Position numbers and translations under genes: made by a program. From Lentisphaeria bacterium (lineage in GTDB: Bacteria > Verrucomicrobiota > Lentisphaeria > Victivallales > UBA1829): a stretch of DNA of 40,214 nt. This document shows, piece after piece, positions 1 to 40,214 of the stretch. The stretch lies in the NCBI GenBank assembly GCA_017503375.1, contig JAFVTF010000061.1, forward strand, positions 1 to 40,214, given 5' to 3'. Every line of letters begins with the position of its first letter. Position 1 is the stretch's first letter. Under the pieces are notes generated by a model. That model was not told the DNA's origin and did not search any database. It was given only the letters and a program-made list of their open reading frames with translations.

Positions 1-140
1 ATGTCTGAAAATTCTTGCAGAGATCTGAAAATGGAGCGTTTTCGGTGGTTACTCTTTGAGTAGCCACACTCAAACTACCATTTCCATCTCATCAGCAATC
101 TCTTTTCAGCCAAATTTTGCCGGACTTTTGAAATTACCTC
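1..140. repeat. Foldback MITE-like element, copy 1 (left end outside window)
   Basis: These 140 bases match 20168-20307 with a single difference (C/T near base 88). The other copy shows that the complete element is 165 bp with 18-bp terminal inverted repeats GAGGYAATTTCAAAAGTC. Here only the right terminal repeat (123-140) is visible; the left end lies beyond the window. The two arms are imperfect inverted copies of each other across the whole element. It has no coding capacity of its own. The right terminal repeat contains the stop codon of the neighbouring minus-strand esterase gene. Confidence 0.85.
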
Positions 141-904
141 TCTTTGAACATCCACTCCAAAGCTGTTTGGATTTCAGTATCCCAGAACGCCCAGTTGTGA
201 ACACCCGGACGTTCATTGTAAGTCAGATCATACCCCAGTTTTTGAAGCATGTCTCTGTATTCCACGTTGACGGAATAGAGGAAATCTTCAGTTCCGCATC
301 CCATGTAAAGACGGGGTTTTTCTTTTCCGGATTCTGCGAGTTCTTTTGCTTTTCCCGCTAGATCATCTTCTGTTCCGGCGAGAGCTTCCCGTTTGCCGAA
401 AATATAAGCATATTCTGTCGGATTGGTTTCTTCCAGCCAGCGGTTTTCAAAGGAACCGGAAAAACTGGCAGCGGCGGCAAACCGTTCCGGATGATTGAAC
501 GCAAGTTTGAAAGCACCGTAACCGCCCATGGAAAGTCCGGCGACATAAGTATCTTCTTTGCGGTCAGAGACATTGAAGAACTTCTGAACCAGAGCGGGGA
601 GTTCTTCAGAGAGAAAATCCCAGTAACGCATCTGGGGATTGCAATTCCGGTAAAAACTGCGTCCTGCACAGGGCATGATAACGGCAATTCCCAGTTCGGA
701 AACATAGCGTTCCACGTTAGTGCGGCGTCCCCAGATGGTATGGTCATCGCTCATTCCGTGGAGCAGATAGAGAACGGGAGTTTTTCCGGAAGTTTCTTTT
801 CCGGACATTCCGATTTGAGTTGTTGTATTCTGCGGAAGAATCGCTGCAAATTCTGTAGAAATCCCCAGCGTTTCTGAATAAAAATCACATTTGATAAAGG
901 CCAT
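134..904 (-). CDS. Esterase of the esterase D / antigen 85-like alpha/beta hydrolase family
   Basis: The 256-residue product is a probable carboxylic ester hydrolase with a serine-histidine-aspartate triad. The sequence shows the oxyanion region LYLLHGMSDD near residue 47, the nucleophile elbow GLSMGGYGA (Ser about 124), a candidate acid in GCGTEDF and the C-terminal histidine in PGVHNWAFW. Length fits the family. No signal peptide is evident, so it is probably cytoplasmic. It follows the pepD-like gene by 16 bp and is probably co-transcribed with it. The last codons (E-R-stop) run into the terminal repeat of the MITE at 1-140, so insertion probably reset the C-terminus. The natural substrate is unknown; related enzymes act on acyl esters of sugars or on S-formylglutathione. 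Confidence 0.82.
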   Translation of the reverse strand: MAFIKCDFYSETLGISTEFAAILPQNTTTQIGMSGKETSGKTPVLYLLHGMSDDHTIWGRRTNVERYVSELGIAVIMPCAGRSFYRNCNPQMRYWDFLSEELPALVQKFFNVSDRKEDTYVAGLSMGGYGAFKLAFNHPERFAAAASFSGSFENRWLEETNPTEYAYIFGKREALAGTEDDLAGKAKELAESGKEKPRLYMGCGTEDFLYSVNVEYRDMLQKLGYDLTYNERPGVHNWAFWDTEIQTALEWMFKER

Positions 905-919
905 TTTTGTATTCCTTGA

Positions 920-2353
920 TTATAATGCTGCCGCCCGTTCTATGAGAGTGCGGAGCAGTTGGTTGAATTCTTCATAGTGTTCCAGATGCAGACGTTCCTG
1001 TTCGGTGTGGATTTCATCTTCTTCCGGACCGAAAGATATGATTTGCAGAGCAGGATTCTTCTTTGCGAAAGCCCCTGTTTCCAGACCGGCATGAAGCGCA
1101 TAGATTCCCGGCTGATTTCCGAAAATTTCCTGATGGATTCCGCTTGCAAATCTGATTGGTCCTGATTCCGCATTTGCCGGCCATCCGGGATAGATGCCGC
1201 TGATTGATATGTGCGGATTCAGCGGGGCAAAATGATTGCGGATGAGTTCCGTCATATTTTCCCGTGCAGAATCTTCCAGACTCCGTTGGCTTGTATGAAC
1301 CGTTATAAGCCCGTTCTCTGTGTGAACCGATGCAAAGTTGCTGCTGGTTTTTACAATATTCAGTTTAGAATCCTGTTCAAAAACTTCATTGGGGACGGTT
1401 GCAGTCAGTTTGATAAATTGACTCATCAGTTCAGGTTCGATTACCGTTTCCGGAACGGGAATTTCTGCAATTCTGATATGATAGTTTTCCGGAGCATCGA
1501 ATGTTTCTGCACTTTCTTTCCGGAAATCCTCTGCGGCTTTTTCAAGCTGTTCAAATGTCAGCTGAGAAACAATTTCTGCAACTGCATCAGCCGGAATTGC
1601 ATTATCGGCGGAACCTCCATTCAGAGAAGAAACCGTGCTGCAGCCGATTTTCTGCAGAAATTGACACAGCAGGATCAATGCATTTCCGCGTTTTTCATGG
1701 ATTCTCACGCCGGAATGACCGCCTTTGAGACCGCCCAGCTGAATAGAAAAAGCATTACCGTCAGTTTTTTTTACCGCAAACGGGATTTCAAAGGAAAGTC
1801 TTGCGCCTCCTGCACAGCCGATGCAGAAGTTATGATAATCACCGGAATCCAGATTGAATAGCCAATCACCTTCCAGCATTTCCGGGTCGATTTCATTTGC
1901 ACCGATCAAACCGATCTCTTCCGAGATCGTAAATACCCCGGAGAGAGGTCCGGCTTTCAGTTCCGGATCAAAAAGGATTGCCAGGGCAGAAGCGGCCCCT
2001 GCGCCGTTATCTGCACCGAGTGTTGTTCCATCGGCATGAAGATAGCCGTTTTCTTCGATCAGTTTTATGGGTTGGGTTGTGAAATCAAACTCTTTTCCGG
2101 GTGCTGCTTTCGGCACCATGTCCAGATGTCCCTGCAGTATGATGCGGGGTGCATATTCCAACCCCTTTGCAGCAGGACGGTCGATCCGGAGATTTCCGGC
2201 AGAATCCATTTTTGCAGCAAATCCTTTTTTTTCAGCCAGTGCTTTCAAGGTTTCAGCCAGTTGTTTTTCATGTCCGCTCGGATGGGGAATGGAACAGATC
2301 AAGCCAAAGTAATAGAGCGCATCTTTGTGCTGTCTGTTTTCATAAAAGTTCAT
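920..2353 (-). CDS. pepD: Aminoacyl-histidine dipeptidase (PepD-like, M20 family)
   Basis: The product is a 477-residue cytosolic di-zinc dipeptidase of the PepD/carnosinase-like M20C group, expected to hydrolyse Xaa-His and related dipeptides. Visible metal and catalytic motifs are GHLDMVP (His76, Asp78), GADNGAG (bridging Asp115), SEEIG (Glu145, Glu146), LDSGDY and, near the C-terminus, LHAGLETG. The central lid domain carries GGLKGGHSG. Length is right for PepD (about 480-490). The start codon overlaps the stop of the upstream DUF4886 gene by four bases (ATGA), indicating translational coupling. The second M20 protein in the window (13629-14687) is a shorter ArgE/DapE-type enzyme and not a close duplicate. 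Confidence 0.88.
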   Translation of the reverse strand: MNFYENRQHKDALYYFGLICSIPHPSGHEKQLAETLKALAEKKGFAAKMDSAGNLRIDRPAAKGLEYAPRIILQGHLDMVPKAAPGKEFDFTTQPIKLIEENGYLHADGTTLGADNGAGAASALAILFDPELKAGPLSGVFTISEEIGLIGANEIDPEMLEGDWLFNLDSGDYHNFCIGCAGGARLSFEIPFAVKKTDGNAFSIQLGGLKGGHSGVRIHEKRGNALILLCQFLQKIGCSTVSSLNGGSADNAIPADAVAEIVSQLTFEQLEKAAEDFRKESAETFDAPENYHIRIAEIPVPETVIEPELMSQFIKLTATVPNEVFEQDSKLNIVKTSSNFASVHTENGLITVHTSQRSLEDSARENMTELIRNHFAPLNPHISISGIYPGWPANAESGPIRFASGIHQEIFGNQPGIYALHAGLETGAFAKKNPALQIISFGPEEDEIHTEQERLHLEHYEEFNQLLRTLIERAAAL

Positions 2354-3201
2354 TTTTTCACCTGTTTGAATTCTTTGACTGCTTCATCTGCCAGTTTCCG
2401 CATAACTGCGGCATCATCATTGGAGATCATTTCCGGAACGAACTTGATTTCTTCTGCTGAGCGTTCAAAGAGGAATGCAAACCAGACGCATGTCTGAAGA
2501 TATCTTCCGCGGGCATTGAGATGAATTAAATCCATACCGATTTTCATATCCCCTTCGGGTGTTTTTCTCCAGTAAGCAGTACCAACAGGTTCATCAGCCA
2601 TGGGCGGAAGGTCCGGCCAGCGCAATCCGGAGATTTGTACCGGATCATAATCCGTAAACTGGAAAGGACGGAGTTTCCGCAGTTTCTGTACTGCATAACC
2701 GGAGGGGATGATCCGCAGATTCAAGGTTTCCGCAAGACGGGTATAACATTCTGTCAGCCGCTCATACATTCCGGTCTGATCGAATCCCCAGGCACCATCC
2801 GGACGGATTCTGGGGTCGTATGGATGATATGCCCAGGTCTGCTGAATCAGAATTTCCGCACCGGGAGCATATTTTTTTACATAATCGTGAATATCCTGAG
2901 CAAAGGGAAGATAAGTGCTCCAGTTCCAGCTTGCATGACTGGCCTGCTGTATCGTCACATAATCCCATTCCGTTTTGGAAAGCGTATCTCTCAACTTGTA
3001 ACCGCCGTTGTAAATCCGGCAGATTTCAGACTGCTCTTCTGCGGAAATATAGCTCCAGTGCCGTTCCAGTTCACAGCCTCCGAAGTTGGCACGGTGAAAT
3101 TTCAGTTCACATCCGGCTGATGCCGCTGCCAATGGAAAAAACTCTGCCAGGCTGTCTGTAAAACTGTTTCCGATCGTCAATACATTTACGCTGTCTTTCA
3201 T
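2350..3201 (-). CDS. DUF4886 / SGNH-hydrolase-like protein
   Basis: The 283-residue product resembles DUF4886 proteins of the SGNH/GDSL hydrolase fold. Block I is seen as TIGNSFTDS near residue 10 (Ser nucleophile) and a C-terminal D-x-x-H pair as MDLIHLNARGR near residue 225. This suggests an esterase or deacetylase, often associated with carbohydrate substrates. No clear signal peptide is present. An AGGAGA ribosome-binding site lies ten bases before the ATG. The gene is 53 bp downstream of larE and overlaps pepD by four bases, so it may either extend the lar transcript or head its own. The substrate cannot be deduced. Confidence 0.7.
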   Translation of the reverse strand: MKDSVNVLTIGNSFTDSLAEFFPLAAASAGCELKFHRANFGGCELERHWSYISAEEQSEICRIYNGGYKLRDTLSKTEWDYVTIQQASHASWNWSTYLPFAQDIHDYVKKYAPGAEILIQQTWAYHPYDPRIRPDGAWGFDQTGMYERLTECYTRLAETLNLRIIPSGYAVQKLRKLRPFQFTDYDPVQISGLRWPDLPPMADEPVGTAYWRKTPEGDMKIGMDLIHLNARGRYLQTCVWFAFLFERSAEEIKFVPEMISNDDAAVMRKLADEAVKEFKQVKK

Positions 3202-3254
3202 AGATACAAATCTCCTGTTTTATGAAAATCCTCAAGTAATGTAGCAGATAACGA

Positions 3255-4085
3255 TTATTTTTTCAATCCATCTGTTGAAAAATTATCAAAACTTCCGCTG
3301 CGGTATCCGGACGGATCAATGGTGATTTTTTCAAATCCGGCAGCCTGCAGAACCGGGATAATCAAATCTTTCTGCTCCAAGAGTGCCGGAATCCGGTCGG
3401 ATGAAACTTCAATTCTTGCAGAATCTTTTTCCATACGGAGGCGGATCTCTTCCGCATCCGGGAGAAATCGGCGGATTATTCCCTCGCCCTCCGAAACCTT
3501 CTGTATCTTTTCCGGTGTGAGTTCCATTCCATAATCAAAACGTGTGGCAAGACATGGCGAAGCCGGTTTTTCTGCCGTGATCAGCCCCAATTCCCGGGAA
3601 ACTGCACGGACATCCGATTTGGAAAAACCGCTTTCTGCCAACGGAGAACGTATTCCAAGTTCCCGGATCGCTTTCTGTCCGGGACGGTATTTCTCAAAAT
3701 CATCTGTATTTGTCCCGTCAAAAACATATTTCATTCCGTTTTCTGCCGCAAAAGCAAGAATTCCGGAAAAGAAATGTTTTTTGCAGAAGTAACACCGCTC
3801 CCGTGAGTTGAATCTGATTTCCGGAATGGAGAGCGGATCATAATGCAGAACTGTAAACGGAACAGAATATTGTTCTGCCAGTATCTTGGCTTCCTGCAAT
3901 TCAGATTCCTTTTGAAATGGAGAATACATCATCACTGCCGCCGCCGGAAACATCTTTTTCCGACGGAGCAGGGAAAGTACCGCAAGCAGAAGCGCACTGT
4001 CGGTTCCCCCGGAGAACCCCAGAACAATCCCTTCCTGACAGCAGGGTTCAACATTGCGGATCAATCTGTCAAGCTGTTCAGACAT
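3255..4085 (-). CDS. larE: LarE, sulfur transferase of nickel-pincer cofactor synthesis
   Basis: LarE inserts sulfur into pyridinium-3,5-biscarboxylic acid mononucleotide to make the dithio form of the nickel-pincer cofactor. The PP-loop ATP site is GFSGGTDSALL (residues 23-33) and the conserved cysteine is in ASPCLATR (Cys178), near the position of the sacrificial Cys176 of Lactobacillus plantarum LarE. Two further cysteines form a CYFC motif (Cys98, Cys101). The start at 4085 is preferred over the in-frame upstream ATG at 4139. It has an AAAGGA ribosome-binding site, overlaps the larC stop by only eight bases, and gives 276 residues, normal for the family. It is the last gene of larBCE. Confidence 0.9.
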   Translation of the reverse strand: MSEQLDRLIRNVEPCCQEGIVLGFSGGTDSALLLAVLSLLRRKKMFPAAAVMMYSPFQKESELQEAKILAEQYSVPFTVLHYDPLSIPEIRFNSRERCYFCKKHFFSGILAFAAENGMKYVFDGTNTDDFEKYRPGQKAIRELGIRSPLAESGFSKSDVRAVSRELGLITAEKPASPCLATRFDYGMELTPEKIQKVSEGEGIIRRFLPDAEEIRLRMEKDSARIEVSSDRIPALLEQKDLIIPVLQAAGFEKITIDPSGYRSGSFDNFSTDGLKK

Positions 4086-5271
4086 CCTGTTCCTTTGCGA
4101 GCCGTGCCGCTTCGGAAAAAATCTCCTGATATGCCGCACCGGTTTCTTTGACCGCTTCTTTCACACTCTCAAATTCGGGATAGTACCGGACAATATCTTC
4201 ATAACTGCAACGTTTGACATTAATTGTTCCGTATACTGTTTTCACCGGAATGATTTTCCGGGCCATACAAACACGTTCCACCCGGTATTTCCGTAAACCA
4301 ATGGAAGTGGTACAACGGAATACCGTTTTTTCAATTTCCGGCAAATCCGGTTCCGCTGCAATAATTTTCAGCATGACTGCCGGCCGGTTTTTCTTCATGC
4401 TGCAGGGTATGCAGGAAACGTCTTTTGCCCCGGCCTCCAGCAGTTCTTCCATTGCCAGTCCGATCATTTCGCCTGTGGAATCATCAATATTGCTTTCGAG
4501 AACATAAATCTGTTCCGGGTCAGTTTTTACGGAAAGCAGCATTGCCCGCAGCATATTCGGGCGTCCGAAATCACGTTTCCCCAAACCGATCCCGATTTTT
4601 TCAATGGTATATTCTTCCGGTAAAACAGAATCCGTCCGCAGGGCAGCTGCAATGGCAATTCCGGTCGGAGTGATCATTTCCCCTTTTGTATCTGTTATTC
4701 TCAATGGAATTCCGGATGCTTGAGCTATATTTACAACTGCTGGAACGGGAACCGGCAATTCTCCATGCTGACAATGTACAGTTCCGGACCCTTCGGTAAG
4801 TCCGGTGACAATACATTTTTCTATTCCAAGATCATCAATCAGGACAGCTGCGGAAACGATATCCACGATGGAATCCACTGCGCCCACTTCATGAAAATGC
4901 ACTTCCTCCACGGAACATCCGTGAGCTTTCGCTTCCGCTTCAGCAACGATACGGAAGATTTTCTCTGCCAGTTCTTTTGCCTTTGCAGGAAGAACAGCAT
5001 GTTTCAGAATCGCCTGAATATCTGAAAGATGTCTGTGAAAATGATGACCATGATGTTCATGATGATGTTCATGATGCAGAATCACATTGAAATCACACCC
5101 ATCCAGACCGTAAGTTTTTTTTCTGGAAATTTCATAATCGAATTCATCCAGGTGCAAATTCTTCAAACATTGAGCCAATTTTTCCGGATTTCCGCCCAGA
5201 TCAAGCAATGCCGCAACAGTCATATCTCCGGAAATCCCTGAGGCTCCCTCCAAAAATAATATTCTGCCCAT
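4078..5271 (-). CDS. larC: LarC, nickel-inserting cyclometallase
   Basis: LarC uses CTP to insert nickel into the pincer nucleotide. The 397-residue product begins with the conserved LEGASGISGDM segment and carries a histidine-rich stretch around residues 65-85 (repeated HHEHH-type pairs), the usual nickel-binding loop of the LarC1 half. The LarC2 half follows (VLESNIDDSTGEMIG). In L. plantarum, larC is split and joined by frameshifting; here it is one continuous frame. The start at 5271 overlaps the larB stop by one base (TGATG) with AAAGGA upstream. An in-frame ATG at 5304 would lie inside larB and lacks support. Confidence 0.92.
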   Translation of the reverse strand: MGRILFLEGASGISGDMTVAALLDLGGNPEKLAQCLKNLHLDEFDYEISRKKTYGLDGCDFNVILHHEHHHEHHGHHFHRHLSDIQAILKHAVLPAKAKELAEKIFRIVAEAEAKAHGCSVEEVHFHEVGAVDSIVDIVSAAVLIDDLGIEKCIVTGLTEGSGTVHCQHGELPVPVPAVVNIAQASGIPLRITDTKGEMITPTGIAIAAALRTDSVLPEEYTIEKIGIGLGKRDFGRPNMLRAMLLSVKTDPEQIYVLESNIDDSTGEMIGLAMEELLEAGAKDVSCIPCSMKKNRPAVMLKIIAAEPDLPEIEKTVFRCTTSIGLRKYRVERVCMARKIIPVKTVYGTINVKRCSYEDIVRYYPEFESVKEAVKETGAAYQEIFSEAARLAKEQDV

Positions 5272-5969
5272 CAGTTTTTTCCTTTCATCCTGAGAATACG
5301 GCATGCGAGTACTGCGGCTCCGAATCCGTTATCTATATTCACCACTGACATACCTTCCGCACAGGAATTCAGCATGGCAAGCAGGGGAGCAATACCTTCA
5401 AAACCGGCTCCGTAACCGATACTGGTAGGGATTGCAATCACAGGAGCTTCCGTCAATCCTGCCACAACACTGCCTAATGCCCCTTCCATTCCCGCTGCAA
5501 CGATTACAATATCGGCTTTTCTGATTTCATCTATATGGGAAAGCAGTCTGTGCAGCCCTGCGACGCCGACATCATAGAAACGTTTGACTTCCGCACCGAG
5601 GAATTCGGCTGTTCCGGCGGCCTCTTCTGCTGCCGGAATATCTGCGGTTCCTCCTGTGCAAATCGCAATTTTTCCCGGAAGAACAGAACGTTTGCCCCAT
5701 TCGGAACAGACCAATCCGGATTGCTGATCCCAGACAACAGAAATCTGTTCTTTTTTCAGATGTTCTGCCTGTTCTGCGGAACACTTTGTTCCCAGTACCG
5801 CTATGTTTTCCTCTTGAAATGCCTTGAGGATCGTTGCCAATTGTTCTTTTGTTTTTCCCGGACAGAATACGGTTTCGCTTTGTCCGGTCCGCTGTGAACG
5901 GCTGAGATCGAGTTTCGCAAATCCAAGTTCTTTGATCTTATCCATAAAAAACCTGCTGTTGTCATTCAT
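5271..5969 (-). CDS. larB: LarB, P2CMN synthase (carboxylase/hydrolase)
   Basis: LarB carboxylates and hydrolyses nicotinic acid adenine dinucleotide to give pyridinium-3,5-biscarboxylic acid mononucleotide, the first step of nickel-pincer cofactor synthesis. The 232-residue protein has the LarB N-terminal part (KLDLSRSQRTG, FCPGKTKEQ). From about residue 100 it has a PurE/AIR-carboxylase-like domain with CTGGTADIPAAEEA, VVAAGMEGALGSVVAGL and IAIPTSIGYGAGF. It is first in larB-larC-larE. The ATG at 5969 is used although its ribosome-binding site is weak; an ATG at 5945 preceded by AGCAGG is a possible alternative. No larA (lactate racemase) is present in the window. Confidence 0.9.
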   Translation of the reverse strand: MNDNSRFFMDKIKELGFAKLDLSRSQRTGQSETVFCPGKTKEQLATILKAFQEENIAVLGTKCSAEQAEHLKKEQISVVWDQQSGLVCSEWGKRSVLPGKIAICTGGTADIPAAEEAAGTAEFLGAEVKRFYDVGVAGLHRLLSHIDEIRKADIVIVAAGMEGALGSVVAGLTEAPVIAIPTSIGYGAGFEGIAPLLAMLNSCAEGMSVVNIDNGFGAAVLACRILRMKGKN

Positions 5970-6098
5970 TTTTCAACTGAATATAGCACAGGAAAAGCAG
6001 ATTTCAAACAGATACAGAAAAAACGCCCGGATTTTTCGTTACTCATTCTTCCCGGGAAAAGAATGAAAACAAAAACGGATAACATGAGCTGACCCTTA

Positions 6099-6126
6099 TT
6101 GAAAAAAATTTTTCCCCTGCTATATT
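6099..6126 (+). promoter_or_regulatory. Predicted sigma-70-type promoter for the metallophosphoesterase
   Basis: TTGAAA (6099-6104) and TATATT (6121-6126) are separated by 16 bases. They lie 55 bases before the ATG at 6181 in an AT-rich spacer. AAAGGA upstream of the ATG is the likely ribosome-binding site. The same hexamer pair recurs before the res gene. Confidence 0.5.
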
Positions 6127-6180
6127 AGGAGGGGAAACAACCTTTGTTGAGAACAAAATTGAAAAAGAAAGGATTTTTTC

Positions 6181-7881
6181 ATGATGAAATTTTTGAAAAG
6201 TACGCTTCACTGGTTCTGGAAATATTATATTGTTCCGGCTGACCATGAACTGAAAGAAAATGAAATTATTGACGGTCAGATTGTTCTTGCAGACGGTTCA
6301 ATTGTCAAATCAAACAAATTTTCTTTTTCAGAGGATTTTCAGGTCAATTTCTGCGGAAAAGTTGCACCGACAGAAAAAGTTGTTATTACCGGAGGATTCA
6401 TTGCAGATCATGAAGGTTCCATCTTTACGGGAATGGCTGTTGCAAGTCTCTGGAATTTCCGTTTTAATGGTCAGATGAAAATCAATGGCTGGAAAATCGG
6501 AAACAATGAATATCCGCTTCAATTCAATAACCATATAGCAGAGCTGGATTACAAACCCGGACGGAATCAGGTCATTTTCGAGGTCAAGGGAAACCCGAAT
6601 GATATGCTCCTGATGTTCAAAATCATGGAAAATATCCCGAAACTTTCTATGAAATACGGACCTTTCGTTTCTTTCCCGGACAGCAGCGAAAACGCGGTTT
6701 CTGTTATTTTTGCCGGAACCCGGAATGCGCCCGCTGCTGTGGATTACAGAGAAGCCGGAACAGAAAAATGGACCCGCATATATGACAATCTGGGCGGACA
6801 GATGCGGCATGACAGACCAATGCATCATATCCGGCTGGAAGATCTGAAACCGGATTGTAATTATGAATACCGGGCTGTTCTGATAGATGATTACAGAGGT
6901 TTGGAAGAGCTGATTCCGGAAAGAATCGAAACCTTCCGCACTGCTCCTCAGGGAAATAAACCGTTTTCATTTCTGTTGACTGCTGATTTACAGAACGTTC
7001 CGGCACGGATGGAATATATGAAGAAAATGTTCGGTGAAAATGCCCCGTTCTCACCGGATTTCTTTGTTTTTGCCGGAGACCTTTACTGGACAAGCAACTA
7101 TGATAAATCAATTATGGATGAGTTCGTGGAACCTTACCGGGAGTGCACTGACAATAAACTTCCCCTTGTCATGGTTCGCGGAAATCATGAAATCTACGGT
7201 AAAGAATCCAATCATTATTTCGATTATTTCACTCCGCCCTGCGAGGGAAAAGAAGGATATTACATGTACCGCTGGGGCGATACCTGTTTTATCGTGCTTG
7301 ATTTTTGCGACGATGACGGATGGATGCCGCCTCCCAGCACACGGCAGTTTCATGATTTTGAACCCTATCTCGCTGCAGAAGCAAAATGGCTGAAAAAAGC
7401 GGTGGAACTTCCCATCTGCAAAGATGCAAAATACAGAATCGTTCTGGCGCACGGAGTTCCGGTCGGAGATTATTGGGATTATATGCCGAATCATGTCCGG
7501 CAGGTCATTGACCCGGTTTTCGGCGGCGCGAATCCCAAAGTACAGATTCATCTGTGGCTTGGCGGACATATTCACCGTCCGTTCCGCAGTATTCCGCTGA
7601 AAAACAGCTGTTATTCCATGATTGCTCCGGAAAAGTTTGTCAAACCTCATCCGAAAGTCGGAGTCAATTACAATTTCCCTGTGGCAATAACCGGTGGCCC
7701 AATCGCAACGCTTCCGGCAAATATGCAATTTACATCATTTTTCGTGGAAGTTGCTCCGGATGGAATCTCTGTCCGCAGCTATGACCGGGATTGCAAAGAA
7801 TACGATTCCTTCCGCATCGCTCAGGATGGGAGCGTTACGGATGGCGAACGCAGCAGCGAATTCAAATATTACGAATATTAA
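6181..7881 (+). CDS. Calcineurin-like metallophosphoesterase (purple acid phosphatase-like)
   Basis: This 566-residue protein is a predicted binuclear-metal phosphoesterase. A beta-sandwich N-terminal part (about 180-250, with the PAP-type segment ending in YEYRAVLIDD) precedes the catalytic domain. Metal-binding motifs run in family order: TADLQN (about 265), AGDLYW (297), RGNHE (333), LAHG (421) and GGHIHR (460). The first motif is D-x-Q rather than the commoner D-x-H, as in some members of the superfamily. There is no convincing signal peptide. It is transcribed alone, divergent from larB and convergent with the hydrolase at 8102-9037. The substrate (phosphomonoester, nucleotide or phospholipid head group) is not visible. 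Confidence 0.82.
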   Translation: MMKFLKSTLHWFWKYYIVPADHELKENEIIDGQIVLADGSIVKSNKFSFSEDFQVNFCGKVAPTEKVVITGGFIADHEGSIFTGMAVASLWNFRFNGQMKINGWKIGNNEYPLQFNNHIAELDYKPGRNQVIFEVKGNPNDMLLMFKIMENIPKLSMKYGPFVSFPDSSENAVSVIFAGTRNAPAAVDYREAGTEKWTRIYDNLGGQMRHDRPMHHIRLEDLKPDCNYEYRAVLIDDYRGLEELIPERIETFRTAPQGNKPFSFLLTADLQNVPARMEYMKKMFGENAPFSPDFFVFAGDLYWTSNYDKSIMDEFVEPYRECTDNKLPLVMVRGNHEIYGKESNHYFDYFTPPCEGKEGYYMYRWGDTCFIVLDFCDDDGWMPPPSTRQFHDFEPYLAAEAKWLKKAVELPICKDAKYRIVLAHGVPVGDYWDYMPNHVRQVIDPVFGGANPKVQIHLWLGGHIHRPFRSIPLKNSCYSMIAPEKFVKPHPKVGVNYNFPVAITGGPIATLPANMQFTSFFVEVAPDGISVRSYDRDCKEYDSFRIAQDGSVTDGERSSEFKYYEY

Positions 7882-7890
7882 AATAAAAAA

Positions 7891-8093
7891 GCTTTGTTCC
7901 CGATATGGGTTGGCAAATCCTTCTACTATTTAACTTTATTGAGACGGCATTTTGATTTTTGCGATGCAAAAATCAGAATGCCGCAAATAGGTTTCAAAAA
8001 GGATGATGGGGTTCGGGGAAGAAGGGAAAAAATTTCCTCAAAAGTTTTTCCCTTCTTCCCCGATCACAAAACAACCTTTGTTGGGAACAGAGC
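7891..8093. repeat. Long palindromic element, family A copy 1
   Basis: A 203-bp element is bounded by inverted ends GCTTTGTTCCC (7891-7901) and GGGAACAGAGC (8083-8093). It has a 39-bp palindromic core (7945-7983) and, in one arm, a strong extra hairpin (8014-8062, 13-bp GC-rich arms). It fills nearly all the space between two convergent stop codons (7881 and 8102), so it may serve as a bidirectional terminator. Related copies are at 19469-19615 and about 20521-20653; copy 3 matches the reverse complement of this one. Confidence 0.8.
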
Positions 8094-8101
8094 TTTATGT
8101 T

Positions 8102-9037
8102 TTACTTGGAAAGTTCGGAAGCAACGCTTTCGATAGCTTTTCCGGTGGACCAATCCGGTTCTGCGCCGGAAACCTGACGGTTCAGCCATTCTGCTGAAAC
8201 CGCAGGAAGAATATCATGACCGCCTTCAAACAGAGTCAGACGTACTCTCTTTGACTGTCTTCTGAAGTGAACCGTATATTTTCCGAATGCGGGATCACCT
8301 TCTTTGGCAGCCAGGTGTTCCGGGACTTTTTCATTCTCTTCCATGTAGGCAATATCTTCTTCGGAAATCCGGTCTTTTTCTTCTGCCAGAGCATTGAATG
8401 CACGGACTGCCTGACCGATGGGGACACTTCCTGTATGACCGTCATGGATTCCGGTGCTGATATCGACCGTGACTTTATCCACGGCATTGGGGAGCCAGGT
8501 CAATGGAGAACGGAGACGGGCAGACATATTGGCACTTGCTGACAATGCCGGATCGCCGCCGCAGGCATTGGAAATATGATTGGCATAACCGTTTCTCCGG
8601 ACAGAACTCTGTTTGTGCCACAATGCCACATCAGAGATCGGACACCATGCGGAAACTGCTGTCCACAGATCCGGACGCCGTGCAGCCATCAGCAGGGAAC
8701 AATGTCCTCCGCCGGATCCTCCCACAAGATAAATTCTTGACGGATCGACATTATAGGTGCTGCACATATAAGCAACGGCATCTTCCAGATCGGAAACAAC
8801 CAGATCGGAACCGCAAGCCTCCGGCAGCCAGTTCTGTCCGCGGAAATGCGGAAAGATCATGTGCCAGTTGTATTTTTCTGCAACAGAGGTATACATGGAA
8901 CAATCAGCATCAACGGTAAAGCTCCAAGTGTGGAGAGCCACCATCAGCGGACGCGGTTCTTCTCCGGCAGCAGGCTGACACATTGCAGGCTGCATTGATC
9001 CATCAACTTTACAAAAATATTCGATTTTTTTCAACAT
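8102..9037 (-). CDS. Alpha/beta hydrolase, prolyl-oligopeptidase-like esterase
   Basis: The 311-residue product has an alpha/beta-hydrolase fold. It shows MVALHTWSF (oxyanion region), YLVGGSGGGHCSLL (Ser nucleophile in GGSGG), a candidate aspartate in GIHDGHTGS and the histidine in EGGHDILP. It resembles the prolyl-oligopeptidase/acetyl-xylan-esterase-like group often found with carbohydrate-degrading genes. No signal peptide is seen. It is monocistronic and divergent from the seven-gene operon that begins at 9242, with 204 bp between the starts. Its stop codon is eight bases from the family A palindrome. The exact substrate is not inferable. Confidence 0.78.
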   Translation of the reverse strand: MLKKIEYFCKVDGSMQPAMCQPAAGEEPRPLMVALHTWSFTVDADCSMYTSVAEKYNWHMIFPHFRGQNWLPEACGSDLVVSDLEDAVAYMCSTYNVDPSRIYLVGGSGGGHCSLLMAARRPDLWTAVSAWCPISDVALWHKQSSVRRNGYANHISNACGGDPALSASANMSARLRSPLTWLPNAVDKVTVDISTGIHDGHTGSVPIGQAVRAFNALAEEKDRISEEDIAYMEENEKVPEHLAAKEGDPAFGKYTVHFRRQSKRVRLTLFEGGHDILPAVSAEWLNRQVSGAEPDWSTGKAIESVASELSK

Positions 9038-9167
9038 TTTTCAGTTCTCCTGATTTATTGGACACTTTCAATATACATGTTTCTGGTTAAAAAATCAAGT
9101 TTTTACAGAACAGAAAAAAATAATCCCGGAAAATAACGTAAAATTCACTTTTTTTCAAAAAAATAAC

Positions 9168-9196
9168 TTGACATCATTACATACAACCTCAATATT
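9168..9196 (+). promoter_or_regulatory. Predicted promoter of the 9.2-19.4 kb operon
   Basis: A consensus TTGACA (9168-9173) is followed after 17 bases by AATATT (9191-9196); a TATTAA at 9193-9198 is an alternative. The site lies about 45 bases before the first gene of the operon, which has a GAGGAGG-type ribosome-binding site just before its ATG. The GntR protein encoded fourth-in-line at 12554 would be expected to act here, but I could not define its operator. Confidence 0.5.
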
Positions 9197-9241
9197 AATT
9201 TCAAGAAAATAGTTTTATTCATTGTTGCCTGAGGAGGAAAA

Positions 9242-11338
9242 ATGAACGAAAAACATTATGATTTCCGGGAATGGATGAAAACATACCACCTGCGGAACGG
9301 AAGAAAAAACGGACGGTGTATCAACTCCGGCGAAATTGAAATTACAAACGCATGGATGATTTATGCAGAAGACCCGGAGGATATTCTTGCTGAACGTGCG
9401 GTTTCCGATATGAAAGTTTTTCTGCGGAAAGCTATGGGAGTCACCCTTGCATCTGCCGCAGAGAAAAAGATTTGTCTGAAAGTTTCCGGAGACGGTTCTC
9501 AGAAACATTCCTGCAAGTATGAAGTTTCTCCGGAGAATATCACCATTACCGGAAATACCTCACGCGGCCTGCTTTATGGAATCGTTCACCTGGAAGATGT
9601 CATGCGTTTGAACGGCGGACCCTTTCTTGCCGCAGGAAACAGTTCCTATGTTCCTCTTGCACGGATGAGAAGTACCCATTCCGGCAGCGGACTGGATGAG
9701 TTTCCCGATTGGCAGCTGAATGCCATCCTTCATGCCGGATTTACCGCAATTGATGTGTTTGTCAAGGGCGTGGATTTGACGGCAAAGCGGAGCTGCGATC
9801 TGAAAGATCTCATCGAACGTGCCGCAAGTTTCGGCCTTGATACCGTTGTCTACAGCTATATGAAGTGTTATGTTCATCCGGATGAACCCGATGCAGATCA
9901 GAAATTTGATGAAGTTTACGGTAAGCTGTTCCGTTCCATTCCCGGAGCCGCTGCGATTCATCTTGTGGGAGAATCCCTGGAATTCCCCAGCCGTGATACG
10001 ACAACCGTGGTCAAATCCCATGTGGAAGAAGGCGATGACGGTCTGCAGGATCCCCGTCAGCCGACCGGATATTATCCCAACAGCGACTATCCCGATTACA
10101 TTGCCAAGGTTTGCGATACGATCCACAAGGCGGCTCCTGGCGTGGAAGTGATTTTCAATACCTACAACTGGGGCTGGGCTCCCCTGGAAGCCAGAAAGAA
10201 ATTCCTGGAAAACTTCCCCAAAGATGTAACGCTTCATGTCACCTACGATATTTTCAAACAGAACCGCTTGAAAGATCTGGCATGTCCTGTGATGGATTAT
10301 TCGATCTTTGCAGAAGAACCCGGTTTTTATTTTGAAAGTGAAGTCAAAACCGCAGCTTCTCTCGGAATCAAAGATATCCGGGTTACCAGTAATCTTGCGG
10401 GAACGACCTGGGATTTCGGCTGTGTGCCTTATGCACCCGTTCCATTCCGTTGGATCAAGCGCATGGAGATCCTGCGGGATTATCTCTTGAATTACAGCGT
10501 CAACAGTTTCTATGACTCTCACCATTACGGCTGGTTCCCGAATGTATGCAATGATTTGGCAAAAGCGATTTTCTCGGAAGATGCGCCTGCTGATCCGGTG
10601 AATTTTCTGCACAGAATTGCGGTTCGTGATTTCGGAGAAGATGCCGCAGAAAATATTGTGGAAGTCTGGCGGATCTGGAGCCGCGCCATGGATCATTATG
10701 TTGCCTCCAATGAGGACCAGTACGGTCCCTGGCGTGTCGGCCCGGCATATCCGTTTGTCTTCCAGCCGGCAATCACACGGACAATGGACGATAAGAATGT
10801 GGTGTTCCCCACGACAGAAGAATCTTATCGTGCCGGCGGCATGATCAAAACCATGTACACACCCTATGAAAACAATGCTCAGTCTCCCGGACCTTTACGG
10901 TTCCCCATTGAAATTGCAGAGTTGGAACAGATGCTTCCCGCATGGGAAAAAGGTGTGGAACTTCTGGAAAAAACATTGCCGCTGATTCCGGAAGAACAGA
11001 AACAGGAAGGAGAACGGCTCTACCGTCTGGGCAGATTCATCCGGAACAGTATTAAAACCACGCTTGGAATCAAACGCTGGTGGATCGCCAATATGAAACT
11101 GCAGACCTCTTTCAACCGGGAAGAGATGCAGATGTATTTGAATCAAATCAAAGAATTGCTTCAGTCCGAACGGGAGAATGTTCTGGATACAATTCCTCTG
11201 GTGGAGGCAGATTCCCGTCTGGGATGGGAACCCCGCATGGATTATGTTTGCGATAAAGCCCATCTGGATTGGAAACTCCGTCAGCTTTCCATTGCTGAAG
11301 CAGAAATTGAAGCCTATGATGACATGATAAAACTTTAA
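9242..11338 (+). CDS. Glycoside-hydrolase-like protein with hexosaminidase/GH67-type N-domain
   Basis: This 698-residue protein is unassigned to a numbered family here. Its N-terminal 120 residues (ending in GNTSRGLLYGIVHLEDV) look like the small alpha/beta domain that precedes TIM barrels in GH20, GH67 and GH84 enzymes. Residues of about 150-450 read as a barrel with strand-like segments (NAILHAGFTAIDVFV, TVVYSYMKC, IHLVGESLEF, VIFNTYNWGW, DIRVTSNLAG). A helical C-terminal region follows. No signal peptide is seen, so it probably acts on imported material. It heads an operon with an aminotransferase (18 bp downstream), a GntR regulator and an M20 enzyme. Catalytic residues cannot be assigned with confidence. 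Confidence 0.65.
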   Translation: MNEKHYDFREWMKTYHLRNGRKNGRCINSGEIEITNAWMIYAEDPEDILAERAVSDMKVFLRKAMGVTLASAAEKKICLKVSGDGSQKHSCKYEVSPENITITGNTSRGLLYGIVHLEDVMRLNGGPFLAAGNSSYVPLARMRSTHSGSGLDEFPDWQLNAILHAGFTAIDVFVKGVDLTAKRSCDLKDLIERAASFGLDTVVYSYMKCYVHPDEPDADQKFDEVYGKLFRSIPGAAAIHLVGESLEFPSRDTTTVVKSHVEEGDDGLQDPRQPTGYYPNSDYPDYIAKVCDTIHKAAPGVEVIFNTYNWGWAPLEARKKFLENFPKDVTLHVTYDIFKQNRLKDLACPVMDYSIFAEEPGFYFESEVKTAASLGIKDIRVTSNLAGTTWDFGCVPYAPVPFRWIKRMEILRDYLLNYSVNSFYDSHHYGWFPNVCNDLAKAIFSEDAPADPVNFLHRIAVRDFGEDAAENIVEVWRIWSRAMDHYVASNEDQYGPWRVGPAYPFVFQPAITRTMDDKNVVFPTTEESYRAGGMIKTMYTPYENNAQSPGPLRFPIEIAELEQMLPAWEKGVELLEKTLPLIPEEQKQEGERLYRLGRFIRNSIKTTLGIKRWWIANMKLQTSFNREEMQMYLNQIKELLQSERENVLDTIPLVEADSRLGWEPRMDYVCDKAHLDWKLRQLSIAEAEIEAYDDMIKL

Positions 11339-11356
11339 CAGGAAAGGTTTTTGATA

Positions 11357-12547
11357 ATGAAAGATTTACAGCAGACACGCGGACTTTTGGGGGCAATGCC
11401 CGTTTCCGAAACACTGGGGTCCCTCATTAAAGGAATCGAACTGGAAAAACAGGGCATTCAGGTTTATATGCTTTCCGTCGGAGAACCCGATTTTGATACG
11501 CCGGATTTCATCAAAGAAGCATGTTGGAAAGCGTTGCAGGATGGCTGTACAAAATATACAGTTCCCGCCGGGATCGGAGAACTCCGGGAAGCCTGTGCGG
11601 AAAAATTCAAATCCTGCGGAATTGATTCCACTCCGTCTCAAATCGTTGTAACACCCGGCGGAAAATTTGCCTGTTCTGCCGCAATTACCGCACTTTGCGG
11701 TCCGGGCGATGAAGTGATCCTGCCTGTCCCGTATTGGGTCAGCCATCTGCACATGATCAATGCCGCAGGAGCAAAACCGGTTCTTGTTCCGACAACCCCG
11801 GAAAATAATTTTGAGTTGACAGAAGAGGATATGCAGAAATATGTGAACGAACGGACCCGCCTTGTTGTTCTCTGTTCCCCTTCCAATCCCACAGGAACAG
11901 TTTACCGGAAGGAATCTCTGAAGATGATCGGAAGGTATGCCGTGGAAAAGAATTTCATGGTTCTCTCCGATGAAGTTTATGAGCTGCTGACTTACGACGA
12001 AGACCGTCCCCATGTCAGCATTGCCTCTCTTTCTCCGGAAATCAACGAACATACCATCACGATCAACTCATTCAGTAAGAGTTATGCCATGACCGGCTGG
12101 CGCGTGGGATATCTTACAGCTCCTCAGTGGCTGAGTTCCAAAATTGATGCTTTGCAGACTCATTTTGTGGCAAACGTCACCACCTTTGCCCAGTATGGCG
12201 CATTGGAGGCTTTGAAGCGCGGAACCGGAGAATGTATGAAAATGAAAGAGGTCTTTGCCGCACGCCGTGACCGCTTCTGCAATATGCTCTCCGCAATCCC
12301 CGGATTGAAAATCATCCATCCTTCCGGAGCTTTTTATGTTTTCGCCGATATTTCCGCATTTGGACTCGGCAGCATGGAATTCTGTGACCGTCTGATGGAT
12401 GAAGCATATATCGCTGCAGCTCCCGGCTGCGGATTCGGTGCAGATCAATTCGTCCGGTTCTCCTACGCCTGTTCTGATGAAGTATTGGAAAAAGCAGCCG
12501 CAGGACTTGCCGCTTTCTGTGCAAAACTTTTAAACGAAAAACGGTAA
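11357..12547 (+). CDS. PLP-dependent class I/II aminotransferase (aspartate aminotransferase-like)
   Basis: The roughly 396-residue product is a fold-type I aminotransferase of the AspB-like Ib group. It shows LSVGEPDFDTP near the N-terminus, CSPSNPTGTVY, SDEVYELLTY and the Schiff-base lysine in SFSKSYAMTGWRVGYL, then VRFSYA near the C-terminus. The ATG at 11357 is chosen because AGGAAAGG lies nine bases upstream; a TTG at 11351 would be too close. The GntR gene begins six bases after its stop, so they are co-transcribed. Its placement beside an M20 deacylase suggests that an amino acid released from a conjugate is transaminated. Amino-acid specificity is not visible. Confidence 0.88.
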   Translation: MKDLQQTRGLLGAMPVSETLGSLIKGIELEKQGIQVYMLSVGEPDFDTPDFIKEACWKALQDGCTKYTVPAGIGELREACAEKFKSCGIDSTPSQIVVTPGGKFACSAAITALCGPGDEVILPVPYWVSHLHMINAAGAKPVLVPTTPENNFELTEEDMQKYVNERTRLVVLCSPSNPTGTVYRKESLKMIGRYAVEKNFMVLSDEVYELLTYDEDRPHVSIASLSPEINEHTITINSFSKSYAMTGWRVGYLTAPQWLSSKIDALQTHFVANVTTFAQYGALEALKRGTGECMKMKEVFAARRDRFCNMLSAIPGLKIIHPSGAFYVFADISAFGLGSMEFCDRLMDEAYIAAAPGCGFGADQFVRFSYACSDEVLEKAAAGLAAFCAKLLNEKR

Positions 12548-12553
12548 ATACTC

Positions 12554-13615
12554 ATGCCTTTGCCTTCCCGACAGGATGAATTATATGAAAAGGTCTGCTC
12601 CGACCTGAGGGGCCGTTTTGTTCCCGGTTCGATCCTGCCGGGAGAGCCGGAATATGCCAAAGAACTCGGCTGCGGAAGAACGACCTTGAGAAAAGTTCTG
12701 GCTCGGCTGGCAGAAGAAGGAAAAATCAGCCGAACTCATTCCGGTACAAAAGTTTTGAAAACAGATTCTTCCGCACAGACAACTGAAAAACGTCCGGTTT
12801 TTCTGTTGGTTCCCTGTTCCGAATATATGGAAAAAATCGACTCAATAAGTTTGCGGGAACTGCGCCTGTTTATTTCCGGAGCAATGCGCGGTGCAATCGC
12901 GAACGGAAGACAGCTGGTGACACTTCCGATCTCAGAATCAAACCGGGATAACCGTCTGGAATGTATTGATATTTCCGTTCAGCAGCTCTCTTTGCTCAGA
13001 CCGGGCGATCTTGTTCTGTTTCTCGGACGCTGGTACCGCAGAATCATTCCGTTTCTGATAGAGACCGGATGCCGATTCGGTTCCGTTACCCAATTCCCGG
13101 TTCCCATGCCGGAAATTCTCTGCAACAACAGTATTGCATATTATGGTTTCTCAACCACCGCTTTCATGGAAGCCGGACTGCAGCTTTTGAAAAATTCAGG
13201 AAAAAGGAACATCGGCTGTTTCTGGTTTACTTTGGAACCGGAAGAACGGAAACAGACAGATTTATATTATCAGAAACAGCTGAAAGCGTTTGGAATTTCC
13301 GGAAAAATCATGGCTGTTGATTATCATATTTCCCCCGAAGAAAAAGAGGCGGCTCTCAGACAGTTCTGTGAAGAAAATACCTTTGATTCATTGATTATTA
13401 CTCCGCATCTTTATGGTTCGTGGAACGAAAAAGCCGGGGAATGGATGAAGGATTTAACATTGGTTACAGGGAAAAATTCGCCGCTTCCGGGAATTCCAGA
13501 AGGTCTTCCGCATTTTGAACTGGAAGACTCCATATACGACATCGCAATAGCATTGGTTTCCCGGATTTTGAAAGAACCCGGCGGAACTGCTGATTTTTAT
13601 CCATATTCACTGTAA
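12554..13615 (+). CDS. GntR-type transcriptional regulator with LacI-like sensor domain
   Basis: The 353-residue protein has an N-terminal winged helix (about residues 5-70; key segment LGCGRTTLRKVLARLAEEG followed by the wing SRTHSGTKV). The long C-terminal domain (about 80-353) resembles the periplasmic-binding-protein fold used by LacI and AraR-type regulators, which would make it a sugar-responsive repressor. It sits inside the operon, six bases after the aminotransferase and 13 before the M20 gene, so it probably controls its own transcript. Its effector is unknown, but the neighbouring glycosidase-like genes point to a carbohydrate or glycoconjugate. Confidence 0.82.
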   Translation: MPLPSRQDELYEKVCSDLRGRFVPGSILPGEPEYAKELGCGRTTLRKVLARLAEEGKISRTHSGTKVLKTDSSAQTTEKRPVFLLVPCSEYMEKIDSISLRELRLFISGAMRGAIANGRQLVTLPISESNRDNRLECIDISVQQLSLLRPGDLVLFLGRWYRRIIPFLIETGCRFGSVTQFPVPMPEILCNNSIAYYGFSTTAFMEAGLQLLKNSGKRNIGCFWFTLEPEERKQTDLYYQKQLKAFGISGKIMAVDYHISPEEKEAALRQFCEENTFDSLIITPHLYGSWNEKAGEWMKDLTLVTGKNSPLPGIPEGLPHFELEDSIYDIAIALVSRILKEPGGTADFYPYSL

Positions 13616-13628
13616 ACAGGAGAATAAA

Positions 13629-14687
13629 ATGATTGATTTTGACTTGTTGAAAGACTTGATCCGGCTGCGCCCGGTTTCTGATGATGTTGCCGCTGTCAAT
13701 CTTGCGGTGGACCGTGTGATGAATGAAATGGTTTCTGCGGGCCTGTTCTGCAAGCTGGAAATGCTCGGCGACCGGAAAATCCTTTATGCAGCAACAACAG
13801 AAGAGACTCCGGATGTGCTGTTCAATGCCCATCTGGATGTAGTCGACGGGGAAGATTTTCAGTTTGAAGCTGTGGAAAAAGATGGCTGGCTTTATGGCAG
13901 GGGAAGTGCAGATTGTCTCGGGTCCTCTGTGCTCCTTGCCTGTCTGCTGAAACGCTGTAAGGGAAAAGCAAATATCGGTGTGATCTTTTCCACCGATGAA
14001 GAGATCGGCGGCGCAACAACGGAAGCTATGGCAAAACGCGGTTACGCCGCAAAAAAAATGGTTGTTGTGCTGGACGGCGGAGATTACGGCACGATCATCA
14101 CTGCTCAGAAAGGAACCGCTGTCATGCGGCTGAGAGCCTATGGAAAAGAAGGTCATTCTGCCTACCCGTGGAGATCGGAAAATGCCATTGACAAGATCGT
14201 GTATGCTTATGGAAAAATCCGGGAACGCTGGAAAGAAAACGATGGAGAAGGCTGGACGGAATCCATGGTTCCGTGTATTGTTTCCGGCGGTGCTGCCACA
14301 AATAAAGTTGCCGGATATGCGGAATTGAAGATCAATCTCCGTTATGTGGAAAAAGGAATCCTTCCGAAACGCGTTCAGGAATTGCAGGAAATGACAGGGC
14401 TTGAGGTGGAAGTCATCAGCAATTGCGATGTTATGGAATCCCGCAGGGATGCTCCGGAATTGCAGATTTTGAAAAAGAATGTTGAGAAAGAATTGGGCAG
14501 GGAGTGCATTTTTACAACGGTATGCGGCGCAACCGACGCCAGATTTTTCGGCAAACTTGGTATCCCGGTTGTTATTATGAATCCGGATTGTGCGGATGAA
14601 CACGGTCCCGGGGAGTCTGTCAGAATAGATTCCATGATAACACTGGAAGAAATCCTGGCAAGAGCTGTTGAAGAAGTTTCTTGTTGA
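13629..14687 (+). CDS. M20 family metallopeptidase / deacylase (ArgE/DapE-like)
   Basis: The 352-residue enzyme belongs to the di-zinc M20 group that includes acetylornithine deacetylase and succinyl-diaminopimelate desuccinylase. Motifs are FNAHLDVVDG (metal His and catalytic Asp), GRGSADCLGS (bridging Asp), STDEEIGG (catalytic Glu and metal Glu), LDGGDYG (metal Asp), GKEGHSAYP in the lid domain and DEHGPGES (last metal His). It has an AGGAG ribosome-binding site and follows gntR closely. It may remove an acyl group or cleave a dipeptide, feeding the aminotransferase upstream. A 23-codon relic of a paralogous 3' end lies 4.8 kb downstream at 19392-19460. Confidence 0.85.
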   Translation: MIDFDLLKDLIRLRPVSDDVAAVNLAVDRVMNEMVSAGLFCKLEMLGDRKILYAATTEETPDVLFNAHLDVVDGEDFQFEAVEKDGWLYGRGSADCLGSSVLLACLLKRCKGKANIGVIFSTDEEIGGATTEAMAKRGYAAKKMVVVLDGGDYGTIITAQKGTAVMRLRAYGKEGHSAYPWRSENAIDKIVYAYGKIRERWKENDGEGWTESMVPCIVSGGAATNKVAGYAELKINLRYVEKGILPKRVQELQEMTGLEVEVISNCDVMESRRDAPELQILKKNVEKELGRECIFTTVCGATDARFFGKLGIPVVIMNPDCADEHGPGESVRIDSMITLEEILARAVEEVSC

Positions 14688-14712
14688 AAATATGAAATGA
14701 AAGAGGAGAAAA

Positions 14713-15639
14713 ATGCTTGTAACTGGAACATTTCTGGATGAGATCAGCCATGATATCCCCCATCAGAATTGGGGCGAAAAAGAGTGGGATCTTGACTTTC
14801 AATCAATGAAAAACGCCGGGATTGATACGGTGATACTGATTCGTTGTGGTCATAAACGCTTTATCACTTATCCTTCAGAATTTCTGATTAAGGAAGAAAA
14901 TTGTTTCAATCCGCCATTGGATCTTGTTGATTTATTCCTGCGCCTTTCTGACAAATATGGAATGGCATTTTATTTCGGATTGTATGATTCCGGAAATTAC
15001 TGGCACAATCAGCAGTATGTGAAAGAACTTGATCTTTCTAAAGCTGTCGCAGAAGAAGTTTGGAAAAAATATGGACACTACAAAAGTTTTAAGGGGTGGT
15101 ATCTGAACTGTGAAATTTCCCGTGGTTCAGCCGGCATGAGCCACCTTTACCGGGATCTCGGGAATTTTGTAAAAGATCTTTCCGGAGGATTGCCGACATT
15201 GATTTCTCCCTATATAGCAGGAATCAAAGCATGTCCAAGCAACGTAATTACAATCGCAGAACATGAAAAAGTCTGGAACAACATTCTTTCCGAAATTCAG
15301 GGCGCGGTGGATATTATTGCTTTTCAGGATGGACATTGTCAATATGATGAACTTCCGGATTATCTTGAAATCAACTTGAAATTGGCAAAGAAATATGGAA
15401 TGAAGAGTTGGACCAATTGTGAAAGCTTTGACCGGGATATGCCAATACATTTTCTTCCTATCAAATGGGAAAAAATGCGGCTGAAACTGGAAGCTGCTGC
15501 AAAATGCGGGATCGACAAAGCTATCACTTTTGAATTTTCCCACTTCATGAGCCCAAATTCCATGTATCGGTCAGCTCACCATCTCTATAATCGTTACATG
15601 GAATACCGCGAACAATTGTTAAATAATAAAATACTGTAA
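14713..15639 (+). CDS. DUF4434 protein, TIM-barrel glycosidase-like
   Basis: The 308-residue product resembles DUF4434 proteins, which adopt a glycoside-hydrolase-like TIM barrel. Visible segments are the N-terminal TGTFLDEISHD, the strand-helix unit SMKNAGIDTVILIRCGH, MAFYFGLYDSGNYW, FKGWYLNCEISRG (an acidic residue in a barrel-end position), DIIAFQDGHCQYDELP and KSWTNCESFDRD. No signal peptide is seen. It begins 25 bases after the M20 stop with AGAGGAG upstream. The enzymatic activity is not established from sequence. With the DUF4838 protein two genes downstream it forms a glycan-directed group. Confidence 0.72.
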   Translation: MLVTGTFLDEISHDIPHQNWGEKEWDLDFQSMKNAGIDTVILIRCGHKRFITYPSEFLIKEENCFNPPLDLVDLFLRLSDKYGMAFYFGLYDSGNYWHNQQYVKELDLSKAVAEEVWKKYGHYKSFKGWYLNCEISRGSAGMSHLYRDLGNFVKDLSGGLPTLISPYIAGIKACPSNVITIAEHEKVWNNILSEIQGAVDIIAFQDGHCQYDELPDYLEINLKLAKKYGMKSWTNCESFDRDMPIHFLPIKWEKMRLKLEAAAKCGIDKAITFEFSHFMSPNSMYRSAHHLYNRYMEYREQLLNNKIL

Positions 15640-15666
15640 ACCCCTTAAAACAGAAGGAGTAGAAAA

Positions 15667-16455
15667 ATGAAAGCAACAAAAACAACAAAAAGTATTTTTA
15701 CCCTGATCGAATTGCTTGTGGTAATTGCCATCATTGCAATTCTCGCCGGAATGCTGCTGCCTGCACTGAACAGTGCAAGGGAAAAAGGACGTGGTACATC
15801 CTGTATCAACAACCAGAAACAGCTCACCCTTGCGATCATTGCATATTCCAATGACAACAGTGGTCTCTATCCGTTCAGAACTCTTGGGACCGCCAGCCCT
15901 TACAGCGGGGATCCCGGCTGGCTCTTTTCTGCATTTCGTGTCGGAACCGTTTCGGATTACAATGTCGCGCTCTGTCCCTCATTCATGCCTGATTATTCCG
16001 GAACAAAAAAGGAAGCAGATATCAAAAACCTGAACAGCTTTAAAGTTTGCTACGGCGGGATCAGAAGTTACGGCGCAACGGAAAATATCCCGTTCCACAT
16101 CAAAGGCGATGCTTCCGGAAACTGGAAACTGATCAATTTCAAGAAAATCGGTTCTTCCTCCACGACGATGCTTGGCGGAGATTCTTATTACGGTCCGGAT
16201 AACAACTGGGGCAAAAACGGTTCCCAGTGCGATACCATTTGGATGGATCGCGGAGACAACCCGAACAGCCCCAACGCACAGTTCCGTCACTCCAACAGAG
16301 TAAATATGATGTTTGCTGACGGACATGTGGAAGCTCTTGATCTGATAAAATATATAAAATATTACCGTGACGGCGATACAAAATACAAAGGGATCGTCCG
16401 TTATTTCACAGCCGGAAAAAATGCTGTTCAGCAAATCGCTGCAAGCGCAGAATAA
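15667..16455 (+). CDS. H-x9-DG type pseudopilin (prepilin-type N-terminal methylation domain)
   Basis: The 262-residue protein starts with a short basic leader and the prepilin motif [16 protein letters not shown] (conserved Glu at +5). A C-terminal [17 protein letters not shown] contains the H-x9-DG signature typical of the very large pseudopilin families of PVC bacteria. The body is probably a periplasmic beta-rich domain. The residue before the cleavage point is Ile, not Gly. It lies between the DUF4434 and DUF4838 genes with an AGAAGGAG ribosome-binding site. It is a candidate adaptor between this operon's secreted product and the T2SS encoded at 21.6-32.8 kb, though that link is inference. 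Confidence 0.88.
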
Positions 16456-16470
16456 TGAGGAATGGCTGAT

Positions 16471-19401
16471 ATGAGTATGAAAAAATTTCTTTTGTTCAGC
16501 ACACTGAGTGCAATCAGTGTACTGTTCGCAGATTTTACCATCGTGAAAGATGGGAAACCTGCGGCGGCGATCGTATTGGGAGATCGTCCGGTCAAAAGCG
16601 CTCAGATGGGTGCATTTGAATTGCAGCATCATGTAAAAATGATGACCGGAGCGACACTTCCCATTGTGAAAAAAGAGAAGGAAGCCGGGAAACTGAATAT
16701 CATTCAGATCGGCGGGGAAAATGCGGATCTGAAAGGCGAATCCAACAGGATCCGTTTTTCCGGAAGAAAGCTGCTTTTGACCGGTGGCGACAAGAAAGAT
16801 TACGGAAAGGTTGATTATAACAATTACCGTACGTTCCCGGGGAATGATTATCACTGCCGCGGTTCACTTTATGCCGTCTATGATTTCCTGGAATATTATT
16901 GCGGATTCCGTTTTTATTTCTTTGATGACAGCGATACCTGTTTCAAACCGTCCAGGAACTTGTCAGTCAAAGAGAAAAACCGTGAATTCACTCCCAGCTT
17001 TGATGCACACCGTCAAATCTGGATTTCCAGCCGGGAAGATTTTGACAAATTGTTCAAATATACTCCGCGGCAGGTGGAACTCTGGCGTATGAGATGGCGT
17101 TTGGGAAATCTTTACGGATTTGCAAACCACAATCAGGCAAGTCTTTGGTTCAAACACTGGAAAAAGGCAAAAACACCGAAACTTGCAGAATATTTTGCCG
17201 GACATAAACCGGAACTCTTTGCACAAGGCTATAAAGGGAAAGGCGTCGGAGCAGACCCGATCCTGACCAGCAATTATCCCGGAGACAGGGATCTTCCCGC
17301 TCAGCCGTGCTATACAAACCCGGAAACGATCGAACACTTCGCACAGGAAGTCGTTACCTACTATCGCGGAGGATGTGTTCCGGGCGGATGGGGAAATCAA
17401 TCCGGTGCCTATCCCGCAAAGACAAATGCCATTCCCCGTATTTTCGGAACAAAATGGTTTTATCCTCTGGAAGGCGGAGATAATCCCCACTACTGCAAGT
17501 GCAAAAATTGTCAGGCTCTTGTTCCGCAAAAGAAAGGTTCCTGGAATCAGCACGATTCCAATATGAAATTCGCTTTCATTGCAAAAGTTGCAAAACGGGT
17601 TGCTGAAATCGAACCGGATGCAGGAATTTCAACACTGGCATATATCACAAACCTTTCTTACCCCGATAAGATCCGGCTTCCGGAAAATGTGGCTGTCGGA
17701 ATCTGTCTGACAAACTACACCTGGTGGCATCCTGTTGTTTATAAAAAACAGATGGAACAATATAAAAAGTGGGTGAATCATGAGGGAAAAAAACGGATTC
17801 TGACTCTTTGGACATATATTTTCTCAACATTCTGGGATGCAGAGATCCATTTCGGAAAATATAAACCCTTCCCCGGACTGTACCCCTGGAAAGTTGGGGA
17901 ACAGTTCAAAATGTTCGGACAGGATGGGATCCGCGGATGGTTCACCTGTATTCAGCTGCAGTACAATCATCTGGAAGGATATATTGCAGCCAAGCTGAGT
18001 TATGATAAATCTCTGGACCCGAATGAGATCATTGATGAATATTTCCGGAATTATTACGGAAAAGCCGGGGATGTCATGAAACAGTTCTACAAAGAGGTGG
18101 AACAGATCTACTGGAATCCGGCAAATTATCCTGCTGCATGGAGCAAGGAAAAAAATGTGGTCCTCGGACCGAACGGACCGAAACATCCTCATTGGTGTAC
18201 CGGAATGCATTCTCCGGAAGTCAATCATGCAATGGGAACCGAAGAACGGTTCAAACGGCTGAACAGTTTGATCGAACAGGCCCAGAAACTTGTTTCCACC
18301 GCCAATGAAAAGAAACATCTTGCCCGTGTGGTCGATCTCATCTGGAAACCGGCTCTGGAAGGACAGCAGTATTTCCGCTGGCTGGAAAATAAAAAGAAAC
18401 AGGGTGCAAGAGCGATCGCATGTCCGAAAATCAGCGACGGAAGAGGGAATCCGCTCGGAATCAAGTGGGATAAAATTCCCTCTACCGGAACATGGACAGA
18501 TGTTTACGGTAAAGATGTGAAAAGCCAGTGTTCTGTAAAAGCGGTTATGGATCATAAATTCATCTATTTGAAATTGAACGATAAGGCCGCAGCCGGAAAG
18601 CCCGTTCTTGATACCTGGAGCGATAATTTTGAAATGTTCTTCTCGGCAGATGGAAATTATCCGATCCTGCAGATCGCGATCGGAAGAAGCGGCAGTTCTC
18701 TTCAGCTTCTGCACAACCTTGTAAATGATGCTGCAAGCAGAACGCAGAAGAATTACGATCTTCTCGTGGCCATCAAAGATGATAAAAAATCCGGTTTTTC
18801 TGTCTATCTTGCAATCCCCAGAGAAGCGATCCCCGGAAATAATGCGTTTCTCTGCAACTTTATGAGAACGGACAGATCTTCTGTAAATCAGGCTTGGGCG
18901 CCTGTCTTTACGACCCGCTATCTGCATGGAATGAAATATGGCGGTATGCTGATGGAATTTCCGATGACGGTTGATTGTTCCAAATTCCGCTTTACATCAC
19001 CGCAGGAAGCTGCCATCAGTGCAGACCCTGCCGCTCCCGGGAAAAAAGCCGCCTGGATGAAAGGAAAATACAGCTGGGCGCTGACTTGGAACATGCCGAA
19101 AGAATTTCCGAAAGGAAGATTCAAAGTGTATGCATGGATGCGTTCTGATTCAGAAAAAGGGAAAAATCTGACTTACAGAATCGGTTTTTATAATCCGGTT
19201 ACGAAAAAATCGCAATTCACAAGAGCTCTCCCGGTGGATGAATTTGCCGGAAAGGAATATAAGAGAGTTCTTCTCAGCACCTTTGATCTGAGCGGAGGAT
19301 TACGGTTCTTTGTTGGCGGTTTCAATGGGAAAAAGTTACCGGGTGACAACAAAATCTGGATTCATTCTCTGGAAATAGAACCGGTACCGGCGAATCGGTA
19401 A
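16471..19401 (+). CDS. Secreted DUF4838 glycosidase-like protein with C-terminal beta-sandwich domains
   Basis: The product of about 976 residues has a signal peptide (KKFLLFSTLSAISVLFA, cleavage near ADF). An N-terminal alpha/beta domain (about 20-150) ends at SLYAVYDFLEYYCGFRFY. The DUF4838 catalytic-like region (about 190-560) contains a C-x-C-x2-C cluster in HYCKCKNC and the segment GICLTNYTWWHP. A CBM9/DOMON-like domain lies at about 640-830 and a last beta-sandwich at about 850-976. The ATG at 16471 (or 16477) fits the GAGG site better than the ATG at 16462. It is the final intact gene of the operon, and its stop codon overlaps a relic of another M20 gene. Activity is uncertain. Confidence 0.78.
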   Translation: MSMKKFLLFSTLSAISVLFADFTIVKDGKPAAAIVLGDRPVKSAQMGAFELQHHVKMMTGATLPIVKKEKEAGKLNIIQIGGENADLKGESNRIRFSGRKLLLTGGDKKDYGKVDYNNYRTFPGNDYHCRGSLYAVYDFLEYYCGFRFYFFDDSDTCFKPSRNLSVKEKNREFTPSFDAHRQIWISSREDFDKLFKYTPRQVELWRMRWRLGNLYGFANHNQASLWFKHWKKAKTPKLAEYFAGHKPELFAQGYKGKGVGADPILTSNYPGDRDLPAQPCYTNPETIEHFAQEVVTYYRGGCVPGGWGNQSGAYPAKTNAIPRIFGTKWFYPLEGGDNPHYCKCKNCQALVPQKKGSWNQHDSNMKFAFIAKVAKRVAEIEPDAGISTLAYITNLSYPDKIRLPENVAVGICLTNYTWWHPVVYKKQMEQYKKWVNHEGKKRILTLWTYIFSTFWDAEIHFGKYKPFPGLYPWKVGEQFKMFGQDGIRGWFTCIQLQYNHLEGYIAAKLSYDKSLDPNEIIDEYFRNYYGKAGDVMKQFYKEVEQIYWNPANYPAAWSKEKNVVLGPNGPKHPHWCTGMHSPEVNHAMGTEERFKRLNSLIEQAQKLVSTANEKKHLARVVDLIWKPALEGQQYFRWLENKKKQGARAIACPKISDGRGNPLGIKWDKIPSTGTWTDVYGKDVKSQCSVKAVMDHKFIYLKLNDKAAAGKPVLDTWSDNFEMFFSADGNYPILQIAIGRSGSSLQLLHNLVNDAASRTQKNYDLLVAIKDDKKSGFSVYLAIPREAIPGNNAFLCNFMRTDRSSVNQAWAPVFTTRYLHGMKYGGMLMEFPMTVDCSKFRFTSPQEAAISADPAAPGKKAAWMKGKYSWALTWNMPKEFPKGRFKVYAWMRSDSEKGKNLTYRIGFYNPVTKKSQFTRALPVDEFAGKEYKRVLLSTFDLSGGLRFFVGGFNGKKLPGDNKIWIHSLEIEPVPANR

Positions 19402-19460
19402 GAATAGATTCCATGATAACACTGGAAGAAGTTCTCTTTAATGCAGTACAGGAATTATAA
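19392..19460 (+). pseudogene. 3'-terminal relic of a second M20 peptidase gene
   Basis: Read in the frame ending with TAA at 19458-19460, this stretch encodes E-S-V-R-I-D-S-M-I-T-L-E-E-V-L and ends N-A-V-Q-E-L. That parallels the end of the M20 gene at 14687 (ESVRIDSMITLEEIL...AVEEVSC). Thirty bases (19401-19430) are identical to 14622-14651; after that the two diverge at DNA level while staying similar as protein. It overlaps the last codons of the DUF4838 gene in a different frame. It is therefore the tail of a paralogue, not a functional gene. Confidence 0.8.
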
Positions 19461-19468
19461 ATTTATAA

Positions 19469-19615
19469 GCGCTGTTCCCCATACAGGTTGGTAAATCCTT
19501 CTGCTATTTTAACTTTAAGATGGCATTCCGATTTTTGCAACACAAAAATCAAAATATCATCTTAAAGTTAAATAGAATGGCAGAAGGATTTACCACCACA
19601 TACGGGGAACAGAGC
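19469..19615. repeat. Long palindromic element, family A copy 2
   Basis: A 147-bp near-perfect palindrome is bounded by GCGCTGTTCCCC (19469-19480) and GGGGAACAGAGC (19604-19615). Both arms contain a GGTAAATCCTTCTGC-like segment and an AACTTTAAGAT segment facing each other. It follows the end of the seven-gene operon and could fold into a very long hairpin in RNA, so it may also end transcription. It shares ends, arms and core with 7891-8093 but lacks the extra hairpin. Confidence 0.85.
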
Positions 19616-19771
19616 CCGAAATAAAAATATTTCCTGTTTTTCAAATGGATCATATTTCCAAAAAAAAGAACATTTTTTCGGACAATCTTCAATGAAAAAT
19701 TTTTTTGTCATTTGACTTTCATGGGAAAGCCGGTTATTTTTAATATATACAATAACTTTCTGGAGAATAAA

Positions 19772-20137
19772 ATGAAATTCAAAATGGTTCACAACAACTT
19801 CAATGTCTTTGATCTGGAAAAAAGTCTTGCTTTTTATGCGGAAGCATTCGATATGCACGAAGCGCGCAGAATAGAAAAACCGGATTTTATTATTGTTTAT
19901 CTGGAAGACGGAAACAGCAGTCATCAACTGGAATTGACCTGGCTCCGTGACCGGACCGAGCCCTATGATCTTGGAGAGGATGAATTTCATCTGGCATTTG
20001 TAGTTGATGATTATGAAGCAGCTCATGCTTTGCATGAAAAAATGGGCTGTATCTGCTATGAAAATCCGGAAATGGGCATCTATTTTGTAGAAGATCCCGA
20101 TCATTACTGGCTGGAAGTCCTGCCGGAAAAACGGTAA
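19772..20137 (+). CDS. VOC-family enzyme, glyoxalase I-like (lactoylglutathione lyase)
   Basis: The 121-residue product has the vicinal-oxygen-chelate fold in two beta-alpha-beta-beta-beta halves. Expected metal ligands are seen as His near the start (MVHNNFNV), Glu in HQLELTW, His in EFHLAFVVDD and Glu in HYWLEVLP. The start at 19772 is chosen because it gives the normal short glyoxalase N-terminus; upstream in-frame ATGs from 19712 encode an unrelated leader. It stands alone between two repeat elements (family A copy 2 and MITE copy 2), with the MITE starting five bases after its stop. It probably detoxifies methylglyoxal adducts, but other VOC functions are possible. Confidence 0.8.
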   Translation: MKFKMVHNNFNVFDLEKSLAFYAEAFDMHEARRIEKPDFIIVYLEDGNSSHQLELTWLRDRTEPYDLGEDEFHLAFVVDDYEAAHALHEKMGCICYENPEMGIYFVEDPDHYWLEVLPEKR

Positions 20138-20142
20138 TTGAT

Positions 20143-20307
20143 GAGGCAATTTCAAAAGTCTTCAAAAATGTCTGAAAATTCTTGCAGAGATCTGAAAATG
20201 GAGCGTTTTCGGTGGTTACTCTTTGAGTAGCCACACTCAAACTACCATTTCCATTTCATCAGCAATCTCTTTTCAGCCAAATTTTGCCGGACTTTTGAAA
20301 TTACCTC
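20143..20307. repeat. Foldback MITE-like element, copy 2 (complete)
   Basis: This 165-bp element has 18-bp terminal inverted repeats (20143-20160 and 20290-20307) differing at one base. It is flanked on both sides by TGAT (20139-20142 and 20308-20311), a likely 4-bp target-site duplication. The interior is an imperfect palindrome with no coding capacity. Bases 20168-20307 match 1-140 with one difference, so the two copies separated recently. The transposase that moved it is not in the window. Confidence 0.88.
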
Positions 20308-20345
20308 TGATAAAAAAATGAATTTTTTTTCAGGAAAATACAACT

Positions 20346-20367
20346 GAGTGGACGAAAAAGTCCACTC
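20346..20367. other. Perfect 8-bp hairpin upstream of the CRISPR relic
   Basis: GAGTGGAC (20346-20353) and GTCCACTC (20360-20367) enclose a six-base A-rich loop. No T-run follows, so it does not look like an intrinsic terminator. It lies 46 bases before the CRISPR repeat; whether the two are related is unknown. Confidence 0.5.
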
Positions 20368-20413
20368 TGCGCATGTATATTTAAGATAAGCAGCTTTTGA
20401 TATTCTTCCGGTA

Positions 20414-20484
20414 GTCTAGAATCCTATTGAATTTCTACTGTGTGTAGATAGAAAAAAATGTATCTGCGGATGATGTCTAGAATC
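20414..20484 (+). CRISPR. Truncated type V-A (Cas12a-like) CRISPR unit
   Basis: A 36-base unit at 20414-20449 begins GTCTA and ends AATTTCTACTGTGTGTAGAT, matching the length, the 5' end and the TCTAC-loop-GTAGA hairpin of Cas12a direct repeats. A 25-base spacer-like segment follows (20450-20474). Then comes a second GTCTAGAATC (20475-20484), identical to the first ten bases of the repeat, after which similarity is lost. So one full repeat, one spacer and a repeat stub remain. No cas gene is present in the window, and the family A element copy 3 begins a few dozen bases downstream. Confidence 0.8.
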
Positions 20485-20520
20485 TTGAAAGGCGACGACG
20501 AAACTCTATCCTTTTCCTGT

Positions 20521-20653
20521 CCTCCGGCTCCTTGTGCGAAGGAGGATTTCCAAACCTTTTTGCGGCATTCCGATTTTGGCACTGCAAAAATCAAAATGCC
20601 ATCTTTGGGTTAAAATAACAGAAAAATTTACCAACCCATGTGTGAAACAGAGC
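20521..20653. repeat. Long palindromic element, family A copy 3 (diverged)
   Basis: The palindromic core (20564-20600), the segment AATTTACCAACCCAT and the end AACAGAGC (to 20653) match the other family A copies. Read on the plus strand it aligns with the reverse complement of copy 1, including the bases left of the core. Its left arm has a small hairpin (TCCTCC/GGAGGA type, about 20519-20538) where copy 1 has its large one. The left terminus is not recognisable, so the element is decayed. Confidence 0.65.
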
Positions 20654-21149
20654 TTTTCAAGGGAAAATTGGAAACGCCGCAAAAAAAAGGGTGCTGCGGA
20701 AAAAGGAGAAACCGCAACACCCGGGGGGCATAAGAAACCGGAAAGTATCAAGGGAAAAAAGGAGTAAACCTTAATACTTCCCGGATTTTTCTTTCACAAA
20801 ACGGAAAATTTACAACTTAATAACCTTCCGTTATAGTAATATATACCAAAAAAAGAAAAAGTCAAGCATCAAAAGTAAAAAAAAATGATTTTATGTCCAG
20901 TTGTCGATTGTAAAAGTAAACGCAATCCCTAAAAAGATGTTGTTTGCATTTAATCTGACAAAGAAGAGGGGGTGCATTTAATCTGACAAATCCTATAAAG
21001 TGATTAGAATATTTTTAAAGATGGAAAAGAGAGAAAATAGAGGTATGCTATGATCCGGGGGAAGCCTCCCTCCCACCGGTGTGAGGGGGGGAGTAGCGTT
21101 TAATTAGACAAATCGCCCTCCTCAGTGGATTTGCAGAAGGAGTTGCATT
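20654..21149. other. Non-coding stretch with hairpins and short direct repeats
   Basis: No gene is seen. Two consecutive inverted repeats are present: GGGTGCTGCGG / CCGCAACACCC (about 20689-20722) and CCGGAAAGTATCAAGG / CCTTAATACTTCCCGG (about 20739-20785), the second followed by a T-rich run. An 18-base direct repeat occurs at 20945-20962 and 20973-20990. A GC-rich near-palindrome centred on ACCGGT lies near 21066-21094. The rest is AT-rich. Confidence 0.6.
20945..20990. repeat. Tandem 18-bp direct repeat TGCATTTAATCTGACAAA
   Basis: Two identical 18-base copies lie at 20945-20962 and 20973-20990, 28 bases apart. A diverged form (GCGTTTAATTAGACAAA) lies at 21096-21112, just before the IS30 fragment, and a weaker one (ACATTTAATTTGAT) just after it near 21407. 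They look like repeated IS ends or a preferred target left by nested IS30-type insertions. Confidence 0.6.
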
Positions 21150-21404
21150 ATGGCACACCTCACACATTCCCAAAGGTCCTTGATTAAATCCGGACTGAAA
21201 AATCAGGATTCTTTCAAGGAAATCTCCAGGAGTATTGGAAAATCCCCATCTACTGTTTCACAGGAAGTACTCAAACATCGAATTGACAGCGACAAAGGAA
21301 CGTATGGAAGAATAACCAATCGTTGTATTTATCGCCGGAATTGCAGTCGTTTGAGAGTTTGTGATGAGCTTTGTAAGACTAAACGCCCCCGGAAAGGATA
21401 TTGA
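21150..21404 (+). pseudogene. IS30-family transposase, N-terminal fragment
   Basis: The 84-codon frame encodes the helix-turn-helix of IS30-type transposases: LTHSQRSLIKSGL, then SFKEISRSIGKSPSTVSQEV, then a cysteine-containing segment (NCSRLRVCDELC). Full-length members have about 320-380 residues with a C-terminal DDE domain, which is absent. The frame stops after the first cysteines, and 19 bases later another gene fragment begins. An AGAAGGAG ribosome-binding site is still present. It cannot transpose by itself, but could still bind IS ends. Confidence 0.75.
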
Positions 21405-21423
21405 TTACATTTAATTTGATGAG

Positions 21424-21567
21424 ATGAACCAACATCCGGAAAAAGTCAAAGAATATGCCGATTTGAAAATGAGACTGCAGATGCGATTCAAACATGACCG
21501 CGATGCCTATACCACAGCCAAAGGAGATTTTATCCGACAATGTGTTAAATCTGCCCGGAATAAATGA
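21424..21567 (+). pseudogene. GrpB-family (UPF0157) nucleotidyltransferase-like, C-terminal fragment
   Basis: The 47-codon frame reads HPEKVKEYADLKMRL, then HDRDAYTTAKGDFI. This is the typical end of GrpB-family proteins, which are nucleotidyltransferase-fold proteins of about 170-190 residues. The body of the gene is missing, and an in-frame stop lies four codons upstream of the ATG. It was probably cut by the insertion whose remains precede it. Only motif recognition supports this. Confidence 0.6.
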
Positions 21568-21607
21568 AAGACTCTGTTCTCAAATCAACCTTTCTTGGGA
21601 GCTGAGC

Positions 21608-22594
21608 CTAATAAAAAATCCATTGCAGATAACGGACAGTATCTTCAGAGGGACCGTTGACACCGAAACCGTTGAATGTAAATGTAAGACGTTTGCTGAT
21701 TCTGCCGCTGTCTGTTTTCGGACGGAGGTTGACGGTATAAAAACCGCTTTCCTGCCATGAGAGTCCACGGCGGATTTTCGGGAGCAGTTCCACTCCCAGT
21801 TGATCTTCCAGATTAATACGTTCTGTTTGAAAAAGTCTGATTGCCTCCAGAACAGTTTCCGCTTCATCTTCTTCCAGATCGCAAAAGGTTTGCAAAAGGA
21901 ATTTATCTGCGGTAAAAATACTTGGGTTTCCGGAAAGATTTGCCATATTTCCCGGCGGAATCAGACGGATGGATGTCAGTCTGCCATGTTTATCCACCGG
22001 AAAAAGGTCTGTAAAACCGTCAATATAAAAAAGTTCTTCCCGGAATTGAATTGCCGCATTGCGGGGCAGGGGGAGTTTTTCTTCTGCTTCATACTCGGCA
22101 ACTTCTTTTCCGTCTCCGGTAACATTGTCGTTGCTGTCAGTGTAGTCCGTGATCAGTTCCCGGAGGATATCCAGCTTATCTGTCAAATCTGTATCGGTGT
22201 TCCAAGTCCGTTTGATCCGGTTCAGGGTGGAATTGATACTGCGGGAGCTGAAGTCCAGTCCGCTGCGGGCATCTGTGATCGTAAATTCGATTTCTGTTCC
22301 GTAATAATCAATGGTATGAACAACTCCGTCTGCAATAAAGCGGTCATAATCAAACTCGCTGTAATCTTCATTTCCTGGATTTGTCGTAGAGTGAAGTCCT
22401 CTGTCGGCAGCGATGAGCCACTGGATTCTGTTGGCTGCGCCTTCGTTGATGTAAAAACTTTTCTGCAGTTCCACGTGCGGACGGATCGTGAACGTGTTGT
22501 ATTTTGACATGGCAAGAACTGCCATTGTCAGCATGGTTGCGCTGAGGATGAAAATAACAGCTGCGCCGAGAGCGGAACCGGATTGCCGTTTCAT
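21608..22594 (-). CDS. gspK: T2SS minor pseudopilin GspK-like
   Basis: The 328-residue protein is the tip pseudopilin of the type II secretion system by position and shape. It has an N-terminal hydrophobic helix (GSALGAAVIFILSATMLT) without the FTLIE glutamate, as is usual for GspK. A long globular domain follows with LDFSSRSINSTLNRI and a second helix-hairpin-helix-like segment (TADKFLLQTFCDLEEDEAETVLEAI). It overlaps gspJ by four bases and is the last gene of the operon. Next to it lie transposon remains, and no intrinsic terminator was recognised after its stop. Confidence 0.8.
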   Translation of the reverse strand: MKRQSGSALGAAVIFILSATMLTMAVLAMSKYNTFTIRPHVELQKSFYINEGAANRIQWLIAADRGLHSTTNPGNEDYSEFDYDRFIADGVVHTIDYYGTEIEFTITDARSGLDFSSRSINSTLNRIKRTWNTDTDLTDKLDILRELITDYTDSNDNVTGDGKEVAEYEAEEKLPLPRNAAIQFREELFYIDGFTDLFPVDKHGRLTSIRLIPPGNMANLSGNPSIFTADKFLLQTFCDLEEDEAETVLEAIRLFQTERINLEDQLGVELLPKIRRGLSWQESGFYTVNLRPKTDSGRISKRLTFTFNGFGVNGPSEDTVRYLQWIFY

Positions 22595-23274
22595 CGGACA
22601 CCTCCTCTTCCGGTGGTGCTGTTCAAACCGCTTTGATTTCTGCGGTTGCCGTAAGTTGCGTTGGCGGCAGAACCGGCAGTCCGTCTCAGCCAGCGTTCTT
22701 TGCTTCCGTCAGCCCATTCCACTTCCATCTGAACGGCAAGGGGAATGCCTTCGTGGTCATCTTCGATCCATTCATCCAGAAATTCCACTTCTCCTTCCGA
22801 ATCACGTTCTGCGTAAAGGAATGAAACTGACTGAACATTTTTAGCAAGGACTTCCCGGGTGATTTTTGTATCGCTTTCATCATTTTCCACTTCCCATGGC
22901 AGCAGCGGATAAGGGGAATATTCTGCGATCAGTTCATCATTATCCAATCGGAGACGGACAAAGATCAAAGCTCCCTGATCTCTTGCGTGGCTGCGCCGGA
23001 GGGCTGTAAACAGAACTTCATCAATTTTTCCAAGAAAGACATACTTGTCTTTTTGTTCTTCCTTGTCCTGCCACCGGAAGGGGATAGCATTCCGGAGACA
23101 TTGATCCATGACTTGATCTATGGCAACAAATTCTTTCAGCTTTTCCGTTTGTCTGGTTGTCCGGCTGTAAGCGTTGTAAAAGATCATGGATGCGGTTCCG
23201 ATGAGAGAACCCACCAGAACAAGAATTGCCATAGCGATGACCAGTTCAACCAATGTAAAGGAGTGTTTTTTCAT
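22591..23274 (-). CDS. gspJ: T2SS minor pseudopilin GspJ-like
   Basis: The 227-residue prepilin begins MKKHSFTLVELVIAMAILV, a class III leader of five residues followed by the methylation/transmembrane helix with Glu at +5. The body contains VAIDQVMDQCLRNAIPF and a C-terminal MEVEWADGSKERWLRR, in keeping with GspJ. Ser rather than Gly precedes the predicted cleavage site. It is translationally coupled to gspI and gspK by ATGA overlaps. GspJ joins GspI and GspK at the pseudopilus tip. The exact I/J assignment rests on order and length. Confidence 0.78.
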   Translation of the reverse strand: MKKHSFTLVELVIAMAILVLVGSLIGTASMIFYNAYSRTTRQTEKLKEFVAIDQVMDQCLRNAIPFRWQDKEEQKDKYVFLGKIDEVLFTALRRSHARDQGALIFVRLRLDNDELIAEYSPYPLLPWEVENDESDTKITREVLAKNVQSVSFLYAERDSEGEVEFLDEWIEDDHEGIPLAVQMEVEWADGSKERWLRRTAGSAANATYGNRRNQSGLNSTTGRGGVR

Positions 23275-23669
23275 AAGGAATCCGCCTCGTAGTTGAATCG
23301 GTCAACAATAATTTCGGAGACAGTTTTTTTATCTTTCTGCCGGAGCAGCTCGATTTTTACGCCGATCAGCGGGAGTTGTCCCTGCTGATTTTCAAAATCT
23401 TCGGGCAGCTGTTCCACAACTTCTTCAAAAGTAATGACCGGAAGATAATCCGGATAATCAAAAATTTCTTCCGGAATGGAGAGTTCATCATCCTGCCCTT
23501 CCTGAAGGAGAACGTATTCAGCCGCCTGCATAAGCATGTGAGTGTGCTGCCACTCTTCAGCGGCTCTTCCGACACGTTCCTGAGAAGCTGTAAGAAGCTG
23601 CAGCAGCCCTGCCATACTCAATGCCAGGATTCCCAATGCAACAACGACTTCGATGAGAGTAAACTTCAC
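23271..23669 (-). CDS. gspI: T2SS minor pseudopilin GspI-like
   Basis: The 132-residue prepilin has a two-residue leader followed by FTLIEVVVALGILALSMAGLLQL, with the +5 Glu present. Size matches GspI (about 120-130), the smallest minor pseudopilin, which nucleates the tip complex with J and K. The residue before the predicted cleavage site is Lys. It overlaps gspH by four bases and gspJ by four bases. Confidence 0.78.
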   Translation of the reverse strand: MKFTLIEVVVALGILALSMAGLLQLLTASQERVGRAAEEWQHTHMLMQAAEYVLLQEGQDDELSIPEEIFDYPDYLPVITFEEVVEQLPEDFENQQGQLPLIGVKIELLRQKDKKTVSEIIVDRFNYEADSL

Positions 23670-24142
23670 TCTTCTGTCTCCTCAGCGTAAATCCGCCCAG
23701 TCAAAGGGGAGATAGTATATTTTTTCTGAAAAGAGTGATATTTGAAGACAAGTTCCCTCATGCCGGAGGCTCCGCCATCGGGAAAGAAACGGAACAGTTC
23801 GATCAATTCGGAGCCGGAATCATTTTCCAGCTCCAGAGAGAACTCTTCGGGAAAAGTCCAGCGGGTCCGGATATCTTCTTCCTCTTCCTCATCCTCTTTT
23901 TGGGGTTTCTGCATGACGAGTTGCCGGTTTTCCGGGTCCATGGAAACGATACGTTCTTCGCCGTGTTCCATTGCCTGATAACGGACTCCGGCACAGAACG
24001 TTTCAAAATCCAAAGCCGTTGATTGAAGTTTCCGGTAGGGCGATTCCCCGCGGAATGCAGCCACAGCGATCCCCGTGACGAGGAGAATGATCGCCATGAC
24101 TACAGTAAGTTCTATGAGAGTAAATGGTTTATTTCTCGACAT
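23666..24142 (-). CDS. gspH: T2SS minor pseudopilin GspH-like
   Basis: Starting at the ATG at 24142, the product has 158 residues: a short leader MSRNKP, then FTLIELTVVMAIILLVTGIAVAAF, then a globular part with an acidic run (EDEEEEEDIRTRWTF). It links the GspG shaft to the tip in known systems. The start at 24142 overlaps gspG by 14 bases but lacks a clear ribosome-binding site; in-frame ATGs at 24166 and 24160 would add eight or six residues and cannot be excluded. Pro precedes the predicted cleavage point. Confidence 0.72.
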   Translation of the reverse strand: MSRNKPFTLIELTVVMAIILLVTGIAVAAFRGESPYRKLQSTALDFETFCAGVRYQAMEHGEERIVSMDPENRQLVMQKPQKEDEEEEEDIRTRWTFPEEFSLELENDSGSELIELFRFFPDGGASGMRELVFKYHSFQKKYTISPLTGRIYAEETEE

Positions 24143-24560
24143 AGTTTGTGATATCGGCATTTTCATCGGTTCCGCCGGGCTGACCGTCGGCACCATAGCT
24201 CAGCAAATCAAAGTCGCCATGTTCACCGGGACAGGTGTAAACATAATCATTTCCCCAGGGGTCTTTGGGAACTGCCGGCTTGATGTAGGGGCCTTTCCAC
24301 TTTTCACTGTCACCGGGATTTTCGATCAGTGCCTGAAGTCCATCTTCGCTGCTGGGAAAGCTGCCGACATCCAGCTTATAACCGATGATTGCATCTTCCA
24401 GCAGTTTGATCTGGGTTTTGGCAGTTGCAATGTTTGCTTTCTTTACGTGATTCAGGTAGAGCGGTGTTGCGATGGATGCCAGTGCAACCAGAATGACAAT
24501 GACCACTACGATTTCAATCATGGTGAATGAATGACGTCTCAAATTTCTTTTTGTTTTCAT
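24129..24560 (-). CDS. gspG: T2SS major pseudopilin GspG
   Basis: The 143-residue protein is the main pseudopilus subunit. It has a ten-residue basic leader, then SFTMIEIVVVIVILVALASIATP. The conserved GspG body carries LEDAIIGYKLDVGSFPSSEDGLQAL, the motif PKDPWGNDYVY and the calcium-loop region FDLLSYGADGQPGGTDENADI. Length and motifs are typical, making this the most secure identification in the operon. A strong AGGAGGG site precedes its start, which fits the need for high expression. Ser replaces the usual Gly before the cleavage site. Confidence 0.94.
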   Translation of the reverse strand: MKTKRNLRRHSFTMIEIVVVIVILVALASIATPLYLNHVKKANIATAKTQIKLLEDAIIGYKLDVGSFPSSEDGLQALIENPGDSEKWKGPYIKPAVPKDPWGNDYVYTCPGEHGDFDLLSYGADGQPGGTDENADITNYVEK

Positions 24561-24575
24561 ATCAGGTTTCCCTCC

Positions 24576-25775
24576 TTAGTTGATTGCGTTTATTTCCATC
24601 ATGGCGGCAAAAATCGAAACCACCACGATCAAGACAATGACTGCCAGAAAGACAATGACTGCCGGTTCAAACAGACTGAGCATTCTTTTGATTTTTGCCC
24701 GGGTATCCGCTTCCAGATTGGAGGCGATCCGTCCGAGCATTTCTCCAACTGACCCTGTTTCTTCGCCCACACGGAGCATGGGAACCATTTCTGCCGGAAT
24801 AAAGCAGTTCCCGGTCAGTGCGGCAGATAATTTTTCCCCGCCCTTCAGCTTGCGGTCAATATTCCGGAACCCATCGGCAATCACCGGATTCACAATGATC
24901 TTTTCTGCAATTTTCACTGTCCGGATGATTTCAACGTGATTGGCAAGCAGAATCGCAAGAGTCCGGATGTAGCGGCACATCTCAAGATCGACCATGATTT
25001 TTCCCAGAATCGGAATTTCCAATTTCAACTGACTGCGCCGATAATAGAATAATTCTTTTCCCCAGTACTTTTTCAGAACCTCCCAAATCAGAAACACGCT
25101 CACTGGAATGACCCACAAGGCATGGAAAAAGAAAGAACTTGCCTCCATGAGAAACACCATCGACGAGGGTAATTCACGTCCCATATCCGCAAAAATTCTT
25201 GCAAACTTCGGAACAAACACGGTAAAAAGCAAAATGGTAACGATCAATGTAACTCCCAGAATTGCAATGGGATAAACACTGCTGGAAACAATAAAACTTT
25301 TTAATTCTTTGTTTTCTGTCATGAATTTATAAAGTTCTTCCACCGCCTGCGGAAGGCATCCGGATTCTTCTCCGGATTCCACAAGATTTGCATAATAACC
25401 GGGGAATAATTTTCCGTGACTGCGGATCAGATCGGAAAATTTCTTTCCTTCATGCAAGCCCTGCCGCAAGGAATTGACAAACTGCTTCTGTTCCGGGTCC
25501 GCAGAACTGTCCGCAATGATCGCCAACGCCCGTTCCAATTGGATATTTGCTGCCAGCAACGGTGCCAGCTGACGGGTAAATTGACATGTGTCGACTCTGC
25601 TTTTCCGCCACAGACTTTTTTCATCCGATTCGATTCCGGCTTCGCCGCAGAACCGGATCGGAGTCAAATGCCGGCTCCGGAGTTTTCCTTGAGCTTCTCT
25701 CAAAGAATCCGCTTCAATCAGAATTTCATGGGGCGTCTCTCCGGGCGCAGCTGCAATGTAACGGTAAAGACTCAT
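24576..25775 (-). CDS. gspF: T2SS inner-membrane platform protein GspF
   Basis: The 399-residue polytopic membrane protein has two GspF/PilC domains. Cytoplasmic helical parts start at TCQFTRQLAPLLAANIQLERAL and CRYIRTLAILLANHVEI. The family signatures NLVESGEESG and MLRVGEETGSVGEML are present. Three membrane spans lie at about 170-190, 215-240 and 365-395 (AVIVFLAVIVLIVVVSIFAAMM). Length is standard. It starts three bases after the gspE stop and precedes gspG by 15 bases. It transmits the GspE ATPase cycle to pseudopilus assembly. Confidence 0.93.
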   Translation of the reverse strand: MSLYRYIAAAPGETPHEILIEADSLREAQGKLRSRHLTPIRFCGEAGIESDEKSLWRKSRVDTCQFTRQLAPLLAANIQLERALAIIADSSADPEQKQFVNSLRQGLHEGKKFSDLIRSHGKLFPGYYANLVESGEESGCLPQAVEELYKFMTENKELKSFIVSSSVYPIAILGVTLIVTILLFTVFVPKFARIFADMGRELPSSMVFLMEASSFFFHALWVIPVSVFLIWEVLKKYWGKELFYYRRSQLKLEIPILGKIMVDLEMCRYIRTLAILLANHVEIIRTVKIAEKIIVNPVIADGFRNIDRKLKGGEKLSAALTGNCFIPAEMVPMLRVGEETGSVGEMLGRIASNLEADTRAKIKRMLSLFEPAVIVFLAVIVLIVVVSIFAAMMEINAIN

Positions 25776-25778
25776 GGA

Positions 25779-27350
25779 TTATACCTCTGCGGCAGAACGG
25801 TTCAACTCTTCCTGTGTAGTGATTCCGAGACGAACCTTCTCTTCGCCGTCTTCCCGCAACGTTATCATGCCGTCTTTCTTAGCAATAGCTTCCAATTCAG
25901 AGCTTGAAGCATTTCTGTTGACAGCCATCCGCAATTCATCGGAAAGCAGGAGCAGCTCATAAATTCCGGTACGTCCCTTGTAGCCGGAACCGTTGCAGCG
26001 GCGGCATTTTCCGTTTCCATCGTTTCCGGTTCCGTGACAAGCGGTACAGACTTTCCGGACAAGACGCTGGGAAAGCACTCCGCTTAATGCCGATGATACC
26101 AGAAAGTTTTCCATGCCCATATCAACAAGGCGGGTGACTGCACCCACAGCATCATTGGTGTGAAGGGTGGAAAGAACCAAGTGTCCGGTCAAAGCGGCGT
26201 TGATGGCAATATCCGCTGTTTCGCTGTCGCGGATTTCCCCCACCAGAATGATATCGGGGTCCTGACGCACAATACTGCGCAAACCATTGGCAAAAGTCAC
26301 GCCGATTTTTGCATTGACCTGCATCTGGCACAATCCCTGCATCTTATATTCCACAGGGTCTTCCACGGTAATGATTTTTTTCCGGGAATCATTCAGCTGG
26401 CTGATCACACTGTAAAGCGTTGTGGTTTTTCCGCTTCCGGTGGGACCCACAACAAGGATCATTCCGTGAGGAATGTTGATCAGTTTATTGAATTTTTTCA
26501 GGATATCTTCATTCATTCCAAGGGTTTGCAGGTCAAAAGACAATGCGTCGGAATTCAAAAGACGCAGCACGATACTTTCTCCGTTCATGATCGGAATGGT
26601 GGAAATACGCATATCAAGTTCATCTTTGCCAAGACGGATATTTGTTCTTCCGTCCTGCGGCAGACGGCTTTCTGCAATATTCAAATTACCGAGAAGTTTG
26701 ATACGGGATGCGATTGCCGGGAACTCTTTCAACGGACATGAGATGATTTCAGTCAGCATCCCGTCAACACGGCAGCGGACACTGACAGATTCTTCATTGG
26801 GTTCAATGTGAATATCACTTGCTCCGAGTTCGATTGCTCTGGTGAAGATATCATTGACAAGGCGGACTATCCGTGCTTCTCCCGCCATGGAACGGAGCAT
26901 GTTTTCATCTTCCGTTCCGACTGCTGAGTTTTCTTCTTCCACGGATTCCAGTTTATGCAGAAGCCGTTCCAGAAATGGACGTCTTGCGAAGCGGAAATTC
27001 AGTTTTTTGTTCCATGTTTTTGAAACGAGATAACTCAAATGTTCCAAATCGTAAGGGTCTGCAACGAGCAATGTAATGGAATCTTCTTCATGTTCTATCG
27101 GAAGACAGGTGTTTGCATTGAAAAATTCCCAGGGTGCATCCTTCTGGACATCCGGCATTTCAAACTCTTCTTCCTCAACCGGAACGGTCTTGTACGCAGT
27201 ATTGTAAAAATTGATCAGATCATTTTCAGCGATTTCACCGCGATGCAAGGCATCCATATCCGCTTTTCTGGCTTCGGCAGAGGAAAGCGGAATGGGACGT
27301 TTCAGTAAATCTGCCAGTGTTTGGCGCGCGCTGGAGAAGTCAAAGGTCAT
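25779..27350 (-). CDS. gspE: T2SS assembly ATPase GspE
   Basis: The 523-residue ATPase powers pseudopilus assembly at the inner face of the membrane. It shows the N1E-type domain, then DIHIEPNEESVSVRCRVDG, Walker A GPTGSGKTTTL (about 300), the Asp box VEDPVEY, Walker B QDPDIILVGEIRDSETA, the His box ALTGHLVLSTLHTND and the tetracysteine zinc motif (CTAC...CRRC, about 432-452) typical of GspE. Length and order are normal. It overlaps gspD by four bases. Confidence 0.95.
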   Translation of the reverse strand: MTFDFSSARQTLADLLKRPIPLSSAEARKADMDALHRGEIAENDLINFYNTAYKTVPVEEEEFEMPDVQKDAPWEFFNANTCLPIEHEEDSITLLVADPYDLEHLSYLVSKTWNKKLNFRFARRPFLERLLHKLESVEEENSAVGTEDENMLRSMAGEARIVRLVNDIFTRAIELGASDIHIEPNEESVSVRCRVDGMLTEIISCPLKEFPAIASRIKLLGNLNIAESRLPQDGRTNIRLGKDELDMRISTIPIMNGESIVLRLLNSDALSFDLQTLGMNEDILKKFNKLINIPHGMILVVGPTGSGKTTTLYSVISQLNDSRKKIITVEDPVEYKMQGLCQMQVNAKIGVTFANGLRSIVRQDPDIILVGEIRDSETADIAINAALTGHLVLSTLHTNDAVGAVTRLVDMGMENFLVSSALSGVLSQRLVRKVCTACHGTGNDGNGKCRRCNGSGYKGRTGIYELLLLSDELRMAVNRNASSSELEAIAKKDGMITLREDGEEKVRLGITTQEELNRSAAEV

Positions 27351-29632
27351 TTCCAGAACTCCGGATTGTTGAGCATACGGCGGTTTCTGTTGGAACTCTT
27401 GCCGCGTTCTTTGATATCTTTATTGAAACTGTTGAGGGAGCGGAGCGAATCATTATACCGTTTGATCATCTCTTCCACCGGGCTCTTTTCGTTGATGATG
27501 TAGCCGGTAATCAAAACAAGCAGCTCTGTCCGTTCTACATTTGCATTGGTGTTTCCGAAAAGACGTTTGATGATGGGAATTTGATTGATTATGGGGATAG
27601 AATCCAGATAATCTGTTTTTCTTTCCTGGATCAATCCGCCGAGAATCATTGTTTTACCATTTGCAACAGTCATATTTGTTTCAATGACACGCTTGCTGAA
27701 TGTGGGGGAGTTGATATCGGAAGATGTGGTTTTGACAACAGAAGAAAGTTCCTGTTTGATATCAAGAGAGATCAGGTTCGTACTGGTGATTTGAGGCGTA
27801 ACAGTCAGAATCACACCAGTATTTTCATAATCGTAGTTTTGTACGATCGTGCCGTTGCTGGAAGAGTCAGTTGTTCCTTGCGAAAGATAGGGAACTCTGT
27901 CACCAAGCTGAATGACCGCTTCTTTATGGCTGGAAACCAGAAGCTGCGGGCTGGAAATAACTTTGATATCCCCGTTTCCTGCAAGCGCACGCAGATATCC
28001 GAATTTTTCCTGCGGATTATCCGGATTGACGATTGCAAAAGAGAACCCATCATTGGGGCTTGATGGAACAGGTGTCGGAGCAACAGTACCATCTGCGCCC
28101 GCTGCAAAAATACTGTTCAGTTCAGAATAATTTGTTCCGAGAAGGGTTTTATTGCCATTGATACTGCCGGCTGCGGAGAATTCAATTCCGAATTTTGTGG
28201 ATTCAGTCAGAGTGACTTCTACGATTAAAACCTGCAGAAGAACCTGGGGCGGAACGATGTCCAGACGGTCAAGCAGCGCTTTGATGGAGGCATAAGTACG
28301 GGGCGTTGTACGGAAAACCAGTCGGTTCAGAACGCCGTCGGCAAACATGCGGACATTGTTATCATAAAGACTGGCAGTTGCATTCGCAGTGCTGTTTCTG
28401 TTGTTTCTGTTCGTGCTGGATGTTGTAGTTGTCCGGTTTCTGTTTGCCGTGTTGATTTGCGTTGTACGGCTGTTCCCGGTGGAGGAATCCACAGTCAGAC
28501 TGGAGCCGGTAGTGTTGTAAACAACGGAAAGTGCTTCCGCCAGCTGAGAGGCTTTCCCGTGAGTTACCTTATAAACGAAAACCCGTTCCTGATCAATGGA
28601 TTCAGAACTGTCAAAGATGTTGACCCATTTCCGGATTTCTGCCAATGCTTCTTCTGTAGCGGCGGAAACAACAAGAACACCGACACGGTCAACTCCTACC
28701 AGCTGTATTGCTCCCGGAGGAGAATTTTTTTCATTTGTTTTTGTGACAGTGAACCCGAGCACCGGCAGAACATTCTGCAGTTCTTCCACGAGTTTTGACG
28801 GGAGGACGTAATTGCATTTGATTGCTTCTCTGGGCCAGTTGTTCCGGTTGTTCTGGTCAATGGTTGCAAGCAGTGCCTTGATTTTCGGCATATTGCTCTG
28901 TTCATCACAAATGAGAATGGCATTAGGGCGTGCCAGTTCCACACAGGCACTTCCGGCTCCGAGAAACGGTCTGATTTGTGCAACAACTTCTTTCGCAGTG
29001 GAATTTTTGAACGCATAATAATAGATTTCACCATTTCCGCCGGGCTGCCGGGAGAGCTGGGAAATAGGTGTGATCCGCAACAGGGAATCTTCCGCTGTTG
29101 CCGCCGCTCCTGCAATAAACAGCATCCGGTCAAAGGTGTTCCATAATTCTTTCCGGGGCATTTTTGAGTTCAGATTGAGCGTGACTGTACTCTTCAAATT
29201 ACTGTCAACAACAAAATTAAATCCCAGAATATCTGCGAACGCAGGGATAACATCCACCAGCGGGGCGGCGTTGAATACCAGAGAAGCTGTTACTTCTTCA
29301 TCGCCGTTTTCCAGAATAAAATCATCATAGAACCGGGCTGCTTCCTGCCGTTTGACTGCACCCTTCTGAGTTCCTTTCGGATAGCTGACTTTATCCAGTT
29401 CCTTTTCAATCTTCTTCTGAGCAGGATTTTCAGGATGAGCCACCTGTTCCTGTTCTTTTGTCTCCTTTTTTTCCTTCTGGACCGGAATATTCGGATTCTC
29501 TTTCAGAAACGCAAAACGATCCTCTTTTTCTTTTTTTGCAGTTGTTTCAACGTTGGTATCCTCAAAAAATGAACATGAGGAAAGGAGCATTGCCAAAAAA
29601 GTGACAGCAGTGATGAGATGAAAACTTTTCAT
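27347..29632 (-). CDS. gspD: T2SS secretin GspD
   Basis: The 761-residue outer-membrane secretin has a lipoprotein-type signal peptide with lipobox LSSC (Cys20), so it may self-target as a lipoprotein. N0 (about 120-190) and further N domains with PNAILICDEQSNM are followed by a Ser/Thr/Asn-rich linker around residues 390-420. The secretin core carries PQVLLQVLIVEVTLTESTKFGIEF, VISSPQLLVSSHKEAVIQLGDRVPYL, GVILTVTPQI and GKTMILGGLIQE. The start of gspE lies inside its 3' end. A 31-bp gap separates it from the gspC-like gene. Confidence 0.93.
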   Translation of the reverse strand: MKSFHLITAVTFLAMLLSSCSFFEDTNVETTAKKEKEDRFAFLKENPNIPVQKEKKETKEQEQVAHPENPAQKKIEKELDKVSYPKGTQKGAVKRQEAARFYDDFILENGDEEVTASLVFNAAPLVDVIPAFADILGFNFVVDSNLKSTVTLNLNSKMPRKELWNTFDRMLFIAGAAATAEDSLLRITPISQLSRQPGGNGEIYYYAFKNSTAKEVVAQIRPFLGAGSACVELARPNAILICDEQSNMPKIKALLATIDQNNRNNWPREAIKCNYVLPSKLVEELQNVLPVLGFTVTKTNEKNSPPGAIQLVGVDRVGVLVVSAATEEALAEIRKWVNIFDSSESIDQERVFVYKVTHGKASQLAEALSVVYNTTGSSLTVDSSTGNSRTTQINTANRNRTTTTSSTNRNNRNSTANATASLYDNNVRMFADGVLNRLVFRTTPRTYASIKALLDRLDIVPPQVLLQVLIVEVTLTESTKFGIEFSAAGSINGNKTLLGTNYSELNSIFAAGADGTVAPTPVPSSPNDGFSFAIVNPDNPQEKFGYLRALAGNGDIKVISSPQLLVSSHKEAVIQLGDRVPYLSQGTTDSSSNGTIVQNYDYENTGVILTVTPQITSTNLISLDIKQELSSVVKTTSSDINSPTFSKRVIETNMTVANGKTMILGGLIQERKTDYLDSIPIINQIPIIKRLFGNTNANVERTELLVLITGYIINEKSPVEEMIKRYNDSLRSLNSFNKDIKERGKSSNRNRRMLNNPEFWK

Positions 29633-29663
29633 GATTTTTTTCCTGTTATCTGAATTTTATTTG

Positions 29664-30404
29664 TTATCTTCTGATTTGACCGCCGCGGTTTCCACGAGCT
29701 TGATTGGGTGGGCTCATCTGCGGGGTGGTTCCCCGCTGCCCCTGAATCATACGCATCATCTGCATATTCTGCATCATTTGCATCCGCTGCATATTCTGCA
29801 TCTGCTGAAGCAGATTGTTGGTTGTCGGTCTGCGGTTTGTATTGGTTCTTGCCTGCGGCTGATTTTTGGAGGCTTCCTGCAGTTTCAGTTCCATCTTATT
29901 TCCGTTCAAGGTCAAAACTGCACCTGTCCGGGTGACTTCTGTCAACACATAACCGTTCGGAAGTTTTTCGCCGACCCGGATATACTGCTGCAATGCCTGC
30001 TGCGGCTGATTATTATTATTTTGCCTGTTCCCCCATTGACCAAATCCCGGAAAACGGAATTGTCTGTTGTTTGATTTTTGGAGAATAACAGCACCTTTGC
30101 TTTTTTCCGTAATGGAAACGCCGACAAGAGTCAGCTGAAGCTGTCCGCCGCCTCTGCCGGTTTGTGCATTCGGATTCCGTTCCGGATTGAAAAGATTGTG
30201 TTTGACGATAACGGATTCCTGATCTTCCGCTTTTGTCCGGATGGAATGTTTGACCTGTGCTTTGACAGGTGTGCTTTTTTTATCACTTCTTTTTACCACG
30301 GAATATTCCTGTCCGGATTTTCCCTTGTCAAAAAGGTTGTATGCAGTCATGCTGAACAGTGCGACCACAAGAAGTATGTTCAAAAGGAAAAGAGCCATCT
30401 TCAT
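29664..30404 (-). CDS. T2SS GspC-like inner-membrane protein with Met/Gln-rich tail
   Basis: The 246-residue protein has one N-terminal membrane helix (ALFLLNILLVVALFSMTAYNLF). A homology-region-like domain (about 65-160: LFNPERNPN, LQLTLVGVSITE, KGAVILQK, YIRVGEKLPNGYVLTEV, GAVLTLNGNKMELKL) matches the layout of GspC/PilP periplasmic domains that bridge platform and secretin. No PDZ domain follows. The last 80 residues are instead low-complexity, with a run of Gln-Met pairs near 200-220 and an Arg/Gly-rich end. Position directly before gspD supports GspC. Confidence 0.75.
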   Translation of the reverse strand: MKMALFLLNILLVVALFSMTAYNLFDKGKSGQEYSVVKRSDKKSTPVKAQVKHSIRTKAEDQESVIVKHNLFNPERNPNAQTGRGGGQLQLTLVGVSITEKSKGAVILQKSNNRQFRFPGFGQWGNRQNNNNQPQQALQQYIRVGEKLPNGYVLTEVTRTGAVLTLNGNKMELKLQEASKNQPQARTNTNRRPTTNNLLQQMQNMQRMQMMQNMQMMRMIQGQRGTTPQMSPPNQARGNRGGQIRR

Positions 30405-31000
30405 TGATTACCCCCTTTTTTTCCGGAGTAAATGACCCGCAAGGTTCCGTTGAGAGAGAGATTCATCGCAGTTTCCTGCTGATTATTTCTGCGGAATCGC
30501 ATATCCATACGCAAATCAAACCGTTTCCAGTAAAGCTTGGGCTTCATTCCGTCAATTTGGGTGAGAAATGTCGCAATGACTTCAATCGGAGCGGAGCCCT
30601 GCAAATCTATTTCTGCATAAGAGAGATCATTATTGATTTTTACCATCTTGACAGAACCCAGACTGTTCAGATTCAGCTGGGCTTTCTGCGCCGCAGTCTG
30701 AACTTTGGTCCGGAGATCGATTTCAATAAATCCGTCTTTTGTCTGCCAGGATTCTTCCAGAAGTTGCGCATACCGCTGTTCCAGAGCTTTATGCTGTTTC
30801 ATCTTCTGTTTCAGCGTGCTGTTTTCTTTCTGAAGCTTTTTCAATGTATCCTGCTTATCAGAAATTGCATCTTTTCCGGGAAGCAGAGAGTTCACCGGAC
30901 CGACAAAATAGAAGAACAGGAAAATCCAGCTGATCCCCAGCACACACAATGCTGCAGTCAGACGTCCTTTCGGCGTTTTCAAAAATTCTTTCCATCTCAT
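30401..31000 (-). CDS. T2SS GspM/PilO-like inner-membrane protein
   Basis: The 199-residue protein has a short cytoplasmic start, one membrane helix (ALCVLGISWIFLFFYFVGPV), a coiled-coil segment (about 50-95: TLKKLQKENSTLKQKMKQHKALEQRYAQLLEE) and a ferredoxin-like periplasmic domain. This is the architecture of GspM and PilO. It overlaps the gspL-like gene and the gspC-like gene by four bases each. The partner would be the GspL-like protein encoded just upstream. Sequence alone does not separate GspM from PilO; the operon context decides. Confidence 0.75.
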   Translation of the reverse strand: MRWKEFLKTPKGRLTAALCVLGISWIFLFFYFVGPVNSLLPGKDAISDKQDTLKKLQKENSTLKQKMKQHKALEQRYAQLLEESWQTKDGFIEIDLRTKVQTAAQKAQLNLNSLGSVKMVKINNDLSYAEIDLQGSAPIEVIATFLTQIDGMKPKLYWKRFDLRMDMRFRRNNQQETAMNLSLNGTLRVIYSGKKGGNQ

Positions 31001-32208
31001 TTTTTCACCTCCGCCGGAACAAGTTTCAGGGTGATCATCGTGGAGGTGCTGTTGCCCCAGCGGCGCTGCTGAAGCTGTCCGATTTTCCAGTACGGAAGTT
31101 TGCGGATGGCACTGCTGATATTTGATTCCGCATCGGTACTTTGCAGCTGCAGTTCCACACCGCTTTCATTCCAGCGGATGGAAGTTACCAATATATTGCC
31201 CGGCAGAGTTGAAGAAAGATCTGCCAGTTTTCCTTTCAATTCTTTTTCGCCCGGATTCAGATTTAACAGCCGGGTGATCTCTTTCTGAGCTTTTTCTTTG
31301 CCTTTCAGCTTCCTTTTCAGCTCGGCATTTTCCCGCATTGTTTTTTTGATCTGTTTTTCCAGAGAACTCATTTCCTTATAATTCTTTTTCCATCCGCCGA
31401 ATTGACTCCAGACGAGATTCAGAAGCAGAAGGATCACCAGAACAACCGTGATTTTCAACTGTTTCCGTATCCGTTTCGGCTGAAGCTGATCGGGCAGGAT
31501 ATTCAGTCCGGGATAATCGCCATGCTGCAATATCGCGCGGGCTGCAATGTAATGAATCAAATGATCTTTCAGCTGATACTCTTTTCCCGGTTTCAGCAGA
31601 TTTTCCTCTTCCAGTTTTTTCTGCCATTCTCCGGTAAAATCCGGAACCGGCTGACCGGATATCCATTTCCCGTCTGCAAAATAGCGGTCGGCATCCATTT
31701 CCGGAGCAAAAAACGGCGGATCATCTTCTTTCAATGCCAGGGCAGGATAAATAAAACCATCTGCACGGCTGCTGCCCTGAGTCAGCATTGCGGCGATGGG
31801 TTCAAATGATTTTTCAGGAACGGCATACGCCCGCAGAGAGAGCATGCCGTCATCAATTTTTTTCAGCGGCAGGAATTGCACCCTTGCATTTTCAGGAACG
31901 GAAAGCAGATGTCTGGGAAGTTCCAGTTCCAATGCCTGTTTCTGAAAACGGGGGGCAAGTTCTGCTGTTTGGGTATCAAAACAAATTCCCCCGCGGAGCG
32001 CACCGCAGAGATAGATGGGACAATCCTTTCCCCGTCCCATCTGTCTGAGTACATTTTTCCATGCGATAGAAGGATCTGCTTCCGAAATCGTTTCACTGAC
32101 ACAGGTCAGCGGTTCCAGAGCATCTTTGCTGATCCGGAAAAGTATCCCGCTGACTGTGCTTTTGGAAAATGCGACAACCGCAAGTTTTTTTGTCTTCTGA
32201 AAATTCAA
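30997..32208 (-). CDS. T2SS GspL-like protein (cytoplasmic ATPase-fold part plus PilN-like part)
   Basis: The 403-residue protein combines an N-terminal part reminiscent of the actin-like GspL cytoplasmic domain (LAVVAFSKSTVSGILF) with a membrane helix near 250-270 (LKITVVLVILLLLNLVW). A coiled coil follows (SLEKQIKKTMRENAELKRKL), then a PilN-like periplasmic ferredoxin fold (TLPGNILVTSIRWNESGVELQL). It would anchor GspE to the membrane. The start codon is TTG at 32208, directly after the TAA of the preceding gene; no ATG nearby would preserve the first strand. Confidence 0.75.
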   Translation of the reverse strand: MNFQKTKKLAVVAFSKSTVSGILFRISKDALEPLTCVSETISEADPSIAWKNVLRQMGRGKDCPIYLCGALRGGICFDTQTAELAPRFQKQALELELPRHLLSVPENARVQFLPLKKIDDGMLSLRAYAVPEKSFEPIAAMLTQGSSRADGFIYPALALKEDDPPFFAPEMDADRYFADGKWISGQPVPDFTGEWQKKLEEENLLKPGKEYQLKDHLIHYIAARAILQHGDYPGLNILPDQLQPKRIRKQLKITVVLVILLLLNLVWSQFGGWKKNYKEMSSLEKQIKKTMRENAELKRKLKGKEKAQKEITRLLNLNPGEKELKGKLADLSSTLPGNILVTSIRWNESGVELQLQSTDAESNISSAIRKLPYWKIGQLQQRRWGNSTSTMITLKLVPAEVKK

Positions 32209-32814
32209 TTACTTGCCGCTTTCTTTATTGTATTTCTGCAAAAGTTCTCTTGTCATTGTACGTGCTTTTGCCGGATCGCTTTTGCGGACTTCCTGAATCT
32301 TTTTCCAATCCTCGGGATATTTATTCCGGGCTTCTCTGAGCTTATTGTTCGGATTTTCTCTCATTCTGGCTTCCTGATTTCTGCCCTGAGGTCCGAATGT
32401 CACCCCTTCTTTTTCCAGTAATGTACGGAGTTTTGCAAATGCTGCACGACGGTCAGTTTTCTGCAGTTCTTCATATTCCGCCATTTCTTTCGGATATTTC
32501 TTTTTGAGTTCATCCATTCTTTCGCTCATGGATTTCGGAGCTGCCGGCAGAGTGATGTTGGCTTTTTTTGCCAATTCCTGCAATTTTTTTTCTGCATCGT
32601 CCCGGAGTTTCTGAACTTCGGCATATTCAGCAGGATAAAGTTCTTTTAATTTCTTTTCTGCTTCTGCTCTGGGATTCTGTCTCATTCCGCCATTGAATCC
32701 GCGGTTGAATCCATTTCTGCGGCGCATACCATCGCCTCTGCCCTGTGCAAGTACGGTACAAACTGACATCGCAAGAAAAGCGATCAAACTGATACGTAAC
32801 ATTTTTTTCATCAT
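32209..32814 (-). CDS. Secreted charged helical-repeat protein heading the T2SS operon, unrecognised
   Basis: I do not recognise this 201-residue protein. It has a signal peptide (KKMLRISLIAFLAMSVCTVLA), then a Gly/Arg/Asn-rich segment. Three spaced helical repeats follow, each around a Tyr-Pro: KLKELYPAEYAEVQKL (about 55-70), LKKKYPKEMAEYEELQKTD (about 103-121) and EARNKYPEDWKKIQEVRKSD (about 166-185). It is rich in Lys and Glu and probably periplasmic. The gspL-like gene begins immediately after its stop, so it is part of the operon. A scaffold or chaperone role for the secretion system is possible but unproven. Confidence 0.7.
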   Translation of the reverse strand: MMKKMLRISLIAFLAMSVCTVLAQGRGDGMRRRNGFNRGFNGGMRQNPRAEAEKKLKELYPAEYAEVQKLRDDAEKKLQELAKKANITLPAAPKSMSERMDELKKKYPKEMAEYEELQKTDRRAAFAKLRTLLEKEGVTFGPQGRNQEARMRENPNNKLREARNKYPEDWKKIQEVRKSDPAKARTMTRELLQKYNKESGK

Positions 32815-32915
32815 TCTCTCCGGTTATTTGTTTTTATTAGCGGCGATGTCCAATAAACGCAAGTTCCTGTCTTTTATTTTAGTCATGAAAGAAAAAAAAA
32901 GATATTACCCGGATT

Positions 32916-32943
32916 AATCTAACTCTGTTTTCACTTTTTTCAA
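32916..32943 (-). promoter_or_regulatory. Predicted promoter of the T2SS operon
   Basis: On the minus strand TTGAAA (32943-32938) and TAGATT (32921-32916) are spaced by 16 bases, about 100 bases before the first gene of the operon. The -10 hexamer is imperfect. The 168-bp spacer holds no other gene. Confidence 0.35.
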
Positions 32944-32982
32944 GCTTGATAAAGGCGTTTATCTCCTGAATTAATCAGAATC

Positions 32983-35007
32983 TTACTGTTTTACCTTCCA
33001 CACTGTTTCATCGCCGCAGATGTTGCGGATTTTTAAGCGCAATGGTTGTTTGTCGCTGGTGATTGTACCATCCCAGAATTCTTTGGTCTTTACACCATTG
33101 CGGATGACGTAGCCGAGTTTATCTATCTTGATTTCGCTGTCGGAGTGCCAAATGCCGTCGGCAGAAGTACAGTCAACGGAGAGAAATTCAATGAGTTCCA
33201 AGCCGGTATCGCTGATGGTAATTGGGGTGAATTTTTTCTTTTCGTTGGTGTTGGCAATGCCTTTTTCGTTGTAGGCGTGAATTTTGTCATAAACCCGGTC
33301 GCTGGCAAATTTGTTGATTTCGATGCGGTATCCGGTAAATAATCCATCCTGCATTTGCTGACAGGAAAATTCGGCGTAATCTTCGGCTACGACATCGTCC
33401 AGAACCTCTTTCAGATCCCGCAACTCAATTTCTTTATCGGTCGTGGTGTCATTTTTGATAAAGTTCCGGATTTCTTCCGGATCAGAAATATCCACATAGT
33501 AAACAATGACTTTTTTGACGGTATTGTCAAGATCGGGAATTGCCACATTGATAATGCGATTCATCAAAACCACATCCAGCAATTTGGTGCTGCTGTCCAT
33601 CAAATTCGGCACATATACGGGAACCATGCCAAGTTTGCTGTCAAAAATCGCACCTTCCCAGAATGAATCCAGAGAATCTTCGTTGCGCAGTCCGGGGATA
33701 AGAGATTTGATTTTATCCATTGTCTGCTGCGGATTACGGTAAAGAGAAACTCCGTCTTTGATTTCCAATACATCAAATTCAGCCTTATCTGCCAGCAGCC
33801 GGTCGCGGGTCGTTTGGATGGAATTAATGCCGATATCGCAATGAATAAAACGGCGCCCTAACTTATTTGCTACGGCTGCTGCGACACCGCTGCCGCCGAA
33901 AAAGTCAGCAATCAACATATTTTCATTGGAACTGGCTTTTATGATGCGTTCCAAGAGAGCTTCAGGTTTTTGAGTGGCGTAATCTGTACTTTCCTTTGCT
34001 TGGGAATTAATAACATATATATCAGCCCAAAGGTTTTGAATTGGTTGCCCCTCGTATTCGTCTAAAAAAGTTTTTCGTCGAATACGCTGACTTTTATCTT
34101 CAGGGAAATATAGCCTTCCCGCTTCATCCCATTCTTTCATCGTATCATATGAGAATGCCCAGCCTTTAACGGGAGGTTTATAACCTTTATACTCATATAT
34201 CAAAGATGGAGTTGGTACGGCTGCAGGATTTGTTACAGGATCACGACTATACAAACGCCCATCTCCATCATCATATATAAAACGTTCTTTTATGTATTCC
34301 TGGGCATCTTGACTATCTTTAGTTTTCTGAACATTAAAAATATATTCTTCACTTTTTGAATATAAGAATATTGTATCGGTAAGTTGCCCGAACGCTTTGA
34401 AATTGTTAAGAGCACCACCTCGCCTTTTCCAAACTATTTCATTTCTAAAATTATCTTCTCCAAAAATTTCATCCAAAAGAATCTTCACATAGTGCCCTAT
34501 GTGATAGTCCAAATGAACATAAATACTGGCAGTTTCACTCATAACGGACTTGATGGCACAAAGATTTTCGTACATCCAGTTGAGATATTTTTCTTTATCC
34601 CAGACATCGCCGTACATAGTTTCTTCAAAGGTTTTGAAATCTTCGTTCTCCAACTCTTCTTCTGCTTTGGCAATGGCTTCTGCCACTTTCGGGTTACGGC
34701 GGATATAAATCTTTTTGGCATAATCCGCACCGCTGGCAAAGGGCGGGTCAATGTAAACAAGGTCAACGGTTATACCCTGTTCTTTCAAATAAGCACAGGC
34801 AGAAACACATTCGCCCCTGATAACCATATTACCGTCGGCATTTTTACCAATGGTTTCCTGTTTTTCCATTTCATACAGCGGCATACCGCGTTTCAGTTTA
34901 CCCGTAACCTCATACGCCCCTTTGTACCGCAGAGTACGCTTGAAATTATCCAGCAAAGCCTGACCTTCGATCGGCTCCGGAAAGAACGGTATATATTTGA
35001 TCGGCAT
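32983..35007 (-). CDS. mod: Type III restriction-modification system, Mod DNA methyltransferase
   Basis: The 674-residue protein is a beta-class N6-adenine methyltransferase that also carries target recognition for the type III complex. Catalytic motif IV is DPPF in YIDPPFASGADYAKKIYIRR (about residue 86), and the S-adenosylmethionine motif FGGSG in DFFGGSGVAAAVANKLGRRF follows near 368. That is the order expected of this class. The region between is the likely recognition domain. It starts two bases after the res stop, with AGGAG inside the end of res, so the pair is translationally linked. The DNA is more AT-rich than in the lar or DUF operons, suggesting acquisition. Confidence 0.92.
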   Translation of the reverse strand: MPIKYIPFFPEPIEGQALLDNFKRTLRYKGAYEVTGKLKRGMPLYEMEKQETIGKNADGNMVIRGECVSACAYLKEQGITVDLVYIDPPFASGADYAKKIYIRRNPKVAEAIAKAEEELENEDFKTFEETMYGDVWDKEKYLNWMYENLCAIKSVMSETASIYVHLDYHIGHYVKILLDEIFGEDNFRNEIVWKRRGGALNNFKAFGQLTDTIFLYSKSEEYIFNVQKTKDSQDAQEYIKERFIYDDGDGRLYSRDPVTNPAAVPTPSLIYEYKGYKPPVKGWAFSYDTMKEWDEAGRLYFPEDKSQRIRRKTFLDEYEGQPIQNLWADIYVINSQAKESTDYATQKPEALLERIIKASSNENMLIADFFGGSGVAAAVANKLGRRFIHCDIGINSIQTTRDRLLADKAEFDVLEIKDGVSLYRNPQQTMDKIKSLIPGLRNEDSLDSFWEGAIFDSKLGMVPVYVPNLMDSSTKLLDVVLMNRIINVAIPDLDNTVKKVIVYYVDISDPEEIRNFIKNDTTTDKEIELRDLKEVLDDVVAEDYAEFSCQQMQDGLFTGYRIEINKFASDRVYDKIHAYNEKGIANTNEKKKFTPITISDTGLELIEFLSVDCTSADGIWHSDSEIKIDKLGYVIRNGVKTKEFWDGTITSDKQPLRLKIRNICGDETVWKVKQ

Positions 35008-35009
35008 GG

Positions 35010-37892
35010 TTATTTCTCCTCAAAGAATTTTTTTATTACATCTGCAGTTTTGTTTATCCGTTCTTGCTCGGATTCAGAATCTTCCAAGTAAAGATACTCA
35101 AACCGGGCATATTGGAAAACTTCATTGTTTTTCTGCAGGAAGGTATCTTGCACAAACGCTTTTTTATCTTGGAATGTCGGATCATTGGCATAGATTTGAC
35201 CTTTGGTCTCAACGATGATCGCCCGGTGGATTGCTCCGTCTTTGCGTTGGATGATGAGAAAGTCCGGGGTGTACATTCCGATATATTTCCAATAGCAATT
35301 GATTTTCTTGTAACAACGGATCTTGAATTCTGTTAACGCCCGGTCTCCGTTATAATAAACTTCCAAATTCAGACTGTTGACACAATCAAGCAACAGAACT
35401 TCCTGAAGAAAAAGCTGTTCAAAACTGCTGTCTGTTCGATATGGCAGATAGTGATAGGATTGATCTTTATGAGGAACACTTTTCTCTCCGCGCAACTGAT
35501 CAGCCATTGCTTTTCGTCCGACGCTTTCAAGTATTTTGATAATTTCAAGCTCTTTTTCAGAAAGAGTATTGCCTTTGTCTGCATCAACAATTTTTTGTAC
35601 CATTTCCTGATCTGGATAGAAGATGTTCGGAGTGTCAGTAGAAACAGTCGATGTGAAGTTTTCAACTTTCAGAAGTCTGGCATCTTCCGGTATCAACTCT
35701 TCACTGCTTTTGAAAGTTCGTTTAGCATAAAACGCCTTACGGATATTGGCATTGATCAAGTCTATACGATATTCAGGACAGAAAAAAACAATGCCATTCT
35801 CTTTAACAGTTATTTTCTCGAAGAGTTGCCGCAGTATTGCCTCATGCGGCTGCAGCAGATTCATAAACTCTGCAATCGGTCCGAAACTCCCTTTGGCTAT
35901 ACTGTAAAGCCAGGAGTTGTAGTTTGCAACAGTATGATTGCTTCCTGTGACTTGCGTTGCAATATCGGCATCTACTAAATGATCTTTCATTTCAGCAGAA
36001 GTGATAGAACCGTAATGCTTGGTATTATCTGCAGCAGAGGATAACTCTTGAACGGTGTCCCGTCCTTCATCAACTACCAATTCCTGATGTTCCACCCGCA
36101 GTTGATAAAATTTTACCGGAGGCAGCTGCAGATGTTTGGTGCGGTCAAACCGTTTCAATTCAGTCAGCTGTACCGATGAACCACGCTCAAATTCGGATAT
36201 GGAAATGTGATGCAGCTGTGCCAGTTGCTTATTGAGAGCTTCGGCGTTGCTGCCATTCAGGCAAATCAATGCAGTTTCAGTAACATTTTTCTGAACTTGC
36301 CGCAAACAACGGCAGGAGGTCTGCAACACCATATTGGTCGGACAATCTCCCTCCTGAGAAAGAATGATCCCGGTCAGACTGCGGCAGTCCCATCCTTCTT
36401 TGCCGATTTGAGCAAGCAAGATGATTCTGATTTTTGAAAACGGTTTATCCAAACTGGCAAACTCAAGATCGCTGTCTGCCGGTTTAGGATAAATCTTATT
36501 GCCTCCGTGATAACGCAGAATCACCTCCGAGGCATTCAATCCGTACTCTTCGGCAAGTTTTGCTGCCAATGGATAAATTTCAGTTTCCAGTGTTTCAATA
36601 AGACCGCAGTAAATTCCCAGTTTTGCACACGTCCCGTCAGGATAAATGGTGTCTTTATAGTTTGCAAAGAAATCCCGAATGCCCTGTTCAACGATTTGCA
36701 AACGCGGTAAATCTTTAACGATTTTCACAATCGGCTTTTTCAGAAAATTGCCAATACCATTTACCAGTGGATAATAATAAACAATATTGGAAATTTCGAT
36801 TGATGCAACCGATAAATTTTCTGCAACATAAGTTTTTTCTGCTTTCGCCAGATAGGGAGTCCCGGAAAAACCGATCACGCTGTTAAGCGTATGGTTTTCC
36901 ATCCAGTTGTTGACTACGGCACGGAGTTTTTTATCATCAGTTGTGGCGTGGTGGACTTCATCAATAAAAACTGACAGATGCGGCAATTTTCCAATAAGGT
37001 TACGCAGTTCATTAGCCTGGCAGTCTTTGTCGTCATCCGTTTTTTCAATCAGCTGCAACTGTCCGGCTTTTTCATCGACATCAACCCGGTCAAGAATGAC
37101 TTTCTCTGCGTTGGTAACTGCGACTAAACCAAACAAATCCTGCAAGGGTTGATGGATGGCAATCTTCTGAACATTTGGATTTTTGGTCTTATTAGACTTG
37201 CTGGCACTTTTATTTTGATCAAGCACCTCAAAAATCAGCTTGCGCTTCAGATTGCTGGCGGCTGGCTCAGGAATTACCCACGAAGGATCAAAGTTTTGAA
37301 TTGTCCTCAGACTCGGAATGACCGAAGATTTCAAACCTGATGGTGCAAGAATAATAAAGTTATGGGCAAATGCCGGATTATCAGGTTCATTTTCAGCAAA
37401 ATACAAGTCAAGGTAAATAAATGCCGCCATCAAATAAGTTTTTCCGGCTCCCATAGGCAAGCTGAAAAGAAAATCCGAATAAGAGACATCATAAAACGCT
37501 TTTTTGAAAAAATCATCATAATCGATTTCCGCAGGAGCAGATTTTATTTTAGCAAGCACTTTGGGCGAAAATGGTTTACCGTTTTCATCTGGCATGGAAG
37601 CATATTCATACAGTGCTGCGGCTGCAGGATTATTTTGCAAAAATTCTCTGGCTGTTGTTGTCAGTTCAAGATTATCCCAGTTTATATCAAAATTAAACTC
37701 TCCATTGACAAAGAGATCGTAAAGAGAGCGGCATTGACAGGCAATTTTTAAAAAGAGATAGGTCTTCACCGCTTCTATCTGGGCATCTCGCAGTTTTGCT
37801 TTGCTGATGACATACGACAACAACTCCCGCACGGGGCAAGTGTCTGTCGCTAACCACAGGTCACGTTTCTTTTGAATGAGTTTATAAAACAT
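35010..37892 (-). CDS. res: Type III restriction-modification system, Res helicase-nuclease
   Basis: The 960-residue subunit couples ATP hydrolysis to cleavage after Mod recognises unmethylated sites. It shows helicase motif I LPMGAGKTYLMAAF (about 146), motif II VFIDEVHHA (about 309), motif III GFSGTPYLA and motif VI QTSCRCLRQV. A C-terminal PD-(D/E)xK nuclease site follows (PDFLIIQRKDG about 876, then VETKG about 896). All key residues are intact, so the enzyme looks functional. It is unusual only in preceding mod; in many type III loci mod comes first. Confidence 0.92.
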   Translation of the reverse strand: MFYKLIQKKRDLWLATDTCPVRELLSYVISKAKLRDAQIEAVKTYLFLKIACQCRSLYDLFVNGEFNFDINWDNLELTTTAREFLQNNPAAAALYEYASMPDENGKPFSPKVLAKIKSAPAEIDYDDFFKKAFYDVSYSDFLFSLPMGAGKTYLMAAFIYLDLYFAENEPDNPAFAHNFIILAPSGLKSSVIPSLRTIQNFDPSWVIPEPAASNLKRKLIFEVLDQNKSASKSNKTKNPNVQKIAIHQPLQDLFGLVAVTNAEKVILDRVDVDEKAGQLQLIEKTDDDKDCQANELRNLIGKLPHLSVFIDEVHHATTDDKKLRAVVNNWMENHTLNSVIGFSGTPYLAKAEKTYVAENLSVASIEISNIVYYYPLVNGIGNFLKKPIVKIVKDLPRLQIVEQGIRDFFANYKDTIYPDGTCAKLGIYCGLIETLETEIYPLAAKLAEEYGLNASEVILRYHGGNKIYPKPADSDLEFASLDKPFSKIRIILLAQIGKEGWDCRSLTGIILSQEGDCPTNMVLQTSCRCLRQVQKNVTETALICLNGSNAEALNKQLAQLHHISISEFERGSSVQLTELKRFDRTKHLQLPPVKFYQLRVEHQELVVDEGRDTVQELSSAADNTKHYGSITSAEMKDHLVDADIATQVTGSNHTVANYNSWLYSIAKGSFGPIAEFMNLLQPHEAILRQLFEKITVKENGIVFFCPEYRIDLINANIRKAFYAKRTFKSSEELIPEDARLLKVENFTSTVSTDTPNIFYPDQEMVQKIVDADKGNTLSEKELEIIKILESVGRKAMADQLRGEKSVPHKDQSYHYLPYRTDSSFEQLFLQEVLLLDCVNSLNLEVYYNGDRALTEFKIRCYKKINCYWKYIGMYTPDFLIIQRKDGAIHRAIIVETKGQIYANDPTFQDKKAFVQDTFLQKNNEVFQYARFEYLYLEDSESEQERINKTADVIKKFFEEK

Positions 37893-37942
37893 TTTCCATC
37901 TTTCTTCCTGTTCCGTAATTTATAATACGGCAAAACAGAGTG

Positions 37943-37971
37943 AATATAACACCTTTTGATCTATTTTTCAA
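37943..37971 (-). promoter_or_regulatory. Predicted promoter of res-mod
   Basis: On the minus strand TTGAAA (37971-37966) and TATATT (37948-37943) are separated by exactly 17 bases, 51 bases before the res ATG. An AACAGGAAGAAAG tract near the ATG is the likely ribosome-binding region. This is one of the best-formed promoters in the window. Confidence 0.6.
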
Positions 37972-38031
37972 ACATATGATTACCGATAAAACAACTTTTT
38001 TGAAACTTTTGCTCCGGAGAACTGCAGAGAG

Positions 38032-38826
38032 TCAAATCTTCTTAACAGGTTTTCTGTAACTTCCGGGAGGAAAACCGTAAAATTTTTTGAAGGCTTTGGA
38101 GAAATGAAAACGGTCAGCATAACCTGTTCCTGCAGCGATCTCATCTATTGTGTCATCGGAATAAATCAATTTTTTGCGGGCATGTTCCATCCGCATGTTC
38201 AGGAGATAGCGTCCGGGAGTCATTCCCATTTCTTTCCGGAAAAGTTCATAAAACAGATTTCTGCTCAATCCGGCTTTCCGGCAGAGGTCGCTGTTGGAAA
38301 GGGGCGTCTGCAAATGTTCATTGATACTTTCCACAGCTTTCCGGATTCCCGGGCTCATGATCTGCTCTTCCGGTTCCAGAAAATCATCTTCCGGGATTCT
38401 TGCCAGATAATCATAAATCAGTCTGCGGAGAAGCAGCGCCCGGCGATTTTCATCTGCACAGTTCAATAGCTCATCAACCTGAGTTCCGATATCTCCCGCA
38501 GGAAAATGGAAAATCTTCCGGCGGACCCTGTCGAACGGAGCAGGGGCAGTGAAATGCAGATAAAACTGGCGGAATTTCCGGAGACTTCCTGTCGAAAATT
38601 TTGTATAGGGCGGAATGAAAAAACAGGTGTCTTCTGTCAAATCAATCGTGTTCCCGTCATTCAGCAGTCTGGCTCCCGGTTCCGGATTCCAGTAAAAAAT
38701 CCAGCAGGGGAAGACTGCTTCCGGATAAAACCAGTTGTCGACATCGGAAAAACAACATTCCCGCACGGTGATATCGAACGCTTCACGGGCATCGGTTGAA
38801 ATGATAAAAAAAGGATGATTTGACAT
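38032..38826 (-). CDS. AraC-family transcriptional regulator
   Basis: The roughly 264-residue protein has an N-terminal cupin-like sensor domain (WIFYWNPEPGARLLNDGNTI, CFFIPPYTKF, FRQFYLHF). The C-terminal double helix-turn-helix of AraC regulators occupies about the last 100 residues (NSDLCRKAGLSRNLFYELFRKEMGMTPGRYL, then DDTIDEIAAGTGYADRFHFSKAFKKFYGFPPGSYR). The open frame extends far upstream, antisense to the next gene, so an internal start is required. The ATG at 38826 has AGGA upstream, and the ATG at 38847 is a second option. It is divergent from the gene at 38932 and is its likely regulator. Confidence 0.88.
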   Translation of the reverse strand: MSNHPFFIISTDAREAFDITVRECCFSDVDNWFYPEAVFPCWIFYWNPEPGARLLNDGNTIDLTEDTCFFIPPYTKFSTGSLRKFRQFYLHFTAPAPFDRVRRKIFHFPAGDIGTQVDELLNCADENRRALLLRRLIYDYLARIPEDDFLEPEEQIMSPGIRKAVESINEHLQTPLSNSDLCRKAGLSRNLFYELFRKEMGMTPGRYLLNMRMEHARKKLIYSDDTIDEIAAGTGYADRFHFSKAFKKFYGFPPGSYRKPVKKI

Positions 38827-38868
38827 AAGAAAGTTAAATCCTGACATTTTATTTTTCTGAATTTCGAG

Positions 38869-38874
38869 TATAAT
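38869..38874 (+). promoter_or_regulatory. Predicted -10 element in the araC/38932 divergent spacer
   Basis: TATAAT lies 58 bases before the ATG at 38932. No good -35 hexamer stands at the right distance (CTGACA is 22 bases upstream), as is common for promoters activated by AraC proteins. The minus-strand reading of the same bases (TATATT/TATACT) could be the -10 of the regulator gene, so the two promoters would overlap. Confidence 0.4.
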
Positions 38875-38931
38875 ATAGCTGTTATCAATAAAATCCGCAA
38901 GTACAAAAATAAAAAAACAAAGGAAAAAAAG

Positions 38932-39951
38932 ATGAAAATCAGTGCAGAACAGAGAAAGAAACTCAATCTCGCCCTGGAACGGCTCAGTGAAAAAGTCAAA
39001 GCCATGAAAAAAGCTCATCCGGAAATTGAACTTGGCGATACTGAAGCTCCCTCTCCGGAAGGTTACGTGGAAGACGATCCCCTCCGGAAACGCGGCAGCG
39101 TCGAATGGGCAGGTTATCTCAATCCCGAAAACGAAGAACTTGATAAAGTCCTGCTGGAAATTCTTGCAACAGCTCCCAAAACCGATCCCGCTAAAATGGC
39201 TAAAATCACCAGTGACAAGCTCTGGGTCTGGGGCGGACCGACTCCCTTCTGGGGCGGCTCCATGGCTGATGATACCCTCGTCCGCGGCGCAGATTACTAC
39301 GGCGCAGAAAACGTTGTCTATGTCTATGGTCCCACCGATGACAAGATGATGTCCATGCACAGCAAATACAAACGGATGCTCTGCCAGATCAACGGCAACT
39401 GCCGTACTCCCGGTGCTCAGGGTAATTTCACTGATGAAGAAAATGCTGAATATCTGAGTCAGCTCTCCCTCAAATACCCCAATATCGTCGGCGCTATGTG
39501 TGATGACGTTACAACCCCATTCCTTAAAATTGCGCTTCCCGAATCTTTTGAAGCTCGCTATAGAGGTCTTAAAAAATACAATGACAAACTGAGAATGTTC
39601 GGTGTTGTTTATGCTCACGAACTGGATAAAGATTTCTCTCTCATTCAGCCGTACATGGATGTGATCAATCTCTGGCTCTGGCACAAAGACGATATTCTTG
39701 AATACGATGAATATATCGAAAAATGTATGAAAGCATTCCCCGGAAAGCCCATTATTCAGGGTATCTTCCTCCATGAATACGGCAGAGCTGATATCGGAAA
39801 TGTTATTGAACTGCTGAAATATGAGCTTGACCGTGCCCGTGAATACATGGCAAAAGGTATAGTGGAAGGTGTCATTATTCTTGGTGACCGTGAAATCAAG
39901 AAATGGCCCGCAGTGGCAAGTGCCATCCGCGAATACCTCCAGAATCAGTAA
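38932..39951 (+). CDS. Unrecognised 339-residue protein, possibly a TIM-barrel enzyme
   Basis: I do not recognise a named family. The protein begins with a charged helix (ISAEQRKKLNLALERLSEKVKAMKKAHP). It continues with alternating strand-helix units consistent with a TIM barrel: KLWVWGGPTPFWGG, NVVYVYGPTDD, PNIVGAMCDDVTTPF (acidic pair), RMFGVVYAHELD, DVINLWLWHKDD, PIIQGIFLHEYG and GVIILGDREIKKW. It has no signal peptide. Codon use favours C-ending Leu, Pro and Ser codons more than its neighbours, and it has an AAAGGA site and a perfect terminator, which together suggest strong expression. The divergent AraC gene is the probable regulator. A glycosidase-like function is only a guess. Confidence 0.75.
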   Translation: MKISAEQRKKLNLALERLSEKVKAMKKAHPEIELGDTEAPSPEGYVEDDPLRKRGSVEWAGYLNPENEELDKVLLEILATAPKTDPAKMAKITSDKLWVWGGPTPFWGGSMADDTLVRGADYYGAENVVYVYGPTDDKMMSMHSKYKRMLCQINGNCRTPGAQGNFTDEENAEYLSQLSLKYPNIVGAMCDDVTTPFLKIALPESFEARYRGLKKYNDKLRMFGVVYAHELDKDFSLIQPYMDVINLWLWHKDDILEYDEYIEKCMKAFPGKPIIQGIFLHEYGRADIGNVIELLKYELDRAREYMAKGIVEGVIILGDREIKKWPAVASAIREYLQNQ

Positions 39952-39966
39952 TTACTGATTTGAATT

Positions 39967-40009
39967 GCACCTCAAAAGCTGAACATTGCTTTTGAGGTGC
40001 TTTTTTTTT
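39967..40009 (+). terminator. Intrinsic terminator after the 339-residue protein gene
   Basis: A perfect 13-bp stem (GCACCTCAAAAGC at 39967-39979 with its complement at 39988-40000), an eight-base loop and nine T residues (40001-40009) follow the stop codon by 15 bases. It is the clearest factor-independent terminator in the window. Confidence 0.95.
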
Positions 40010-40122
40010 ACAGACGTTTTCCGTTTAATGTATTGTCAGCGGCAGAATATGTTCCGCATTCCACAGAAACAGCGATAACGTCCGTAAAATTGCGCACATT
40101 TTAAAAGACAAGGCTTGAAAAA

Positions 40123-40184
40123 AGCCTGTTTCTATGATTGATTATAATAACCACAAAACAAACAATCAAGAAAGGAAACAGGCT
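40123..40184 (+). promoter_or_regulatory. Inverted repeat flanking the leader of the edge gene
   Basis: AGCCTGTTTC (40123-40132) and GAAACAGGCT (40175-40184) are exact inverted copies 42 bases apart, the second ending right at the start codon. A small hairpin (AGGCTT/AAGCCT) lies just upstream and TATAAT lies at about 40143. The arrangement could mask the ribosome-binding site AAAGGA or be part of an insertion-sequence end. Confidence 0.45.
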
Positions 40185-40214
40185 ATGAGAAATGTAGCGC
40201 AAAAATCAGAAAAG
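40185..40214 (+). CDS. Start of a gene cut by the window edge
   Basis: An ATG with AAAGGA upstream opens a frame of ten codons (M-R-N-V-A-Q-K-S-E-K) that runs off the window. The product cannot be named. The repeat-flanked leader would fit a transposase gene, but nothing in the ten residues shows this. Confidence 0.5.
   Translation, partial: MRNVAQKSEK

What the first reader, a model, noticed from the sequence alone, without database searches (positions are those of the whole stretch)
20414..20484. Orphan Cas12a-type CRISPR repeat-spacer relic
One 36-base unit has the full hallmarks of a type V-A repeat: a GTCTA start, a terminal AATTTCTAC-x-GTAGAT block and a TCTAC/GTAGA stem with a five-base loop. 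It is followed by a 25-base spacer and only the first ten bases of a second repeat. No cas gene lies in 40 kb. It is either the ruin of an array cut by the neighbouring mobile elements, or a solitary unit still able to give a crRNA for a Cas12a encoded elsewhere, or a regulatory crRNA-like guide. A degenerate downstream repeat also occurs in known crRNA-like regulators.
Basis: partly seen in the sequence, partly recalled or inferred. Interest (0 to 1): 0.85.

Follow-up and report, generated by a model that had tools for sequence, protein, structure and literature searches.

The report
Leftover tail of Cas12a CRISPR array
A 71-base stretch of this Lentisphaerae-type genome is the surviving last repeat, last spacer and worn-out end repeat of a Cas12a (type V-A) CRISPR immune array whose other genes are gone; it sits at a chromosomal spot where two sister species carry Cas9 CRISPR systems instead, so it is a fossil of defence-system turnover rather than a new kind of element.

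Summary
20414-20449 is a 36-nt type V-A repeat, followed by a 25-nt spacer and ten bases (perhaps fifteen, with a 3-nt gap) of a second repeat at +61. Chance is excluded: about 1e-5 exact copies of the 20-nt 3' module are expected in this genome, and that module recurs 25 times in an archaeal array beside cas4/cas1/cas2-type genes. The full repeat is unique: absent from 136 other genomes of the order, 387 of the phylum, 84,980 species genomes and IMG/VR. The own genome holds no detectable Cas12a; its cas1 belongs to a type I-C locus on another contig.

Best reading: the trailer end of a lost V-A locus. A real V-A array in the same family also ends in a repeat cut after its 5' part. In both congeners the orthologous spot, just after the same glyoxalase gene, holds a Cas9 locus, and the two are only distantly related. 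In two other genera, serine-recombinase islands sit in the same gene's 3' end. So this is a defence-turnover slot.

Function is unlikely: no cas12a, protospacer, recognisable promoter or conservation, and the spacer folds onto the handle. The neighbouring elements did not cut the array; one is a clean MITE insertion 106 bp upstream.

The parts
19772..20137 (+). glyoxalase/bleomycin-resistance-fold gene; anchor of the slot, orthologous gene followed by Cas9 CRISPR loci in both congeners
   Evidence: Pfam PF00903; orthologues 93% in G002, 82% in G001; Cas9-Cas1-Cas2-array directly downstream in G002, Cas9, cas1 and array in G001
20143..20307 (.). 165-bp MITE-like element with terminal inverted repeats GAGGCAATTTC/GAAATTACCTC, TGAT duplicated at 20139-20142 and 20308-20311
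   Evidence: more than ten copies in own genome at 95-99% and many in congeners; inverted arms; empty site TAATTGATAAAAAA in G001
20346..20367 (.). 8-bp hairpin GAGTGGAC/GTCCACTC after the glyoxalase gene, conserved in both congeners: marks the orthologous position
   Evidence: G001 GAGTGGATGAAAGAAGTCCACTC, G002 GAGTGGACCAAAGAAGTCTACTC
20388..20413 (+). 26 nt without homology to the congeners, between the end of the orthologous sequence and the repeat; spacer-sized, could be a preceding spacer or leader residue (undecided)
   Evidence: alignment; no IMG/VR match, only chance-level phage match without TTTV
20414..20449 (+). complete type V-A (Cas12a) direct repeat
20450..20474 (+). 25-nt spacer; no protospacer found; folds onto the crRNA handle
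20475..20489 (+). truncated terminal repeat: GTCTAGAATC exact, then TTGAA matching after a 3-nt gap; the stem-loop is missing
   Evidence: same kind of 3'-truncated terminal repeat in the genuine V-A array of G029
20547..20690 (.). second dispersed repeat element (TTTTTGCGGC...GCCGCAAAAA inverted ends), starting about 62 bp after the unit; a related copy lies at about 19453-19615
   Evidence: right edge approximate

Best explanation
The unit is the distal (trailer) end of a type V-A CRISPR array: last full repeat, last spacer, 3'-degenerate terminal repeat. An ancestor probably carried a Cas12a locus directly downstream of the glyoxalase gene, in a slot where CRISPR-Cas and other defence cargo are exchanged; the cas genes, leader and the other units were later lost, leaving the tail. 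When intact it would have worked as ordinary V-A immunity: Cas12a cuts pre-crRNA 5' of the AAUUUCUAC...GUAGAU handle and the 25-nt guide directs cleavage of TTTV-flanked DNA. Today it is most likely inert. Shown here: repeat anatomy, uniqueness, no detectable Cas12a, orthologous slot occupied by Cas9 loci in congeners. Inferred: that a V-A operon once stood there, and the deletion.
For: V-A hallmarks at the right spacing: GTCTA start, AATTTCTAC-N5-GTAGAT end, 61-nt period, 25-nt spacer; genuine arrays in relatives and in the archaeon UBA328 have 61-65-nt periods, and the literature gives UCUAC[N3-5]GUAGAU at the repeat 3' end as the V-A motif (PMC7757703). The exact 20-nt module stands 25 times in the UBA328 array, beside ORFs that read by eye as the C-terminal part of cas12a, cas4, cas1 and cas2. 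V-A systems occur in the family: Cas12a in G029 and G005. The G029 array ends in GTTTCAGCCCATGGACTAATTT then unrelated sequence, the same kind of 3'-truncated terminal repeat. Position: sequence orthologous to both congeners runs from the glyoxalase stop through the hairpin to about 20387 and ends 26 nt before the repeat; beyond that point G002 has tracrRNA-like sequence, Cas9, Cas1, Cas2 and array, and G001 has a Cas9 only 33% identical over its N-terminal part with a different repeat. No Cas12a in own genome.
Against: No genome with an intact V-A locus carrying this repeat at this site was found, so the parent locus is inferred. V-A repeats read in the family begin GTTTC or GTCAAAA, not GTCTA. 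The one full repeat shows no decay against the V-A consensus, which fits recent loss but also selection. The genome is 93.6% complete, so a Cas12a elsewhere is not excluded.
Confidence: 0.78

Rival explanations
1. A complete one-spacer mini-array or crRNA-like regulator (CreR-like), still transcribed and used with a Cas12a encoded in the unassembled part of the genome or on a mobile element.
For: The repeat is intact and the downstream repeat is degenerate, as in known crRNA-like regulators; genome completeness 93.6%.
Against: No Cas12a in own genome or in either congener; no sigma-70-like site upstream of the repeat; no TTTV+14-nt target with fewer than 2 mismatches in own genome; unit absent from all relatives; spacer pairs with the handle, intended stem probability 0.0005, worse than 98% of random 25-mers.
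Confidence: 0.1
2. A solitary repeat unit acting as an RNA anti-CRISPR (Racr) delivered by a mobile element.
For: V-A Racrs exist and inhibit Cas12a (PMC10651486); mobile elements lie nearby.
Against: A second partial repeat lies in register at +61, which the published definition of a solitary unit tries to exclude; the surroundings are chromosomal, not phage or plasmid; no match in IMG/VR, phage or plasmid collections; host has type I-C, not V-A.
Confidence: 0.05
3. Part of a type II (Cas9) locus, for example a tracrRNA or leader piece, misread as a V-A repeat; the same 20-mer abuts a Cas9-type array in G099.
For: Congeners have Cas9 loci in this very slot; exact 20-mer at the edge of the G099 Cas9-type array.
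Against: G099 has a separate, ordinary tracrRNA-like stretch beside its cas9 remnant; the Cas9-type loci of G001, G002 and G004 and the array regions of G022 and G038 lack the motif; the window unit has the GTCTA start and the 61-nt second copy, which no type II element explains.
Confidence: 0.04
4. Chance resemblance.
For: A single copy, unique in all collections.
Against: Zero matches in 300 random windows; combined match of start, module and in-register second copy far below 1e-6 for a genome of 3.6 Mb (arithmetic).
Confidence: 0.01

Closest known systems
Type V-A (Cas12a) CRISPR arrays, e.g. in G029 of the same family and in Methanomassiliicoccaceae UBA328
   Same: 36-nt repeat, TCTAC/GTAGA stem, 25-27-nt spacers, and in UBA328 the identical 20-nt 3' module; in G029 a 3'-truncated terminal repeat
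   Different: one repeat-spacer unit only, no cas genes, 5' half of the repeat not seen anywhere else
Orphan or relic CRISPR arrays after loss of cas genes
   Same: short array, no adjacent cas genes, host has another CRISPR type
   Different: nothing essential
Racr / solitary repeat units (PMC10651486)
   Same: single full repeat in an intergenic region
   Different: has a spacer and an in-register partial second repeat; not on a phage or plasmid; no V-A host system
CreR-type crRNA-like regulators of cas operons (own knowledge)
   Same: intact repeat plus degenerate second repeat
   Different: no cas12a promoter to regulate; no target found

Membership tests
Type V-A CRISPR array (remnant) | repeat 3' end with UCUAC-N3-5-GUAGAU stem-loop and AAUUUCUAC context | tested here: met
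   motif definition
Type V-A CRISPR array (remnant) | at least two repeats in register with a 24-27-nt spacer | tested here: met
   GTCTAGAATC at +61; second copy is partial
Type V-A CRISPR array (remnant) | repeat sequence used in a genuine array | tested here: inconclusive
   20-nt module yes; full 36-nt repeat not found anywhere
Functional type V-A system | cas12a in the genome | tested here: not met
   TIGR04330 no match in own genome, 93.6% complete
Functional type V-A system | adjacent cas1/cas2/cas4 | tested here: not met
   own cas1 is type I-C on contig C106
Functional type V-A system | transcribed and processed crRNA | not testable with these tools
   no RNA data
Racr (solitary repeat unit) | single repeat with no further partial repeat in the flanks | tested here: not met
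   partial repeat at 20475 (criterion)
Racr (solitary repeat unit) | carried by a virus, prophage or plasmid | tested here: not met
   chromosomal neighbours, T2SS operon and metabolic genes
CreR-type regulator | partial match of the spacer to a promoter with PAM, usually of cas genes | tested here: not met
   only 2-mismatch matches, no more than the backward control

The most novel reading that the evidence does not exclude
A lone Cas12a-type guide kept in a host without its own Cas12a and used with an incoming or unassembled Cas12a, or a V-A repeat kept for a purpose next to other CRISPR systems; G099, in the same order, has the identical 20-mer at the edge of a decayed Cas9-type array.
Probability: 0.06. 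Interest if true: 0.75.

Novelty: new member of a known kind. Interest (0 to 1): 0.33.

Why it matters
It is a readable footprint of Class 2 CRISPR turnover: one chromosomal slot, after one gene, carries two only distantly related Cas9 loci in two sister species and a Cas12a array tail in the third, and the same gene's 3' end is used by serine-recombinase islands in other genera. It shows that orphan repeats can mark which immune system a lineage has lost, and that a perfect V-A repeat alone should not be read as an active guide.

Tried and rejected
Protospacer searches: spacer exact and TTTV+seed against IMG/VR, BLAST against phages and plasmids, seed in own genome: nothing above chance. The 26 nt before the repeat as a possible earlier spacer: no IMG/VR match; a 25/28 match to Klebsiella T4-like phages at E 0.09 has no TTTV and mid-spacer mismatches, taken as chance; plasmid matches also chance-level. 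The 20-mer in Jeotgalibacillus (L028) lacks the GTCTA start and lies just after a chemoreceptor gene: chance. The tracrRNA idea for G099 was rejected because a normal tracrRNA-like stretch lies by its cas9 remnant. One-mismatch hits AATTTCTACTTCATGGAGAT in genus g6 were taken as unrelated conserved sequence, not examined further. Right-hand edge of the slot: in G002 the array is followed by a speA-type (arginine decarboxylase-like) gene; in own genome and G001 that gene lies on other contigs with other upstream sequence, so it gave no empty-site evidence. Rfam gave nothing in the window.

Full report
1. Observation. The sequence is as described. 20414-20449 reads GTCTAGAATCCTATTGAATTTCTACTGTGTGTAGAT; a 25-nt spacer and GTCTAGAATC at 20475 follow, 61 nt after the first start. 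This is the only pair of GTCTAGAATC in the window. The next five bases, TTGAA, match the repeat again after a 3-nt gap; this is suggestive only. In 300 order-1 random windows the core motif never appeared. In the own genome the 20-nt module occurs once at up to two mismatches and the 5' part once at up to three.

2. Is it a real V-A repeat? [quoted passage not shown] A scan of 84,980 species genomes for the exact 20-mer gave three places: an archaeal array in Methanomassiliicoccaceae UBA328 with 25 copies, beside ORFs that read by eye as the end of cas12a, then cas4, cas1 and cas2; the G099 place discussed under things noticed; and a chance place in Jeotgalibacillus. The full repeat (GTCTA, 11 bases, module) is in no other genome of that collection, nor in IMG/VR. 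With any loop of 3-6 nt, GTCTA-type V-A repeats are absent from the other 136 genomes of the order and 387 of the phylum.

3. Cas genes. Cas12a (TIGR04330) has no match in the own genome or its two congeners, but is present in G029 and G005 of the same family, and in G087 and G095 of the order; arrays of G029 and G087, and array ends in G005 and G095, have other V-A repeats. The own genome's only cas1 lies on contig C106 in a complete-looking type I-C locus (Cas3, Cas5c, Cas8c, Cas7c, Cas4, Cas1c by PADLOC) with its own array.

4. The end repeat. The genuine V-A array of G029 ends with GTTTCAGCCCATGGACTAATTT followed by unrelated sequence: the 5' part of the terminal repeat is kept and the stem-loop is gone. 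The window's second repeat is the same kind of object. The simplest reading is therefore last repeat, last spacer, terminal repeat.

5. The slot. The gene upstream is a glyoxalase-fold gene with orthologues at 93% in G002 and 82% in G001. In both, a Cas9 locus starts directly downstream. In G002: Cas9 1026 aa, Cas1, Cas2 and a 12-repeat array. In G001: Cas9 1232 aa, cas1 and a 14-repeat array. The two Cas9 are only 33% identical over the N-terminal part and their repeats differ, so they are separate acquisitions or replacements. A third genus, G004, also has a Cas9-type locus after one of its two glyoxalase copies. Aligning the intergenic starts shows clear orthology from the stop codon through a conserved hairpin (20346-20367) to about 20387. 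The V-A unit begins 26 nt further on, where the congeners run into their Cas9 loci.

6. Mobile elements. The element at 20143-20307 is a MITE: inverted ends, TGAT duplication, many copies, and the empty site is present in G001 as TAATTGATAAAAAA. It inserted beside the slot and cut nothing. The second repeat element begins about 62 bp after the unit.

7. Why a slot for defence? In G011 and G008 (other genera) there are two glyoxalase copies, one truncated at the same codon (about residue 110, after DP[NE]), each next to a large serine recombinase gene; the full copy lies at the other end of the stretch. G011 carries a UzuA homologue inside and a KAP NTPase (PADLOC candidate PDC-S20) just after the full copy. 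The 3' end of this gene therefore looks like an integration site for mobile islands. That is an inference from two cases and was not needed for the main conclusion.

8. Function now. No sigma-70-like site lies upstream of the unit. No protospacer was found in IMG/VR, phage or plasmid sets, and no good seed+PAM site in the own genome. Folding the mature crRNA (20-nt handle + 25 nt), the spacer pairs with the 3' half of the handle (-9.8 kcal/mol; intended stem probability 0.0005). In genuine arrays 61-89% of units keep the handle above 0.5, and only 1.8% of random 25-mers behind the same handle do worse. Such a guide would be expected to perform poorly; this is a thermodynamic prediction, not a test.

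9. Known relatives. RNA anti-CRISPRs of V-A type exist (RacrVA1-3; PMC10651486), but they are carried by mobile elements and are defined by the absence of a second partial repeat; both features fail here. crRNA-like regulators need a Cas12a and a promoter target; neither was found. Orphan arrays left after loss of cas genes are an ordinary, known kind.

10. Verdict. The unit is a V-A array tail, most likely dead, in a CRISPR turnover slot. Confidence 0.78. The remaining uncertainty is about activity and about where the parent locus stood, not about what kind of sequence this is. The interest lies in the comparison across congeners.

Noticed in passing
L021:9945-9964 (G099, Lentisphaerae SIG90; same as L029:2944-2963): Exact AATTTCTACTGTGTGTAGAT abutting the distal end of an 18-repeat Cas9-type array next to a cas9 reduced to its first 196 codons; preceded by CTCTA at the position where V-A repeats have GTCTA. 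Possibly another V-A relic, possibly chance (about 0.5 chance copies expected in the whole collection).
   Followed up: partly
L098:2824-11258 (G011) and L099:134-11284 (G008): Stretches bounded by a full and a truncated glyoxalase copy, with a large serine recombinase beside the truncated copy; truncation at the same codon in two genera, suggesting an attachment site in the gene's 3' end. G011 has a UzuA homologue inside and a KAP NTPase next to the full copy.
   Followed up: partly
window 20143-20307: MITE family with TGAT target duplication, more than ten copies per genome at 95-99% identity in this species and many in congeners and G008.
   Followed up: partly
window 20945-21420: Remnant of an IS30-like element: HTH_38 N-terminal fragment of 84 aa and repeated GCATTTAATCTGACAAA ends.
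   Followed up: no
window 32983-37892: Probable type III restriction-modification pair (DNA methylase 674 aa, ResIII-type 960 aa) about 12 kb from the unit.
   Followed up: no
G000:C106 (L089): Type I-C CRISPR-Cas locus of the own genome with at least 15 repeats.
   Followed up: partly
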